A stretch of DNA of 64,000 bases, from positions 2,666,001 to 2,730,000 of the forward strand of contig NZ_CP077683.1 in assembly GCF_019063845.1 (NCBI RefSeq). Reading direction: 5' to 3'. Under the pieces are notes generated by a model. It did no database searches and had not been told where the DNA came from. It worked only from the letters and a program-made list of their open reading frames with translations. Position 1 is the stretch's first letter, and each line of letters starts with the position of its first letter. A program made the position numbers and the translations under genes. Source of the stretch: Geomonas subterranea (GTDB lineage Bacteria > Desulfobacterota > Desulfuromonadia > Geobacterales > Geobacteraceae). Below, piece by piece: positions 1-64,000 of the stretch.

Positions 1-209
1 ATGTAGGCCAGCTGGGCCCTGGTCTCCGCGGCCTGCAGCGCGTTGGTGACCACCATTACCCGCTTGGGGGCGAGCGGCAGGACGCGCTCCACAGTCCTTT
101 GCAGCATGGACTTGCCGCCGAAAACGGACATGAGCTGCTTCGGGGTGCTCTTGCGGGACAGCGGCCAGAACCTGGTGCCGGAGCCGCCCGCGAGGATGAC
201 GATGTACAT
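1..209 (-). CDS. manC: Mannose-1-phosphate guanylyltransferase, N-terminal part (runs off left edge)
   Basis: Only the first 69 codons are inside the window. The product starts [20 protein letters not shown], the nucleotidyltransferase signature of GDP-mannose pyrophosphorylases (G-G-x-G-T-R with the following W-P-L-S-R), and continues with a PKQ-type nucleotide-binding segment. The family makes GDP-mannose from mannose-1-phosphate and GTP in the cytoplasm for surface polysaccharide. It lies just downstream of nhaA and a stand-alone phosphomannose-isomerase-type cupin, in a run of sugar-nucleotide genes on the same strand. The sequence does not show whether the rest of the protein carries its own isomerase domain. 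Confidence 0.85.
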
Positions 210-266
210 GGTTTCCTCCAGCTGTAAGAGATCCCCCTGCCCAAAGGAGGGGAGAAACAAGAAAAC

Positions 267-1418
267 TTAGGCGCAGCCCCGCGTGAGCCTGCGCATCTTC
301 ATCACCAGGGCCGCGGGCACGAAGGCAAAAAGACTCAACATGGCTCCCATCTTGGCCGACGAACCGGCTTCCGAGCCAGGGAATGCCTCTCCGGCTACAA
401 ACAGGGCCACGGTGAAACCGATCCCGGCGACGAGGCCGGTTGCGAACAGCTCGCGCAGCCCCACCCCGATGGGGAGCGGGAAGCCGAGCTTGCTTCCCAT
501 GAGCCCGAACAGCACGATGCCGATCATCTTGCCGCAGATCAGGGACGCCAGTACCAGCCACGTGGCGGGGCCGACCGAGCCGAGGGCGACGCCGGCGTTC
601 ACCAGCCCGAAAACGAAAAGCCCGATATCGACGAACAGCTTCCAGTCGTGCTCGAACCGGGAGAGCGGCGTCAGGTCGTCAGGGTCGATGTCGAACATGT
701 GGCGCTTCTCCACCGGCGGGTGCGGCAGGAACGGGACCACGAGGGCCAGCGCCAGGGCCGGGTGCAGGTGGGCTTCATGCAACCCCAACCAGCTCAGAGC
801 CCCCCCGAAAATGAGGTAGGGCCAGTAGTTATTCACCCTGCAGTGCCGCAGCAGGTAGCAAAGGGCCAGCGCGGCGCCGCAAAGAAGCAGCCATTGAGGC
901 TGCACCGGGGCAAGCGGGTCGCCGTAGAAAAGCGCTATGATGACCAGCCCCACCGCGTCGTCGGCAATCGCCAGAAGCAGCAGGAAGGAGATGGCCGGGT
1001 GTCCCTTCCCGAAGATGAACCGCGCGGCGAGCCAGGCCAGCGCGATGTCGGTCGCAGTCGGAATCCCCCACCCACGGTTCAGGGCAGGAGTGCCGAATGC
1101 GGCATTCAGGAGCAGATAGAGCACGACCGGCCCAAGTATCCCGCCGACCGTGGCCAGCAGCGGGTTGACGGCACGCCGCAACGGGTGCAGATCGCCCCCC
1201 GGCAGGCAGCTTTGGGTTATCTCCACGGCGGCGATGCCGAAGAAGAACGCCATGAAGATGTCGTTGGTGACGAAGTGAATAGAAAGACCCGCTAAAAGCG
1301 GGTCGTGCAGGAAGTGGTGGTACTGCCCGGGGGCGAGGTTCGCCCAGACCAGCGCGGCGATGACGCCCGCCGCCAGCGGGACGGAGAATTCCCTGAGCAG
1401 GCTTAGTTGTTTATGCAT
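267..1418 (-). CDS. nhaA: Na+/H+ antiporter NhaA
   Basis: This 383-residue polytopic inner-membrane protein exchanges Na+ for H+. The sequence shows about eleven or twelve hydrophobic segments, the T-D-I-A-x-A signature with D124, and the IADDAVGL segment whose adjacent D153/D154 correspond to the ion-binding aspartate pair of the E. coli protein. The ATG follows the stop codon of the upstream cupin gene with no spacer, so the two are translationally linked. Its position between the cupin and the manC nucleotidyltransferase is odd, because these two activities are usually fused or adjacent. Confidence 0.95.
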   Translation of the reverse strand: MHKQLSLLREFSVPLAAGVIAALVWANLAPGQYHHFLHDPLLAGLSIHFVTNDIFMAFFFGIAAVEITQSCLPGGDLHPLRRAVNPLLATVGGILGPVVLYLLLNAAFGTPALNRGWGIPTATDIALAWLAARFIFGKGHPAISFLLLLAIADDAVGLVIIALFYGDPLAPVQPQWLLLCGAALALCYLLRHCRVNNYWPYLIFGGALSWLGLHEAHLHPALALALVVPFLPHPPVEKRHMFDIDPDDLTPLSRFEHDWKLFVDIGLFVFGLVNAGVALGSVGPATWLVLASLICGKMIGIVLFGLMGSKLGFPLPIGVGLRELFATGLVAGIGFTVALFVAGEAFPGSEAGSSAKMGAMLSLFAFVPAALVMKMRRLTRGCA

Positions 1419-1811
1419 TTATACGATGGGCTCCACGGCCGCCTCGACGGCGCTCTCCGCACCAGGAGCCTCGACACGGTGGTAGTCGTCCTGGAAGCGG
1501 ACGATGTCGTCCTCGCCCAGGTACTCGCCGCTTTGCACCTCGATGATCACCAGCGGTATCACGCCGGGGTTCTCCAGTCGATGGGTCGACCCGATCGGGA
1601 TGAAGGTGGACTCGTTGATGTTGATGATCTTCACAGTCTCGCCACAGGTGACCTTGGCCGTGCCGGAAACCACGATCCAGTGTTCGCTGCGGTGATGGTG
1701 CATCTGCAGCGAAAGTCGCTGGCCCGGCAGCACCTCGATGCGCTTGATCTTGTAGCCGTTATGCTCGTCCAGGACCGTGTATGTTCCCCAGGGACGCTCT
1801 CCGCGTTCCAT
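1419..1811 (-). CDS. Stand-alone mannose-6-phosphate isomerase-type cupin
   Basis: A 130-residue single-domain cupin. RPWGTY at the start, HHHRSEHW and the later STHRLENPG are the metal-binding pattern of the C-terminal domain of type II phosphomannose isomerase/GDP-mannose pyrophosphorylase. The family interconverts fructose-6-phosphate and mannose-6-phosphate. The start has a good ribosome site (GGAGG, 5 bases upstream). Being separate from the nucleotidyltransferase beyond nhaA, it could complement a ManC lacking the domain or be an extra copy. Confidence 0.85.
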
Positions 1812-1950
1812 GATGTCCTCCGTGTTGTTGTAGATACCGTTACACGACTAGTTCCCCCGCCCCTTGCGGGAGGGGGTTAGGGGGTGGGGGCAGGTGCCAC
1901 AACGTCGCTGATGCCGGCTCCCCCAGCCCCCTGGGGGGCGGTCGCTGTAG

Positions 1951-1970
1951 GGGCGAATAATCATTCGCCC
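1951..1970. repeat. Palindromic repeat A, copy 1
   Basis: Perfect 8-bp inverted arms (GGGCGAAT/ATTCGCCC) around a 4-base centre, in the 169-bp spacer between the cupin gene and rfbD. The same element recurs at 17071, 17143 and 19763. A GC-rich direct stretch at 1855-1890 beside it belongs to another dispersed repeat type. Confidence 0.85.
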
Positions 1971-1980
1971 GGTTTCGGAA

Positions 1981-2811
1981 TTATGCCGGCCTCAACTCCA
2001 GGTAGCGCTTGAGCGCGTCCTGCCAGGGCTGGGGCACGAACCCGGTGTCCTGCTGCAGTTTCCCGCAGTCCAGGGTCGAATAAAGGGGGCGCGGCGCCGG
2101 GCGGTTCAACTGCCCGGTGGTCATCGGCAGGACCGCGACGTCGAGCCCGGCCAGGCGGAAGATCTCCTTTGCGAAGCCGTTCCACGACACGAACCCCGAG
2201 TTGGCTGCGTGGTAGGTCCCCTGGCACCCCTTGTCCAGCAGCGCCTTGATGGCGAGGGCGAGATCGCGGGTCCAGGTGGGGGAGCCGATCTGGTCGTCCA
2301 CCACGGTCAGCTCCTTCTTCTCCGCGCCCAGCTTCAGCATGGTTTCAACGAAATTCTTGCCGCCGTGGCCGTAGAGCCACTGGGTGCGCACGATCAGGTG
2401 GTCCGGGTTGAACCAGGTGTTCATCTCGCCGCCCAGTTTGGACTCCCCGTAGACGCTGAGCGGAGCCGCGAGGTCATCCTCCAGGTAGGGCGAGCCCTTC
2501 TGGCCGTCGAAGATGTAGTCCGTGCTCACCTGGACCAGCTTGGCTCCGATTTCCTTGCTGATCATGGCGAGAAAGCCCACCCCTTCGCTGTTGACCATCA
2601 TGGCCTGTTCGGTGTTGGACTGGCAGCCATCCACGTCGGTGTAGGCGGCGGCGTTGATCACCACGGACGGCTTCAGGGTGAGGAGCACCCGCTGCACCGA
2701 TTCGAGGTCCGTGATGTCGATCTCATCGACATCGACCCCGCGCGCGGCGTCGCCGTACAGCGCCATCAACTCCTGCCCCAGCATCCCTTTGCTGCCAACT
2801 ACCAGAATCAT
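1981..2811 (-). CDS. rfbD: dTDP-4-dehydrorhamnose reductase
   Basis: This SDR-family enzyme reduces dTDP-4-keto-L-rhamnose to dTDP-L-rhamnose with NAD(P)H, the last step of dTDP-rhamnose synthesis for O-antigen or exopolysaccharide. The nucleotide-binding G-S-K-G-M-L-G lies at residues 7-12. The catalytic triad is visible as T97 in VSTDYIFDG and Y121/K125 in YGESK. I chose the ATG at 2811 (MILVVGSKG), preceded by a GGGG stretch, rather than the ATG four codons upstream, which has no ribosome site. rfbB, the dehydratase of the same pathway, lies just upstream. Confidence 0.93.
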   Translation of the reverse strand: MILVVGSKGMLGQELMALYGDAARGVDVDEIDITDLESVQRVLLTLKPSVVINAAAYTDVDGCQSNTEQAMMVNSEGVGFLAMISKEIGAKLVQVSTDYIFDGQKGSPYLEDDLAAPLSVYGESKLGGEMNTWFNPDHLIVRTQWLYGHGGKNFVETMLKLGAEKKELTVVDDQIGSPTWTRDLALAIKALLDKGCQGTYHAANSGFVSWNGFAKEIFRLAGLDVAVLPMTTGQLNRPAPRPLYSTLDCGKLQQDTGFVPQPWQDALKRYLELRPA

Positions 2812-2833
2812 CTCAAACCCCATAGAACCGGTG

Positions 2834-2946
2834 CTACGTTCTGCGTTCTATGTTCTACGTTAAAAACCGAAAACACCTGATTGCCACCGCAGCCGGCAAA
2901 CCAAGAAAAGATTCTAACCTAGAACGTAGAACATAGAACGTAGAAC
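2834..2946. repeat. Inverted pair of GTTCTRY heptamer arrays
   Basis: Between rfbD and rfbB, about three tandem heptamers of the type GTTCTAC/GTTCTAT occupy 2834-2861, and their reverse complement occupies 2921-2946. The two arms could pair across a 59-base loop. A third short array of the same heptamer sits at 10296-10319 upstream of trpA. Confidence 0.75.
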
Positions 2947-2954
2947 TCGTTTTT

Positions 2955-4022
2955 TTATGCCGCCCCGTACTGCGTCTCGTAATACTCGCGGTAGGCGCCG
3001 CTGACAACCTCTTCGACCCACCCCTGGTTGGCCAGGTACCAGTCGATGGTCTCGGCGATACCGCGCTCGAAGGTGTAGCTCGGCTCCCAGGAGAGGTCCC
3101 GTTTCAGCTTTGAGGCGTCGATGGCATAGCGCCGGTCGTGCCCCTTGCGGTCCTTGACGAAGGTGATCAGCTCGCGGCTCTCGCCGGCGGCACGCCCCAG
3201 GCGCTCGTCCATCAGGTCACAGACCAGCTTCACGATGTCGATGTTCTTCCACTCGTTGTTGCCCCCCACGTTGAAGATCTCCCCCGGCCTCCCCCGCTTC
3301 AGCACGCGCTCGATGGCGGCGGAGTGATCCTTCACGTGCAGCCAGTCCCGCACGTTGAGGCCATCGCCGTACACCGGCAGCGAACGCTTCTTGAGGATGT
3401 TGTGGATCATGAGCGGGATCAGCTTTTCGGGGAAGTGATAGGGACCGTAGTTGTTGGAGCAGCGGGTGTTCAGGGTCGGCAGGCCAAAGGTCTCGAAATA
3501 GGCGCGCACCAGGAGGTCGGCGCCGGCCTTGCTGGCGGAGTACGGGGAGTTGGGCGCAAGCGGCGTCTCCTCGGTGAAGTACCCCTCGGCGCCGAGACTG
3601 CCGTAGACCTCGTCGGTGGAAACCTGCAGGAAGCGGAAGTCGGGGAGCTTTTCGGCGTGCAGCCTGCTCGCCTCCAGCAGGGTCTGGGTCCCCAGCACGT
3701 TGGTTCTCACGAAGATGTCGGGACCGGTGATGGAGCGGTCGACGTGCGATTCGGCGGCAAAATGGGCCACGGCATCGACCTTTTCCTCGGCCAAAAGGCG
3801 CGCCACCAGCTCGGCGTCGCAGATGTCACCCTTCACGAAGCGGTAGCTGGCATTTCCCTCCACCGCCGTCAGGTTCTTCAGGTTCCCCGCGTAGGTCAGG
3901 AGGTCAAGGTTGATCACCCGGCACCCCGGGTTGCCCGCCATGAAGTGGTTGATGAAATTGGAACCGATGAATCCCGCCCCTCCGGTAACCAGTAAGGAGG
4001 TGGGGGTGAACAGATCCTGCAT
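2955..4022 (-). CDS. rfbB: dTDP-glucose 4,6-dehydratase
   Basis: This 355-residue extended SDR enzyme converts dTDP-glucose to dTDP-4-keto-6-deoxyglucose, the second step of dTDP-rhamnose synthesis. The Rossmann motif GGAGFIG is at 14-20, the active-site T-D-E triplet at 136-138 in STDEVYG, and the Y-x3-K pair at Y161/K165 in YSASK. The length is normal for the family. A strong ribosome site (GGAGGG) precedes the ATG. It pairs with rfbD downstream; rfbA and rfbC are not in the window. Confidence 0.95.
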   Translation of the reverse strand: MQDLFTPTSLLVTGGAGFIGSNFINHFMAGNPGCRVINLDLLTYAGNLKNLTAVEGNASYRFVKGDICDAELVARLLAEEKVDAVAHFAAESHVDRSITGPDIFVRTNVLGTQTLLEASRLHAEKLPDFRFLQVSTDEVYGSLGAEGYFTEETPLAPNSPYSASKAGADLLVRAYFETFGLPTLNTRCSNNYGPYHFPEKLIPLMIHNILKKRSLPVYGDGLNVRDWLHVKDHSAAIERVLKRGRPGEIFNVGGNNEWKNIDIVKLVCDLMDERLGRAAGESRELITFVKDRKGHDRRYAIDASKLKRDLSWEPSYTFERGIAETIDWYLANQGWVEEVVSGAYREYYETQYGAA

Positions 4023-4148
4023 GAGACCCTCCGGCCGGCTCGCTGTCGGGGTTCGCCAAGCGGCGCCCTCATTTCAGCCGACTATTGTAGATACACCGGA
4101 AAAAGCAAAAGTGTCAACTTTCTAGCGCTTGCGGGAGACGCCCCCTCT

Positions 4149-6277
4149 CTAGAAGGTCTGAATCGGTCCCAGCGATCCCAGCCCGGCCAGCGAGAAGTTG
4201 ATGGTGAACTGCTTCTCGCCGCTCACCTGGTGACTGCTCACCCGATCCGAGTAGGCGAGGATCACGCTCCAGCACTGCTGCCGGTACTCCAGGGCGTAGC
4301 GCGACTCGAGGAAGCCCCCCTTGTCGAAGGAGTAGCGCCCAAGGAGATCGGCCGTGACCTGGCTGGTGAGCGGGAAGGTGACCCCTGCGCCAAGGTAATC
4401 GAGCTGGTCGCGGCTGTGACGGTAGGTGACGCTCGCCTGGTTGCGCCCCTCCCCCTTGACCTGGAAACCGAGGTTCGCCGTCGACAGCACGTTGTCCGTG
4501 GTGTTGTAGCGCCCGTCGACCAGCAGGGAAAGGTCCTTAAGCGGAGTGACCACGCTTTCCAGCATCAGGTCGGTGAGGCGGTTCCCCTCGTCCACCAGGG
4601 TGAGGAGGTCGCGGCGCTGACCGGAGAACTGGTACCCCTGGGAAAGCTTCAGGTAGAGGATGTCCCGGTACTCGTCGGGCATCCCCTCCCGCACGTATTT
4701 GCGGGTGAAGGTGTTGGCGACGGACCAGTAGGCGATGCTCTGTCCGAGCACCCGGTCGGCGTAGTCGTAAAACGGCAGGTCCTCGTCGCTGCGCCGCTGC
4801 ACGTAGTCGTAGTGCAGCGACGGTACCAGCAGGTGCCGCAAGGTTCCGTCGTAGATCCGCTCCAGCGGCAGCGACAGGGCACCGCCGCCGTCGGCCTGGC
4901 CGATCTGGCGCCAGCCGGTCTCCGGGGTCTCGCCGCGCGCGTTGTACAGGCGCTGCTGGAACGCGCCGAACAGGGTGAAGTCGAAGATCCCGGCGGGCTT
5001 GGCGTAATAGCTGGCGCGGGGATGCAGGACGAGGCGCTGACCGGTCGGCCCCTGCGCGTGCTCGAAGTTGGTCAGGCTGGAATCCATGGAAAGAAAGAGC
5101 GGCCCGACCTTCTCGCCCGCCGCGATGAAGCCGAAGGTCGGCAGGCGCTGCAGGGTGGCGCGGTTGTTGGGCGCCTCGAGGTCCTGGTCGTAGCGCAGCG
5201 CCCCGAACAGACCGTAACGCTGCCAGCGCCGGTCGAAGGAGACCGACGACTCCAGGAGCTGCCGGTTGTACTCCCCCGAGAACTCGCCGTAGTCGAGGTA
5301 GTACTTGCGGTCCGAAACCATATGAACGGTGGAGGCGAGGGTCAGCTCCGGCGTCAGCAGCTCCAGGTGCTTTTGCTGCACCTCCCCGCGGAACTTGGAC
5401 TGGTTGGTGTCGTAGATGCCGAAGGCGCGCAGGCGCCCCTGGCTGTCGTTGGGCCTGAGATAGCGGTAATCGACGCCGGCTCCGACGCCGCGCGAGCTCT
5501 CCAGGTCGAGGTCGAAGGTCGCCTCCTGGCTCGGGTTGATGGCCCAGTAATAGGGCTGGTCCAGGTAGAATCCCTTCTTGGAGGAGAAGCCGAGCTTCGG
5601 GATCATGAGGCCGGACTGGCGCTCCGTGTTGGCCGGGAATACCAGGTAGGGGGTATAGAAGATGGGGACACCGTCGACGTAGAAGACGGCGTTTCTCGCG
5701 GTCGCGTACTCGTCCAGGGTGACGTCGACCTGCGTCGCCTCGAAGCGCCAGCTCGGGTGCTCGCCGTCGCAGGTGGTGAAGGTGCCGCGCTCGACCCGGT
5801 AATCCTCATCGCCCGTCTTGATCAGACGCGGGGCGCGCAGCCGGAAGTTGGATTTTTTTATGAACAGCTCCCCGTTCAGGAGTTCACCTTTCTGGGTCGC
5901 CAGGTTCAGGGAGAGCTGGTCACCCTTCATGGTGTCGCCGCCGCGCTCAAGCAGCACGTCCCCCTGGGCCAGGGCGTCGCTGGTCAGGCGACGATAGATG
6001 ACGCTGTCGGCCAAAAGGGAGGCTCCCCCTGCAGTATCCGCACGTTCCCTTCGGCATGGTAGCTCTCGGTGGGGCTGTCCACGTAGAGGGAATCCGCCTG
6101 GAGCGTCGCCTCCTTGCCGGGCAAGACCACCTTGTCGGGTGTGCCCGTTTTCTCAGAAGAGGCACTCTTATCGGTGGGGGGAGCCTTGCTGAAGGACATC
6201 GCCTTGTCCTTGCCATGGGCAAGCGTCGCTGAGCAGAGCAGGTATGTAAGAAGCCACAGGGCTCTTAAAGGTTTCAT
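4149..6277 (-). pseudogene. lptD: LPS-assembly protein LptD, with an apparent 1-bp frameshift
   Basis: LptD is the outer-membrane beta-barrel that inserts lipopolysaccharide into the outer leaflet. Translation from the ATG at 6277 (GGAG 4 bases upstream) gives a signal peptide, MKPLRALWLLTYLLCSATLA, then the start of an OstA/LptA-type domain (LQADSLYVD). The frame fails at a run of five C at 6025-6029 (G on the coding strand). One extra G restores a continuous product of about 709 residues, reading through LADSVIYRRLTSDALAQGDV into the beta-barrel domain with NTERQSGL, the usual LptD signature region, and a C-terminal QQCWSV. Both halves look under normal coding constraint. Because LptD is generally essential for LPS display, a sequencing error in the homopolymer is as likely as a real mutation. 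Confidence 0.85.
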
Positions 6278-6346
6278 CGGGCTCCAACTGAAACAAAGTG
6301 GGTTTAATCCGTCGGACATGTCCGGGTCCGGCAGCCGCCGCGCCGT

Positions 6347-7621
6347 TCACCCTCTGAACGGCTCGAAGTTCCTCGACTTCAGGTGGCTGCGGGCCTCGCC
6401 GACGGTGAAGAGGGATCCGCAAACCAGTATGAGGTCGTCGTCCTGGGCGAGATTCCGGGCCAGCTCGATCCCCTCCGCCACGCTCCCCGCCTCCATCGCC
6501 TCGACACCCGCACCGAAACAGTACATGGCAAGTTCCCCGGCGGGAAGGGCCCGGTCCAGGGCGGGAGCGACGGCGAAGACGCGGTCCGCAAGCGGCAGTA
6601 ACGGCGCCAGTATGCCAGAAAGTTCCTTGTCCGCCATGACGCCGGCCACCAGGAAAAGCCGCCGGCGCGGGAAATCGGCGAGCGCCTCGGCCAGGGCGAC
6701 AGCCCCCGCGGGGTTGTGGGCTCCGTCAAGCAGCAGACGGGGCGGGCCGGGAAAGAGTTCCATCCTGCCGGGCCAGCGGGCGCTGGCCACGCCGGCGATC
6801 ATCGCCTGGGGAGTGACCGGGAAACCGATCGCGCGCATGAGCTCCGCCGAGGCGAGCGCCAGGGCGGCGTTGCCGCTTTGGTAGTGCCCGTGAATGCCGC
6901 AGGAAAGAGCGTCCAGCGTGACGCCGATGCCGCGGTAGTTGAGCAGGCCGTCCAGCCAGAAGGCGTCGAACGACTCCCCCTGGCGGTAAAGCGGAGCGCC
7001 GATGTGGGCCGCCTGGTGTTCGATCATGAACTGCGCGTCGCGGTCCTGGCGTGCCGACAGGATGGGCGCCCCGGGCTTGCAGATCCCTGCCTTCTCGGCG
7101 GCGATATCCTCGATGGTTTTGCCAAGGTAATCGGTATGTTCCAGGGAGATCGGCGCGATGGCGCAGAGCACCCCCTGCAAGACGTTGGTGGCGTCGAGCC
7201 GTCCCCCCATACCCGCCTCGAAGATGGCGACCTCCACGCCCGCTTCGGCGAAATGGAGGATGGCGAGCGCCGTCACGATCTCGAAGAAGGTGGTCTCCTC
7301 GGGGGCGACCGCCATGACCGCCCCGGCGAAGCGGACCACGTCCGCCTCCCCTATCTCGACGCCGTTGATCTGGATGCGCTCGGTGAAGGAGATCAGGTGC
7401 GGAGAGGTGAAGAGTCCCGTCCGGTAGCCGCCTGCTTTGAGAATGGAGCTTAGAAAGGAAGCCGTGGACCCCTTGCCGTTGGTGCCGACCACGTGGACGG
7501 CCTTGAAGACATCCTGCGGATTGCCCAGCGCGGCCAGCAGGCGTGTGATCCTGTCGAGTCCGGGCTTGATGCCGAACCGGCCGAGGGCATAGATGTGCGC
7601 GAGCGTTTCCGCATAGGTCAT
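6347..7621 (-). CDS. folC: Bifunctional folylpolyglutamate synthase/dihydrofolate synthase
   Basis: This 424-residue Mur-ligase-family enzyme adds glutamate to dihydropteroate and to tetrahydrofolates, using ATP in the cytoplasm. The P-loop GTNGKGST is at 46-53, and the family's DGAHNP motif lies about two thirds along. It sits between a LysE-type exporter and lptD on the same strand, close enough for one operon. The ATG at 7621 lacks a strong ribosome site, but the N-terminal sequence (YAETLAHIYALGRFGIKPGL) fits family starts. Confidence 0.95.
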   Translation of the reverse strand: MTYAETLAHIYALGRFGIKPGLDRITRLLAALGNPQDVFKAVHVVGTNGKGSTASFLSSILKAGGYRTGLFTSPHLISFTERIQINGVEIGEADVVRFAGAVMAVAPEETTFFEIVTALAILHFAEAGVEVAIFEAGMGGRLDATNVLQGVLCAIAPISLEHTDYLGKTIEDIAAEKAGICKPGAPILSARQDRDAQFMIEHQAAHIGAPLYRQGESFDAFWLDGLLNYRGIGVTLDALSCGIHGHYQSGNAALALASAELMRAIGFPVTPQAMIAGVASARWPGRMELFPGPPRLLLDGAHNPAGAVALAEALADFPRRRLFLVAGVMADKELSGILAPLLPLADRVFAVAPALDRALPAGELAMYCFGAGVEAMEAGSVAEGIELARNLAQDDDLILVCGSLFTVGEARSHLKSRNFEPFRG

Positions 7622-7683
7622 AACAGGCCGCGATTATAGGTAAAGAAGGTGAAAAAGTCCATATTAATCCCCGGAGCGCGAGG

Positions 7684-8310
7684 CTAGCGTTGCGGCCAGG
7701 CCAGGCGCAGTCCCAGGCCGATGAGGATGCAGCCGGCGGCCTGGCCGATGCGGTTCCCGGCGCCGGCGCCGCGGTTGAGCCAGCGCCCGATCTCCCCCGA
7801 AAGTAGCGCGACCACGCCGAAGCCGAGCATGGTGAGGACGACGAAGGTGCTCCCGAGGACAAGCATCTGCATGGGGACGCCGCCGCGGGAGCGGTCCACG
7901 AACTGGGGGAAGAAGGCGAGGAAGAAGAGCGCCACCTTGGGGTTCATGACATTGGCCAGGATGCTCTGCCGGAAGATGACCCGGCTCTGCAGGACGCCGG
8001 CCGCGCCCTCGGCTACCAGCGACGTGCGGCTTTTCAGCATCTTGTATCCGATGTACATGAGATAGGCGGCGCCCGCGTAACGGACGCAGGCGAACGCCGT
8101 CGCCGAGGAGGTGATGAGGGCGGACAGGCCGACGATGGCGAAGAAGGTGTGTGCGAAGTTGCCCAGCGCGAACCCGGCGGCAGCGGCCAGGGCCGCCTTC
8201 CTCCCCTGTGCGACGCCGCGGGTCATCACGTAGATGATGTCGGGGCCGGGGGTGAAGATGAGCACGGTGGAGGCGACGGCGAAGAGGGCCAGTTGGGAGA
8301 AGGAAACCAT
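7684..8310 (-). CDS. LysE/RhtB-family amino-acid exporter
   Basis: A 208-residue inner-membrane protein with about six hydrophobic segments. The TPGPDIIYVMTRGVAQGRKA segment near the N-terminus and MNPKVALFFLAFFPQFV mid-protein are the classic LysE/RhtB signatures. Relatives export homoserine, threonine, lysine or leucine; the substrate cannot be read from sequence. A GAGG ribosome site lies 6 bases before the ATG. It interrupts an accD-folC pairing on this strand. Confidence 0.9.
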   Translation of the reverse strand: MVSFSQLALFAVASTVLIFTPGPDIIYVMTRGVAQGRKAALAAAAGFALGNFAHTFFAIVGLSALITSSATAFACVRYAGAAYLMYIGYKMLKSRTSLVAEGAAGVLQSRVIFRQSILANVMNPKVALFFLAFFPQFVDRSRGGVPMQMLVLGSTFVVLTMLGFGVVALLSGEIGRWLNRGAGAGNRIGQAAGCILIGLGLRLAWPQR

Positions 8311-8488
8311 GGGAACCTCTGTTAAAGGTCAAGGTTTAGGTTGACGTTGAGGTTGAACAGCCGTTCAACTGTCGATGAAGCGGTCAAAAAAGAAGGGTCG
8401 AGGTTTGGAAGGAACCCCTTCTCCGCCTCAACCCTTCATTGTTACGCCGGCCGGGCTTTCTTGACCCCAGCCTCGATCTTGACCTGCT

Positions 8489-9337
8489 TTAGTTTCTGTA
8501 GAGCATTTTGAGGATGCTGGAAAGCTGCGACTTCATCTTGGCGCGCTCCACGATGACGTCCACCATGCCGTGGTCGAGGAGATACTCGGAACGCTGGAAC
8601 CCCTGGGGGAGTTTCTGGCGGATGGTCTGCTCGATGACGCGGGGCCCCGCGAAACCGATCAGCGCCTTGGGCTCGGCCATGTTGATGTCGCCCAGCATCG
8701 CGAAGCTCGCGGTGACGCCGCCGGTGGTCGGGTCGGTCAGGATGGAAACGAAGGGAAGCCCGGCTTCGCGAAGCTTGGCGAGAGCCGCCGAGGTCTTCGC
8801 CATCTGCATGAGCGACAGGATGCTCTCCTGCATCCTGGCGCCGCCGGAGGCGGAGACGATGATGCACGGGGTGCCCTCCTGCAGGGCGCGCTCGATGCCG
8901 CGGGTGATCTTCTCGCCCACCACGCTACCCATGGAACCGCCCATGAAGGCGAAGTCGAAGACGCAGATCTGCACCGGGGTCCCTTCGATCTTGCCGGAAC
9001 CGCAGACGATGGCGTCCTTGCTGCCGCCTTTGGCGACGGCCTGGTCGATGCGGTCCTGGTAGCTCTTGCTGTCCTTGAACTCCAGGAAGTCGACGGAGAC
9101 AATGCCTGCGTCGAATTCGGTGAAGGTCCCCTCGTCGATGAGCAGCTCGATCCTCTTCTTGGTCGAGATGCGGTAGTGATGGCCGCACTTCGGGCAGACG
9201 TTCAGGTTGCTCTCGATGTCCTTCGTGTAGATGGTCTCTCCGCAGCTGACGCACTTCGTCCAGAGCCCTTCCGGTACCTTAACCTTGTGCTCCCCAGCCT
9301 TCGCCATCGGCGGATTATCCCTTTTGAACCAAGCCAT
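8489..9337 (-). CDS. accD: Acetyl-CoA carboxylase carboxyltransferase subunit beta
   Basis: AccD forms the carboxyltransferase with AccA and makes malonyl-CoA for fatty acid synthesis. The N-terminal four-cysteine zinc ribbon is intact (C29-x2-C32 and C48-x2-C51). The crotonase-fold core has the oxyanion segment [18 protein letters not shown]. At 282 residues it is of normal length. The 178-bp spacer to the LysE-type gene holds no further gene; at 8330-8370 it has a run of degenerate AGGTTGA-like words. Confidence 0.96.
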
Positions 9338-9470
9338 ATGTGCCCTCTTTTGGGGAAAGCCCCAAGCTGTTTTATAAAGACGTAAATCGCCGCTGATTCT
9401 TAGCAGATAGAACCTGCTATGTCAAACAAAACGGTGCGGTTCCATCGCTAAGACGTTGAAAAAATACGTA

Positions 9471-10277
9471 TTATTTCTGCACCCCTTGCAGCACCCCTTG
9501 TTTTAAAGCGGATACGAACGAGGAGAGTTCACGCAGGAGCTCCTCCCCCTGGTACTTCTCGAAAAACTTCACCAGGACACTCCCCACCACCACGCCGTCT
9601 GCGACGCTGGCGACCTGGCCGGCCTGCTCCGGAGTGGAGATGCCGAAGCCCACCACGAGGGGGAGGTCCAGGGCGTTACGCACCTCGGTCACGCGTCCTG
9701 CCAGCGTATCGGCGACCGCGGTCCTCGCGCCGGTCACCCCGGTGACCGAGACGTAGTAGATGAAGCCGGAGCCCAGGCGGGCCACAGAGTCGACGCGGGA
9801 GGTGTCTGAGGTGGGGGTCAGCAGGAAGATCAGGTCCAGCCCGCAGCGGTCGGTATGATCCTTCAGCTCGGCCGCCTCCTCGGGGGGAAGGTCGACCACC
9901 AGCAGGGCGTCCACCCCGGCCTTGGCGGCGTCGCAGGCGAAACGCTCGGCACCGTAGGCGAAGATCGGGTTGAAATACCCCATGAGGACGACGGGGATCT
10001 GGGTGCGGGTCCTGAGCCGGGCCACCATCTCCAGGATCCCCGGCAGGGTGGTCCCCGCCGCCAGGGCGCGGTCGGAGGAGAGCTGGATGGTCGGACCGTC
10101 GGCCATGGGATCGGAGAAGGGAACCCCGAGTTCGATCAGGTCGGCGCCCGCCTTCTCCAGTTCCAGCACGACCTGCTCGGTGCTGGCGAGGTCGGGGTCG
10201 CCGGCGGTGACGAAGGTCACCAGCGCCTTTTCCCCGCGTGCTTTCAGTGCTGCGAATCTATCGGCAATCCTGCTCAT
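9471..10277 (-). CDS. trpA: Tryptophan synthase alpha chain
   Basis: TrpA cleaves indole-3-glycerol phosphate to indole, which passes to TrpB. The signature [17 protein letters not shown] places the catalytic residues at E49 and D60, the same numbers as in the enteric enzyme. I chose the ATG at 10277 ([12 protein letters not shown]) because AAGGAG sits 6 bases upstream; an ATG five codons earlier has no such site. The phosphate-binding GFGIS and VVGSVLV segments are present. trpB is not in the window: the gene upstream is a chemoreceptor on the same strand, separated by a terminator. Confidence 0.95.
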
Positions 10278-10295
10278 TGTCACTCCTTGCAACCC

Positions 10296-10319
10296 GTTCT
10301 ACGCTCTGTGTTCTACGTT
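10296..10319. repeat. GTTCTAC heptamer array, third copy
   Basis: Three degenerate heptamers (GTTCTAC, GCTCTGT, GTTCTAC) lie just upstream of the trpA ribosome site. They match the inverted pair at 2834-2946. Confidence 0.65.
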
Positions 10320-10385
10320 GAAGAAGCGTCGCTTCGGGCTTTTGGGTCGTTTCCGGCGGTGTCCGCGGCCGGCCTCCCCTTATAA

Positions 10386-10415
10386 CAAAAAAAGTCCCCC
10401 TCGGGGAGAGGGGGA
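10386..10415 (-). terminator. Rho-independent terminator after the chemoreceptor gene
   Basis: On the minus strand CCCCCTC pairs with GAGGGGG around a 5-base loop, and a run of seven T follows after one C. It ends the cytochrome-porin/cytochrome/chemoreceptor operon and separates it from trpA. Confidence 0.8.
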
Positions 10416-10452
10416 TTTGGTCAGTACCGCAAAAAAATTCGCCGGAGGCGTC

Positions 10453-12657
10453 CTAGATCTTGAACGCTTCCATCTCCTGCTTCAGCATCTCGGTCTGGCG
10501 GAACAGCTTGTAGACCGCCTCGTCCATGACCCGGGTCGCCTCCAGGTTGGCATCGGTGGCCTCCTGGATATCCTCGACGGACCTGACGATCTGCTCGGAA
10601 CCCCGGGACTGCTCGTCGCAGGCACGCTTGATGTGGCGGATCATCTCGGTGATGCTCTCGGTGGACTGGGCGATCAGGTTCCCCACCTTGTTCTGCTCGC
10701 GGGTGGAGGAAAGGACCTGGGAGGTCAGGCTCTTCATGTTCTCGACGGCGGCCATGATCAGCTCGCTCCCCTGTCCCTGCTCGCGGGTCGCCTTGGCGAT
10801 CTGGGCCACCATCTCGGAGACCTGCTCCATCGCCTCGCGGATCATCTGGCTCCCCTTGGCCTGCTCGACCGTGGTGCGCGCGATCTCGGTCACCTGGGCG
10901 GTCGCCTCGGTGACGCCGACCACGATCTTCGTGAGCGCCTCACCCGACTTCTGCGACAACAGCTCGCCGTCGGCGATGGAGCGCTCGGCCTGATCGATGG
11001 CGTCCACGGCGCGGTGCGTCTCGTCCTGGACGGCCCGGATGACCTGGGATATCTCGCGGGTGGAGACGGAGGTGCGCTCGGAGAGCTCCTTGATCTCGTC
11101 GGCGACGACGGCGAAACCCTTGCCGTGCTCGCCGGCCTGGGCAGCGATGATGGCGGCGTTCAAGGCTAGGAGGTTGGTCTGCTCGGCCACCTCGTCGATC
11201 ACCGAGAGGATGTCGCCGATGTCGGCGGCCCGCTCGGAGAGGGTGGCGATGACCTCGCTGGTGATCAGGGAGGCGCGCTTGATCTCCTGCATCCCGGTGA
11301 TCATCGCGTCGACGGCCTCGCGCCCGGTCTCGGCGTCGATGCGCACCGCCTTGGAGATGGCCGCGGTCTCGTTGGCGTTTCTTTCCACCTGCTTGATGGA
11401 GCTGTCCATTTCCATGACGGAAGAGGCCGTGGCGGTCGAGACTTCCATGAGGCTCACCACGCCGTTGCCGACCTGCTTGATGGATGCCCCCATCTCGACG
11501 ATGGAGGAGCTCACCTCGTTCACCGACAGGGCCAGGTTCTCCATGTTCTGCACCACCTCCTCGACGCTGGAGGCCATCTCGAGGATGGAGGAGGAGCTTT
11601 CGGAGGCGGAAATGGAGAGGGAGTCGACCCCCTGGGCCACCCCCTTCACCGAGGTGTTGATCTGGACGATGGCGGCGGAGGTCTTGGAGACGCTCTCGGC
11701 CTGGGTCTTGGCGGAGCCGACCACGGAGTGGGAGGCCTTGGCCATGGTATCCGATATTCCCGCCAGTTCGTTGGAGGAGCGGGAAACCTTGCCGATCATC
11801 CCGGAGAGCCTGCCGACCATCTCGTTGAAGTCGCTCCCGAGTTTGCCGATCTCGTCGTGGCTCCCCATCTCGACCCTGGCGGTCAGGTCGCCATCGGCGC
11901 CGCTGTTGACCGCCTCGGCCATCACCCGGACGCGCGAGACGATGTTGCGCGTGATCAAAAGGCCGAGGGCGACCGCCAGCGCCGCCGCGACCACGATCAC
12001 CAGCGTGAAGGTGATCCCCGCGGACTGCTGGATGGCGCTGACCTGCTTGTTCGCGTCGGTCATCCGGTTGCCGACCTCTACCAGGATGTCGTCCAGATCC
12101 TCCTTGGCCTTGTCGTTGGCCGTGGCGATCTCCTCGTTGGCCAGCTGGTTCAACCGCTGGTCGGCCAGGGCGTCCTTGGCCGCCTGGCTCATCACGCCGG
12201 CCGGAACCCCCTTCATGAGCGTCTGCTTGCGCGCGATCAGCTCGTCTGCGACCTTCTCGAACTCCGCCCAACTCACCAGGAACTGCCGGGTGCGCTTCTC
12301 GATCACGCTACCCTTTGCCACCGGGAGCACCCCGAGCTTCTTGTTCCCGTCCAGAATGATCTGGGCCTGGCTCAAGAGGGTGTCCCGCTTCATCTGGTAG
12401 TCCTCGATGTACTCCTGGAGCTTCTCCGGATCGTTGGGAACGAGGGCCGCCTGCATCAGGCTCACGTGGCAGTACTTCTGCGTGACACCCATGAGGAGCA
12501 CCAGCTTCTGCTGCTTGGAGAGCTGCTCCAGGATGTTCTGGATCTGGCCGCCGACCCTCTTGATGTTGAGCGCGCCGAAACCGCCGGTGAAGGCGACCAG
12601 GAGGGCCATGATCAGGAAGGACCCGATCAGGCGGGTACGCAAGGTCAGGTCTTTCAT
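10453..12657 (-). CDS. Methyl-accepting chemotaxis protein
   Basis: A 734-residue inner-membrane chemoreceptor. A first membrane helix spans about 9-30, and a periplasmic helical region of about 180 residues (four-helix-bundle type) follows. The second membrane helix is near 214-236, then a HAMP domain and a long methyl-accepting coiled coil. The highly conserved CheA/CheW-contact hairpin reads [21 protein letters not shown]; the usual R of the E-A-A-R-A-G consensus is Q here, a slight deviation. The start lies 5 bp after the stop of a monoheme cytochrome gene, and its ribosome site (GGAG) falls inside that gene's end, which implies co-translation. The context suggests sensing linked to redox or electron-acceptor conditions, but the ligand is unknown. 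Confidence 0.93.
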
Positions 12658-12662
12658 TATGA

Positions 12663-13022
12663 TTACTTCTCCGCTTCGGTGAGGAGGTAGTTCATCAGCT
12701 CGACGGAGGCCTTCACTTCGGCCTTGTTCATGTTGGAGTCAGGCTTTCTGAGCATCTTGATGCCGTAGGCCTTGGTGGCGTTGCGGTCGAAAGGCTGCCC
12801 GGAGATGGGGGCCACGCCGGTCTGGATGGCGACGATGGTGCGCTCCAGGGTGTGGCACTTGACGCACTTCACGCGCACGATCTCGTAATTGGCCTTCATG
12901 GCCGGCGGGAAGCTGGTCGGGTCGAGACGCATGGCGTCGCCTTTGCCGACGACCCTGAGGCCGGCATGGGCGGTGGTAGCTGTTGCGGCAACAAGGAGCA
13001 TGGTAACAACGAGCTTCTTCAT
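12663..13022 (-). CDS. Small periplasmic monoheme c-type cytochrome
   Basis: The ATG at 13022 has a strong ribosome site (GGAGG) and gives [20 protein letters not shown], a clear Sec signal peptide, and a mature protein of about 100 residues. One heme site, CVKCH, is preceded by a conserved-looking [17 protein letters not shown] segment. M108 or M116 in the C-terminal half could supply a sixth ligand. It lies between a heme-carrying porin and the chemoreceptor, 62 bp and 5 bp away, so all three probably form one operon. Its partner is not identified. Confidence 0.85.
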
Positions 13023-13084
13023 AATAGGTCCTCCAAATATTGTCGGCGGCGGCAGCCGCCGTTTGGGCATGTCCGGCCCCTCAG

Positions 13085-14389
13085 CTACAAGCTGAAGGCG
13101 ATGGAAGCAAAGGCGATGTTGCCTGTTCCTTCCGGGGCAATGCTGTGGGTGTATTCAACCGACATCCGCACGTTCTGCAGCGGGGAGTAGGCGATGGCCG
13201 GGGTCAGGCGTTTGATGGTTCCGTAACCGGCGTTAAGGTACTCGTAGCGGAAAAGCGGGACGAGGTTCACCGGTGCGCCCAGGTAGTATTCACCCTCGAG
13301 GGTATAGGCTTTGCTGTCCACGACCGCATCGAACGATGCGAATTCGGGGTTGGAATCGCGCCCGAAACTGCCGCTTCCCTTAAGGTGCAGCCGTTGGTAA
13401 AGGATGTCCGCCTCCGCGCCTATCCTGCGGAAGTTGTTGAGGTTCTGCGCGACGCCGTTGGCGTTGAACTCACCGTTTTGGCCCCAGTAGCCGAACCCGC
13501 CCAGGGTGACGCTCAGGAAGTCCCACACGCTGTCCTTCTCCAGGTCGACTTCGGGTTCCTTCCCTTTCAGGTCGGTGCCGCCGATTTTGAGCGAGATATG
13601 TCCGTAGCCGTCTTCCCGGTCCTGGCCGTTTCGATCCACGACGCCGGCAGCGACGAAGAGGCGGTTACCCAGCAGGGCGTTCAACTCCACGCCGTCCTCG
13701 GTGGCATCGCTGCTGAAAGGGGAGAGGCCGACGCGGTAGGTGGTGGAGGCATAGGAGGGAACCGGAAGGATGCGGTTACTCTTCTTCCACATGGAAAGCT
13801 TGGGTTCGAAGCGCCCCACCTTCACGTTGACAGGGGAGCCGAAGGCTTGGCGCCAGACAAGGAACAACTCGTCGAGATCGGGATCATTTCCCGGGGGGAC
13901 ATTGGTGTTGTTGGCGGGGTTTAAGAGCGACGAGGCCCGCTGCATCCCCTGAGAGTAGAGATTGTACGTGGCGAAGAAACCAAAGAGGTCGCGGAAGGAG
14001 CCCCCGGCCTGCAGCGTGATCGACCTGGTGGAAAGATCGAGCTTGTTTCCGTCCGCGGCATCCTCGTCATAGGCGAGGTCAGCGCTCGCGGTAAGCGAGA
14101 CCGGTAACTGCTGGGGCAGGCCCGAGATGACGGACCACTCGTTGCCCGGTTCGGCGCCCTGAGCGCCCCCCTTCGCGCCCTCCTTCTTGTGAGGATAAAC
14201 GTATCCGTTTTTCAGGAAGGCGTCGCCGAACTCGTTGAGCTCGGGATAAATTGTGTGACAGGTGGAACATTCGGTCTTGTGCTGCCGGCTGAAAGCCGGG
14301 ATGGCGTTTGCCGTGCCCGGAGCCAGCAGAGGAGCACAGGAGATACCGAGAAGGAACATGACCGCTGCAGTTTGCTTTTTCAGAAACAT
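13085..14389 (-). CDS. Outer-membrane beta-barrel protein with an N-terminal heme c site
   Basis: The ATG at 14389 (GGGGGA upstream) gives MFLKKQTAAVMFLLGISCAP and a cleavable signal peptide. The mature protein begins IPAFSRQHKTECSTCHTIYP, with one CXXCH heme site, followed by about 330 residues of alternating beta-strand pattern ending in F-S-L, typical of an outer-membrane barrel C-terminus. This heme-plus-porin arrangement (CHTIYPELNEFGDAF) occurs in several metal-respiring bacteria; no specific name is assigned. It heads an operon with a monoheme cytochrome and a chemoreceptor. Electron exchange across or at the outer membrane is inferred. Confidence 0.75.
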   Translation of the reverse strand: MFLKKQTAAVMFLLGISCAPLLAPGTANAIPAFSRQHKTECSTCHTIYPELNEFGDAFLKNGYVYPHKKEGAKGGAQGAEPGNEWSVISGLPQQLPVSLTASADLAYDEDAADGNKLDLSTRSITLQAGGSFRDLFGFFATYNLYSQGMQRASSLLNPANNTNVPPGNDPDLDELFLVWRQAFGSPVNVKVGRFEPKLSMWKKSNRILPVPSYASTTYRVGLSPFSSDATEDGVELNALLGNRLFVAAGVVDRNGQDREDGYGHISLKIGGTDLKGKEPEVDLEKDSVWDFLSVTLGGFGYWGQNGEFNANGVAQNLNNFRRIGAEADILYQRLHLKGSGSFGRDSNPEFASFDAVVDSKAYTLEGEYYLGAPVNLVPLFRYEYLNAGYGTIKRLTPAIAYSPLQNVRMSVEYTHSIAPEGTGNIAFASIAFSL

Positions 14390-14633
14390 AGTTGGTCCCC
14401 CACATGCAATCAACATATATATTAGATTACGCTAACACTATTTCAGCGGCTCAATCCCTCGCCAAATGCATAGTTGGCGCACTCGGACTGATGATTAATA
14501 CAATATTGCCGAAGTGAAGTCAACTTAACAAAAAGGCTGTCAGGGCGGCTGTGAGCTAACACTCATTTTTCTCTACTTTTTTGCTATAGAAAATGTTATA
14601 AGGTAGCGTCTTAAATCTCAGGGAGGGCCTGCT

Positions 14634-16466
14634 ATGCTGCTAAAAAGCCTTGTTTTCCTCATTCTCACTACGCTCCTGGCGGCGGGGTGCGGAGGTGGTT
14701 CCGCCAACAACGAAACCGGGGTCTCGAAGCTGGCCCAGTCCCAGAAGTGCATGAGCTCCGACTGCCACGCCAGGTCGGAATCACCGGGCACCAAAGCATT
14801 GATCGTGCAGGAGTGGATGAATTCCACGCACAACCTCAACAACGGTGCGGGATGCGCCGACTGTCACGAGCCCCACCCCGGCCACCCGGAATCCTGTTCC
14901 AAATGCCACGGGGGAGGAAGCGGCGTAGCCACCAAGAACCCCGACGCGGTCGGCAAGTGCAACAAATGCCACGGGCTCGCGCACCCCGATGACATCCAGA
15001 TGAGGCTCGCGCCGCAGCATTACGGCAACACGACCGATACGGGCGCCAGCCGCGCCTCGTACGTCAGTTCCAATTACGTCGGCAACTGCCGCAAGTGCCA
15101 CAACCCGCACGACCCGACCACAGCGATGTCCGCCAACGCCGAGTGGGCTCAGTCCGGGCACGGCGACGTCCTCTCCGGCGCGCGAACCCGCTACGATTTC
15201 AAGACCCGCGGCAGCTACGAACCGGTAAACCTGACCTTCCAGTACTACTGCGTCCGCTGCCACACCTCCACCGGGTACGTCAACTTCGTGACCAGCGGCT
15301 TCACCGACCTGAAACCCTTCGCGGGTCCCGGCTTCGCGGTGGTGCAGAACTACCCGGTCAAAGTCGCGGCCGGTCTCTTGCAGCCTGCGGACACCCCCTC
15401 GCCGGACAAGTCCAGGGAAGTCACCGCCTGCAACGTCTGCCATGACAACGGAGAAGGCCGGGCCTACAGCTGGGCGACCCGCGCAGTACCAGCTTACAAC
15501 GGATACTACAACTTCTCGTCCGCCAACAGTTCCCCGACCGTAAAGCTCAACAACAAGGTGATAGCCTACCCCAACGTGACCGACTCCAACGTCTGCGTCC
15601 CCTGCCATTCCGGCCGCGGCATCGGTTCCATGATCTATGACGCAGTGGCCGCCGGGATGGACTTCAGCAACACCAACGCCCCCGGAGCCCACGACCGCGC
15701 CGCCGCTCTCCTTACACTCCGCACCGGAGGCTACGAGTTCACCGGCAGATCCTACGTCCCGGCCAGGTTCCTCCACGGGAAAATCGGCGTGGCCAACGAG
15801 CACGGCACCGGCTACGACGGTCCCTGTGTCACCTGCCACATGAAAACTCCGTCCCCGCACGGTTTTCTCCCGGTGGAGAAGGACGGCGCCGGCAGGATAT
15901 CCTCCATCGTCAGCACGGCGTGCGCCCACTGCCACACCGGTGACCCGGTACAGATGACTGCGGCCGTCCTGCAAGAGGAGAAGGACGGATACGCCGCGGC
16001 ACTCGCCATGCTGAACGTCCTGAAGACGGATTCCACGCTGCCGACCAACACCCTCAACCCCGCGCGTTCCAAGGTGCGTCCCCTGGCGAACAAGAACTCC
16101 GACTACAACGCGGCCTTCCCCGGCGGCGGCGCGAACACCATGGGGGCCTTCTTCAACTCGAGCCTGCTGCAGAACGACCCCGGTGCCTTCGCGCACAACC
16201 ACCTGTACACCAAGCGCCTCATCTACGACTCGATCGACTGGCTGAGCAACGGCGTTCTCGACAACGATGTCGAAGCTGCGATCAACAACGCAACCCTGGC
16301 AGTTGACGACAGGACCGGCAAGGTATCTCTCAGCAATCCGCTGAGGGCGGGAGTGTATTTCGTTCCGGCACAGCTTCCGACCGTCCCGTACGCCGCGCTG
16401 CTCGACCCGGTCAAAGCGGCCGCCATCCATTACCTCATGGGCGGACCCGGCGGGGCACGCCCGTAG
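14634..16466 (+). CDS. Multiheme c-type cytochrome lipoprotein (nine CXXCH plus one CX4CH)
   Basis: A 610-residue lipoprotein. The signal peptide ends in a lipobox (LLAAGC) followed by a GGGSA linker. Heme sites in order are CMSSDCH (a CX4CH form), CADCH, CSKCH, CNKCH, CRKCH, CVRCH, CNVCH, CVPCH, CVTCH and CAHCH. The last 150 residues have no heme motif and include an aspartate/asparagine-rich helical tail. It is likely surface- or periplasm-facing on the outer membrane and acts in extracellular electron transfer. A well-spaced GGAGGG lies before the ATG. An AT-rich promoter region with a TATAAG-like -10 element lies at about 14585-14605. No close named relative is recognised. Confidence 0.85.
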   Translation: MLLKSLVFLILTTLLAAGCGGGSANNETGVSKLAQSQKCMSSDCHARSESPGTKALIVQEWMNSTHNLNNGAGCADCHEPHPGHPESCSKCHGGGSGVATKNPDAVGKCNKCHGLAHPDDIQMRLAPQHYGNTTDTGASRASYVSSNYVGNCRKCHNPHDPTTAMSANAEWAQSGHGDVLSGARTRYDFKTRGSYEPVNLTFQYYCVRCHTSTGYVNFVTSGFTDLKPFAGPGFAVVQNYPVKVAAGLLQPADTPSPDKSREVTACNVCHDNGEGRAYSWATRAVPAYNGYYNFSSANSSPTVKLNNKVIAYPNVTDSNVCVPCHSGRGIGSMIYDAVAAGMDFSNTNAPGAHDRAAALLTLRTGGYEFTGRSYVPARFLHGKIGVANEHGTGYDGPCVTCHMKTPSPHGFLPVEKDGAGRISSIVSTACAHCHTGDPVQMTAAVLQEEKDGYAAALAMLNVLKTDSTLPTNTLNPARSKVRPLANKNSDYNAAFPGGGANTMGAFFNSSLLQNDPGAFAHNHLYTKRLIYDSIDWLSNGVLDNDVEAAINNATLAVDDRTGKVSLSNPLRAGVYFVPAQLPTVPYAALLDPVKAAAIHYLMGGPGGARP

Positions 16467-16474
16467 GGCAAGCC

Positions 16475-17005
16475 ATGAAGATACTGCTGCACATATGCTG
16501 CGCCCCGTGCGCCATCTACCCGGTGAAGGAGCTGAGGTCCGCCGGGCTCGACGTCACGGGGCTCTTCTTCAACCACAACATCCACCCGTACACCGAGTAC
16601 AAGCTGCGCATGGAAGCGCTGAAGACCTACTCGAAGCTGGTGGAACTTGAGGTGCTGTACCGGGAGGAATACCTCCTGGAGGAGTTTCTTTCCAACGTGG
16701 CGGGCGAGCCGCAGGGGCGCTGCGCCTACTGCTACCGCTCCCGTTTGGAGGAGGCCGCGCGGAGCGCGGCGGAACTTGGTTTCAAGAGATTCACATCGAC
16801 CCTGCTTTACAGCCGCTATCAAAACCAGCAGATGATCCGCGAACTCGGTGTCAAACTGGGCGAGCGCTACGGCGTGGAATTCCACTACGAAGACTTCCGT
16901 ACCGGCTGGCAGGAGGGGATCAACCTCTCCAAGGAGATGGGGCTGTACCGCCAGAAATACTGCGGCTGCATCTACAGCGAGAAGGAACGCTACGTCAGGA
17001 AATAG
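16475..17005 (+). CDS. queH: Epoxyqueuosine reductase QueH
   Basis: QueH reduces epoxyqueuosine to queuosine in tRNA anticodons and is an analogue of QueG. The conserved HICCAPC at residues 6-12, the CAYC pair (C83/C86) and the C-terminal YCGC are the metal/cluster ligands of this family (formerly DUF208). The 176-residue length is typical. The start lies 8 bp after the cytochrome stop, so the genes may be cotranscribed, although the functions look unrelated. Confidence 0.92.
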   Translation: MKILLHICCAPCAIYPVKELRSAGLDVTGLFFNHNIHPYTEYKLRMEALKTYSKLVELEVLYREEYLLEEFLSNVAGEPQGRCAYCYRSRLEEAARSAAELGFKRFTSTLLYSRYQNQQMIRELGVKLGERYGVEFHYEDFRTGWQEGINLSKEMGLYRQKYCGCIYSEKERYVRK

Positions 17006-17020
17006 CGACTCAGGGGAAAC

Positions 17021-17067
17021 CTAAAAGGGGACAGGCTCCGCAGGTGCCTGTCCCCTTTTCAATTTTG
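17021..17067 (+). terminator. Strong hairpin terminator after queH
   Basis: A 14-bp perfect stem (AAAAGGGGACAGGC/GCCTGTCCCCTTTT) with a 9-base loop, followed by CAATTTT. The same GGGGACAGGC core appears in hairpins at 27812 and 52804, so it is also a dispersed repeat. Confidence 0.8.
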
Positions 17068-17070
17068 TAG

Positions 17071-17162
17071 GGGCGAATGATTATTCGCCCAGCCGCTCGT
17101 GCCCCTACCGCTGCTATGGCAAAATAGACGCTGCGGCACGGGGGGCGAATGATTATTCGCCC
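17071..17162. repeat. Palindromic repeat A, copies 2 and 3
   Basis: Two copies of GGGCGAATGATTATTCGCCC at 17071-17090 and 17143-17162, 72 bp apart in the same orientation, between queH and the DUF2905 gene. The GTAGG before copy 2 and CCTAC after copy 3 extend the palindrome on opposite sides. Confidence 0.88.
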
Positions 17163-17252
17163 CTACAGGTCCCTTGACGGGAGGGGCATCGTCGCCGGAA
17201 CAGACTCTGTTCCCCGTCAGGGCCCGGATCCACCAGACAACAAAGGACTCTC

Positions 17253-17465
17253 ATGCCCTCCTTTGGCAAATCCCTCATCATCCTCGGCCTTATCATCGCC
17301 GCCATCGGCGCGCTCTTCACCCTCGCCGGCCGTATCCCGTGGCTGGGACGGCTGCCGGGCGACATCTACGTGAAGAAGGAGAACTTCACTTTCTACTTCC
17401 CGCTCGCCACCAGCATCATCATCTCGCTGGTGCTCTCCTTCATCCTCTGGCTGTTCCGCAGGTAA
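17253..17465 (+). CDS. DUF2905 family small membrane protein
   Basis: A 70-residue protein with two membrane helices (about 6-24 and 48-67) and the characteristic loop GRIPWLGRLPGDIYVKKENF between them, which identifies the DUF2905 family. Its function is unknown. An AAAGGA site lies before the ATG. It sits alone, convergent with hpnI. Confidence 0.88.
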   Translation: MPSFGKSLIILGLIIAAIGALFTLAGRIPWLGRLPGDIYVKKENFTFYFPLATSIIISLVLSFILWLFRR

Positions 17466-17532
17466 AGCAGCCCCCCTCGTCCACCGCTCCCCTCTCCGGA
17501 GGGAGGAAGCGGCTGCCGTCTCTTTAATGCTC

Positions 17533-17706
17533 CCCCTCACTGGCCCTCCCCCTCCGGGGGAGGGAACGGTGCACCATCCGTCAAGGGATTTCCATTACGC
17601 CCACCGTGCAGAGGTTCCTCCGTATCCAGAGAGAAACTGTACGTTTAGTCCGCTGCACGCGAACCCGCGTCCCCCCCTTTGCGAAGGGGGGACAGGGGGA
17701 TTTGCT
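17533..17706. repeat. GC-rich palindromic intergenic repeats at the hpnI 3' end
   Basis: Two hairpin-forming blocks: CCCTCCCCCTCCGGGGGAGGG at 17540-17560 and CCCCCCTTTGCGAAGGGGGG at 17670-17689. The second lies inside the hpnI reading frame and encodes part of its C-terminus. Confidence 0.75.
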
Positions 17707-18848
17707 TTTTCTCCCACCGGCACTATCCGTCCCCCCTTCTCCAGCAGGAACAGATCCCCGCGCCAGCGCACCCGGTTTCCGATGAGCGACAGCGCCCAGA
17801 CGCCGAAAGAAAGCGCGTCCCGCAGCGGCAGGAGCCAAAGCCAGCGCGGCAGGAGTCGGTCCTGCACCAATAGCCGGCTGTACGTGGTGCAAACGGCCGC
17901 CCGCACTAGGTAAAGGAGCGCCGCCGCCAGCCATCCCGCCGCCGTGAATCCCGAGAGCAGCAGCGCTACAAGCGCCCCCGGAAACGGGAGCGTGATGCCG
18001 GAAGCCAGATACCCTCCCGGCCGGGAAACCCGCATGGTGCGCCCCCAGCGCAGCTGTCGCGACAGGAGCTCGGAGAGTCTCTCGTCCCCGCGCATCATGC
18101 TTTCCACGAAGTACGGCGATAGCTCCAAGCGATAGCCGGCCCTGTGGATCATGTTCCCCAACTGGTAGTCGTCAGCGAGATAGTCGACCAGTGCCTCGAA
18201 GCCTCCGATCCGCTCCAGCGCCTCCCGGCGCACCGCCATCGACGCCCCCAGTGCGAACGAAAGCCCCTCCAGTTTCAGCGCAGCCATCACGTTGGGTATC
18301 ATCTCGCAGCAAAAACCGAGCGCCTCGATGGCGCAGCCGGTCCCTTTCACCTCGGAGCTTCGGTACAGCGAAGTCACCAGTCCGACCTCAGGGTCGGCGA
18401 AGGGGGCGCAGACCTGGCGCAGGTACTGATCCTCCACCCTGATGTCGCTGTCACAGACCACCAGCAGCGGATGCTTCGCCTTCGCGTAGGCGTGCATAAG
18501 GTTGCAGACCTTGTAGTTGGCCCCGTGGATGGCCGGGTCGATAACCAGCTCGATATCCGTTTCCCGGTAGGTCTGCATCAGCTGCCGGATGATGGGAATC
18601 ACGGGGTCGTCGTGAGAGGCGACGGCGAAGACGATCTGGTAGCAGGGGTAGTCCTGCCGGCAGAAAAAGGAAAAGTTTTCGAAGCTGTCGCCGTCCACGC
18701 CCCGCACCGGTTTCAGGATGGAGACCGGCGGCGCGTAGTCCGGCAGCCCGGCGGACGCAGCGAAGAAGCTGCGGCCGCAGTGAAGCGTGATCGCGGCGTA
18801 AGCGAGGGAAGGTGCGATGGCGAGGAACGGGAGGGCTTGGCGCAGCAT
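17595..18848 (-). CDS. hpnI: Hopanoid glycosyltransferase HpnI (with repeat-encoded tail)
   Basis: A GT21/ceramide-glucosyltransferase-like enzyme. In the hopanoid pathway HpnI transfers an N-acetylglucosamine unit to bacteriohopanetetrol. The processive-type motifs are visible: CDSDIRV, DDYQLG and the R-Q-L-R-W box, with membrane helices at the N-terminus and after the catalytic domain. The ATG at 18848 overlaps the stop of the methyltransferase gene as TGATG, so translation is coupled; an upstream in-frame ATG would start inside that gene. The product has 417 residues. The last 40 or so (from about EKANPPVPPSQRGGRG) are encoded by an intergenic palindrome and are not expected in the family. 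Confidence 0.85.
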   Translation of the reverse strand: MLRQALPFLAIAPSLAYAAITLHCGRSFFAASAGLPDYAPPVSILKPVRGVDGDSFENFSFFCRQDYPCYQIVFAVASHDDPVIPIIRQLMQTYRETDIELVIDPAIHGANYKVCNLMHAYAKAKHPLLVVCDSDIRVEDQYLRQVCAPFADPEVGLVTSLYRSSEVKGTGCAIEALGFCCEMIPNVMAALKLEGLSFALGASMAVRREALERIGGFEALVDYLADDYQLGNMIHRAGYRLELSPYFVESMMRGDERLSELLSRQLRWGRTMRVSRPGGYLASGITLPFPGALVALLLSGFTAAGWLAAALLYLVRAAVCTTYSRLLVQDRLLPRWLWLLPLRDALSFGVWALSLIGNRVRWRGDLFLLEKGGRIVPVGEKANPPVPPSQRGGRGFACSGLNVQFLSGYGGTSARWA

Positions 18849-19435
18849 CAGCGGATCCTTTCCACCAGCACCAGGTACGGTGCGGTGTCCGGTCGGTTCA
18901 GTTGCCGGTGGCGCCAGACGTTGAAGCGTCCCGGGTGAAGAGTGGCGGCCCACTGCTCAACCGCGGCAGCCTCCTCGGGGCCGCCGGCATGGCCGGTGTA
19001 GAGGGCGATGGTGACGATCCCGCGCGGGGCCAGGAGTTCCGCAGCCTGCCCCAGCGCGGCCACGGTATTGGCCGGATCGGTGATGAGGCCCGTGTCCCCC
19101 CCGGGGAGGTAGCCCAAGTTGAAGGCGGCGGCGGTTATCCCCTGCGGCACGAAGTCGGCGAGCCGCTCGTGCCCGACCTCGACGAGTCGCACCTGAGCCA
19201 GCCGTCCTTCCCGCTCCAGCAGTTGGCGGGTGGCGTTGATGGCCTGCGGCTGCACGTCGAAGGCCCAGACCGTCCCCCCCTCCCCGACCAGATCCGCGAG
19301 CAGCAGGGTATCGAGGCCGTTGCCGCAGGTGGCGTCCAGCACAAGGTTCCCCGGACGCACCCGCTCCCTCAGAAAGTAATGCGAAAGCGGCACCGCACCG
19401 CGTAAAGATTCAGCCTTGTTGCCAGCCTTCCCCAC
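18848..19435 (-). CDS. Class I SAM-dependent methyltransferase (putative rRNA methylase family)
   Basis: The SAM-binding motif is LDATCGNGLDTLLLADLVG, then FDVQ, AAFNLGYLPGGD as the catalytic-type N-L-G-Y-L-P motif, and a C-terminal YLVLVER strand. This matches the YtqB/PF06962 small methyltransferases, whose targets are poorly defined. I set the start at GTG 19435 with GGGGG upstream, giving MGKAGNKAESLRGAVPLSHY, since relatives begin shortly before the LSHYFL segment. The frame stays open for 102 more codons upstream only because that DNA is a tandem repeat. The gene is coupled to hpnI; a role in hopanoid synthesis is possible but not shown. Confidence 0.75.
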   Translation of the reverse strand: MGKAGNKAESLRGAVPLSHYFLRERVRPGNLVLDATCGNGLDTLLLADLVGEGGTVWAFDVQPQAINATRQLLEREGRLAQVRLVEVGHERLADFVPQGITAAAFNLGYLPGGDTGLITDPANTVAALGQAAELLAPRGIVTIALYTGHAGGPEEAAAVEQWAATLHPGRFNVWRHRQLNRPDTAPYLVLVERIR

Positions 19436-19710
19436 AGTACCCCCAAAAGACCATAGCCATACACCCCCTCGCCCTCCGGGAGAGGGGCAGGGGTGAGGGC
19501 CGGCCTGGGCGTAATAGATTGAGCCCTGTTGCCAGCCATCCCCACAGTACCCCCAAACGACCATCCCCCCCCTCGCCCCCGGGAGAGGGGCAGGGGTGAG
19601 GGCCGGCCTGGGCGTAATAGATTGAGCCCTGTTGCCAGCCATCCCCACAGTACCCCCAAACGACCATACCCCCCCTCGCCCTCCGGGAGAGGGCAGGGGT
19701 GAGGGCCCGG
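19407..19710. repeat. Tandem repeat, about 2.7 copies of a 103-110 bp unit
   Basis: Units begin at 19407, 19517 and 19620. Each contains the start region of the neighbouring methyltransferase (the CCCCACAGTACCCCC block and following bases) and a GC-rich palindrome (CCTCGCC...GGGAGAGGGGCAGGGGTGAGGG). Copies 2 and 3 are nearly identical; copy 1, which overlaps the gene, has diverged. Confidence 0.85.
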
Positions 19711-19762
19711 CCGCGAAGGCAGCCCCTTGTGGCCAAGACAATCCCTCACCTCAAGAGCGGAC

Positions 19763-19782
19763 GGGCGAATGATTATTCGCCC
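19763..19782. repeat. Palindromic repeat A, copy 4
   Basis: GGGCGAATGATTATTCGCCC followed by CCTAC, in the spacer between the tandem repeat and the hpnN 3' end. The spacer 19436-19862 holds only these repeats and no gene that I can support. Confidence 0.88.
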
Positions 19783-19862
19783 CTACGGTGTTGTGCCGTT
19801 CACCCACGTCTTTGGTTTTCTCGGATTTCCTCAGATTTTCTCCGTGGCCAAAGCTTTTGGGT

Positions 19863-22514
19863 CTAGCGTTTTTTCCCCGCCAGCGTCAGCACCGCCGGGA
19901 GGGTGACCATGAACGCTATCTGGCAGGCGACCATCCCAAGCGACATCACCGCGCCGATGCTGAACACCCCCTGGTGCCGCGCCACCATGAGCGCGCCGAA
20001 GCTGGCCATGATGGTAAGCGTGTTCAGCAGCACCCCGACCCCGGTGGAACTGAGGATGACGCCCGCCGCGCTCCCCTCCTCGCGCCGGTACCGGTTGATG
20101 ATGTAGATCCCCGAATCGACCGCTATCCCCAAAACGAGCGGCATGACGATTATGTTGGCCGAGTTGAAGCTGATCCCGAAGAGCCACATGCCGCTCACCA
20201 TGAACAAAAGCCCCACCAGCAGCGGCACCAGCCCGATGAGCGCGTACTTCACGCTCCTAAAGGCGATAAGGAGTATCCCCACGATGGCGACGAAGGCGTA
20301 GATGAAGGCGAGGCGATAGGAGTCGCGCATGATGGTCATGGATTCGTACACCATCACCGGTTCCCCGGTGGCATGAGGATCGACGCTCCTCACCTCGTCC
20401 ACGAAGTTCTTGAGCGGCTCGCGGTTGAAGATCTCCCCCTTGGGGGCAACCTGCAGCATGAGCTTCCCGGTCTTGCCCACGAAACGGGAACGGAGCTCCC
20501 TGGGCACGTCCGCCTCGGTGACCGCCCTGGCCGCGAGGCTCTGCTTCAGGAGCTCGAGCTTTGCCGGAAGCTCCTTGAACATCCCCCCTTGGAAATCCTG
20601 GAGCATCCCCACCGCGTTCTTGTCCCTTTCCTTTTCCAAACCCGCGAAAAACTTGTCCAGGGTCGCCACGAAGGCGGCGGCCTGCTTCGCCTCCGGGCGG
20701 CGGTTCTGCTCCAGCCGCTCCTTGAGCGACACGGCGGCGTTTCTGAAGGACTCGAACACCTTGGGGAGCTCCATGAGGGAGAGGCTCTCCTCGTACGGAA
20801 CGGGCTTCACGTCGGCAAGCTCCGCGCGCAGCGCGGCAAGCTCCGCAAGCTTCTCCTGCTGATGGTCCGGCACCAGGGTGTTCAGGCTCACCACGTGGTC
20901 GACGCTCGGCAGCCGCTCCAGCCTGGCCGTCTTCGCCTGGGCATCCGCGGCGTTATCGGCCATGACCACGGCGAAGTAGCCGCTGTTCTCCTTGCTTCTC
21001 ATCAGCTTGTAGGCGTAGGTCACCGACTCCAGCCCCTTGGCCTGCAGGTTCATGAGGTTGTAGTCGAAGGAGACCCGGGAGAGGGGATAGAGCGAGGCGA
21101 CGCACAGGGCGAGCGTCAGGGCGATCACCAGCTTCGGCCGGCCGAACATGAGACGCGCCAGCACCCCGTGCTCGCCCGGGCGTGCCGCCGTTGCGGGGGT
21201 GCGGGCCTTGCGGTACCGGGTGAGGATCACCAGCAAAGCGGGAAGCACGGTGAAGGTGACCAGGACGCAGATGACGACACCGCCGGCGGCGATGATGCCC
21301 AGTTCGGCAATACCGCGGAAGTCGGTGAAAACGAAGGTGAGGAAAGCGGCTGCGACGGTGGCTGCGGCCATGACGATGGCCCAGACGTTCCTCGTCACTC
21401 CCGTTTCCAGCGCGACCATTTCCCCCGCCCCCAGTTGCAGCTCCTCCTGGTAGCGCAGCACCACCTGGATGCCGTACTCGATGCCGATGCCGATCAACAT
21501 TACGGCAAACACCATGGAGAGGATGTTCAGGTGCCCGACAGCGACGGTGGCGAAGCCGAACGAGAGGGAGATGGCGACCAGCAGTGAAACCATGGCGGCA
21601 AAGACGTTAAGCACCCCGCGGAAGGCGAAGAGGAGCAGGACCACCGTCAGCACCAGGGAGACCACCGTCGCCATGGTGATGTCCTTTTCACTGGTGGTCA
21701 TCTCCTCGTGCTCCAGCACCGGGGTCCCGGTGAGCCCCACGCTCACCCCCTTGAATTCGGGGAGTGCCTTCAGGCGGGCCACCTCGGCGCGGACGACGGC
21801 TATCGCCGCCTTGGCAGGGACGAACCCGGTCATGTCCCGCACCGGGAGCGCGGTCAGTATCTGCTGGCGTCCCGCGCGCGCAAAGGCGGAATCGGGATTC
21901 ATGAAGACGCTTTCCATCGAGGGGACGCCCCCCTTCCCGGTACCGAAGGTGGTGAAGCCGGCCCCCAGCTTGTCCAGCATGAACAGTATTCCCGGGAGCT
22001 CCTTCTCGTCGCCGGCCAGGTAGCGCCCGATGCTGCCGGTCATGTGGGTGAAGAGCGTCTGCACCGAGGGGGACGCGGAGAGCGCCCGCAGGGCCGGCGC
22101 CGCCAAGGTCAAGTTGCGGCGCAGCTCCTTGATGTCCTCCAAAGGCATGAACAGAAGGCCGTTGTCCCGGAAATAGGGGAGCGCGAAGGGATAGAAGACA
22201 TCGGAGAAGTGCGCCTTGTCCCTCACCAGCGCGTCGTGCAGACGGCTCCCGAAGCTCCCCACCTTGTCGGCGTCCTCCCCCTCGATCACCACCACGATGT
22301 CCTCGGTACTGCCGAACTCGGCGCGGAAGGCGCGGTAGTCGCGATTGAAGGAGGTGTTCTGCGGCATCAGGTCGTCGCGGCCGGTGAGAAACTCCATGCG
22401 CTGGGCGGTGAGCCAGATGGAGAGAACGGACAACAGTAGCGCGAAGGTAAGCACCAGCCAGGGGCGGCGCGACGCCAGGGAGAACAAAAGACTCGTTTTG
22501 GGGGCTTCATTCAT
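19863..22514 (-). CDS. hpnN: Hopanoid transporter HpnN (RND superfamily)
   Basis: An 883-residue RND-type inner-membrane transporter that moves hopanoids to the outer membrane in bacteria where it has been studied. The architecture shows a first membrane helix, a large periplasmic loop, about five membrane helices (SSD-like), a second loop with a helical stretch (coiled, around EKLAELAALRAELADVK), and a second set of helices. The ATG at 22514 (MNEAPKTSLL) precedes LLFSLASRRPWLVL, the usual start of the family; an upstream in-frame start has no support. It is divergent from shc, whose product makes the cargo. Confidence 0.92.
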   Translation of the reverse strand: MNEAPKTSLLFSLASRRPWLVLTFALLLSVLSIWLTAQRMEFLTGRDDLMPQNTSFNRDYRAFRAEFGSTEDIVVVIEGEDADKVGSFGSRLHDALVRDKAHFSDVFYPFALPYFRDNGLLFMPLEDIKELRRNLTLAAPALRALSASPSVQTLFTHMTGSIGRYLAGDEKELPGILFMLDKLGAGFTTFGTGKGGVPSMESVFMNPDSAFARAGRQQILTALPVRDMTGFVPAKAAIAVVRAEVARLKALPEFKGVSVGLTGTPVLEHEEMTTSEKDITMATVVSLVLTVVLLLFAFRGVLNVFAAMVSLLVAISLSFGFATVAVGHLNILSMVFAVMLIGIGIEYGIQVVLRYQEELQLGAGEMVALETGVTRNVWAIVMAAATVAAAFLTFVFTDFRGIAELGIIAAGGVVICVLVTFTVLPALLVILTRYRKARTPATAARPGEHGVLARLMFGRPKLVIALTLALCVASLYPLSRVSFDYNLMNLQAKGLESVTYAYKLMRSKENSGYFAVVMADNAADAQAKTARLERLPSVDHVVSLNTLVPDHQQEKLAELAALRAELADVKPVPYEESLSLMELPKVFESFRNAAVSLKERLEQNRRPEAKQAAAFVATLDKFFAGLEKERDKNAVGMLQDFQGGMFKELPAKLELLKQSLAARAVTEADVPRELRSRFVGKTGKLMLQVAPKGEIFNREPLKNFVDEVRSVDPHATGEPVMVYESMTIMRDSYRLAFIYAFVAIVGILLIAFRSVKYALIGLVPLLVGLLFMVSGMWLFGISFNSANIIVMPLVLGIAVDSGIYIINRYRREEGSAAGVILSSTGVGVLLNTLTIMASFGALMVARHQGVFSIGAVMSLGMVACQIAFMVTLPAVLTLAGKKR

Positions 22515-22743
22515 AGGATCATTGACCTTTTCCGCATACAAAATTAAGCCCCTGCAACCTAGCACACACCGGGCGCACAATCAACCGCACCGAGCAAAAT
22601 CATTGTTTTCATTAGGAAAAAAATTCAATACCAGGAAAAAACAGTGTACCTTTTCACAAATACATGGTAGATTTCCAGCCTTGTAACTATGAGTAAAGCA
22701 GCTAGACTGGGTTAAACTGTCCCAATCCGGCAGAAAGGAGTAT
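22515..22743. promoter_or_regulatory. Divergent spacer between hpnN and shc
   Basis: A 229-bp AT-rich gap between two diverging hopanoid transcription units. It must hold promoters for both directions. A plausible plus-strand pair is TTGTAA at 22681 and TAGACT about 16 bases further on. No operator palindrome stands out. Confidence 0.45.
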
Positions 22744-24789
22744 GTGGTGACGTCCCCCTTCAAACACCCCATATCACATGCACTCACCTCATTCAACGGC
22801 ACCGTCAGTGAACCTGAACTGAACGTCGAACACAAGGCAGGGGCGACCGTCCATCAGTTCCCCCCCGCACTCTGGAAGAGTAAGCCGGGCAAGGCAAAGA
22901 GCCCCCTCGACCACGCTATTGAAGGCAGCCGCGACTTCTTCTTTCGTGAACAGCTTCCCAAAGGTTACTGGTGGGCCGAGCTTGAATCCAATGTCACCAT
23001 AACGGCGGAATATATAATGCTGCTCCACTTCCTCGGGCTTGTTGATCACGAGCGCGAGCGCAAGATGAGCAACTACCTCCTCTCCAAACAGACCGAGGAG
23101 GGATTCTGGACCATCTACTACGGCGGTCCCGGCGACCTTTCCACCACCATCGAGGCCTACTTCGCCCTGAAGCTCGCGGGGTACCCCGCCGAGCACCCGG
23201 CACTCCAGAAGGCGCGCGCCTTCATCCTCTCCAAGGGAGGGGTGATCAAGTCGCGCGTCTTCACCAAGATCTTCCTGGCGCTGTTCGGCGAATTTGACTG
23301 GCTCGGCGTCCCCAGCATGCCGGTAGAGCTGAACCTGCTCCCGAACTGGGCCTACATCAACATCTACGAGTTCTCCAGCTGGGCCAGGGCGACCATCATC
23401 CCGCTCTCCATCGTGATGTTCAAGCGGCCGGTGCACAAGCTTCCCCCGGCGCAGAGGGTGCAGGAACTGTTCGTGCGGCCGCCGCGCGCCATCGACTACA
23501 CCTTCACCAAGGAAGAAGGGATCCTCACCTGGAAGAACTTCTTCATCGGCCTGGACCACATGCTCAAGGTCTACGAGAGAAGCCCCATCCGTCCCTTCCG
23601 GAAGCGGGCGATGGCCAAGGCGGAAGAGTGGCTGCTGGAGCACCAGGAGGAGTCCGGGGACTGGGGCGGGATCCAGCCGGCCATGCTGAACGCGGTGCTC
23701 GCACTGAGCGTTCTTGGCTATGATAACGGGCACCCCGCCGTGGCCCAGGGGCTGAAGGCGCTGGAGCACTTCTGCATAGAGACCGACGACCATCTCGTCC
23801 TGCAGTCCTGCGTCTCGCCGGTGTGGGACACGGCGCTCGCCCTCAAGGCGCTCGTCGATTCGGGTGTGCCGTCGGACCACCCCTCCCTGGTGAAGGGCGC
23901 GCAATGGCTTTTGGACCGCGAGGTGAGAAGACCCGGGGACTGGAAGATCAAGTCACCCGACCTCGAGCCCGGCGGCTGGGCCTTCGAATTCATCAACGAC
24001 TGGTACCCCGACGTCGACGACTCCGGCTTCGTCATGATCGCCCTGAAGGGGATCGAGGTGAAGGACCGCAAGGCGATGAACGAGGCCGTGAAGAGGGGCA
24101 TCAACTGGTGCCTGGGGATGCAGAGCAAAAACGGCGGCTGGGGCGCCTTCGACAAGGACAACACCAGGCACATCCTGAACAAGATCCCCTTCGCCGACCT
24201 CGAGGCGCTCATCGACCCCCCCACGGCCGACCTCACCGGCCGGATGCTGGAACTGATGGGGACCTTCGGCTATCCCATCACCTACCCGGCTGCGCAGCGC
24301 GCCCTGGAGTTCCTGAAGAAGAACCAGGAGCCGGAAGGTCCGTGGTGGGGACGCTGGGGGGTGAACTACCTCTACGGAACCTGGAGCGTGCTCTGCGGGC
24401 TCGCCGCCATCGGCGAGAACATGGAGGAGCCCTACATAAAGAAGGCGGTCAACTGGATCAAGTCGCGCCAGAACATCGACGGCGGCTGGGGCGAGACCTG
24501 CGAATCCTACCACGACGCTACCCTGGCGGGGATGGGGGAAAGCACGGCATCGCAGACCGGGTGGGCACTCCTGGGCCTGATGGCGGCCGGCGAGGCGCAG
24601 TCATCCACCGTGGTGCGCGGCATCCAGTACCTGATCTCGACGCAGAAGCAGGACGGAACCTGGGACGAGACGCAGTACACCGGGACCGGGTTCCCCAAGT
24701 ACTTCATGATCAAGTACCACATCTACCGCAACTGCTTCCCGCTCATGGCGCTGGGGACCTACCGGACCCTGACCGGCGCTGCGGAGTAA
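22744..24789 (+). CDS. shc: Squalene-hopene cyclase
   Basis: This enzyme cyclises squalene to hopene/diplopterol on the membrane. The catalytic DVDD (D-x-D-D) motif is at residues 423-426 in YPDVDDSGF. Several QW-type repeats are visible, including QSKNGGWGAFDKDN, SRQNIDGGWGE and TQKQDGTWDETQY. The 681-residue length is normal. There are two consecutive GTG codons at 22744 and 22747; AAAGGAG at 22734-22740 is better spaced for the second, so the true start may be one codon later. hpnA follows 9 bp downstream. Confidence 0.97.
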   Translation: MVTSPFKHPISHALTSFNGTVSEPELNVEHKAGATVHQFPPALWKSKPGKAKSPLDHAIEGSRDFFFREQLPKGYWWAELESNVTITAEYIMLLHFLGLVDHERERKMSNYLLSKQTEEGFWTIYYGGPGDLSTTIEAYFALKLAGYPAEHPALQKARAFILSKGGVIKSRVFTKIFLALFGEFDWLGVPSMPVELNLLPNWAYINIYEFSSWARATIIPLSIVMFKRPVHKLPPAQRVQELFVRPPRAIDYTFTKEEGILTWKNFFIGLDHMLKVYERSPIRPFRKRAMAKAEEWLLEHQEESGDWGGIQPAMLNAVLALSVLGYDNGHPAVAQGLKALEHFCIETDDHLVLQSCVSPVWDTALALKALVDSGVPSDHPSLVKGAQWLLDREVRRPGDWKIKSPDLEPGGWAFEFINDWYPDVDDSGFVMIALKGIEVKDRKAMNEAVKRGINWCLGMQSKNGGWGAFDKDNTRHILNKIPFADLEALIDPPTADLTGRMLELMGTFGYPITYPAAQRALEFLKKNQEPEGPWWGRWGVNYLYGTWSVLCGLAAIGENMEEPYIKKAVNWIKSRQNIDGGWGETCESYHDATLAGMGESTASQTGWALLGLMAAGEAQSSTVVRGIQYLISTQKQDGTWDETQYTGTGFPKYFMIKYHIYRNCFPLMALGTYRTLTGAAE

Positions 24790-24798
24790 CGGCGGCGT

Positions 24799-25791
24799 AT
24801 GAGGGCCTTCGTCACCGGAGCCACCGGTTTCATCGGCGCGAGCATCGTGCGCGAGCTCCTGAAGGACGGGTACCGGGTGCGCGTGCTGGTGCGGCGCGGC
24901 TCGGACCGGCGCAACCTGGCCGGGCTCGACCTCGAGCTGCACGAGGGGGATCTCTCCGACCGCCAGGCGCTGGTCACCGCGCTGTCGGGATGTGACCTCC
25001 TCTTCCATGCCGCCGCCGACTACCGTCTCTGGACCAGGACGCCGCAGGCCATGTACGACGCCAACGTGCTCGGCACCCGCAACATCCTTTCCGCAGCACT
25101 CGCGGCCGGTGTAGGCAAGGTGGTTTACACAAGCAGCGTGGGGACCCTGGGGAATCCCGGCGACGGTACCCCCGGCAACGAGGAGACCCCGGTCGATTTC
25201 AACGACATGGTCGGGGATTACAAGAAGAGCAAGTTCCTGGCCGAGCGCGCGGCGGAGTCGTACCTCGACAAGGGGCTGCCGCTGGTGATCGTCAACCCGT
25301 CGACGCCGGTCGGGCCCATGGATGTGAAGCCGACCCCCACGGGAAAGATCATCGTCGACTTTTTGAACGGGAAGATGCCCGCCTACCTCGACACCGGACT
25401 GAACCTGATAGACGTCGAGGCGTGCGCACGGGGGCACCTCCTCGCGGCGCAGAAGGGAAGGATCGGGCAGAAGTACATCCTGGGGAACCGCAACCTGACG
25501 CTCGCGGGGATCTTCGAGATGCTGTCGGCGTTGACCGGGCTGAAGGCGCCCCGGGTGAAGCTTCCCTACTACCCGATACTGATGGCCGCCTACGCGAACC
25601 ATGCGCTGTCCCTGGTCACCCGTCGCGAACCGCTCATCCCGCTGGCGGGCGTGCAGATGGCGCGGAAGTTCATGTATTTCGACTCCGCCAAGGCGCAGGC
25701 CGAACTGGGGGTGCCGCAGACTCCCGTGGAAGACGCCCTGGAGCGCGCGGTGAAGTGGTTCAAAGACAACGGCTACATACAAAACCGTTAG
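24799..25791 (+). CDS. hpnA: Hopanoid-associated sugar epimerase HpnA
   Basis: A 330-residue extended SDR protein with the NAD-binding TGATGFIG at residues 6-13 and an active-site Y-x3-K (YKKSK). It matches the HpnA family found beside squalene-hopene cyclases. Its substrate is not firmly established; it is thought to act on the hopanoid side chain. It lies between shc and dxs in a plus-strand operon. Confidence 0.93.
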   Translation: MRAFVTGATGFIGASIVRELLKDGYRVRVLVRRGSDRRNLAGLDLELHEGDLSDRQALVTALSGCDLLFHAAADYRLWTRTPQAMYDANVLGTRNILSAALAAGVGKVVYTSSVGTLGNPGDGTPGNEETPVDFNDMVGDYKKSKFLAERAAESYLDKGLPLVIVNPSTPVGPMDVKPTPTGKIIVDFLNGKMPAYLDTGLNLIDVEACARGHLLAAQKGRIGQKYILGNRNLTLAGIFEMLSALTGLKAPRVKLPYYPILMAAYANHALSLVTRREPLIPLAGVQMARKFMYFDSAKAQAELGVPQTPVEDALERAVKWFKDNGYIQNR

Positions 25792-25872
25792 CCACGGAGA
25801 ATATCTGTCTCGGATTTGCTCCGTGGCCAATGTTTTTTGGTTTCTAATCGCTACAGGTTCTCAAGGAGATCC

Positions 25873-27780
25873 ATGTACACATTGCTCAGCAAGATAAACG
25901 GTCCCGACGACCTGAAGAAGCTGGATGCCGAGGAGCTGGTGCTGCTCGCCGGCGAGGTGCGCGGCTTCCTCATGGATACGGTGGCGAAGACCGGCGGACA
26001 CCTGGCCTCCAACCTGGGTGTGGTCGAGCTCAGCATCGCGCTGCACTACTGCTTCGACTCCCCCAAGGACAACATCGTCTGGGACGTCGGCCACCAGGCC
26101 TACACCCACAAGATCCTCACCGGGCGGCGCGACAGCTTCCACACCCAGCGCTGCTACAAGGGGATCAGCGGCTTTCCCAAGCGTTCCGAGTCCCCCCACG
26201 ACGCCTTCGGGGCCGGGCACTCCTCCACCTCCATCTCGGCGGGGCTCGGCCTCGCGGTGGCCCACACGCTCAAGGGTGACGACGCCCGGGTCATCTCGGT
26301 GATCGGGGACGGCTCGCTCACCGGCGGCATGGCACTGGAGGCGCTGAACCAGGCGGGACACCTGAAAAAGAACCTGATCGTCGTCCTAAACGACAACGAG
26401 ATGTCCATCTCGAAGAACGTGGGTGCCCTATCCTCCTTCATCTCGCGCAAGATGACCGGCTCCTACTACCGCGGGCTGAAGAAGGAGATGGAAGGTCTCC
26501 TGGCAGGGATTCCCGCCATCGGCGGCAACATCCTGCATTTCGCCAAGAAGGCGGAGAACTCTCTCAAGGGGTTCCTCACCCCGGGGACGCTCTTCGAGGC
26601 GCTCGGCTTCGAGTACGTGGGCCCCATCGCCGGTCACGACATCCCCACGCTCCTCGGCGTCCTGGAAAACGTGAAGCGGCTGGAAGGCCCGATCCTTCTC
26701 CACGTGATGACCAAGAAGGGAAAAGGCCACGGCCCGGCGGAGGACATGCCGGACAAGTACCACGGCGTCGCCCCCACCAAGCCCGCCAGCGCCACCGCCG
26801 GCAAGCAGGCGCCCCCCTCCTACACCAGCGTCTTCGGCAACACCCTGGTGAAGCTGGGCGAGAAGGACGAGAAGATCCTCGCCATCACCGCGGCCATGCC
26901 CGACGGCACCGGCCTCACCCCGTTCGCGGAGCGCTTCCCGGAGCGCTTCTTCGATGTCGGCATCGCCGAACAGCACGCGCTGACCTTCGCGGCCGGGCTC
27001 GCCGTCGAAGGGTTCCGCCCGGTCGCCGCCATCTACTCGACCTTCACCCAGCGCGCCTACGACCAGGTTTTCCACGACATCTGCCTGCAGAAGCTCCCGG
27101 TGACCCTGGCCCTGGACCGCGCCGGCCTCGTGGGCGACGACGGCCCGACCCATCACGGCGCCTTCGACATCTCCTACCTGCGCCACCTCCCGGAGCTCAC
27201 CGTGATGGCGCCCAAGGACGAGAACGAGTTGCAGCACATGCTGAAGACCGCCATCTATCACGGCCGCCCCGTTTCGTTGCGCTACCCGCGCGGCGCCGGG
27301 TACGGAGTCCGGATGGACAAGGAATTGAAGTCGATCGAGATCGGCAAGGGTGAACTGCTGGTCGAGGGAACCGACCTCACCCTGGTCGCCGTCGGCTCCA
27401 CCGTCTACCCCGCGCTGGAGGCCGCCGCCCTTTTGAAGCAGAAGGGGATCTTCGCCTCCGTCGTGAACGCCCGTTTCGTGAAGCCGTTGGACCGCGACCT
27501 GATCCTCTCCGAGGCCGGACGCACCGGCTGCGTCGTCACCGTCGAGGAGAACGCCCTCCTGGGGGGCTTCGGCAGCGCCGTTTTGGAAGCCATGGCCGAC
27601 GCGGGACTGACGGGCGTGCGGGTGAAGCGCATAGGCATCCCCGACAGCTTCATCGAGCAGGGGAGCCAGTCGCAGTTGCGCGCCGACCTCGGGCTCGACG
27701 GAGCCGGGATCGCCGCCACCTGCCAGGCCTTCCTGAAGGGAGCCGGCAGCGTGCATCCGCAACTGACCGTAGTCAAGTAG
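25873..27780 (+). CDS. dxs: 1-Deoxy-D-xylulose-5-phosphate synthase
   Basis: Dxs condenses pyruvate and glyceraldehyde-3-phosphate with thiamine diphosphate, the entry step of the MEP isoprenoid pathway. The ThDP motif [18 protein letters not shown] begins near residue 145, and the transketolase-type [18 protein letters not shown] lies in the C-terminal half. I start it at 25873 (MYTLLSKI), where AAGGAG sits 4 bases upstream; the product has 635 residues, the usual length. Being in the hopanoid operon, it probably raises precursor supply for squalene. Confidence 0.97.
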
Positions 27781-27811
27781 CAGAGCTTTTGTTTCAGTCA
27801 GGCAGCTAGAC

Positions 27812-27852
27812 GCGGGACAGGCTGAAAGCTTCATCACCCCAGCCTGTCCCGC
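27812..27852. repeat. 13-bp stem hairpin between dxs and hpnH
   Basis: GCGGGACAGGCTG and its exact complement CAGCCTGTCCCGC flank a 15-base loop. There is no T-run, so a processing or partial-termination site is more likely than a full terminator. The GGGACAGGC core matches the hairpins at 17023 and 52804. Confidence 0.7.
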
Positions 27853-27904
27853 AGCCATGTTTATCAGACTTCAACCCAAGAACAGCCGGAAGGATACCTC
27901 TACA

Positions 27905-28903
27905 ATGCGTTTTCCGATGCGATTGAATTACGACCTCACCCGTTACATCGTCGGCAACAAGATGAAGAACCAGGAGAAATACCCCCTGGTCCTCATGCTG
28001 GAGCCGACCCATCTGTGCAACCTCGCCTGCTCCGGCTGCGGCCGCATCAGGGAGTACGCCGACACCATCCAGGAGATGATGAGCCTGAAGGAGTGCCTGG
28101 ACTCCGTGGACGAGTGCCCGGCACCGGTCGTCACCATCACCGGCGGCGAGCCGTTCCTGTATCCCCACATCTTCGAACTGATCGACGAGGTCCTGAAGAG
28201 AGGGAAGCACATCTACCTTTGCACCAATGCCCTGCTCCTGGAGAAGGCGCTGGACACCCTTAAGCCGCACCCGAACTTCGTGATCAACGTGCACCTGGAC
28301 GGCATGGAAGAGACCCACGACCGCATCCTGGAGCGCCCCGGCACCTTCAAGATCGCCATGTCCGCCATCAAGAAGGCCAAGGAGCTCGGTTTCCGTCTCT
28401 GCACCAACACCACCATCTTCAAGGAAACGAACCTCATTGAGATCGAGATGCTGTTTTCCCATCTGAAGGACCTGGGTGTCGACGGCTTCCTGGTCGCCCC
28501 CGGATTCGGGTACGAGGCCGTGGGGGAGAAGCTGTTCCTTGAGCGGCGCGAGATCCAGAAGAAGTTCGAGGCCGTGTACGAGATGAGCAAGCGGTTCCGT
28601 TTCTTCTCGACCCCCATGTATCTCAGGTTTTTAAAGGGTGAGAAGGAACTGGAGTGCACCCCCTGGGGCAATCCGACCCGCAACCCGCGCGGCTGGAAGG
28701 CCCCCTGCTACCTCATCACCGACGAGCACTACGGCAGTTTCGCCGAGATGATGGAAAAGACCCAGTGGGACAAGTACGGCGTAGGCAAGGACCCGCGCTG
28801 CGCCCAATGCATGATGCACTGCGGCTTCGAGCCCAGCGTGGTCGCCGAGGTCGGCAAGAGCTGGAAAGAGATGTGGGAAATGTTCCTGTGGAACCTGACC
28901 TGA
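27905..28903 (+). CDS. hpnH: Hopanoid biosynthesis radical SAM protein HpnH
   Basis: HpnH attaches an adenosyl group to diploptene, the first step of bacteriohopanepolyol side-chain synthesis. The radical-SAM cluster motif is C38-x3-C42-x2-C45 (CNLACSGC), followed by TGGEPFLYP. The C-terminal CAQCMMHCGFE cysteines are characteristic of the family. The start at 27905 (MRFPMRLNYDLTRYI) fits relatives; AAGGA lies about 10 bases upstream. It completes the shc-hpnA-dxs-hpnH run; hpnG is not in the window. Confidence 0.94.
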   Translation: MRFPMRLNYDLTRYIVGNKMKNQEKYPLVLMLEPTHLCNLACSGCGRIREYADTIQEMMSLKECLDSVDECPAPVVTITGGEPFLYPHIFELIDEVLKRGKHIYLCTNALLLEKALDTLKPHPNFVINVHLDGMEETHDRILERPGTFKIAMSAIKKAKELGFRLCTNTTIFKETNLIEIEMLFSHLKDLGVDGFLVAPGFGYEAVGEKLFLERREIQKKFEAVYEMSKRFRFFSTPMYLRFLKGEKELECTPWGNPTRNPRGWKAPCYLITDEHYGSFAEMMEKTQWDKYGVGKDPRCAQCMMHCGFEPSVVAEVGKSWKEMWEMFLWNLT

Positions 28904-28934
28904 GATCAGCAGCTTTAATAAGCCCGTAAAAACA

Positions 28935-28970
28935 AGAAGGGGCAGCCTCACGGCTACCCCTTCTGCATTT
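28935..28970 (+). terminator. Hairpin terminator after hpnH
   Basis: AGAAGGGG and CCCCTTCT arms plus AGCC/GGCT with one mismatch give a 13-position stem with a 4-base loop, followed by GCATTT. It ends the hopanoid operon. Confidence 0.65.
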
Positions 28971-28982
28971 GCACTGCCGGCA

Positions 28983-29006
28983 GATCAAATCTCAAAATCT
29001 CAAGAA
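28983..29006 (+). repeat. 24-bp direct repeat, left copy
   Basis: Begins GATCAAATCTCAAAATCTCA. An identical 24-bp copy lies at 30516-30539. Together they bracket the VIT-type transporter and methyltransferase genes. Confidence 0.85.
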
Positions 29007-29047
29007 CTTCCCCCTATTGTCCCAGCGACATGGTTGAGCTGTATTAC

Positions 29048-29743
29048 TCAAACCACCGTGCCGAAGAGCTTACCGACGCCCGCGGTTAGTCCCATTGCGA
29101 ACGCCCCCCAGAAAGCGACACGAATCGCCCCCTTGGCAATAGGCGCGCCACCGGCATATGCAGCGGTTGCCCCCAAAATGGCTAAAGTGACCAGCGCGGT
29201 CGCAGATAAGACCTCGGCAACCCAGGCTGTAGGAGCGAGCAACAAGGTTACGATTGGAACAATGGCACCTGACACGAAAGAAATTGCAGAGGCGAGAGCA
29301 GCTTGAACCGGCCGAGCCCGTAGGGGCTCGGTAATGCCGAGTTCGTCACGAGCGTGAGCCACGAGTGCATCACTGGACGTCAGTTTTTCTGCTACCAGAC
29401 GTGCTAGCGGTTGATCGAGACCTCGGCTCACATAAATTGAAGTCAGCTCTGCGAGTTCGCTCTCCGGTTGAACCTGTAGTTCACGCCTTTCTCTTTTAAT
29501 GTCAGCGCCTTCAGTATCAGCCTGCGATTGAACCGAGACATACTCGCCAGCCGCCATTGACATAGCTCCAGCGACCAGACCGGCCACACCGGTGAGCAGA
29601 ATACTATTTTGTGGTGCTCCAGAGGTAGCAACGCCGACGACAAGGCTTGCGACCGAAATTATTCCGTCATTAGCACCAAGCACGGCTGCTCGAAGCCAAC
29701 CAATTCTCGTTGTTTTGTGAGATTCGCTGTGAATTTGAAGCAT
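29048..29743 (-). CDS. VIT1/CCC1-family metal transporter
   Basis: A 231-residue membrane protein. The N-terminal LRAAVLGANDGIISVASLVVG, followed by AGAMSMAAGEYVSVQSQ, is the diagnostic segment of the VIT1/CCC1 iron/manganese transporter family. A cytoplasmic helical metal-binding-type domain rich in E/R (IKRERRELQVQPESELAEL) and three further membrane helices follow. I chose the ATG at 29743 (MLQIHSESHKTTRI), with GGAG 9 bases upstream. It likely moves Fe(II) or Mn(II) at the inner membrane; the direction is not known. Confidence 0.9.
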   Translation of the reverse strand: MLQIHSESHKTTRIGWLRAAVLGANDGIISVASLVVGVATSGAPQNSILLTGVAGLVAGAMSMAAGEYVSVQSQADTEGADIKRERRELQVQPESELAELTSIYVSRGLDQPLARLVAEKLTSSDALVAHARDELGITEPLRARPVQAALASAISFVSGAIVPIVTLLLAPTAWVAEVLSATALVTLAILGATAAYAGGAPIAKGAIRVAFWGAFAMGLTAGVGKLFGTVV

Positions 29744-29808
29744 GATAAGAATCTCCATGTGCCCAACGGTGCGGGTGGTGAGCAGGCTGCACTGCACCAC
29801 CAACCTTG

Positions 29809-30399
29809 TTAAGACTTTCTTGCTACAACATAAACATGTCTTTCTGGAAACTGGTCTAATTCCAGGTGCATTATGGTAAGTCCATTGCTTATAAGGGCTG
29901 ACAGATTCCCGTTTATGCCAATTGAACTGTAGTAGAAATCATCCTCATGCCATCTGTCGGTATGCTCGCCGGTCACATTGCCAAATGAATATATAAGGAC
30001 ACCGTTTTCTTCCAATAAACTACATAGCTTTTCTATGACTGGACTGTGCATTTGTATGGGCAGGTGAAAGATGCTATCCCAAGCAATTATAAAGTCGAAT
30101 TTGTTATCAGTTTCCCAAGTGCAAATATCCTGCACAAAAAAAGATGTATTCGGATGATTTTGAAGCGCCAAATTTATCATCTCTTCAGAAACATCTATTC
30201 CTGTTACTACAAATCCCTGATCTTGTAATTTACGAATGATTCTCCCACCTGTACCACATCCAACATCAAGTGCTGACCTGCCGGACGCAAATTTGAGAGC
30301 AACATCAAGTTGTTTCATTCCATATTGAGAATCATGATGTCTCTCGTGCCACCACTGGGCAATCTTGTCATATTTTTCGCCTAGCTCTTTTGGTTTCAT
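29809..30399 (-). CDS. Class I SAM-dependent methyltransferase, unknown substrate
   Basis: A 196-residue protein with motif I LDVGCGTGGRIIRKL, motif II TGIDVSEEMI and motif IV FDFIIAWDSIFHLP. The N-terminal YDKIAQWWHERHHDSQYG is typical of small-molecule methyltransferases. The gene is clearly more AT-rich than the hopanoid genes nearby, and it lies within the 24-bp direct repeats, which suggests acquisition. Substrate and partners are unknown. Confidence 0.82.
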   Translation of the reverse strand: MKPKELGEKYDKIAQWWHERHHDSQYGMKQLDVALKFASGRSALDVGCGTGGRIIRKLQDQGFVVTGIDVSEEMINLALQNHPNTSFFVQDICTWETDNKFDFIIAWDSIFHLPIQMHSPVIEKLCSLLEENGVLIYSFGNVTGEHTDRWHEDDFYYSSIGINGNLSALISNGLTIMHLELDQFPERHVYVVARKS

Positions 30400-30483
30400 T
30401 TTAGTGCCTCAACGTGCATGAGCGTGACTGGCGCGTTTTTTTCGCATCCGAGTCTATCTTAGTCAGGGGGAAAGAGTGGGTCG

Positions 30484-30539
30484 TTCTTGATTTTTGGAGA
30501 TTTGCATTATTGGCTGATCAAATCTCAAAATCTCAAGAA
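30484..30539. repeat. 24-bp direct repeat, right copy, within an imperfect hairpin
   Basis: The right copy (30516-30539) is preceded at 30484-30504 by an imperfect reverse complement (TTCTTGATTTTTGGAGATTT), so the locus can fold as a stem of about 20 bp. It lies between the methyltransferase 5' end and the 3' end of the cassette. Confidence 0.7.
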
Positions 30540-30575
30540 TATCCCTTACTGACTCGGCCCCATCGAGGCCGCCAA

Positions 30576-32111
30576 TTACTTCGGCGGTACTGGAAACTGA
30601 GCTTTCAGCTTGGAGTGTAAGAGGCTGTACAACTCATTCTCCATGGTGTCGAGGATGTAGGTGTAGGCGTAGTCGTTTTTGGGGTAAATGACGCTTCCTT
30701 TCAACTGAGCACTCCATACGGTCGCTCCGGTGTTTACTGATATCGCGTCTATCTGGATGTTTTCAAAATACATATTCTGAATATGGTTTTTCCCCATGTC
30801 GGTGATCCTGGCGTTGATGATGGCATCGGCACCCAGCGATTTAGCCAACAGCAGGCGCTCTGGTTGTGGAAGGTCTTCGAGCGCCAGGTGACGATCCTGC
30901 AACAGGTGCATCAGATCTGACTTCTGCACGCAAACGTGCCCCATCCCCCTGATCGTCCGCTCTATCTTTGTCTCGTTGCTGTCTACCACGGACTTGCCTT
31001 TATCCGGTCTCGTGGCAAGCCAGTCAATCTGATGGTCCACTAAGAAAACGAGATAAGTCTTGGTGTCTGCAGCGATGTTCCGGGCGACACTTGTATTTGC
31101 GGTGAGGTCGAAATTTAATCCGAGTTCGTTCCCCGTAGTGGACAAATTGCGTGCCGAATCGTCTTTAGGAGTGTACTTGAGTGTACGCTTTGCATCGGCC
31201 ATCGCCCCGTCTTTGTCGCCATTTCTGGAGTAGCTGAGGGCCCTCCACCTTAACCACGACAGACGGTCGCCGAATTTTAGGGCGGCGCTGTAAGAGGCTA
31301 TGGCTTCGTCCCACTTCCCTCGACCAAAATAGTTATCCCCATGATCCGCATCTACATCGCCCTGCAAGCTCCATAACAGTGGGTTCAAGTGGACGTACTT
31401 GATTGCGTATCTAGCAAACTCCGCCATCTCCTCATACGACCCGCCCCATCTCGGTAGTAAGGTTCCCATGTACTCGTGCCTAACGTAGAAGGTTCGTTTG
31501 TCCTGGGCTTCAGCCTTTGAGAGGACCTCTTTCGCGGTGAATGGCATGCTTGTCGCCTTTGCCATCCTGATCATGCATGCGTAGGCCGGCATGAAACGAG
31601 GGTTTCTAGAAATAGAGGCTTGTAAGTCCTTGGTCGCCTCAGCAAAGAAATAGGCCATCTCCTTCATCTTGTACTTCGGGGTGTTGCTGGCGAATTTTGC
31701 CCCGCGCGCTGAATACCCCAGTTGCGTCAGGAATCTCCCTCTGGCGGCGTATGCTATGAAGGAATCTGTTTCCTCAATCCAGGCATCGATGTCTTCAGCC
31801 GCGATGCCCTCATCGGGTGTGAAGATATTGTAGGAGTCCTGTAAAAGCCACTCGTACCTGACATCCTTTTCGTAGAGAGCCAGGCGTTGTGAGAACAGTT
31901 GGTCGAGAGCCTTGAAGTCGTGGATTGTGAGCAACTTCTTTATGTGAGGATAATCCGGGTCGCTTAACTCATAGTAACTCTTTAGAGTGGCGTTTGACAT
32001 TTCCGCCTGCCTCACAGGTGTTTCGACGTTCTTCCCGGCTGCAAGACATCCAGTGCAGACACCAAATACGCAAAAAGATAAAATCATGAGAAATAGTATA
32101 GCGCGCCGCAT
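30576..32111 (-). CDS. DUF4034-like lipoprotein with CsgG-like C-terminal region
   Basis: A 511-residue exported protein. The N-terminus is a signal peptide with a cysteine-rich lipobox-like end (FGVCTGC). Residues of about 45-340 are helical and TPR-like, beginning LKSYYELSDPDYPHIKKLL and containing the pattern of DUF4034 proteins (paired helices, YEWLLQDSYNIF, YACMIRMAKA). The C-terminal 140 residues (RTIRGMGHVCVQ..., AKSLGADAIINARITDMGK, VNTGATVWSAQLKGSV) resemble the nucleotide-free CsgG/TolB-N-type fold of curli-secretion lipoproteins. It has a good AGGAGG site. It is the last gene of the minus-strand cassette. Its function is unknown; an envelope role is inferred. Confidence 0.6.
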   Translation of the reverse strand: MRRAILFLMILSFCVFGVCTGCLAAGKNVETPVRQAEMSNATLKSYYELSDPDYPHIKKLLTIHDFKALDQLFSQRLALYEKDVRYEWLLQDSYNIFTPDEGIAAEDIDAWIEETDSFIAYAARGRFLTQLGYSARGAKFASNTPKYKMKEMAYFFAEATKDLQASISRNPRFMPAYACMIRMAKATSMPFTAKEVLSKAEAQDKRTFYVRHEYMGTLLPRWGGSYEEMAEFARYAIKYVHLNPLLWSLQGDVDADHGDNYFGRGKWDEAIASYSAALKFGDRLSWLRWRALSYSRNGDKDGAMADAKRTLKYTPKDDSARNLSTTGNELGLNFDLTANTSVARNIAADTKTYLVFLVDHQIDWLATRPDKGKSVVDSNETKIERTIRGMGHVCVQKSDLMHLLQDRHLALEDLPQPERLLLAKSLGADAIINARITDMGKNHIQNMYFENIQIDAISVNTGATVWSAQLKGSVIYPKNDYAYTYILDTMENELYSLLHSKLKAQFPVPPK

Positions 32112-32202
32112 TTGCCCTCCTAGCTATTCAAAAACAAAACCTACCCCACGAGTGCGGGGCACCACATCACAAGGCAACGTCCCCTCATACATTCCTCATC
32201 TG

Positions 32203-32733
32203 TTATCGCCTCAGCAGGTCATGCGGATTCAGAAAAAACATTCTGTCAAATCCATATTTCTCTGTCTGAAAAAGCCACACATAAGGAATTTGCGTAATGA
32301 TCGCATAATGAAGGTGAGGTTGTTTCCCTGCTGCATTGCCCGTGCTGCCGACCGTTCCGAGTTTGCTGCCTTGAGAGACGAACTCACCATTGGTAACGTT
32401 GATGCTCTTCAGGTGGGCATAGTAATGAACCCGCCATTTTGGGCCGAGGACAGAAACCACGTTCCCGCCGCCCGGTGTGAAACCCGCCTGCACCACCAAG
32501 CCGGAACTGGCCGCAATAACGGGAACCCCTTCCTGAGCAAAGATGTCTATCCCCTTGTGCACGCCTGATTTCCCCCAAGGGCTGAACCAGAAGCTTTTGG
32601 CATTCCAGTCCGACTTCGTTGCACCTTTGACAGGGATGATCAACCGCTCCGGCAGACAGATGCCAGCGGCCAGCAGCAGAAGCAGCAGCGCGAGAATTGC
32701 CCCGACGACAGTCTTTGTCTTAGTGCGTTTCAT
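32203..32733 (-). CDS. M23-family (LytM) metallopeptidase, membrane-anchored
   Basis: A 176-residue protein with one N-terminal membrane helix (about 10-28) and a periplasmic peptidase domain. The zinc ligands are visible as H59 and D63 in HKGID, and H142 in HLHY with H140; H107 in HYYAH is the second catalytic histidine. All are present, so it should be active on peptidoglycan crosslinks or glycyl bonds. Its ATG overlaps the stop codon of the upstream serpin-like gene as ATGA, a sign of tight co-expression. It may remodel the wall for its neighbours or be controlled by them. Confidence 0.88.
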   Translation of the reverse strand: MKRTKTKTVVGAILALLLLLLAAGICLPERLIIPVKGATKSDWNAKSFWFSPWGKSGVHKGIDIFAQEGVPVIAASSGLVVQAGFTPGGGNVVSVLGPKWRVHYYAHLKSINVTNGEFVSQGSKLGTVGSTGNAAGKQPHLHYAIITQIPYVWLFQTEKYGFDRMFFLNPHDLLRR

Positions 32734-34961
32734 TTCGTCCTCATCAACTCGGGATTGTTGACCCAGAGCGCGAGGTAGGGTTGTTTGCCGGCCTTTTGCT
32801 TCAGACAGATCAAGTACGGTTTGTCGAAGATGTACATTCTCGGTTTCGATCTCCCTACCGGAGCTTCACCTTTCATTCTTCCCAGGATAAAGGCTTTGGA
32901 CTTGAGAACCGCCCCTTTTTCATTCAGCTTGAACCGTATAGCCTGAGTTGCGGCGGCAATATACCATTTCTCCCAGTCGTTGTTCAGCAGCGGTTTACCA
33001 TCAAACTCAGAGAAACGGTGGCTCAGATCGAAGTTGATTTTGGGGATTTTCAGCGATTCGTGTTCCTCTATGACAGACCGCTTGCCGCTGGTGATCCTTT
33101 TTGCGACCGCCTGATAGGTGTCCAGAATGGTTTTTCCCGGCTTGATCTTAGCCAGAATTATCTCGTCATCCTTTGATTTACTGGTTAACGACAGGATAAA
33201 GTCATTGTCGTCCCGGTAATCCAGAATGCTTACCTGGCTGGCAAGCTTCTCGTGCAGACGGTTTTCGTGAGAAAAGAGTTCGATGCCGAACGCCTTAACA
33301 GGTGTGATACTGCTAGCGGCCTGGAATGACAGGGGGGTGGGGATCTTTTCAAACTCGATGGGAAATTCCAGGTTCTTGTACAGGAATCCATAGGCGATGA
33401 TCGACCGATTGCCGGCAGAAGCTTGAGGCAATCTGAAGTTTTCATCCGCCTGATCACCAAACTTTTTTTGCACCTCCCCGTTAACGCGCTGAACAAGGTC
33501 CTGCGAATATGCACCGGCGCCGGCGACATAGGAATCCGGTGAGAGATCATCGTTGCCAAGTGCTAGTTGGTTCAACTGCCGGACAGACGGTGGCTCGTCC
33601 TTTAGCCGGATATCCTCCTTGATCATCTGGGTACGCATCATATCCCAGGCCTTTTGGAAGATGGCGCAGTACAGGAGATTGTCTTCAGTGGAAAGTGGCC
33701 CATTCAGATGGGCTGTAAATATGGTTTTTGCTGTAGTTGTTACGGGGGGAGGGGCGGTTATTTGTTCATAGAGCCTATAAGGCGAACCGAATTGGTAAAC
33801 ACTTATTGTTCCAGCGATCAGTACCAGTGATGTCGCAAATAACGTCTTGTTTGTGTGGTAGATACTGATAAAAAAACTAGTAATTTTCAAAAGTGCAATG
33901 ATGGAAACAGATGAAATGAACACACACGTAAACACTTTAAAAGCAGTAATCGCAAAAAACATAAAGATGCTAAGCAACGCCGCTATTAAAGATGCTGTCG
34001 CAATTATGGCTAATATGTTGTAAGTCGAGCGGTTTGCTTTTGCAAATATTGATAACGGGTTACTATAGAATTTTTCATCAAGCTCTGGTTCCGCTCGCCG
34101 AGCGCCAGGGTGAGGTGTGATTACTTCCTCTGGCTTTTGCAGGTCTTCCCTCTTTAAACTCTTCTCTCCTGCAAAACCGATCCGTTTCAGCCGGTATTTG
34201 GTGCCAATATATCCTACCAATAATACAATAAAGAGTCCCAGGTAAGGAACCCGCGCCTTATTCACCTCGTACATCCTGGTTATCCGTAGATCCTCATAGG
34301 GAAGCAGGACTTTCTTTACTCCATCCCTCACTTCCCAAACCGTATAGGAGTCGCCGGTGATGCTGGGGTCTTTGTCGACAAACAACGAGACAGCCGTACC
34401 TGGCTCAAGGTGGGCTGCCGGCGAATCAAAGCGGTCATAGACCAGAAACTCCAGGTTGGGTGGGGTCTCCAGCGTGATGAATGAGAACCTGCCGTTTCGG
34501 ATACCGATCTCTTTGACCCGGCCCTGTATTTCAATGAGGCTGCTTTTTGCAGGAGTCAGGCTGGAGTAGATATCCGCAGCGATGAACGCCCCGGAACCGC
34601 ACAACGATAGATAGATGATGAGGTGTAATCGATAGAACATGCTGACACTGCTCTTCTCCAGTGGGCCCGGAGTTGCGGACAGGCGGATGCTGGGAAGGAC
34701 AATGGCGCAGACACAGAGGAACAGATACGCCTGAAGCGCATAATGATGCGACATCTGCAAATGCCCGATCTTCGCTAACCCTACGAGTGCAAAAAAGGAC
34801 GCAGCCCATAACCAGAACTTGTTAAAGTCTAGATAGTATCGGCCATTGCATGTGAGGCACAGCATCCCGGCCGGGTGCACATCACCTGTCGAAAGATGCT
34901 GCTTACCTCCGGACAAGAGATGTGCAATCGGAATATGGATGTCACATTGAGGGCATTTCAA
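32730..34961 (-). CDS. Membrane protein with zinc ribbon and serpin-like C-terminal domain
   Basis: A 743-residue protein starting at TTG. It has CPQC at residues 3-6 and CLTC at 35-38 (zinc ribbon), then membrane helices near 48-66, 74-92, 110-130, 238-255, 315-338, 342-362 and 372-390. Residues of about 415-740 look like a divergent serpin. AYGFLYKNLEFPIEFEK matches the strand around the usual NAIYFKGxW. AIRFKLNEKGAVLKSKAF at 674-691 sits where the reactive-loop hinge (NEEGTEAAAAT) belongs. RMYIFDKPYLICLKQ, running into PYLALWVNNPE, matches the C-terminal signature. The hinge holds bulky lysines instead of small residues, so it may not inhibit proteases in the classical way. The adjacent M23 gene overlaps it by 4 bp. 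The serpin call is from pattern reading only. Confidence 0.6.
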   Translation of the reverse strand: MKCPQCDIHIPIAHLLSGGKQHLSTGDVHPAGMLCLTCNGRYYLDFNKFWLWAASFFALVGLAKIGHLQMSHHYALQAYLFLCVCAIVLPSIRLSATPGPLEKSSVSMFYRLHLIIYLSLCGSGAFIAADIYSSLTPAKSSLIEIQGRVKEIGIRNGRFSFITLETPPNLEFLVYDRFDSPAAHLEPGTAVSLFVDKDPSITGDSYTVWEVRDGVKKVLLPYEDLRITRMYEVNKARVPYLGLFIVLLVGYIGTKYRLKRIGFAGEKSLKREDLQKPEEVITPHPGARRAEPELDEKFYSNPLSIFAKANRSTYNILAIIATASLIAALLSIFMFFAITAFKVFTCVFISSVSIIALLKITSFFISIYHTNKTLFATSLVLIAGTISVYQFGSPYRLYEQITAPPPVTTTAKTIFTAHLNGPLSTEDNLLYCAIFQKAWDMMRTQMIKEDIRLKDEPPSVRQLNQLALGNDDLSPDSYVAGAGAYSQDLVQRVNGEVQKKFGDQADENFRLPQASAGNRSIIAYGFLYKNLEFPIEFEKIPTPLSFQAASSITPVKAFGIELFSHENRLHEKLASQVSILDYRDDNDFILSLTSKSKDDEIILAKIKPGKTILDTYQAVAKRITSGKRSVIEEHESLKIPKINFDLSHRFSEFDGKPLLNNDWEKWYIAAATQAIRFKLNEKGAVLKSKAFILGRMKGEAPVGRSKPRMYIFDKPYLICLKQKAGKQPYLALWVNNPELMRTK

Positions 34962-35032
34962 TTCAATCTCGTCCTTCGTTGTGGTATTGACCGTTTAGAA
35001 AGTTACTATATAGGCTACCGGCTACCAAAACG

Positions 35033-35051
35033 GAGGCCTTCAGGCCTTCTC
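35033..35051 (-). terminator. Possible terminator before the serpin-like gene
   Basis: On the minus strand AAGGCCTGAAGGCCT forms a 6-bp stem, followed by CCGTTTT. It lies between the small membrane protein gene and the serpin-like gene and could attenuate the cassette. Confidence 0.4.
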
Positions 35052-35063
35052 ATGCCTCGCCTT

Positions 35064-35459
35064 TCATCCCGCTCTGTAAAATCTGACAAGCGACATGAAA
35101 AGCGCGAAGGTATAGCCGTAGGTAAAGCTGTCCATGAAAAAGACCTGCTGTCCCCTTGACTCCCTTAGCCGCCGCAATCCGGCCATGGTTGCTCCGCACA
35201 GAAGCGGCACGTAAATGAGCCCGTACCCTTGCAGGTGCTTTACGTGAAAGATGTGGTTTGGAAGGATCCAGACGCTTACCACCCCGGCCAGACTTCCCAG
35301 CATGATGCTTCCGATGAACGCCAACACGGGATGCCTGCGATCGCTTCTCCGGAAAGGTTCCACAAGCGAGCGCATGCCCAACTCCACCAATACCTGAAAA
35401 ACAAGGTTGGCAAACAACTCCCACAGCAAACCGAAAACCAGCTCAAAAATTGCTTCCAA
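35064..35459 (-). CDS. Hypothetical small membrane protein
   Basis: A 131-residue protein starting at TTG, with GGAGG about 12 bases upstream. It has four likely membrane segments: an N-terminal amphipathic/hydrophobic stretch rich in F/L, then LAFIGSIMLGSLAGVVSVWIL, YGLIYVPLLCGATMAGL and FTYGYTFALFMSLVRF. A basic loop (RRSDRRHP) lies in between. I recognise no family. It lies between a lipoprotein gene and the serpin-like gene on the same strand, so it probably belongs to the same cassette. Confidence 0.65.
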   Translation of the reverse strand: MEAIFELVFGLLWELFANLVFQVLVELGMRSLVEPFRRSDRRHPVLAFIGSIMLGSLAGVVSVWILPNHIFHVKHLQGYGLIYVPLLCGATMAGLRRLRESRGQQVFFMDSFTYGYTFALFMSLVRFYRAG

Positions 35460-35486
35460 AGAAACTCGTTCCTCCTGGTTGCGTCT

Positions 35487-35996
35487 TCACCACCCTCGAT
35501 TAAGGGACGGACAGGCACACTTGTCACCATCCGCCCATTGTTTGAGCGGCTCGGAAATCTTGCCGCGCCTGGCGTGGTAGATATCAAGCTCTGTCTTGTT
35601 TTTGCCTGCGGGCCGGATCTCAGCCACGAGGGTATAGATACCGCCCCGTGGCGCCCCCGACATCTGGCTGTCGTTATACTCCTCCTGCAGCGTAAGGGAG
35701 TTTGTGTCCTTACCAACACTCTCAAAACGCGGCCGGAAAGTGGTCGAACCTCCTGTCTCCTTCAAAGCATAGTTCGGCGGATCTACCACCCGAACATTGA
35801 GGCACTTTTGAGCAAACGCTTTTACATCTGTGGTAACAGTTTTAGCCGGGCGGTTGATGATGTAATGCTCAGCCTTGCCGAAGACCTTGGCATCTTTGTA
35901 CATCTCAACGAACTCTTGCCGGTTTTGTGGGACTCCTATGGCACAACCTGCAACAACAGGAACAGCGAGCAGCAAAGAAAGAGTACGAAACGACAT
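35487..35996 (-). CDS. Hypothetical lipoprotein
   Basis: The ATG at 35996 gives MSFRTLSLLLAVPVVAGCAI, a signal peptide with lipobox VAGC; AAGGAGG lies 11 bases upstream. The 169-residue product continues with a soluble domain that has beta-strand-like segments (TVTTDVKAFAQKCLNVRVV, GGIYTLVAEIRPAGKNKTELDIYH). It is the first gene of the minus-strand cassette. No family is recognised. The mature protein should sit on the outer or inner membrane facing the periplasm. Confidence 0.72.
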   Translation of the reverse strand: MSFRTLSLLLAVPVVAGCAIGVPQNRQEFVEMYKDAKVFGKAEHYIINRPAKTVTTDVKAFAQKCLNVRVVDPPNYALKETGGSTTFRPRFESVGKDTNSLTLQEEYNDSQMSGAPRGGIYTLVAEIRPAGKNKTELDIYHARRGKISEPLKQWADGDKCACPSLNRGW

Positions 35997-36008
35997 GAGA
36001 GGAAACAC

Positions 36009-36388
36009 CTCCTTGAGTTTCAGCCGGGTATGGTCGAGATGCCACTGCAGTTAGGCACTCTAAATTAACGACAACTCCTGTTCAAGTTAAATCTTCCCGC
36101 CGTTATCCAGATGCCCCCCAGCGGTCCGAGACTCGCACAGCGTGTCTGGTGGCTCACCCGGCGGGTTAGGCGAACGATGTACCAGTGGATGATCGGAGAT
36201 CGCAGATGGGGAAAAGGCCGCGGAATGAGGATTTTTGGCTGGCCTCGCTCCGCCATAACCCCGTTGCTCCCCAGCATCGACTCGTGATAAAGTACGTCGT
36301 GTTTCTCCGACACTTATATACGCCTCCGGCAGTGCTTTATTCACCGCCCCGAAGGACTGAAAACGGTCGTATCGGCTAAAGGCGCACC
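36009..36388. other. Unassigned 380-bp spacer upstream of the cassette
   Basis: Promoter of the minus-strand cassette should lie near 36010-36070. Open frames on the minus strand cover most of 36087-36431, but they lack a ribosome site and overlap the next gene, so I do not call them. The text looks like decayed coding DNA, perhaps a remnant of a mobile element. Confidence 0.4.
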
Positions 36389-36700
36389 ATGACTTCATCC
36401 ACCTATCAAGACATATATGCTGTCGTCTCACTGGTCCCGAGAGGACGAGTGGCTACTTACGGACAGATCGCGGCTTTGGCTGGCCTTCCCGGCCGGGCCC
36501 GCCAGGTCGGCTATGCCCTGAGCGCCCTCAACGATCCCTCTGTCCCCTGGCACCGCGTCATAAACGCCAGGGGAGAAATCAGCCCCCGCTCGGGCGGCAG
36601 CGAGGTGGATGAACGGCAGCGCTTGCGGCTGGAAGACGAGGGAATCCATTTCGACTCCCACGGACGCATCCCGCTCGACCTCTACCGCTGGCGCCCCTGA
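36389..36700 (+). CDS. Alkyltransferase-like (ATL/MGMT-family) DNA repair protein
   Basis: A 103-residue protein with the DNA-binding half of O6-methylguanine-DNA methyltransferases (PRGRVATYGQIAALAGLPGRARQVG). The active-site P-C-H-R is replaced by P-W-H-R (W54). Proteins with this tryptophan cannot accept a methyl group; they bind O6-alkylguanine lesions and hand them to nucleotide excision repair. The length is normal for ATL proteins. It stands alone. Confidence 0.92.
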   Translation: MTSSTYQDIYAVVSLVPRGRVATYGQIAALAGLPGRARQVGYALSALNDPSVPWHRVINARGEISPRSGGSEVDERQRLRLEDEGIHFDSHGRIPLDLYRWRP

Positions 36701-36756
36701 GCCCCTCTTACTCACGCCCCCACTCCTCCCCCTGATGCCACAGTTACCGGTTTTTT

Positions 36757-36948
36757 TTATGGCCGCGCCTCGCTCCGCATCCGCTCATAGGCCGTATAGT
36801 CGGGAGAAGCCGGCTGTCCGGCACGCTCCGGAGGCGTGCTATGCAGGTCCTTGTGTACCCGGACTCCTTCATAGAGCCCGCGCCATACCGCATCCGTCGT
36901 GCACCCGGCAGACAAGGCGAGTGCGAATATAAAGATGATGCGCACCAT
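36757..36948 (-). CDS. Small lipoprotein of unknown function
   Basis: A 63-residue product. MVRIIFIFALALSAGC is a lipoprotein signal peptide with lipobox LSAGC. The mature 48 residues are hydrophilic (TTDAVWRGLYEGVRVHKDL). A strong AAGGAGG site lies 9 bases before the ATG. There is no homologue that I recognise. The 293-bp gap from here to the next start holds only AT-rich promoter-like DNA for the divergent kinase gene. Confidence 0.7.
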   Translation of the reverse strand: MVRIIFIFALALSAGCTTDAVWRGLYEGVRVHKDLHSTPPERAGQPASPDYTAYERMRSEARP

Positions 36949-37241
36949 TGAATATACCTCCTTAATTTTTATGCCCTTTCCAAAGAGGTCCGCTCTTCCA
37001 GCAGGCCTGGCTTAAAGATTCACCAGTATACCAACTCCTATGTCCATGGGTTCCCATAGCACGCCGTTTCCATGTGCTGCCCGCCCCCACTCAGAAAAAA
37101 CGTATTCTGCAACAACCGATTGACATTACAGGAAAAAAAGATTAAACATCACCCATTGTACTCCCGTCTCTGTCCACCACCACGACGCTCGCTTTGGCAT
37201 ATACAGCTTGTTCTAATCGGGTTTCTCCCTTGGAGGCTGCT

Positions 37242-38363
37242 GTGGATACACATTTCGCTCCCGCCGAACGCGCCACCGACGATCAACTCAAAGAAGAAAT
37301 AGGGAAGGTTGCCACCAACCCGATCATCCACGAACTGCTGCACTCAATCGGCGGACTGATAGCGGTACTGGACGAGCACCGCCAGGTTGTCGGGCTGAAC
37401 GACTCTTTCCTCGAAACCCTGGGGGTCGAGGACCCTTCGGCGGTTTTGGGGCTCCGCCTTGGCGAAGCGCTCGGATGCATCCACAGCCATGACGAGCCCA
37501 GCGGCTGCGGGACCACGCGCTACTGCAGCACCTGCGGCGCCGTCATCGCGATGGTCGCCGCGCTCGAAGGCGAGGAACCGGTGGAAAAGCTGTGCTCGCT
37601 GAGCACCTACAAGGGCGAGACAGCCGTCGACTACGCGATCATGGTCCGGGCCACCATCCTAAAGCTGGAGGGGCAGAAGTTCATCCTGCTCTTCCTGCAT
37701 GATGTCACCCTCGAGCATCTGCGCGCGGCCCTGGAGAGAACCTTCTTCCACGACATGGGAAACATGTTCACGGGCCTTTTAGGAGCGAGCCAGTTCCTGG
37801 TCAGGGAAAACCAGTCGGAAATGGCACTCATGATCCACCGGGCCGCACTGAGGCTGCACAAGGAACTGGAGATCCAGCGCTGTCTCTTCAAAAGCAATTT
37901 CCTGGAGTACCGTCCGTCTCGCGACGACACGACCGCGGCAGAACTTCTGGCCGAACTGAATGGCATCTTCTCCAAACACGACGCCACCAACGATAAGTCG
38001 TTGCTGCTTCCCGACTCGCTTCCTTTGCTCTCGGTCAAGACCGACAAGTCACTGGCACTGCGGGTGATGGCAAACATGGTCCTGAACGCACTGGAGGCAA
38101 CGGAGGAGCATGGCGAGGTGAAGGTCTGGTTCGAGCAGGAGCAGGACGCCCTGGATTTTTACGTCTGGAATGAAAAGGCCATTCCCGACGATGTGCAGTG
38201 CCGGATCTTTCAGCGCAGCTTCAGCACCAAGGAGGGATCCGGGCGCGGCGTGGGAACGTTTTCGATGCAACTGATCGGCGAGAAAATACTGGGAGGAAAG
38301 ATCAGCTTCTCCTCCTCCACGCAGCAGGGAACCCTCTTCAAGTTCCGGTTGCCGGCCCACTGA
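37242..38363 (+). CDS. PAS-domain sensor histidine kinase with a cysteine cluster
   Basis: A GTG start at 37242 with TTGGAGG 5 bases upstream gives 373 residues and no membrane helix, so it should be cytoplasmic. Residues of about 30-155 form a PAS-like domain containing C79-x9-C89-x5-C95-x2-C98, which probably binds metal or a cluster. The phosphoacceptor-type H170 lies in FFHDMGNMF, followed by an ATPase domain with the N box NMVLNALEAT and G box GRGVGTFSMQLIGEKILGG. There is no adjacent response regulator. Redox or metal sensing is inferred from the cysteines. Confidence 0.85.
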   Translation: MDTHFAPAERATDDQLKEEIGKVATNPIIHELLHSIGGLIAVLDEHRQVVGLNDSFLETLGVEDPSAVLGLRLGEALGCIHSHDEPSGCGTTRYCSTCGAVIAMVAALEGEEPVEKLCSLSTYKGETAVDYAIMVRATILKLEGQKFILLFLHDVTLEHLRAALERTFFHDMGNMFTGLLGASQFLVRENQSEMALMIHRAALRLHKELEIQRCLFKSNFLEYRPSRDDTTAAELLAELNGIFSKHDATNDKSLLLPDSLPLLSVKTDKSLALRVMANMVLNALEATEEHGEVKVWFEQEQDALDFYVWNEKAIPDDVQCRIFQRSFSTKEGSGRGVGTFSMQLIGEKILGGKISFSSSTQQGTLFKFRLPAH

Positions 38364-38525
38364 CCCACTCCCGTTCCGGAAACCCAGGGGCAAAAACGCC
38401 TCCCTATCCCGAAGGCGCCCTTACCTTCCCCGACTGACACCCGCCTCGCTACTCCTGATAGCAATGCTGTGATCGGGTGCTATAGTCATAGCTGTGATCA
38501 TTTCGCTGTGAGAAAGGAGACAGGT

Positions 38526-39080
38526 ATGAGTCAGTATCAGATAGCAGTCATAGTCGGGAGCCTGCGGCGCGACTCGATCAACCGCAAGCTGGCCAACGCA
38601 TTGATCAAGCTGGGGCCTGCGGGTTTCTCTTTCAAGCTCCTGGAGATAGGGGACCTGCCGCTGTACAACCAGGACGAAGATGACAACCAGTCGCAGTCCG
38701 TCGTGCGGCTGAAAAGTGAGGTCAAGGCGGCAACGGGACTCATCTTCGTCACGCCCGAGTACAACCGTTCAATGCCCGGGGTGCTGAAGAACGCCCTGGA
38801 CAACGCCTCGCGCCCCTACGGCACCAGCGCCTGGAACGGTAAGCCTGCGGGCATACTCGGGGCTTCCATCGGCCAGATCGGCACAGCTCTCGCGCAGCAG
38901 CACCTGCGCAACACGCTCGCCTACCTCGATGTGCCGACCATGGGTCAGCCCGAGGTGTTCATCCAGGTCAGGGAAGGTTTCTTCGACGCGGCGGGCGACA
39001 TCACCAACCCGGACACGGTGAAATTCCTGCAGGGATGGATGGACCGGTACGTCCAGTGGGTGAAACGGCACGCCGAATGA
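38526..39080 (+). CDS. NADPH-dependent FMN reductase (ChrR/azoreductase-like)
   Basis: A 184-residue flavodoxin-fold oxidoreductase. IVGSLRRDSINRKLA is the FMN-phosphate loop, and FVTPEYNRSMPGVLKNALD is the family signature around the flavin. Such enzymes reduce quinones, chromate, azo dyes or free flavin with NAD(P)H. AAAGGAG lies 7 bases before the ATG. It is a monocistronic unit closed by a strong terminator. Confidence 0.92.
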   Translation: MSQYQIAVIVGSLRRDSINRKLANALIKLGPAGFSFKLLEIGDLPLYNQDEDDNQSQSVVRLKSEVKAATGLIFVTPEYNRSMPGVLKNALDNASRPYGTSAWNGKPAGILGASIGQIGTALAQQHLRNTLAYLDVPTMGQPEVFIQVREGFFDAAGDITNPDTVKFLQGWMDRYVQWVKRHAE

Positions 39081-39094
39081 CGCCATCTGCATGA

Positions 39095-39137
39095 AAAACG
39101 AAAGCCCCCCGGCTACCGCCGGTGGGCTTTCGTTTTG
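39095..39137. terminator. Bidirectional terminator
   Basis: AAAACGAAAGCCC pairs with GGGCTTTCGTTTT, extended by CCGGC/GCCGG across one mismatch. It has A and T runs on both sides, so it can stop the FMN reductase transcript and the convergent NlpC/P60 gene. Confidence 0.85.
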
Positions 39138-39237
39138 GTTCATCAGGGCATTCCGGGAAAATATCCCAAAAGACTATCCCCCTCCCTGGACGGGAGGGGG
39201 GACCTCTACAGAAACTTTCTTCTGGGAGCCGCCTCCT

Positions 39238-39984
39238 TTAAATGATCCGCTTCGCCCCCAGGTACCGGGGCCGGTAGTAGTCGCTGTTCATGTCGGAGAT
39301 GGTCACCTCCCCTTTGCCGGAGGAGGCATGGATCATCTTGCCGTCGCCAAGGTAGATCCCGACGTGCGAGGGATAGGTCGCGTAGGTCTGGAAGAAAACC
39401 AGGTCCCCCTTGCGCAGTTCCCCCGGGGGAACGTCGCTGCCGACGTTGATCTGCTCGCGGGCCGTTCTCGGCAGGTCGATCTGGTTGGCGTGGAAAACCT
39501 GCTGCACGAAGCTCGAACAGTCGATGCCGTCAGCCCCCTCTCCGCCGAACCGATAAGGGGTGCCAAGGTAGCGGGCAGCAGTTTCCTCAATGTGCTCAAT
39601 GCCTGCGGCCTCAGCGCCGTTCATGGAGCGCAGATGCCCAGGGACCGGTTCGCCCTCCGCCTCCACCGTCTCCAGCTCAGCGGTCCCGCGGTAGGCGGTG
39701 GGAAGGCCGGGACCGTACGCGAAGGCGCCCGGTCCCGCCTGCGACGCCTGCATCGACGCCGCGGCCGGTCCGGAGTCTGAAACGGCCAGGGCCAGGGTGC
39801 TTTGCATCATACGGATGCGGAGCAGATCGGCCGCGACCTGGGGGGAAACAGGCTCGTGGCCCGCAGCGCCGGTGACGGAGTGCAGCAGGGCCTCGAACCC
39901 CGAAGTGGCGGGGGTAATCTTCTTTTCCACGGCGTCGCGCGACGGCGCGAATGCGGATGTCGCCTGCAAGGGATTAATGGTCAT
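39238..39984 (-). CDS. NlpC/P60-family cysteine peptidase
   Basis: A 248-residue protein. The C-terminal 115 residues are an NlpC/P60 domain with catalytic C156 in DGIDCSSFV, H207 in PSHVGIYLG and H219 in MIHASSGKG. The family cuts peptidoglycan stem peptides. There is no signal peptide: the N-terminus (MTINPLQATSAFAPSRDAVE) looks more like that of flagellar rod/hook-associated hydrolases, so export by another route such as the flagellar system is possible. The 247-bp spacer upstream holds nothing that I can name. Confidence 0.88.
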   Translation of the reverse strand: MTINPLQATSAFAPSRDAVEKKITPATSGFEALLHSVTGAAGHEPVSPQVAADLLRIRMMQSTLALAVSDSGPAAASMQASQAGPGAFAYGPGLPTAYRGTAELETVEAEGEPVPGHLRSMNGAEAAGIEHIEETAARYLGTPYRFGGEGADGIDCSSFVQQVFHANQIDLPRTAREQINVGSDVPPGELRKGDLVFFQTYATYPSHVGIYLGDGKMIHASSGKGEVTISDMNSDYYRPRYLGAKRII

Positions 39985-40231
39985 CTTGAAACACCCGATC
40001 CGGGGTCAAGCCCCGTACCTTAAGGCGCCGCGGCGGGCGCAATTTTGACGCGAGTCAACGCTTCGTCACTGTTTTCCAGACTGGAACACATGCGAGGCCC
40101 CGTTTTCCGCAGCTGATGCGACAGGAATGGGAGCGAGTGAGGTCTTACTTGCAATTTGGCAGCCAAGAAGAAGGGGGGAAAGGCTCGAGGAGAGATGGTG
40201 CGGATACTTGGCTGATGAGGGGCGTACAGGC

Positions 40232-40438
40232 TCAGTCGCCGAAGGCTTCGCTGTCGTAGATCTCAGCGGACTCCCGCGAGGTTTTCACCACCGTGCCGCG
40301 GTAAAGGATGTACTGCCTCTGACAGGCGCAGGAATACGACAGCCTTACGCTCCAGTGGGCTTGCACGTAACCTGGGTAATCGTTACGCAAGCCGCACTCA
40401 CAGGTAAACCCGTTATCGTCGTGCTCTATATTCGCCAT
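40232..40438 (-). CDS. Small cysteine-containing hypothetical protein
   Basis: A 68-residue protein with CECG near residue 13 and CAC near residue 38, a possible four-ligand zinc site, and a C-terminal acidic tail. GGGGGA lies 6 bases before the ATG. I do not recognise a named family. Its function is unknown. Confidence 0.6.
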   Translation of the reverse strand: MANIEHDDNGFTCECGLRNDYPGYVQAHWSVRLSYSCACQRQYILYRGTVVKTSRESAEIYDSEAFGD

Positions 40439-40782
40439 GAAGTCCCCCTGCCCTGCAACAACAATATAATGAAGATTCCAGCTGCACGTTCAGTTCGCAG
40501 GCTTTTTCTTGTTATATCAAGCATTTTAACATGAAGAGCGGGCCGTCGGCCCCATTAAAATAGTGGCCCGATTTTTCTGTATACGATTCTATGCAGCTTC
40601 ACATGAAAGTCAACTTGGCCACTGGATCAATTGTGAGAGGCCTGTACCGTGACTGGGCGTGCTCGGTGCGGACGGCCAAAGTAAATCAAATGCCAGTTGC
40701 TTTCTTACCCGGCAATAGTGTAATGTATTCAACGCCATAGGCAACATAGCGCTCAACCACCCCGGCGCCCGCCATACAGATC

Positions 40783-40862
40783 GATACACGATAATACTAA
40801 ACCACCCGCGAGGGTGGGACGGAAAGCCCATTGGGTCTCACGAAGACAGCCGGGATGCCGAA
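40783..40862 (+). ncRNA. GEMM-I (cyclic dinucleotide) riboswitch
   Basis: Key elements are all present in order: TAAACC, then a 6-bp stem CCACCC/GGGTGG capped by the GNRA tetraloop GCGA (40802-40817), then the tetraloop receptor GGGACGGAAAGCC, and the 3' element GACAGCCGGGATGCCG. This is the c-di-GMP-I/GEMM-I fold. The bases before AAACC read TACT where c-di-GMP binders usually have GGGC, so the position that selects between c-di-GMP and cGAMP appears to be A. In Geobacter many GEMM-I members respond to cGAMP; that preference here is inference. It lies 63 bp before the start of the coiled-coil gene. Confidence 0.85.
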
Positions 40863-40924
40863 ATATCATATTAGGCAACGCGGCTCTTTTGCACGGTAAC
40901 CGAACCACGGATACTGGAGGTCTC

Positions 40925-43108
40925 ATGCTGGCACTCGATAACACCATCGGCTGTATGGAAGTATCCGAATCCGAAGTCCTCGATCTCTACCGCTCCGCCC
41001 CGATCACCCGCACCTACGAAAAACGCTCGGAGACCATGGAAGCCTACATCTGCGCCATCAAGAAAAAGGCGCCGGTGAAGGTGTACCTCGCCCTGGTGGT
41101 AAACGACCACCGGATCTACGTCTACTCAAGCCCCGGCAAGGGGAAGAATGAGCAGGAGTACCCCGAGGAGATCGCCAAGGCCCTCGATTGCGCCAAGGCC
41201 ATGGGTTTTTCCCCGGAACGGATCGATCTCAGCTACAGCCCCGCCATGCGCGAGGTGGTGGTGCGCAACACCAAAGTCCTGCGCCTGGCGGGGTCGAAGG
41301 GGAGCGGCGGCCTCAAGCACGGCCTGGCCGGCGCGCCGATCCTCCCCATCGTCAAAAAGAGCCCCGTCGACATTCCTGAACCGGTTACAGCCCCCCCTGC
41401 CCCAACAACCACCCCGTCTTCGGCACCCGCCGCTCCGCTCCGGGCCCCAGCGGCGCAGAAGGACGGCGGCGACGCAGTCATCGCGCTGGCCCAATTGCAC
41501 CAGGAGCAGCGGGCCCTGGTGGCCGAGCGGGACGCCCTCTCGCAACAGTTGCGACATCTCTCGGCTCAGCACCAGGAAGCGGCAAGCCAGCTCACCGCGG
41601 CGCGGCAGCGCGCGGAGGAACTGGCCGGGGACAGGGACCAGCTGCGCTCTCACCAACGCCGGTCCGAGGAATTGTTGGCGGCAAAGGACACGTCGATCGC
41701 GGAGTTGCAGAAGCAGAGCGCCGACCTGCGCCTGGAGCTGGAGACCCTGGCGGGCCGGCATGCGGAACTGTCGCGCGAGCAGGAAGCCATGGTGGAAAAC
41801 CTGGCCCGTGCCCGGCAGGACATCGCGCGGCTGACCGCTGAACGCGACGCGGCAATAGAAGGCGCGGGGGCCGCAACAAAGCAGCACCGGGAAGCGGCCG
41901 GCCTCCTCGAAGAGGCCCGCAAGGAAGCAGGGAGGACGGCAGAGGCCGCCACCCAGGGCTCCCGGCGAATAGAGGTACTGGAAGAAGCGGCGCAAAGCCT
42001 TGAAAAGGAGCTGGCTTCCCTGCGACAGGAACTGGCGGGGGTGACTTCCGATCGTGATGCGGCGCTGCAACGGCTGGCCGCACAGGAGGAAAAGGGGAGC
42101 GCCGGGACCGATCTGGACCGGCTGCGCCAGGAACTGGAGCGTGTCTGCGCCGAGAGAGACGCCGCGGTCGCGCGACTGAACGCCGCCGAAGAGCGGCAGC
42201 CCACGGAAGCCGAAGTCGAGCAGGCAGGGTCGCGCGAGGAGCTGGAGCGTCTGAAAAGTGAAAGGGACGACGCCCTGGCGCGGGCCGCGGCGCTTGAAGA
42301 AGAGCTGGAGGCGGTTCGCAGCGAGGGCTCTCGTCGCGAGGCGGACCGCATCCTTGTGCAACAAGAAAAGCCAGAGGCACCGGAGGAGACGACATCGGCG
42401 GCGGCCTTGTACGGGAGCGTGGGGGAGACCGCCGGGCCCGACGAGGAACCCTGCACTGGCCGGATCCTGCCGGGACTTCAGGATTCCGTATCGGAGTCAC
42501 TACCCGCCTTCACCGAAAGCATGCTGCCTCCCTTCGATGAACTACAGGTTCCGCCTCAGATCGGATATCCCCTGGATGCCGCCGACGCCACGCCCCCTCC
42601 GGCACCGGCCAAAACCGGCGGAGATTTCTTCTTCGGCGGGCAGGACACGGCCTTTCTCCCCCTGGGGGACCTGCAGGACAGCTTCTTCTCCGCCGCCGGC
42701 GAGGGCGAACCGGTTCGCTTCCTGCTGGAAACCAGCCTGAACGCCATCGACTGCCCCACAGCCGATGACGTCCTCGAACTGCACCATTCCATCAACAACG
42801 CGTACCTCTCCCCCGAGGGAACGGGAGGGCAGGAAAGCTGCCTGGGGTACGTCTGCTGTCTGCGAAAAGGTGAATCGAAAGAGGTTTTCGCCGCCATCTA
42901 CGGCACCACTAGCCACAAGACCCGGGTCTATCTCCCTGAGACCCAGCCGCAGGACGACGAATCCTACGCCAGGACGGTGCGTGGTGCCATAAGCTTCGCT
43001 GAGGAAGTGGGACTGATGATGGAGCGGGTCCCGCTCGAGGCAACCGGCCAGAAACGGCAGGATAGCCTCAAGCGGTGCCCCGCATTGAGGATGGCCGAAG
43101 CCAAATGA
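40925..43108 (+). CDS. Coiled-coil protein with related N- and C-terminal domains, riboswitch-controlled
   Basis: The ATG at 40925 follows TGGAGG and gives 727 residues. There is no signal peptide or membrane helix. Residues of about 12-125 form an alpha/beta domain (VLDLYRS..., AYICAIKKKAPVKVYLALVV, YPEEIAKALDCAKAMGF, VVRNTKVLRLA). Residues of about 610-727 repeat the same plan (VLELHHS..., SCLGYVCCLRKGESKEVFAAIY, YARTVRGAISFAEEVGL, LKRCPALRMA). A proline/alanine linker leads to a long coiled coil (about 185-500) of EL/ER heptads. No family is recognised. The GEMM-I riboswitch in its leader ties expression to a cyclic dinucleotide, so a role in surface, pilus or cytochrome behaviour is possible. 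Confidence 0.75.
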   Translation: MLALDNTIGCMEVSESEVLDLYRSAPITRTYEKRSETMEAYICAIKKKAPVKVYLALVVNDHRIYVYSSPGKGKNEQEYPEEIAKALDCAKAMGFSPERIDLSYSPAMREVVVRNTKVLRLAGSKGSGGLKHGLAGAPILPIVKKSPVDIPEPVTAPPAPTTTPSSAPAAPLRAPAAQKDGGDAVIALAQLHQEQRALVAERDALSQQLRHLSAQHQEAASQLTAARQRAEELAGDRDQLRSHQRRSEELLAAKDTSIAELQKQSADLRLELETLAGRHAELSREQEAMVENLARARQDIARLTAERDAAIEGAGAATKQHREAAGLLEEARKEAGRTAEAATQGSRRIEVLEEAAQSLEKELASLRQELAGVTSDRDAALQRLAAQEEKGSAGTDLDRLRQELERVCAERDAAVARLNAAEERQPTEAEVEQAGSREELERLKSERDDALARAAALEEELEAVRSEGSRREADRILVQQEKPEAPEETTSAAALYGSVGETAGPDEEPCTGRILPGLQDSVSESLPAFTESMLPPFDELQVPPQIGYPLDAADATPPPAPAKTGGDFFFGGQDTAFLPLGDLQDSFFSAAGEGEPVRFLLETSLNAIDCPTADDVLELHHSINNAYLSPEGTGGQESCLGYVCCLRKGESKEVFAAIYGTTSHKTRVYLPETQPQDDESYARTVRGAISFAEEVGLMMERVPLEATGQKRQDSLKRCPALRMAEAK

Positions 43109-43114
43109 CAGGAG

Positions 43115-43330
43115 TCAAGCCTGCTGTTTTCTCTTGAAAAGGAAGTCGCTCCACCGCTCCCCCGCCCTGGTGAGAGGCTGCTGCGACTTGCGTATCGGGT
43201 CACGCCCGATATGTACCCACCCGGACGATCTCCGAAAGGCCACGATCTTGTTCTCCCGGATCAGGTAGTCCAGCATATATGAAGGGACCATCTTCTCGTC
43301 CCCGTTGTGAAAAATCACCGTGATGCCCAT
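43115..43330 (-). CDS. GSU3473-like small protein
   Basis: The ATG at 43330 (GGAG 6 bases upstream) gives 71 residues: MGITVIFHNGDEKMVPSYML, then DYLIRENKIVAFRRSSGWVHIGRDPIR. This pattern (a short strand, MV-x-x-x-LD-x-LI, then FRRS-x-GWV-x-G-x-DPIR) matches a small Geobacter family known as GSU3473-type. Its function is unknown. A GTG 60 bases upstream is a less likely start. It converges with the coiled-coil gene, with a 6-bp gap. Confidence 0.7.
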   Translation of the reverse strand: MGITVIFHNGDEKMVPSYMLDYLIRENKIVAFRRSSGWVHIGRDPIRKSQQPLTRAGERWSDFLFKRKQQA

Positions 43331-43482
43331 GCCGTTCTCCGTTTGGATGTATTCCCTTTGCTGACCTGTAAAGTCGAATTCGACACCCACCTCCCTTCTT
43401 CACAAACCATGCCAGCCACTTAAGCATTCTATCCCACGGGTCCCACCGATTCAAGATCATATTCGGGCAGACGCCCCCCGCA

Positions 43483-43626
43483 CCTGGTCGTTCCCCTGGT
43501 CGTTCCCCTGGTCGTTCCCCTGGTCGTTCCCCTGGTCGTTCCCCTGGTCGTTCCCCTGGTCGTTCCCCTGGTCGTTCCCCTGGTCGTTCCCCTGGTCGTT
43601 CCCCTGGTCGTTCCCCTGGTCGTTCC
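43483..43626. repeat. Twelve perfect copies of a 12-bp tandem repeat
   Basis: The unit is CCTGGTCGTTCC, repeated twelve times without a mismatch. Read on the minus strand it would encode G-E-R-P repeats, but there is no credible gene start, so I treat it as a minisatellite in the 607-bp gap before the decaheme gene. The rest of the gap (43627-43937) holds AT-rich promoter-like sequence near 43755-43795. Confidence 0.92.
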
Positions 43627-43937
43627 CCCCGCTTTATCCCCTTCGCCCCTTCGCCGGCGCATTCCACCCTGTTTGCCCCCCCGACCTGTCGCGCGCCTCC
43701 GGAGCCGTCACCAAAAAACGCCTCGCCCGCCCTTGCTATTTCATGAACAACTGCTAAGTTTCTACATTGTATTTGAAAACTCTAATAATAATCAGGAGGT
43801 GTTCACATGATTGTGACGGACTACGACAGCTCATAAATCCCGCCAGCACCAAATCCCCCTGTAGATCTAAATCCGCTGTGGCTTTCTTTCCGGGTCCAGA
43901 AGCAGCCTTCATGAGAGACCAGAGACAAGGAGGAGTT

Positions 43938-46679
43938 ATGCAAGATAAGCTTTTTAGACGGTTTTCCGCTTTCTTGATTGCATCGACCGCGGCCACCGCT
44001 TTGTTGCTGGGCGGCTGCGAAGGGGACCGCGGTCCCAGGGGCGCACAGGGACCGGCGGGTACCGGCGTCTTCACGAACCTGAGTTCCTCCACTGCCGACC
44101 AGCAGGCAAACATCACCTTCGACCAGCAAAACAGCACGGTGAACAGCGTCACCATCCAGAGCCCGCCGGTGGTTACTTTCACCCTGAAGACCGCCAGCGG
44201 CCAACCGGTGGAAGGGATCGGCAGAAGGAACGCATCGGGGCAGCTGAGCAACCTCGCCTTCTCCATCGCAAAACTCATCCCCGCCAGCAACGGCACCCCG
44301 TCGCACTGGGTCAGCTACATCGTGACTACCGTCCCCACCGACGGCTCTGCCCCGCAGGCCAGCAGGCCGACCAGCGACCGTGAAGGTACCCTGGTGTACC
44401 TGGGCAACGGACAGTACCGCTACACCTTCGCGCGCGACATCAAGTTGGCCCAAAGCCAGGTCAACGCCATGACCTTCAGCGGCAACAACCGCAGAAACGA
44501 CCTGGGCGACCTCACCTACGAGCCGACCCTCACCCATCGCCTGGTGGTCGCGTACGGCGGCAACATCCCCAATACCTCGCCTCAGTTGGTCTACAAGAAT
44601 GCGATCAACATCGTCTACGACTTCATCCCGGCCACCGGTGCAAAGGTTACCTCGTCGACCACGGGTGCGGCCGAGCGCAACATCGTGCTCACCAAGTACT
44701 GCAACGAGTGCCACGGCAACCCGGGCGACCCCGGCGATCTCAACCAGCAGGGTTGGGGCCTTGGTATCACCACCCCGCACGCCGGGCGCGTCGACACCCG
44801 GTACTGCGTGATCTGCCACACCAGCCAGCGCGCCTACGGCAGGGCCATCTCGACCGCCACCGCCGGCGCCTTCTCCGGCAACACCTACGTGACCGCCGAC
44901 GCCGGCGTGACGGATCCCACCACGGGCGAGGCACAGGTTCTGGGCGAGTTCGTCACCATGATCCACAAGATCCACATGGGTGAGAACCTGACGCAGACCG
45001 GTTACAACTACGCCGGGATCCACTTCAACGAGGTGGCTTACCCGGAGAGCGCCGCTCTCTGCCGCAAGTGCCACCGCGCCGACACCGCGCAACAGCAGGC
45101 GGTCACCCCGCAGGGGGACAACTGGCGCACCATGCCCAACCGCAAGGCGTGCGGCAGCTGCCACGACAACATCGACTTCGCGACCGGCACCAACACCACC
45201 GGCCCGGCCCATCCGGTCTACACCAACGACGCGAGCTGCAACGCCTGCCACACCCCGACGGCGATCACCGAATCGCACGCCCAGGCACTGGTGAGCCCGC
45301 TCAACCCCGTGGCTCCCGCGGGGCTGACCAACTTCAACTATGAGCTTTCCAGCGCCACGGTCGACGGCAGCAACAACCTGACCATCAAGTTCCGCATCCT
45401 CGGCAACGGCACCCCGGTCACCCTGGCCACCCCGGCCCCGGGACTCACCACGGCGCTGGCCGGCTTCACCGGCAGCCCGAGCTTCCTGCTCGCCTACGCG
45501 AGGCCGCAGCTCGAGACCGGTACTGCGATTCCGGCGGACTACAACAACCTCGGCAAGGTGGCGGCGCAGCCCGACGCGATCTCCATCGCGACGCTCCTCA
45601 ACACCAACAACTCTGCGATCGGCGCCATCACCGGCCCCGACAGCAACGGCTTCTACACCGCGACCATCAACTCCGCCTCGGCCTTCCCGGCCGGTGCCCA
45701 GATGCGCGCCGTCGCGATGCAAAGCTACTTCACCCAGACCGGCTTCGCCGCCTCCATCGCCGGCCGCCACACCCGCGCCGTCATCGTCCCGGTGACCGGT
45801 GACGCGGTGCGCCGCACCGTGGTCGATCCGGACAAGTGCAGAAACTGCCATGAGTTCTTCGAGGCTCACGGCGGTCAGCGCGTCTACCAGACCCAGGTCT
45901 GCGTCACCTGCCACAACCCGAACCTGACCACCTCGGGGCGCACCATCAGCGACGCAAAGCTTGCCGGCTTCGCCTTCACCCCGATCCAACTCGGCATCCT
46001 GACCACCTGGGACCCGGCCTTCAACAAGGCGACCCCGGGTTACGCGCTCACCTTCCCCGAGTTCTCCAACAACTTCAAGGATCTCATCCACGGCATCCAC
46101 GCCGGCGCGACCCGCACCAACCCGATCCGTGACGTGCGCAACGGCCCGGGCACCGGCATCACCCTGATCGCGGGCGAGGAGATCACCTTCCCGAACATGC
46201 TGGGCAACTGCGACGCCTGCCACATAACCCAGCAGAGCTACACCCCTGACGTGATCGAGGCGCTGCGCCCGAGAGTGCTCCCCTCGACCCAGGTAACCAG
46301 GAGCGCGGCCTCGGTCGCCACCCCGACCACCGCAACCCTCAACGCGGCCCGCACCACCGTCCCCAACCCCGAGGACCTCGTGGTGGCGCCGGTCACCGCC
46401 GCCTGCGTGTCCTGCCACGACACACCGCTCGCCAAGGCCCACATGAACGCCAACGGCGCGCAGCTGGGCGCGGCCCTTGCCGGCCCCTCCTACACCAACA
46501 TGGGCGCCGCCCGCTCGACCCTGCCGTCGGCCACCGAGCAGTGCACCCTGTGCCACGGCCAGGGGCGCATTGCCGACGTCATCACCATGCACGGTCAAAA
46601 CCGCCCGGTGCTGGTGCCAACCAGTCTCACCACGGGGAGCTCCGCGGCCCGGATGGTGAAGCTGCTCCTCAACTGGTGA
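43938..46679 (+). CDS. OmcA/MtrC-family decaheme c-type cytochrome lipoprotein (module 1)
   Basis: The ATG at 43938 with AAGGAGGAG upstream gives 913 residues. The signal peptide ends in lipobox LLGGC, followed by a short collagen-like GPRGAQGPAG stretch. Ten heme sites follow: CNECH, CVICH, CRKCH, CGSCH, CNACH, CRNCH, CVTCH, CDACH, CVSCH and CTLCH, in two groups of five separated by a beta domain (GLTNFNYELSSATV). This is the OmcA/MtrC architecture. The protein should sit on the outer surface and pass electrons to metals or other cytochromes. A terminator follows, before the porin gene. Confidence 0.93.
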   Translation: MQDKLFRRFSAFLIASTAATALLLGGCEGDRGPRGAQGPAGTGVFTNLSSSTADQQANITFDQQNSTVNSVTIQSPPVVTFTLKTASGQPVEGIGRRNASGQLSNLAFSIAKLIPASNGTPSHWVSYIVTTVPTDGSAPQASRPTSDREGTLVYLGNGQYRYTFARDIKLAQSQVNAMTFSGNNRRNDLGDLTYEPTLTHRLVVAYGGNIPNTSPQLVYKNAINIVYDFIPATGAKVTSSTTGAAERNIVLTKYCNECHGNPGDPGDLNQQGWGLGITTPHAGRVDTRYCVICHTSQRAYGRAISTATAGAFSGNTYVTADAGVTDPTTGEAQVLGEFVTMIHKIHMGENLTQTGYNYAGIHFNEVAYPESAALCRKCHRADTAQQQAVTPQGDNWRTMPNRKACGSCHDNIDFATGTNTTGPAHPVYTNDASCNACHTPTAITESHAQALVSPLNPVAPAGLTNFNYELSSATVDGSNNLTIKFRILGNGTPVTLATPAPGLTTALAGFTGSPSFLLAYARPQLETGTAIPADYNNLGKVAAQPDAISIATLLNTNNSAIGAITGPDSNGFYTATINSASAFPAGAQMRAVAMQSYFTQTGFAASIAGRHTRAVIVPVTGDAVRRTVVDPDKCRNCHEFFEAHGGQRVYQTQVCVTCHNPNLTTSGRTISDAKLAGFAFTPIQLGILTTWDPAFNKATPGYALTFPEFSNNFKDLIHGIHAGATRTNPIRDVRNGPGTGITLIAGEEITFPNMLGNCDACHITQQSYTPDVIEALRPRVLPSTQVTRSAASVATPTTATLNAARTTVPNPEDLVVAPVTAACVSCHDTPLAKAHMNANGAQLGAALAGPSYTNMGAARSTLPSATEQCTLCHGQGRIADVITMHGQNRPVLVPTSLTTGSSAARMVKLLLNW

Positions 46680-46697
46680 TGTTCCACTTATGACCCG

Positions 46698-46727
46698 CCG
46701 GGGGCGTTCGCGCCCCCGGTTTCGTTT
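46698..46727 (+). terminator. Terminator between decaheme gene and porin gene
   Basis: CCGGGGGCG and CGCCCCCGG form a 9-bp stem capped by the stable TTCG loop, followed by TTTCGTTT. It should lower expression of the porin operon relative to the decaheme cytochrome, or separate the two units. Confidence 0.8.
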
Positions 46728-46781
46728 GCAATTGCATTTCCCCACCGGTAACCAGATCGAACCAAGAAAGGAGGAAATGTC

Positions 46782-48083
46782 TTGAAAATCAAAGATAAAA
46801 AAACGACACCGGCGCCCCCCGGCACACTCAAGGCGGTGGGGAGCATCCTGTTGGCCTGCGCGCTCGTCATCTGCGGCCAGCAGACCGCCGACGCCACCGA
46901 GGTAAACGGCAACTCGGAGACCATCCTGCGCATGAGGGAGGGCGTCCTCGGCGGGGACCTGTTCCCGCTCTATGAATACCTGAACCTATCCGTGAGCGAC
47001 ACGGCCGGACCGGGTGCCATTTCCCTTGAGATCGGCGGCTGGGGACGCGTGGATCTCGGCGACAGGAGCTTCGACCATCGCACCGAAGGAGACATCCAGT
47101 ACGGCTACCTGAGCTACCGCTCCAACCGCAACAACTTCACCCTCAACGCCGGACGCCAGTGGGTGGTGGAAGGGGTCGGCACCGAGCGACTCGACGGCCT
47201 CTACCTCAGAAGCGATCTCATGGCGGGCTTCACGGCGGCAGCCTACGTGGGGACCCCGGCCGTCACCCAGCCCAACTTCGACGGCGGCGACCTCATCTAC
47301 GGCGGCCGGCTGGCCCATTCCATGCCGAAGTACTACTCGGTCGGGGTAAGCGCCCTCAGGACCGAGGTCAACGGCGACGGAATCCGCGAAGAGGAAGGGA
47401 TCGACCTCTGGCTGCACCCGATGGCCATGGTCGACGTCACCGGGCGCTCCACCTACAACTCGCTCACCAGGGGGTGGATGGAACACGCGTACACGGCGAG
47501 CTTCACTCCCATGGAATCCCTGAGGCTTTCCGCCTCGCTGCAGAACGTGCACTACGACGACTACTTCTACCAGGTCACCACGAGCGCGCTCAGCCTCACC
47601 AACGGCCTCATCCTCCCGGGCGAGGAGATGTGGAACGCAGGCGGCAGCATCGGCTACAGCGCCACCAAGAACATCGGACTCTCCGCCGAGTACAACCACT
47701 ACGAATACGACCTGGCCGGAGGCGCCGATTACTACGGGGTCGCCGGTAACTTCAGCACCGCGACCGGCCTTGCCGCCGGGGCATCCTTCCACCGCATGGA
47801 CGGCTCCACCGACCGGCTGCGCTACAACCAGTACCGCGCCTGGGTCACCCAGAAATTCGGCCCGGCTGATCTCACCCTCGACTTCTTCGACGTCGATTTC
47901 GATGGCAGCATCAACGGGCGGGAGAACACATTTTCACTGGCGGGCGCCGCCGGTTACGATTTCAGCCGAAACCTCAGGGTCGCAGCCGACATCGACTACA
48001 TACGCAGCGCGGACTTCGACAACGAGCTGCGCGGACTGGTCAGGGTCAGCTACGCCTTCGGCTTTGGAAAGGAGGGGAGATAG
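46782..48083 (+). CDS. Outer-membrane porin of the electron conduit (module 1)
   Basis: A 433-residue protein with a signal peptide (about 1-38), then alternating beta strands to the end (VSYAFGF), consistent with a barrel of roughly 18 strands. The start is TTG at 46782 with AAGGAGG 7 bases upstream; it overlaps a minimal ATG-TCT-TGA frame. It is a close paralogue of the porin at 59493-60824 (shared PLYEYL, GWGRVDL, YGYLSY, REEEGIDLW, STYNS, GWMEHAY). The partner 5-heme and 6-heme lipoproteins follow directly. By analogy with Geobacter ext/omb conduits it probably sheathes a cytochrome through the outer membrane. Confidence 0.8.
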   Translation: MKIKDKKTTPAPPGTLKAVGSILLACALVICGQQTADATEVNGNSETILRMREGVLGGDLFPLYEYLNLSVSDTAGPGAISLEIGGWGRVDLGDRSFDHRTEGDIQYGYLSYRSNRNNFTLNAGRQWVVEGVGTERLDGLYLRSDLMAGFTAAAYVGTPAVTQPNFDGGDLIYGGRLAHSMPKYYSVGVSALRTEVNGDGIREEEGIDLWLHPMAMVDVTGRSTYNSLTRGWMEHAYTASFTPMESLRLSASLQNVHYDDYFYQVTTSALSLTNGLILPGEEMWNAGGSIGYSATKNIGLSAEYNHYEYDLAGGADYYGVAGNFSTATGLAAGASFHRMDGSTDRLRYNQYRAWVTQKFGPADLTLDFFDVDFDGSINGRENTFSLAGAAGYDFSRNLRVAADIDYIRSADFDNELRGLVRVSYAFGFGKEGR

Positions 48084-48517
48084 TGAAAAAGACAGCTTAT
48101 GTGATGATGATGGGAGTTATGCTCACCTTCCTTTACGCCTGCGCCAACACCAACAGTGTCGCCCGGGTCCACCCCGAAGAGGTGAAGGGGCTGCCGCGGT
48201 GCGCGGAGTGCCATACCGATCAGTGGACGGCGCTCAGCCACCAGACCCAGGACTTCTACCTCAAGCATAAGATCTACGCGGCCCAGCAGCGCGACGTCTG
48301 CAACACCTGCCACAAGGAGTCCTTCTGTGTCCGGTGCCACGCGCACAAGGAAGAGATCAAGCCCAGCGACAAGTACAAGGACAGGCCCGAACTGTCGCTG
48401 CCTCACCGGGGCGACTACCTCAGCCGTCACAGGGTTGAGGGGAGGATCAACCCCGCTTCCTGCCTGAAATGCCACGGGCGGCAAAACAATGAGAGGTGCA
48501 AAACATGTCACAAGTAA
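48083..48517 (+). CDS. Pentaheme c-type cytochrome lipoprotein (module 1)
   Basis: A GTG start at 48083, overlapping the porin stop by one base, with GGAGGGGA upstream. The 144-residue product has a signal peptide ending FLYAC (lipobox) and five heme sites: CAECH, CNTCH, CVRCH, CLKCH and CKTCH. Its paralogue at 59066 has the same spacing. The conserved SLPHRGDYLSRHR-x-x-GRINP segment precedes the last two hemes. Small five-heme lipoproteins of this size occur in Geobacter ext conduits. Confidence 0.88.
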   Translation: MKKTAYVMMMGVMLTFLYACANTNSVARVHPEEVKGLPRCAECHTDQWTALSHQTQDFYLKHKIYAAQQRDVCNTCHKESFCVRCHAHKEEIKPSDKYKDRPELSLPHRGDYLSRHRVEGRINPASCLKCHGRQNNERCKTCHK

Positions 48518-49353
48518 CCAGACCAGCTCAAGCTCTTGCCATGCTTTGGTGCCTTTTGGTCCTGTCGCTTGTCGGCTGCGGGGATAACAACAACCACGCC
48601 TCCTTCGATCCCGACAAGGGTGCGCACCCCGATGACTGGCTCCCGGCCCGGCATGCGGTAGCGGCCATAGGGCACCTCGAAGACTGCACGCCGTGCCACG
48701 GCACGGATTTCAGCGGCGGCATCTCCAAGGTCGCCTGCACCAGCTGCCACATGGGGAACCAGGTCGACGTCCATCCGCTTCAGTGGGACGGGCGCGACTA
48801 TGCGCTGCACGGCAGCTGGATCAGGCAGCAGGTGGCCGCCACCGGGATCAACCCGGCCATCCTCACCACGGGGGCGCTGGCGACGACCTACCCGGTCCAG
48901 GCGCAGGCAGCCACGGCGCGCTGCGCCACGGCCCTTTGTCACGGCACCGACTACCGCGGCGTACGCAATTCCGGCCCCTCCTGCTTCGACGATCAGCCCG
49001 GGGTCGTCGACTCGAGCTGCCACGCGGGCAGTGCCTTCTCGGCCCATCCCCTGGACTGGTTCCCGCCCAGGCTGACCGTCAGGGCCGGCATCGCGATGCC
49101 GACCATACTCCCCGCCCACGCCCCCTACGTCCAGAACTACGGCGCCGCGGAATGCATCATCCCTGTCTGCCACGGCAACGGTTCTCCACCGACCATCAAC
49201 GTCGGCGCCGGGAGCACCAGGATCACGGGCACCACCCCGACGACGCCCAACTTCCAGAACTTCGGCTACCCCGGCTTCGTCAGCTTCACTACCGGCCGCA
49301 CCCAGGTCACGGTGACCAACACCGGGCGCCTCTGCGCGGCCTGCCACACCTGA
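48505..49353 (+). CDS. Hexaheme c-type cytochrome lipoprotein with atypical heme motifs (module 1)
   Basis: The ATG at 48505 lies inside the end of the pentaheme gene (13-bp overlap). The 282-residue product has lipobox LVGC and the segment ASFDPDKGAHPDDWLPARHAV, shared with its paralogue at 58410. Heme sites are CTPCH, CTSCH, CATALCH and CIIPVCH (both CX4CH), CFDDQPGVVDSSCH (CX11CH) and CAACH. Long-spacer heme motifs are rare and may need a suitable ligation system. It probably forms the outer or inner end of the conduit. Confidence 0.82.
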   Translation: MSQVTRPAQALAMLWCLLVLSLVGCGDNNNHASFDPDKGAHPDDWLPARHAVAAIGHLEDCTPCHGTDFSGGISKVACTSCHMGNQVDVHPLQWDGRDYALHGSWIRQQVAATGINPAILTTGALATTYPVQAQAATARCATALCHGTDYRGVRNSGPSCFDDQPGVVDSSCHAGSAFSAHPLDWFPPRLTVRAGIAMPTILPAHAPYVQNYGAAECIIPVCHGNGSPPTINVGAGSTRITGTTPTTPNFQNFGYPGFVSFTTGRTQVTVTNTGRLCAACHT

Positions 49354-49370
49354 GAAATACCGCACCCTGG

Positions 49371-49416
49371 AAAAAAAGGGGGCCCCTGGCCGCAAACCGG
49401 GAGCCCCCTCTTTTTT
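49371..49416. terminator. Terminator after module 1
   Basis: AAAAAAAGGGGGC pairs with GCCCCCTCTTTTTT, with extra CC/GG pairing inside. A and T runs on both sides make it usable in both directions, for module 1 and for the convergent glpD. Confidence 0.8.
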
Positions 49417-49479
49417 GTTCATACGGAATCCCCCGGGACCTTTCCACCCGTTACTCGGAGGGCAGGGCGCCGGGGCGGA

Positions 49480-51093
49480 TCACGCCTCGCTCAACGCCAC
49501 GGCGACCTCTTCGAGCTCCCGGGTCTGCCGCTCGGGGTTCCACCCAAGTTCCGCCGTCATCAGCTCGACCACTGCGGGCGCAGCGGCCCGGGCTCCCTTG
49601 CGGTCCAGGAGTCCCAGGGGGATGCGCCGCTCCAGGAAGTCGAGCGCGCACAGCGCCATCTCGTGCTGCACCGCGTAGAGCACCTCACCCTTGAGGTAGG
49701 GGTGCCCCGGGATGAGCCTCCCCCCCAGGGCCCCGCGGCAGTACTCGGCCACCTGCAGGGAGCGGTCCCCGTAGGAGCGGTGCAGGTGCCTGATGACATC
49801 GGAGGGAAAGCCGTGTTTTCGTTCCAGTTCCTTCAGCAACTCCTCTGAGAAGTTCTCGCCCCCTTGCAGCACGATGCGGTCGGTGCGGCAGGGATGGGTG
49901 GGGGTCAGCCCCGCGTTAGTGACCGCGAAATTTACCGCGTCCAGCGCCATTTTGCGGTAGGTGGTCCACTTGCCGCCGACGATGGTGATGAGACCGGTCG
50001 GGGAGCAGCTGACGACATGGTCGCGGGCGAGTTCGGCGGTGTCGGCGGTGAAGGGGTCGTGCACCAGCGGCCTGAGCCCGGCCCAGGAAGCGGTGATGTC
50101 GGCGGGTTTGGCGCCCAGGTTGAAGTAGCGCCGCAGGTGGCGCAGCAGGTAATCGACGTCCTTCTCCCGCGCCACCGGCACCGTACCCGCCTCGGCCGGC
50201 TCCTCGGTGGTCCCCACGAGGCAGTTCCCCTCCCAGGGGAGGATGAAGAGCACACGGCCGTCGTCGGTCTTGGGGATCATGACCCCGGCCCCGGCGGGGG
50301 CGAAGCGCCCGGGGAGGATGATGTGGATGCCGCGGCTCACCCTGAGCAGGGAGGCGGCGGTCGGGTCGTCCAGGCGCCGCACGATGTCGGCGGAGGAACC
50401 GCAGGCGTTCACCACGCAGCGGGCCCGGATCTGCCAGGAGGCGCCCACCAGCGGGTCGCGCACCAGGGCCCCGGCCACCCTCCCCTTCTCCCGCATCAGC
50501 GCCACCACCTCCACGTAGTTGCCGATCACCGCCCCTTCCCGGGAGGCGGTCTGCGCCAGGGCCACGTTCATGCGCACGTCGTTGAACTGCCCGTCGTAGT
50601 ACTGCACCCCTCCCTTCAGCCCCTCACCCCGGATCATGGGGAAGCGGCGCAGCATCTCGCCGCGCCCGACGAAGCGGCTGTGGCCGAGCCCCGCCTCGCC
50701 CGCCATGAGGTCGTACAGCTTGAGCCCCGCCCAGACGTAGGGGACCTGGGCCAGACCGTAGAGGGGGGTAACCAGGGTGAGCCGCTGGCAAAGGTGCGGG
50801 GCGATCTTCAAGAGGATGTCGCGTTCGTGCAGCCCGTCGCGCACCAGGTTGAACTGAACCCGGTCCATGTGCAATACCGCCGACTCCAGGTAACGCACCC
50901 CGCCGTGGATGAGCTTGGTGCTCTTGCTGCTGGTGCCGCAGCCGAAGTCGCCCCGCTCCACCAGCGCCACCGACAGTCCGCGGTTGGCCGCGTCGACCGC
51001 GATGCCGCACCCCGTCGCGCCCCCTCCTATCACCAGCATGTCGAAGGTGCGCCCGCTTTTCAGTATGTCCAGGTTCGCGTTCCGGTCCGTCAC
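49480..51093 (-). CDS. glpD: Glycerol-3-phosphate dehydrogenase
   Basis: This FAD-dependent, membrane-associated enzyme oxidises glycerol-3-phosphate to dihydroxyacetone phosphate and feeds the quinone pool. The FAD motif LVIGGGATGCGIAVDAANRG is near the N-terminus, with SSKSTKLIHGGVRYLE behind it and the C-terminal helical domain present. I chose GTG at 51093 (MTDRNANLDILKSGR), with GGAGG 5 bases upstream, over an upstream TTG. glpK lies upstream on the same strand; the pair degrades glycerol. Confidence 0.93.
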   Translation of the reverse strand: MTDRNANLDILKSGRTFDMLVIGGGATGCGIAVDAANRGLSVALVERGDFGCGTSSKSTKLIHGGVRYLESAVLHMDRVQFNLVRDGLHERDILLKIAPHLCQRLTLVTPLYGLAQVPYVWAGLKLYDLMAGEAGLGHSRFVGRGEMLRRFPMIRGEGLKGGVQYYDGQFNDVRMNVALAQTASREGAVIGNYVEVVALMREKGRVAGALVRDPLVGASWQIRARCVVNACGSSADIVRRLDDPTAASLLRVSRGIHIILPGRFAPAGAGVMIPKTDDGRVLFILPWEGNCLVGTTEEPAEAGTVPVAREKDVDYLLRHLRRYFNLGAKPADITASWAGLRPLVHDPFTADTAELARDHVVSCSPTGLITIVGGKWTTYRKMALDAVNFAVTNAGLTPTHPCRTDRIVLQGGENFSEELLKELERKHGFPSDVIRHLHRSYGDRSLQVAEYCRGALGGRLIPGHPYLKGEVLYAVQHEMALCALDFLERRIPLGLLDRKGARAAAPAVVELMTAELGWNPERQTRELEEVAVALSEA

Positions 51094-51135
51094 CACTGCC
51101 TCCAAAAACTAAATCTTTTAAATCAAAGGCGATTT

Positions 51136-51263
51136 TTTAACGCAAAGCCGCAAAGGCGCAAGGTAAAACCCTTATACTGCGAATCCCTCCAGCAAGGTTT
51201 CCGCCTTAACCGGTTTGGCTTGCCGTGCCGATTTCCTTTGCGACTTTGCGTCTTTGCGTTAAA
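51136..51263. repeat. Inverted repeat of CGCAAAG-type words between glpK and glpD
   Basis: Arms at 51136-51163 (starting TTTAACGCAAAG) and 51235-51263 (ending CTTTGCGTTAAA) are nearly complementary over about 28 bp with a 71-base loop. Each arm is itself made of GCAAAG words. No gene lies here. Confidence 0.78.
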
Positions 51264-51302
51264 TAAGCTTTTGTCTTTAACGCCTTTCTTCCCGCGCCCT
51301 TC

Positions 51303-52781
51303 TTACTTAGCCCAACCAAGCGAGAGTTGCACGCACTTTTTCCAGCCGCGGTGCATTTCCTCGCGGCGCTCCCGCGTCAGGCGCGGGTCGAAGCGCCGGT
51401 CCAGGGCCCACAGGCTCCCGATCCGCTCCGTGTCCAGCACCCCGGCGCCGATCCCCGCCAGGAAGGCGGCTCCCAGCGAGGTGCTTTCGGTGCAGCGGGG
51501 TCTCAGCACCGGGGCGCCCAGAAGGTCGGCCTGGATCTCAAGGAGGAGGTTGTTGCGGGTCGCCCCGCCGTCCACCCTCAGTTCGCTCAGGGCGATGCCG
51601 CTCGCGCTTTCCATGGCGCGGATCGCGTCCACGGTCTGAAAAGCGATCGCCTCCAGGGCGGCGCGCGCCAGGTGGCCCCTGCCGCTGCCGCGGGTGAGAC
51701 CGGCGATCACCCCCCTGGCATAAGGATCCCAGTACGGGGTGCCCAAGCCGGAGAGCGCGGGCACGAAGTACACCCCGCCCGTGTCGGCGACGCTGCCGGC
51801 GAGCGCCTCGACCTCGCCCGGGGCTCCGATCACCCCCAGCCCTTCCTCCAGCCACTGCACCGCGGCGCCCGCTATGAAGATGGATCCCTCCAGGGCGTAC
51901 CGCACCGGTTCCCCCGGCAGTTGCCAGGCGATGGTGGAGAGCACCCCCTCGCCGCTCGCAGGAGTGACGCCGCAGTTCATGACCACGAAGGCTCCGGTGC
52001 CGAAGGTCGCCTTGGCCATACCGGGAGCAAAACAACCCTGCCCGAACAGCGCGGCCTGCTGGTCGCCCGCCACGCCGGTGATGGGTATAACGGCGCCCAC
52101 CACCTCCGCGCAGGTATGGCCGAAGTGGGCGGCGCTGCCGCGAACCTCCGGAAGCATGGCGCGCGGGATCTTGAACAGCCGCAAGAGCTCATCGTCCCAC
52201 TCGAGGCTGTGGATGTTGAAGAGCATGGTGCGGCTCGCGTTGGAGAGGTCGGTGACGTGGCTTTTGCCGCCGGTCAGCCGGAAGATGAGCCAGGAATCGA
52301 CCGTGCCGAAGCAGATCTCCCCCCGCTCGCACCGCGCCCTGAGCCCCGGCACGGCATCGAGGAGCCAGGCGATCTTGCTGGCGGAGAAATACGGATCGAG
52401 CAGCAGGCCGGTTTTCTGCCGCACCATCGCCTCAGCACCCTCCCGCTTCAGGACCTCGGTGAACTCGGCGGTGCGCCGGTCCTGCCAGACGATGGCCCGG
52501 TGCAAAGGCTTCCCGGTGGCGCGCTCCCAGATCACCGTGGTCTCACGCTGGTTGGTGATGCCGATGCCGGCCACGCCCCCCCCGCCCGGCACGGAGAGCA
52601 CGCGGCGGATGCAGTCGAGCTGCCCAAGCCAGATCTCCTCCGGGTCGTGCTCCACCCACCCCGGCTGCGGATAGTGCTGGGTGAGCGGCTGCGAGAAGGT
52701 TGCGACGGCATTGCCGTCACTGCCGTAGAGGGTGGCCCGGCTGCTGGTGGTGCCCTGGTCAATGGATAGGAGCTGGCTCAC
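51303..52781 (-). CDS. glpK: Glycerol kinase
   Basis: This 492-residue FGGY-family kinase phosphorylates glycerol with ATP in the cytoplasm. The N-terminal SIDQGTTSSRA phosphate loop, the GITNQRETT segment and the family signature GYWDPYARG-like YWDPYARGVIAGLTRG are present. The start is GTG with GGAGG 5 bases upstream. It forms a likely unit with glpD. No glpF transporter is seen in the window. Confidence 0.95.
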   Translation of the reverse strand: MSQLLSIDQGTTSSRATLYGSDGNAVATFSQPLTQHYPQPGWVEHDPEEIWLGQLDCIRRVLSVPGGGGVAGIGITNQRETTVIWERATGKPLHRAIVWQDRRTAEFTEVLKREGAEAMVRQKTGLLLDPYFSASKIAWLLDAVPGLRARCERGEICFGTVDSWLIFRLTGGKSHVTDLSNASRTMLFNIHSLEWDDELLRLFKIPRAMLPEVRGSAAHFGHTCAEVVGAVIPITGVAGDQQAALFGQGCFAPGMAKATFGTGAFVVMNCGVTPASGEGVLSTIAWQLPGEPVRYALEGSIFIAGAAVQWLEEGLGVIGAPGEVEALAGSVADTGGVYFVPALSGLGTPYWDPYARGVIAGLTRGSGRGHLARAALEAIAFQTVDAIRAMESASGIALSELRVDGGATRNNLLLEIQADLLGAPVLRPRCTESTSLGAAFLAGIGAGVLDTERIGSLWALDRRFDPRLTRERREEMHRGWKKCVQLSLGWAK

Positions 52782-52803
52782 GCGTCCTCCTGTAAAGGGA
52801 TAA

Positions 52804-52833
52804 GGGGACAGGCACCTGGCGGAGCCAGTCCCC
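52804..52833. repeat. GGGGACAGGC hairpin repeat
   Basis: GGGGACAGGC and GCCAGTCCCC form 10-bp arms with one mismatch. It belongs to the family of hairpins at 17023 and 27812, and lies between glpK and the barrel protein gene. Confidence 0.7.
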
Positions 52834-53441
52834 TATTTGAACCTGAAGATGAACCGGGTTCCCACCCGCTCCTCCTGGCGCTGCCCGGTGTAGGACCATC
52901 CCGTGACCGGGTCCTGGTCGTAGTAGAGCATGACATCGGTGCGTGGCGTGAGATGCACCCCGAACTCGCCGGTCCATCTGAGCGGGGTGTGAGACGGGTT
53001 GAGAAAATCGTAGCCGGTGCGCCAGCCGGCCTCGGGGCGGGTGCCGAGCTCCGCGCCGCCGGCAATGCCCCTGCTCTCGACGGTTACCACGGAGAGCTTG
53101 GCGGCGGCCGAGAGGTAGAAGGTTTCCGCCAGCGAAAGGCGCCAGCCCGCCTGGGCGTGCAGGCGGTGGGTCGACTGCTCGAGACCTCCGTGCAGCTCCT
53201 GCCCGGTCCCCCGGTAGCCGACGCCAACTTCAGGCGCCAGCGTCAACTGGTAGGTGGGGCTGTAGCTGAGCCCCGCGTTGGTGAGCAGGCGGTCCGTTTC
53301 GAAAAAGCGCCCCGCCGCTGCCGGTTCGGCATGTATCGAGGTGTCCATGGGATCCGAGAGGATGGGCGCGCCAAGTCCTGCAGCGTACAGCTCCATGACC
53401 TGGAACAGTAGTAATGAGAGGGCAGCCACCAGAACTTTCAT
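52833..53441 (-). CDS. Putative small outer-membrane beta-barrel protein
   Basis: The ATG at 53441 gives MKVLVAALSLLLFQVMELYA, a signal peptide, then a 180-residue domain with eight or so alternating strands ending FIFRFK, typical of a small outer-membrane barrel. Several strands follow GLSYSPTYQLTLAPEVGVGY-like patterns. No ribosome site is obvious; a TTG 54 bases upstream is an alternative start. No family or partner is recognised. It lies between the decaheme gene and glpK on the same strand. Confidence 0.65.
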   Translation of the reverse strand: MKVLVAALSLLLFQVMELYAAGLGAPILSDPMDTSIHAEPAAAGRFFETDRLLTNAGLSYSPTYQLTLAPEVGVGYRGTGQELHGGLEQSTHRLHAQAGWRLSLAETFYLSAAAKLSVVTVESRGIAGGAELGTRPEAGWRTGYDFLNPSHTPLRWTGEFGVHLTPRTDVMLYYDQDPVTGWSYTGQRQEERVGTRFIFRFK

Positions 53442-53516
53442 GGGGAACAGTGTAGCAAAAATCCTATTCACCCGCTTGCTATTATTAATTAACAACGCCC
53501 CGCGCCCACAAAGGAG

Positions 53517-53549
53517 AAAGGGCCCCGGAAACGTTCCGGGGCCCCTTCT
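53517..53549. terminator. Terminator after the module 2 decaheme gene
   Basis: GGGCCCCGGAA and TTCCGGGGCCC form an 11-bp stem with a 3-base loop. TTTC follows on the minus strand and CTTCTT on the plus strand. Confidence 0.75.
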
Positions 53550-53610
53550 TCGCCTCTTTGGCCGAGGCGCTTACTGCTCCTGCGACTTGGCGCAGGGTTA
53601 ATGGTTCACG

Positions 53611-56600
53611 TTAGTCGTCGCCGACCACCGAGAACCTGTGGGCGTTCCAGATGGCGTTCGGACCGGTGGTGCCGTGGCAGGTGATGCAGGCCTCACCGGC
53701 GGGGTTGACAGCGCTGCGGTTCACATTGACCTGGCCGCCCATGGTGGCGAAGTGGGCCAGGGCGTTGGGCCTGCTGTGGCAGGCACGGCAGGTTGCGGTG
53801 AACGGCGAGTTCACCTTGTCCTGCAGGTTGGGCAGGGATTTACGGTCCGCGTCGACCTGGGTCACGTTGTTGCCGACGCCTGCCGCGGTCTGCAGGGTCA
53901 GGGCCACGCCAGTCGTGGTCTGCCAGGTGCTCGGCTGTACCTTGTCACCGATGCGGGTGTAGGTCGCCTTGGAGGCGTCGACCGCGCCGCTGCTGGTCAG
54001 GGTGTCTTTGTGGCAGGCCCTGCAGTCCTTCAGGACGCCCGGGAAGGTGACTTCCTCGAAGTTGAAGTCGAAGTCGCCGCTGGTGCCCCTGTCGCGTACG
54101 AAAGCGAGCGGGATACCGACCACGAGGGAGTTGTTGCCGGCGTGGATGCCGTGGACCATGTCCTTGAAGTTGTTGGACGCTTCCGGATACTGGGTCGGGT
54201 CGTTACCCAGGGCCGCCACCAGCTCGGTCATGGCGTCCTTGGATTCTTGGCTGATGGTGCCAGTGAAGGCGCTGCCGGTCAGGAAGTTGGTGACGGCTGC
54301 CAGCGAGGTGCCGACGGGGTTGGCCACGATGAACTGGATCAGAGACTGTTGCGCGCCGCGGCCGGAGGTGGAGAGGTTCGGCACGTGGCACAGGGCGCAG
54401 ATCGCCTCGCCCACGGTATCCTTGCCGATCACGCGGTTGCCGCCGTGCCCTTCGAACCACTCGTGGCAGTTGGCGCATTTGGCGGAGTCGATGACCACGC
54501 GGCGCACGGTGTCGCCGGTAACGGTTTTCACCGAGGAGAGGGCGTGGCGTGCGGTGTTGGCCGCGATGCCGCCGGTGCCTGCCGCCTGGGTGAAGTACCC
54601 CTGCAGGCCCACGGCCCTCATGGTGGCGCCGACCGGGAAGGCGGAAGCGGAGTTGACGGTCACGGTGTAGTAGCCGCTGCTGTCCGGGGTACCCAGGGTG
54701 CCGGTGGTACCGCCGACGAGGCTCGCGATGGAAACGGATTTCGGCTGGGCCGCCTTCACGCCGAGGTTGTTGTAGTCGCCCGAGTAGAGCGATGCCGGCT
54801 GGTTCGCGGTGTCCTTGAAGTAGGCGAGCAGGAAGCTCGGGCCGCCGGTGTAGCCGACCAGCGGGTTGGTCGAGTTGCCGTCGAAGACCACGTTGGTCTT
54901 GGCCGCGGTGAGCGAACCGGTGTTCTTCTGGATCCTGAACTTGATGCTCAGGTTGTTGGTGACCGCATCGACCGTGGCGCTGGCGACTTCGTAGTAGAAG
55001 TTGGTGAGGCCGGCCGGGGTGTTCGGGTTGTTCGGAGTCGCGATCTCGGTCTGGTGCAGGAGGTCGGCATCGGCATGGCAGCCGACGCAGTTGGCGTCGC
55101 TGGCCTGTGCGCCCGCGGCATGGCCCGCGCCGGTCGCGAAGTTCACGCCGTCATGGCAGGCCCCGCAAGCCTTGCGGCTCGGCTTGGTCTTCCAGTTGTT
55201 GGCCTGGGGTGCCAGGGCGAGCTGATCGGCGTTGTCCCCCTTGTGGCACTGGCGGCAGTTGCGCACGTCCTTGGGCAGGATGACCTCGTTGAAGAGTACG
55301 CCCGCGTAGTTGTAGTTGGTCTTGGTCAGCTTGTTGCCCATGTGGATCTTGTGGATCATGGTCACGAACTCGCCCGCAACCTCGCCGTCGGCGATGTAGG
55401 TCGATGCCGAGGTGATGGCGCCGCTGGCATCCGTGGTGATGGCCGGGAAGGCGCCGGAGGTGGACGCCACGTTGGTCCTGCCGATCGCCCTCTGCGAGGT
55501 GTGGCACATGAGACAGTACCTGGCATCGCCGCGGCCGCCGTGCGGGGTGGTGACGCCGATCTTGCCGTGGCACTCGTTGCAGGCGGCGGTGGTGATCATG
55601 TCTTTGACCACGGTCGGAGCGACGTCAGGGGTCGCCGGGACGAAGGTGGCCACGAAGTACTTCTCGTTGTAGAAGTTGCTGAGCGTCGAGCCGTCGTTCA
55701 GCTGGGCGATGGACGGGGTGGAGCGGACCCCTACCATGAGCCGGTGGGTCAGGTTGGCGTTGTAGGTCACCATGCCGCCGGTGCCGGCCTTGATGTCCTT
55801 GCCAAAGATGACGGTGTAGGAGCCGTCGCCGTTGTCGATGACGGTATAGCCGGTGTCGGTGGTGGGACGGCTGGTAGCGGTCACCATGTAGGAGAGCCAC
55901 TGGTCGGGGCTGCCGCTGGTGCCGGGCTGCAGCTGGGCGATGACCAGGTTGAAGGCCTTAAGGCCCCTGATCCCCTTGCCGGTGTCCTTGTTGATGACGG
56001 TGAAGCTGACGATCGGCTTGCTCCCCGGGATGGAGACCGAGCTGATGGAGCCGTCGAGCGTCGTGTTGTCCAGGTCCTCGGCGCCGAGGGTGTTGGCATC
56101 CTGTGCCGGCAGCAGGGCTGCGGAACTGAACTTGCCGGAGAGGGCCAGGCCGTTGGTGCTGTAGGCGAGCGCCTGGCCGCCGTTGTTGACCCAGAGGCTG
56201 GCCGCGTCGGTGTAGGTCTTGCTGACCGAGGCGAGGGTCTGGTTTGCGTCACCCAGAATGCCGGTGAGTCCCAGAAGCTGCGACTCAAGGATGGTCCTGT
56301 TGGTGCTGTCCTGGCTGATCACGATGCTGATCGGGTTGGAGCCGGTGACGGCGCCGGCCGCGGGAGGATTACTCAGATCGATGGGGACCACGGTGCGGAA
56401 GGTTCCCTGGGCCACGACCGCCTTGAAGACGAGGATCGTCTTGGTGGCAGGCAGGTTGAAGGTGAGGTTGCTGAAACTGCCGTCCGTACCGATGGCTGCG
56501 GTACCGAGTTGCGCACCGTCCAACGCGTTGTAGACGAAGACGTTGTTCAGGGCACCAGCCGAGGTAGAGGACAGGAAGACGCTCTTCGCGGCTGCCTTGG

Positions 56601-56742
56601 CGACGTCTACCTTGCCGCTGACGGTCACCTCCGTTCCCTTCTCGGTGCGCTTGGTGCTGGACCCTCCTCCGCTGCAACCTGCAAGAGGCAACAGCACGCA
56701 TACTAAGAGTGCTACGAGGTACCTTAGGTTTCTGCCGATCAT
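53611..56742 (-). CDS. OmcA/MtrC-family decaheme c-type cytochrome lipoprotein (module 2)
   Basis: A 1043-residue lipoprotein with lipobox LAGC and a GGGSS linker. The first 350 residues are a beta-rich region with no hemes. Ten heme sites follow: CNECH, CLMCH, CRQCH, CGACH, CVGCH, CANCH, CALCH, CRACH, CRACH and CITCH, split five and five by a beta domain (GLTNFYYEVASATV) that matches the module 1 cytochrome. The family sits on the cell surface and reduces metals or other acceptors. AGGAGGAG lies before the ATG. It closes the module 2 run. Confidence 0.93.
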   Translation of the reverse strand: MIGRNLRYLVALLVCVLLPLAGCSGGGSSTKRTEKGTEVTVSGKVDVAKAAAKSVFLSSTSAGALNNVFVYNALDGAQLGTAAIGTDGSFSNLTFNLPATKTILVFKAVVAQGTFRTVVPIDLSNPPAAGAVTGSNPISIVISQDSTNRTILESQLLGLTGILGDANQTLASVSKTYTDAASLWVNNGGQALAYSTNGLALSGKFSSAALLPAQDANTLGAEDLDNTTLDGSISSVSIPGSKPIVSFTVINKDTGKGIRGLKAFNLVIAQLQPGTSGSPDQWLSYMVTATSRPTTDTGYTVIDNGDGSYTVIFGKDIKAGTGGMVTYNANLTHRLMVGVRSTPSIAQLNDGSTLSNFYNEKYFVATFVPATPDVAPTVVKDMITTAACNECHGKIGVTTPHGGRGDARYCLMCHTSQRAIGRTNVASTSGAFPAITTDASGAITSASTYIADGEVAGEFVTMIHKIHMGNKLTKTNYNYAGVLFNEVILPKDVRNCRQCHKGDNADQLALAPQANNWKTKPSRKACGACHDGVNFATGAGHAAGAQASDANCVGCHADADLLHQTEIATPNNPNTPAGLTNFYYEVASATVDAVTNNLSIKFRIQKNTGSLTAAKTNVVFDGNSTNPLVGYTGGPSFLLAYFKDTANQPASLYSGDYNNLGVKAAQPKSVSIASLVGGTTGTLGTPDSSGYYTVTVNSASAFPVGATMRAVGLQGYFTQAAGTGGIAANTARHALSSVKTVTGDTVRRVVIDSAKCANCHEWFEGHGGNRVIGKDTVGEAICALCHVPNLSTSGRGAQQSLIQFIVANPVGTSLAAVTNFLTGSAFTGTISQESKDAMTELVAALGNDPTQYPEASNNFKDMVHGIHAGNNSLVVGIPLAFVRDRGTSGDFDFNFEEVTFPGVLKDCRACHKDTLTSSGAVDASKATYTRIGDKVQPSTWQTTTGVALTLQTAAGVGNNVTQVDADRKSLPNLQDKVNSPFTATCRACHSRPNALAHFATMGGQVNVNRSAVNPAGEACITCHGTTGPNAIWNAHRFSVVGDD

Positions 56743-56849
56743 AGTCTCCTCCTGTTTTTAGTGTCCTGCGTCGCTCTACATCGTGGCCATCTGTAAGCTG
56801 TAAGTAAGTAAAGTCCTCCTTTAGATCGTGATGTCGCTCCGTTTATGAA

Positions 56850-58361
56850 CTAGGGATTCACCTGCCCGCTGACCGTCACGCCCAGGGACGGACGGTTCGC
56901 AGTTACCGAAAGTGCCGTGCTTGCCGCCGAGCGGTTGCCTGCGGCGTCGAAGGCTTTCACCGTGTAGGAATAGGTGGTGGCCGAGGTGACCGAGGCATCG
57001 GTGAAGCTTGTCGCTGTGGCCGTGCCGACCTTGACGCCGTCACGGAACACGTCGTAGCCAGTGACGCCCACGTTGTCGGTCGAGGCGCCCCAACTGAGGG
57101 CGACCGAGCTGGTGGTGCCAGTGATAGCCGTGGTCACCGCTGCGAGGCCGGTGGGCGAGGTAGGGGGCGTCAGGTCCAGCTGCGCCAGCAGGTCGCCGGA
57201 GAGTTGCCCGCTCACGGTGACGCTTAGCGAGGCCTGGTTCGGCTTCACCGACAGCGGGGCGCTGGCGGACGAGAAGTTCCCTGCCGCGTCGAAGGCCACC
57301 ACCGTGTAGACGTAGGTGACGTTGGAGGTGACCGGCGAATCGATAAAGGTGGTGGTGGTCGTGGTGCCGATCTTGGCGCCGTCGCGGTACACCTCGTAGC
57401 CGGCCACGGCGTTGTTGTCGCTGGCCGCGGTCCAGGTCAGGATGACGGTGCTGGTGGTGGAGTCGATGGCAGCGGTGGTTGCCGACAGCCCGGTTACCGC
57501 CGACGGGGCCGTGATATCGGTGAAATTCGGCTCGAGCGGCGGGTTGGTGACCTGGGCGATCATGCTGACCACTGCCGCGGCGATCGCTCCCGGGTGGTCT
57601 GCGGCGACCTGGGTGGCCGCGCTGGTGAAGACGCCCACGAAGGTCTGGTACGCGGGGAGGGCCGGGTTGACGTCGGCGATGGCCTGGTTGATCACGGTCA
57701 TCGCTGCCGTGGTGTCGGTGACGGTGCCGCCGGCCTTGGAATCGACGATCATCTGGTCGATGACCATAAGGGCGGCCAGGTAGGCCGTACTCTGGGCCGG
57801 CGGTGCCAGGATGTCGGTGACGTTGAACAGTGCCCCCACCTGCGCGTTGGCCGCGACGATCGCGCTCTGCAACACTGCGGTGGTGACGGTCGTGACTGCG
57901 GCCTTCTGCTCCAGGATGAGGGGGAGCTTCTGGAAGGCGGCCTCGGTGAGCGGAGTCACCGCGACAGGGACGTCAGGGTTGAAGTTGTCCACCACCGCGC
58001 TAAAGGAATCTGTCGCCGTGAAGGGGACCGCTAGCCCGGTGCTCTCGCTCAGGTAGGTGGCGCCGGCCCGGCCGGTAACGGTGACCACCACCGGCCCGGT
58101 GACCGAGGCAGGAATCCTGACCGCATAGCTGCCGTCATTACCGGTGGCGCCAGTGCCGAGCAAGGCACCACGGCTGCCGTTCAGCTGCAGCCGGTTCACC
58201 GAGACCAGGGCGCCGACGATGGGGCCCTTCATGGCGACACCGGAGATTATCCTCGTGCCACCACCGCCGCCACCGCCGCCGCCACCGCAGCCGATGAGGA
58301 GCAACGGCAGGCAGAGAAGCAGTAACGCCGCCACAACCTGTTTTTTCCAGGGAATGCACAT
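56850..58361 (-). CDS. Fibronectin type III lipoprotein
   Basis: A 503-residue lipoprotein. The lipobox LLIGC is followed by ten glycines. Residues of about 38-280 include a carboxypeptidase-regulatory-like strand domain (ISGVAMKGPIVGALVSV) and a helical part. Two FN3 domains follow at about 285-385 and 397-490 (VAGYEVYRDGAKIGTT, VTGYDVFRDGVKVGTA). AAGGAG lies before the ATG. It sits between the hexaheme and decaheme genes, so it is likely a surface adhesion or scaffold part of module 2; module 1 has no counterpart. Confidence 0.85.
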   Translation of the reverse strand: MCIPWKKQVVAALLLLCLPLLLIGCGGGGGGGGGGTRIISGVAMKGPIVGALVSVNRLQLNGSRGALLGTGATGNDGSYAVRIPASVTGPVVVTVTGRAGATYLSESTGLAVPFTATDSFSAVVDNFNPDVPVAVTPLTEAAFQKLPLILEQKAAVTTVTTAVLQSAIVAANAQVGALFNVTDILAPPAQSTAYLAALMVIDQMIVDSKAGGTVTDTTAAMTVINQAIADVNPALPAYQTFVGVFTSAATQVAADHPGAIAAAVVSMIAQVTNPPLEPNFTDITAPSAVTGLSATTAAIDSTTSTVILTWTAASDNNAVAGYEVYRDGAKIGTTTTTTFIDSPVTSNVTYVYTVVAFDAAGNFSSASAPLSVKPNQASLSVTVSGQLSGDLLAQLDLTPPTSPTGLAAVTTAITGTTSSVALSWGASTDNVGVTGYDVFRDGVKVGTATATSFTDASVTSATTYSYTVKAFDAAGNRSAASTALSVTANRPSLGVTVSGQVNP

Positions 58362-58409
58362 ATTATTTTCTCCTTCTACTAGAATCAGGAAAATGATCGC
58401 GCCTTCTCG

Positions 58410-59078
58410 CTAGTTCTCCGCCGGGAGCGGGTTACCGCTGCCGTGGCAGCCGTTCTTGATGCAGGACGGGCCGCTGGCGAACGCGCCGGCCAGGGTTGTG
58501 CCATGACAGACCGCGTTGCGGCAGGTAGTGAAGCTTATGCGCGGCGCGGTCTCGAAGTAGTTGACGTGGCCCGCGATGTTGGCCGCGGTGCTGGCCCCTA
58601 CCCCGCCCCACTGGTGGATCTGCGGGGCCTCAGCCGTTCCATCCATGTGGCAGGTGGTGCAGGCAGGGCCGGAGCCGGTCACCCCGGTGAGTGCGGGGCC
58701 GTGACATTCAGCTACCTTGCATGAAGCGTTGCCGTTGGTCTCCACGTAGCCGGCATGGAGGGCATAGGCAAGCCCCCCCCACAGTACCGGGTGCACCGAG
58801 GTGGCGCTGCCGGCGTGGCACCCCGTGCCGCTTACCGGATCCTTCATGCAGGAGACCTTGGCGATCCCCCCCTTCAGGTTGTCGCCATGGCACTCAACGC
58901 AGCCGTTGATGTCTTCCTCGGCGGCCACGCTGTGACCCGCCGGGAGCCAGTTAGCCGGATGCTTGCCGGCCGCGGGGTCGAAGCTCGCCTGCGGGTTCGC
59001 GTCCCCGCAACCCGACAGGGCCAGCGCCAGCGCACCAAGAACGGCGAAAGACAGAACTTTCGTTGTTATTTGTGGCAT
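58410..59078 (-). CDS. Hexaheme c-type cytochrome lipoprotein with atypical heme motifs (module 2)
   Basis: The ATG at 59078 overlaps the pentaheme gene by 13 bp, exactly as in module 1. The 222-residue product has lipobox LSGC and ASFDPAAGKHPANWLPAGHSV. Heme sites are CVECH, CMKDPVSGTGCH (CX9CH), CKVAECH, CTTCH, CRNAVCH and CIKNGCH, so three are CX4CH and one is CX9CH. It is shorter than its paralogue at 48505 but keeps the same order of ideas: two sites, a VHPxxW segment, then later atypical sites. Confidence 0.82.
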   Translation of the reverse strand: MPQITTKVLSFAVLGALALALSGCGDANPQASFDPAAGKHPANWLPAGHSVAAEEDINGCVECHGDNLKGGIAKVSCMKDPVSGTGCHAGSATSVHPVLWGGLAYALHAGYVETNGNASCKVAECHGPALTGVTGSGPACTTCHMDGTAEAPQIHQWGGVGASTAANIAGHVNYFETAPRISFTTCRNAVCHGTTLAGAFASGPSCIKNGCHGSGNPLPAEN

Positions 59079-59503
59079 GTCAGGCACCTCTCGTTGTTGG
59101 TACGTCCGTGGCACTTGGCGCACGACGCAGGATTGATCTTGCCGTCGATCCTGTGCTGGCTCATGTAATCACCCCGGTGCGGCAGGTTCCTTTCCACCGC
59201 CTCGGAGAACTTCACGTTCGGCTTCAGCTCTTCTTTGTGCGCATGGCAGTCGGAGCAGAAGGATTCGGCGTGGCAGGAAGCACAAGCCCTTCTGGCGTTG
59301 CTGGCAAAGACGCTGTGTTTTTTGAAGAAGTCCACGGCCTGGTGGTTCATGGCCGCATAGGCATCGGTGTGGCACTCGGTACAGTTGGGCGTACCGGTCA
59401 CCGCCTCAGGGTGGATCAGCGCACCGCTCTTGGTGTTGGCGCAGGCAACGAGAAGGAGCGCCATGAGCGGAACCATCAACAGAATCAGTATTTTACTTTT
59501 CAC
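59066..59503 (-). CDS. Pentaheme c-type cytochrome lipoprotein (module 2)
   Basis: I chose GTG at 59503, giving MKSKILILLMVPLMALLLVA, with GGGGGG 6 bases upstream; a GTG seven codons earlier lies deeper in the porin gene. Lipobox LVAC. Five heme sites: CTECH, CASCH, CSDCH, CAKCH and CLTCH. The NLPHRGDYMSQHRIDGKINP segment matches module 1. The start overlaps the porin 3' end by 11 bp. Confidence 0.88.
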   Translation of the reverse strand: MKSKILILLMVPLMALLLVACANTKSGALIHPEAVTGTPNCTECHTDAYAAMNHQAVDFFKKHSVFASNARRACASCHAESFCSDCHAHKEELKPNVKFSEAVERNLPHRGDYMSQHRIDGKINPASCAKCHGRTNNERCLTCHK

Positions 59504-60824
59504 TCTTGCCCCCCTTTTCGCCACACTTCATATCGAAAGCGTAGGCAACTTTCACGAGCGCTCTCCACTCCCTGTCGAAATCCGGGCTCTGCGAGTACTC
59601 GATGTCCCCACCTACCTTGAGCTTTTCGGTGACCTCGTAACCCGCGATGCCGGTGAGTGCGTAGCTGCTCTTCATGCCGTCGATGGGGCGATCGAAGAGG
59701 ACGTTGTAGAAGTCGACGCCGAACTCGGCGTGGCCCGTCTTCTTCAGGGCATAGAGCCGGTAGTCGTAATAGCGGGTGCGGTCGCTGGAACCATCCATCC
59801 GGTGCCCGGAGGCCCCAAGCGAAAGGGCGTCGGCGGTGGTGTACGCGACCTTCCCTCCCACGTAGTCCGCGGAGCCGAGGATCTCGTAGCCGTAGTTTTT
59901 GTACTCGGCCGCGAGGGTCAGGTTCTTCACCGGGGTCCAGGCTGCGCTGGCGCCGGCCGCGGTCACCTTTTCCCTGGGGTCAAGCAGCCCGCCGTTGTTT
60001 TGGAGGGCAAAGGCCGTGGTGGTCACGTTGTAGAAGTAATCCTGGTAGTTGATCCTCGAGAAGTCCGCGCTGAGGGTCACCGCGTCGATGGGGGCGACGG
60101 AGAGGGTGTAGGCATGCTCCATCCAGCCGTCGGTGATCGAGTTGTAGGAGGAACGACCGGTGAGATCGACCTGCTTCACCGGATGCACCCAGAGGTCGAT
60201 CCCCTCTTCCTCGCGGTCGCGCGCGATGTCGCTCTCGTTTCTGAGGGCGCTCACGCCGACCGCGTAGAGGCCGGGCTTGCCCTGGGCCACCCGCCCGCCG
60301 TAGATGAAGTCCCCCCCCTTGTAGTTGGGGGTCGTCACCACCGGCGAACCGACGAAGGCCGCCGCCGTTATGCCGGCCGCGAAGTCGCTGCGCGCATAGA
60401 GGCCGTCCACACGCTCGGTGGCGACACCCTCGGTGATGAACTGGCGCCCGGCGTTAACCACCAGGTTGTTCTTCGACGCCTGGTAGCTCAGGTAACCGTA
60501 CTGCAGGTCGCCGTCGGTGTAGTGATCGGTCGACTTGTCGACGAGGTCGACGCGTCCCCAGGCGCCCAGGTGCAGCGAGGTGGCGCTACCGTCCTTCTCC
60601 GCCGCGGTTACCGAGAAGCGCAGGTACTCGTAAAGCGGGTAGAGGTCATCCTTGTTGATCGACCTGGTCATGCGCAGGTAAGTGTTGGAGCTCCCGGTGA
60701 TGGTGTAGTCCGCAGCCATAACCGGCTGGGCCAGCATCACCGACGACGCGGCCAGCATCACCCACGCAATCTTCGGCAGACTGCGTTGTTCGCGTCCTGA
60801 TCTTTTCTCTTGGTGGCTTATCAA
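59493..60824 (-). CDS. Outer-membrane porin of the electron conduit (module 2)
   Basis: A 443-residue protein with a signal peptide ending about AQPVMAA and then beta strands to the end. It shares long segments with the module 1 porin (PLYEYLRFSV, AWGRVDLVDKS, YGYLSY, REEEGIDLWVHP, SSYNS, GWMEHAYT). The start is TTG at 60824 with AAGGAGGGG upstream. As in module 1, the TTG is embedded in ATG-TCT-TGA. It heads the module 2 operon. It probably houses a cytochrome in the outer membrane, by analogy with known porin-cytochrome conduits. Confidence 0.8.
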   Translation of the reverse strand: MISHQEKRSGREQRSLPKIAWVMLAASSVMLAQPVMAADYTITGSSNTYLRMTRSINKDDLYPLYEYLRFSVTAAEKDGSATSLHLGAWGRVDLVDKSTDHYTDGDLQYGYLSYQASKNNLVVNAGRQFITEGVATERVDGLYARSDFAAGITAAAFVGSPVVTTPNYKGGDFIYGGRVAQGKPGLYAVGVSALRNESDIARDREEEGIDLWVHPVKQVDLTGRSSYNSITDGWMEHAYTLSVAPIDAVTLSADFSRINYQDYFYNVTTTAFALQNNGGLLDPREKVTAAGASAAWTPVKNLTLAAEYKNYGYEILGSADYVGGKVAYTTADALSLGASGHRMDGSSDRTRYYDYRLYALKKTGHAEFGVDFYNVLFDRPIDGMKSSYALTGIAGYEVTEKLKVGGDIEYSQSPDFDREWRALVKVAYAFDMKCGEKGGKSEK

Positions 60825-61325
60825 GACATCCCCTCCTTTTCCGTAGTATGAATCGTTCTTCTCGAAATCCGCTGCTACGTCGGGCGTACGTCAGGCGCCG
60901 GCTCGGCACGTAAAGTCGCCTCGCGGGCATAAACCATATTTATTAGCTTTTACTACTTTGCTGTACGGAAACTACCTGGGAATACTCTTGGACGTGCTGG
61001 CACACCTACCACCACTATCTATTAAAAAAACCTAACTCAATAGAGATACGCTTGGATGTGCTTGACTGATGGGACTATTGGTAAACGTACAACAGTTTTT
61101 TTTTAGTGCAAGCTTTCAAAATCGTTTTTTGTTTCAGGCAAAAGCAAATTAAATATTTAAAGCGTCTCACGGTTGAGAAAATCACAATCACTTAATAGAT
61201 TCAAATTTTACCCGATACAGTTATGACCTTCCGCAGTTGCTGCCGAAGCGCCGCCTCGTCCAGTGCCTGCAACAGGATTCAAATGTCGGCAGCGGGGGGC
61301 GGCTACAGCAGTCCGGCAGGCAAAA
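60825..61325. promoter_or_regulatory. AT-rich leader region of module 2
   Basis: About 500 bp without a gene. The part at 60950-61210 is much richer in A and T than the rest of the window (runs of A at 61023 and T at 61095 and 61126), and it should hold the module 2 promoter on the minus strand. I found no GEMM riboswitch or clear operator here. Confidence 0.5.
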
Positions 61326-61352
61326 AAAAAGCCCCGACGAATCGGGGCTTTG
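61325..61352 (-). terminator. Terminator after the 61.4-kb lipoprotein gene
   Basis: AAAGCCCCGA and TCGGGGCTTT form a 10-bp stem with a 4-base loop, followed on the minus strand by a run of T. Confidence 0.88.
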
Positions 61353-61393
61353 TGCTTGTACTGGCTTCTCCTTTGCCGGCGGGGACGGAAGTG

Positions 61394-62014
61394 TCAGAAG
61401 TAGGAGACCACCTCGAACTCCTTGTTGGCCATCTTCTCAAAATCCTGGCTGGCAAAGGCAAACTCGTGGACCTCTCCGGCATCGACCGGATAGTCGAACT
61501 GCTGCAGGGGAAGCTTCAGCTCCTTGACCGTCTTGCCGGTCTTGTCCTGCACCGCATCATCTTTCTTGCTGTAGGTGACCGTAACCGTGTGCACCAGGTG
61601 CGGCGCCCCCCCGTTCGCCCCGGCGGTCTGGGTGATTCTCACCGTAGCGGTCGGAGTGACTAGCTTGCGCAGCTTGGCAGCGTAGAAATCGACGTCACCG
61701 GAAATCTTCAGCACGTGCTCGCAGGCGGCGCGCTGGGCATCGGTCATCTTGGTCTGCTTGATGTGGATCAACTTGTCACGGCTTGAGGCGACCTGCTCCG
61801 CCGTGAGGTTCGCGGCCTGGTACATCTTGACCTTGTCTCCCGCCTGCAGGGCGGTGAGGAAAGAGGTGGCGCGCGCCCGGGCGGCCCCTTGGTCCTTGGT
61901 CCCCTTCTGCTCGGCCTGGACCTTCCCGGCTGGCTGGTCGGTGGGCTTGCCGTTGCATGCCGCGATGGCCGCCGCGATGGCAGCGAAGATTATCAGCCTG
62001 ACTGCGTTTCTCAT
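61394..62014 (-). CDS. Hypothetical lipoprotein downstream of a decaheme cytochrome
   Basis: A 206-residue product. MRNAVRLIIFAAIAAAIAAC is a lipoprotein signal peptide, then a low-complexity linker (GKPTDQPAGKVQAEQKG) and a domain of mixed helices and strands (ARARATSFLTALQAGDKVKMY; DTVTV-type strands near ATVRITQTAG). It could be an NTF2-like/DUF4878-type domain, which often starts with such an A-x-x-F-L-x-A-L-x-x-G-D segment; this is tentative. GGAG lies 5 bases before the ATG. A terminator hairpin separates it from the upstream decaheme gene. Confidence 0.7.
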   Translation of the reverse strand: MRNAVRLIIFAAIAAAIAACNGKPTDQPAGKVQAEQKGTKDQGAARARATSFLTALQAGDKVKMYQAANLTAEQVASSRDKLIHIKQTKMTDAQRAACEHVLKISGDVDFYAAKLRKLVTPTATVRITQTAGANGGAPHLVHTVTVTYSKKDDAVQDKTGKTVKELKLPLQQFDYPVDAGEVHEFAFASQDFEKMANKEFEVVSYF

Positions 62015-62031
62015 AGCGTCTCCTTAAATGA

Positions 62032-62065
62032 AATAGCCCGGGGATGTCGCCACCCCCGGGTTATT
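62032..62065 (-). terminator. Hairpin between the third decaheme gene and the lipoprotein gene
   Basis: AATAGCCCGGGG pairs with CCCCGGGTTATT (one G-T pair) around a 10-base loop. On the minus strand TTTCATTT follows. It may allow partial read-through into the lipoprotein gene. Confidence 0.7.
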
Positions 62066-62134
62066 AGTTGCAAGTCTTTCTCCGGTGCCCTATCGGGGGG
62101 AAGGCGAACCTTCCCCCGTCTGGAATGCATCGGG

Positions 62135-64000
62135 TTACCACCAGCGGTGAACGGCCTTGATGGTCGGAACCGTGGTGTTCAGGGTGTTCTGAGCAGTGCC
62201 GTGGCAGACGAGGCAGGTCTCAGATTTCAGCAGCGCGGTGCTGCGTGCCTCGTAGATGGAGCCACCGTTGGCAACCATGTGCGCCTTTGCCTGTGCCGTG
62301 TCGTGGCAGGAGTAGCAGGCCGCGGATATCGGCGAGATGATCAGGGTGGTGCCGGCTGCATCGGTGTAGGTGCCGGCTGCGCCGCTGAAGCTGAAGCCGG
62401 AGCCCAGGGCCTGGCCCGCGAACGGAGCCAGCTGCGGCGCGAAGAAGGTGCCCGGGACGGTTTCGGTGCCGGTCACGATGGCCGGTACGGAGGCCGGCAC
62501 GTTGCCGGTGGCGACGGTGGTCGGCAGCAGGTTTGCTACCGCGGAGGAAGATGCGGAAGCGCTGAAGTCATAGGTACCTGCTACGTGGCACTGCTCGCAA
62601 TCCCTCAGGTAACCCGGGTAGCTGATCTCCCAGTACTTGTCGCCTGCGGAGACTTCCCAGGAGTACTTGTTGGTGCGCTTGGCGCCTGCGTGGATGGCGT
62701 GGATGGCGTCTTTCGCGTTGACGCCCCAACCGGAGTTGACGCGGTTCACGTTGTGGCAGAAGACGCAGGTCGGTGCATCGTTCCTCTGGCCGGAGTGGAA
62801 GGTCGGTGCGATGCCGAGGGCTACGTGGCAGGCGTTGCACTTCGCGTTGCTGACGATGGTGCGGCGTGCGCTGTAGTTGGTAGCGGTTTTCCAGACGTTC
62901 GGGGTTACAACCATCAGGCCGCCGACGTTGGTGCCGGCATTGTAGGCCCACTTGGTCTTAAGGGCCGCAGGAACGGTCAGGGTGCTCAGGTCGGTCTGGG
63001 TGAGCGGAGTGGCGGCCGAGCCGTAGGTGTAGCCAACGCCGCCGGTCAGCATCTTGGCGGTGTCAGGAACGATGACGTTCTTTATGGTGATGGTGTAGTA
63101 GCCGTTGGTGTCGATGGCCGACAGGGTGGCAGTGGTGCCCGGGATGGTGCCGTTCCAGACGTTCTTGATGTACGCGCTCGCGGTCGCGTTGAAGTCGGCC
63201 GGAGCGGTAACGCCGTCCTGCGGTACGGCGAAGGCGAAGTAGACGCTCGGAGAACCGGTGAAGCCGGTCATGAGCTCGGTTACGGAACCGGCTGCGTAGG
63301 TGTTGAATACCACCGGCTGGCCGTTCTTCAGGAAGCGGAAGGTGATGGACGGGTTCTTGTTGGTGTCGCGCTGTACGCTCTTCACATCCCAGGTTATAAC
63401 TGCCGCGCCCGGAACGGTCACGCCTGCTGCCGGGAGGTAGCCAGCGTAGGTGTGGGTGTTGGTGCCGCCAAGCTCAGGAGCGGCCGGGTCCGGATCCTGG
63501 ACCGGGAGATGCGCGGTGGCGATCTCTGCGGTGGAGGTGGTGCCGGCATGGCAGCCTGCGCAGGAAGAGTCGTTGGTCTGGCCGCCCATGTGGGAAGCGA
63601 AGTCGAAGGTGCTGTGGCAGGAGCCGCAGGCCTTCATGGTCGGTTTGGTCTTCCAGTTGTTGCCGTCTACGCCTTTGTGGCACATTGCGCAGTTGCGCAC
63701 GTCCTGCGGATAGGTGACTTCCGCGGTGGAAACGCCGAGGATGGTCTCAGCCGGGGAGAGTTCCTCGCCCATGTGGATCTTGTGGATGAACGGGGTGAAG
63801 TCGCCATTGGTGGACTGGTCGGTGCCGACGATGTTCTGCGGGGTGTGGCACATGACGCAGAGCTTGGTGTCCGGACGGGAAGCGAAGTGGCCGCCGGAGA
63901 AGCCGAGTTTGTCGTGGCACTGGTTGCAGGCGTCAGCGGTCACGATGTCGCGGGCATATGCCTGGGCACCGTTCACGGTGTACATTTCGCCGGTAGCCGG
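62135..64000 (-). CDS. Third OmcA/MtrC-family decaheme cytochrome, C-terminal part (runs off right edge)
   Basis: The frame is open to the right edge, so the signal peptide and N-terminal domain are outside the window. The visible 621 residues carry ten heme sites: CNQCH, CVMCH, CAMCH, CGSCH, CAGCH, CNACH, CVFCH, CEQCH, CYSCH and CLVCH, five before and five after a beta domain. This matches the other two decaheme proteins and the OmcA/MtrC plan. The gene ends at HRWW. A surface electron-transfer role is expected from the family. Confidence 0.92.
   Translation of the reverse strand, partial: PATGEMYTVNGAQAYARDIVTADACNQCHDKLGFSGGHFASRPDTKLCVMCHTPQNIVGTDQSTNGDFTPFIHKIHMGEELSPAETILGVSTAEVTYPQDVRNCAMCHKGVDGNNWKTKPTMKACGSCHSTFDFASHMGGQTNDSSCAGCHAGTTSTAEIATAHLPVQDPDPAAPELGGTNTHTYAGYLPAAGVTVPGAAVITWDVKSVQRDTNKNPSITFRFLKNGQPVVFNTYAAGSVTELMTGFTGSPSVYFAFAVPQDGVTAPADFNATASAYIKNVWNGTIPGTTATLSAIDTNGYYTITIKNVIVPDTAKMLTGGVGYTYGSAATPLTQTDLSTLTVPAALKTKWAYNAGTNVGGLMVVTPNVWKTATNYSARRTIVSNAKCNACHVALGIAPTFHSGQRNDAPTCVFCHNVNRVNSGWGVNAKDAIHAIHAGAKRTNKYSWEVSAGDKYWEISYPGYLRDCEQCHVAGTYDFSASASSSAVANLLPTTVATGNVPASVPAIVTGTETVPGTFFAPQLAPFAGQALGSGFSFSGAAGTYTDAAGTTLIISPISAACYSCHDTAQAKAHMVANGGSIYEARSTALLKSETCLVCHGTAQNTLNTTVPTIKAVHRWW

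Follow-up and report, generated by a model that had tools for sequence, protein, structure and literature searches.

A membrane protein of Geomonas subterranea ends in a predicted shortened serpin-fold domain that belongs to a patchily distributed bacterial family

An open reading frame (ORF) in the window, the whole stretch of 64,000 nucleotides of Geomonas subterranea DNA that was analysed, ends in a serpin-fold domain, as confirmed by structure modelling. By the models the domain is a shortened serpin, and the family to which it belongs apparently forms an undescribed branch of the serpin superfamily. The computed features are the serpin fold, missing hB-hF elements, a non-inhibitory hinge sequence and a strict alternation of residues along the hinge. 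The most likely explanation, which we hold with moderate confidence, is that the domain is a stable loop-inserted serpin scaffold that would serve as an envelope-bound, non-trapping module for binding or regulation. The features are as follows.

32730..34961, minus strand: serpin-like ORF, 743 aa, TTG start at 34961, stop at 32730
34848..34955, minus strand: putative zinc-ribbon-like segment at residues 3-38 that contains two CxxC pairs, from the sequence
33786..34817, minus strand: membrane region, residues 49-392, with six segments of Kyte-Doolittle hydropathy >=1.5 and one borderline segment
34257-34565, minus strand: 103-residue loop domain, residues 133-235, between the third and fourth segments with the borderline segment counted
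32730..33770, minus strand: predicted serpin-fold domain, residues 398-743, AlphaFold2 pLDDT 89.5, pTM 0.86
32886..32921, minus strand: hinge P17-P6 (EKGAVLKSKAFI), residues 681-692, forming a strand adjoining s5A in the model
32838..32888, minus strand: distal reactive-loop equivalent, residues 692-708, mostly of low confidence (blocks of pLDDT 52-54)
32203..32733, minus strand: M23 peptidase gene, likely partner, PF01551 at E 7.8e-25, ATGA overlap with the serpin-like stop

An AAGGA sequence lies a short distance 5' of the TTG start. The first-pass annotation had described a zinc ribbon and about seven membrane helices tethered to a serpin-like C-terminal region, and all of the peptides quoted in it were found in the ORF translation. 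The zinc-ribbon-like CxxC pairs begin at residues 3 and 35, and two such pairs are likewise present at the N-terminus of the Geomonas propionica relative. The count of about seven helices was fair, because six segments reached a Kyte-Doolittle value of >=1.5 over 19 residues and residues 49-67 reached ~1.3 (manual sum). Residues 1-387 had no match in 37 related genomes. Elsewhere in the window, a short ORF at 36389-36700 on the plus strand resembles, by eye, an alkyltransferase-like (MGMT-type) protein.

When the AlphaFold2 model of the window domain was compared with the PDB using Foldseek, 380 matches were obtained at E <=1e-3. All 50 of the matches listed were serpins, including rows for Pso p27 and vaccinia K2, which we take to be serpins, and the best E value among them was 6.6e-10. 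Many cleaved or latent serpins stood near the top of the matches listed, and by this comparison the model has the three-sheet serpin fold. The model of a second family member, L044 (CPR-type), had a pLDDT of 85.2 and a pTM of 0.81, and its best serpin match had an E value of 3.6e-9. The TM-scores were modest (.39-.54 for the window domain and.38-.47 for L044; rmsd 5.8-13.5 A). The window domain matched no Pfam family at E <=10, including PF00079, the serpin family, which we take to correspond to MEROPS I4.

Relatives were collected with a four-sequence profile, built from same-genus and same-phylum relatives and searched against genome contigs, which yielded 46 loci. The annotation knew of no described bacterial serpin with this architecture; the window protein is not a one-off but one member of a bacterial family. 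Sequences from 43 of the 46 loci were aligned with the window domain (alignment A2, 44 sequences); the three left out were L038 (internal TGA), L050 (two internal stops) and L051 (a fragment). NCBIfam gave nothing useful for the window protein, and no serpin model was listed for the 44 family members. In a phmmer search of the PDB, the window sequence matched PAI-1 in register at E 0.045, which is not significant alone. The A2 profile matched PAI-1 at E 3.2e-4; its match to vaccinia K2 covered 225 positions at E 9e-4, and that to alpha-1-antitrypsin had an E value of about 0.01. Further, 30 of the 44 aligned sequences matched PF00079 at E <=10, with a best E of 5.2e-5; in L009, residues 94-328 matched model positions 125-363 (E 1e-4, 22.1 bits). 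None of the family matches with scores (eight members and the genome-scan matches) reached the PF00079 cut-off of 27 bits. The A2 profile also picked up one true serpin in the Planctomycetota genome scan (E 4.8e-4). When the family was aligned with eight true bacterial serpins using MAFFT, the two were colinear over the whole domain; hhalign aligned the two groups over only 75 C-terminal columns (49% probability, E 1.7e-4). The landmarks that the annotation had read by eye fell into place in the MAFFT alignment: the AYGFLYKNLEF segment lies on the NAIYFKGxW position, FKLNEKGAVLKSKAF on the serpin hinge, and MYIFDKPYLICL...YLALWVNNPE on the C-terminal signature.

The term divergent serpin domain was apt as to the fold, but the models suggest a shortened serpin and not a full one. 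Classical serpins carry hC, hD, s2A, hE and s1A between hB and hF. In both models, DSSP assigned a single helix, of 6 or 11 residues, and a single strand to this interval; the elements were named by their order, not by superposition. A matching gap between hB and hF was found in the MAFFT alignment with true serpins, and the full set of hA-hI plus s1A and s2A was absent from both models. The family retains the C-terminal signature, the hinge Glu and Gly, and the loop length.

The hinge consensus across the family is D/N-E-K-G-A-x-L/V-E/K-S/N-E-A-x-I. Among the 44 members, P17 was Glu in 41 and P15 was Gly in all; P14 was Ala in 39, Val in 4 and Ser in 1; P12 was Leu, Val or Ile in 44/44 and P10 was Ser or Asn in 43/44. 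P11 and P9 were mostly Glu or Lys. The inhibitory hinge GTEAA was found in 0/44 aligned family sequences. The annotation had taken a lysine-rich hinge as a sign of a non-inhibitory or altered mechanism. The hinge is indeed unlike inhibitory hinges, but the lysine richness is peculiar to the window protein, so the lysine-based argument is weak and was dropped in view of the Glu or Lys found at P11 and P9 across the family. An altered or non-inhibitory mechanism is still favoured despite this weak reasoning.

Residues P14, P12, P10, P8 and P6 were never charged in the 44 members. From P14 to P6, charged residues occupied 0/220 even and 105/176 odd sites, counts that are not independent because the sequences are related. 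In a further Planctomycetota sample, 0/118 even and 44/94 odd sites were charged. The hinge was present in 24 of the 28 stretches of this sample, which included a repeat of L022 and one true serpin; these hinges were taken by profile alignment, as a regular expression had matched just 5/27 loci. In loop-inserted serpins, the even hinge residues face inwards. The strict alternation is therefore the pattern of strand 4A, and it is compatible with any loop that becomes inserted at some stage, including after cleavage.

In both models a strand began 2-3 residues after s5A (286-294 in the window domain and 294-300 in L044), with mean pLDDT values of 94 at domain residues 281-290 of the window model and 89 at residues 291-300 of L044; the strand pairing was taken from the DSSP order. 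A bias of AlphaFold2 may have produced the inserted loop in both models. In the antithrombin dimers among the Foldseek matches listed, we take the L chain to be latent and the I chain to be active. The L chain outscored the I chain in 4/4 pairs for the window model (L/I: 1e05.52/.43, 2ant.50/.44, 1dzh.49/.39, 3evj.50/.47). For L044 the comparison was even, with two pairs for, one against and one tie (1e05.39/.41, 1dzh.43/.39, 1dzg.42/.41, 1r1l.40/.40). The reactive loop that the annotation had predicted at residues 690-707 corresponds closely to the loop modelled with low confidence at residues 295-311 of the domain (692-708 of the protein). The loop length from G to P was 23-33 in the 44 members versus 27-31 in seven true serpins, and the distal loops of the family are variable and often rich in Ser/Ala/Met/Pro. 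Eight of 11 true serpins were aligned (A4); because these were chosen by hinge pattern, their hinges do not serve as an independent control. The three left out were L056 (hinge GSRIASATA), L061 (GSEAAGATD) and L062. By eye, the true serpin L053 has a PEP-CTERM-like C-terminal tail, and the true serpin L057 has a long N-terminal part like FecR.

The 46 loci span about ten phyla as labelled, most of them being metagenome bins. The labels include Desulfobacterota, Planctomycetota, Lentisphaerae, Omnitrophota, Elusimicrobia-type, Spirochaetes, Cloacimonadota, several Patescibacteria, Ignavibacteriales, Chitinivibrionales, Bacteroidota, Anaerolineales and Halanaerobacter. A family member was found in 2 of 19 Geomonas genomes, and a single-sequence search of the phylum of the window matched 3/395 genomes. 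The family profile matched 20/294 Planctomycetota genomes; 17 of these matches were near full length, and the other three were one true serpin and two partial matches (G593, G723). Thus, the distribution of the family among bacteria is patchy. No relative was found in viral contigs, and there was no match in phages (query, window domain) or plasmids (query, L044). When the 43 family-bearing genomes were scanned with PF00079, matches at E <=0.1 were obtained in 33, and 11 of the 43 had a serpin above the Pfam cut-off; in L008, L009 and L034 the weak match falls, by its coordinates, inside the family gene itself.

Most of the relatives examined are predicted exported proteins of 340-420 aa, and a crude scan found a lipobox-like pattern in 18 of the 46 ORFs. 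Two Planctomycetota members, L014 and L025, carry a DUF1559/SBP_bac_10 N-terminal part, and L015 has WG repeats C-terminal to the serpin-like domain. The N-terminus is of a three-helix type in G. propionica versus a seven-helix type in the window protein. These varied anchors suggest that the domain is meant for the outside of the cytoplasm.

Clustering of flanking ORFs revealed no neighbour conserved across phyla, local pairs apart. One such pair involves the M23 peptidase gene, whose product contains HxxxD and HxH, which we take to be the M23 motifs. An M23 gene lies directly 3' of the serpin-like gene at two Geomonas loci (the window and L007) and one Pelobacter locus (L006), with a gap of 4 in G. 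propionica (L007) and of 81 bases in the Pelobacter bin. It was recognised at none of the other family loci mapped. Since L017 and L047 (labelled Deltaproteobacteria/Syntrophaceae) were without an M23 neighbour and the Geomonas genome G003 had the M23 gene but lacked the serpin-like one, the link is restricted to the Geomonas/Pelobacter lineage.

In our preferred reading, the window protein would be an inner-membrane protein whose C-terminal third, a reduced serpin fold, faces the periplasm; this topology rests on the placement of the domain outside the cytoplasm that the varied anchors of the family suggest. We infer that the hinge forms strand 4A as a permanent part of sheet A, where it would substitute for a strand missing from the opposite side of the sheet. 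A permanently inserted hinge would make the domain stable and relaxed, not metastable, and protease trapping by loop insertion would be impossible. The serpin scaffold and its variable distal loop could then be used for envelope-bound binding or regulation. The likeliest partner in Geomonas and Pelobacter would be the M23 cell-wall peptidase, membrane-tethered and translationally coupled, which the serpin-like protein may position or restrain; this M23 link is the weakest step.

A shortened inhibitory serpin, in which the loop is exposed natively, inserts after cleavage and traps an envelope or foreign protease, seems unlikely to us. The conserved P17 Glu (41/44) and P15 Gly (44/44) speak for it, as do a loop length that overlaps that of the seven true serpins, even hinge residues that are small or aliphatic as insertion requires, distal loops frequently rich in Ser/Ala/Met/Pro, and export, as stated for chloropin in the part of that paper cited here (PMC10090351). 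However, the inhibitory rule for P17-P9, ExGTEAAAA, as given in the cited parts of PMC8233489 and PMC10090351, is followed by 0/44 members: P12 is Leu, Val or Ile throughout, and P9 and P11 are mostly charged. Further, the hB-hF elements that shift during insertion are absent, and the hinge is inserted in both models. The last point also weighs against a cleavage sensor or carrier, in which the loop would insert after cleavage without trapping and thereby alter the binding of a ligand or partner, because the modelled chains are uncleaved. The best Foldseek matches listed include cleaved corticosteroid-binding globulin, and the alternating hinge and variable distal loop are compatible with such insertion; we rate this reading as rather unlikely.

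The remaining alternative is that the domain is unrelated to serpins and resembles them by convergence or chance. The window domain alone without a Pfam match at E <=10 and the short hhalign alignment are in its favour. The model fold, the PF00079 matches in 30/44 members (over residues 94-328 in L009), the retrieval of a true serpin from a whole genome by the family profile, and the colinearity with true serpins across the domain argue against it. A lack of kinship with serpins was already disfavoured, and we consider it highly improbable.

The family and the serpin superfamily share the fold, the order of elements from s6B to hB and from hF to s5B, an s3A resembling NAIYFKG, P17 Glu, P15 Gly, an RPFLF-like C-terminal signature and the loop length. 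The family differs in its shorter hB-hF interval and N-terminus, rewritten hinge, sub-cut-off Pfam scores, and membrane or lipoprotein anchors. Ovalbumin, PEDF and corticosteroid-binding globulin are full-length non-inhibitory animal serpins. They share with the family the serpin fold and a hinge departing from the small-residue rule; in contrast, the family has a reduced fold, and in the models its intact loop is inserted. The prokaryotic inhibitory serpins chloropin, miropin and tengpin, assigned to groups S-U in the cited part of PMC8233489, are likewise bacterial and often exported. They inhibit proteases, and by the same source ExGTEAAAA is present in almost all hub-like cases of this type, unlike in the family (0/44). 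We therefore did not file the family under inhibitory serpins, because its hinge does not follow the published rule, or under PF00079, because its scores are below the cut-off.

No description of a reduced bacterial serpin family was present among the literature matches listed, which covered neither subscription papers nor preprints. The cited part of the chloropin paper (PMC10090351) treats non-inhibitory functions of prokaryotic serpins as an open question. The family, with its many small exported members, several of them encoded alongside a normal serpin in the same genome, provides candidates that make this question testable. It also bears on the origin of the metastable serpin fold. A more speculative and distinctly doubtful possibility is that the family constitutes an old second branch of the superfamily, small, stable, envelope-anchored and never spring-loaded, that is either a relic or the outcome of repeated reduction. 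If it were a relic of a relaxed fold, it would represent the type of ancestor from which metastable inhibitory serpins arose, and the trap would have evolved by the gain of s2A, hD and hE and the freeing of strand 4A as a loop.

Several family loci had features of their own. In L038, from a Gracilibacteria bin, a TGA at position 6223 interrupts the family member where relatives carry Gly. Gracilibacteria use a code in which TGA specifies Gly, and the L038 sequence fits this code. In L050, from a bin labelled actinobacterium, the family match is interrupted by a TAG and a TGA (at 1927 and 2176), and this locus looks like a decayed copy or a misbinned piece. The Elusimicrobia-type loci L010, L011 and L013 have a small DUF3192-type lipoprotein gene 3' of the family gene (the Pfam assignment was seen for L011), and L010 and L013 each have two family genes in tandem. 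Downstream of the family gene in L037, L043, L045, L046 and L049 lies a related gene whose product, about 370-396 aa long, is glycerate kinase-like by eye; three to four of these loci are labelled Cloacimonetes/Cloacimonadota, and L046 is labelled Bacteroidota.
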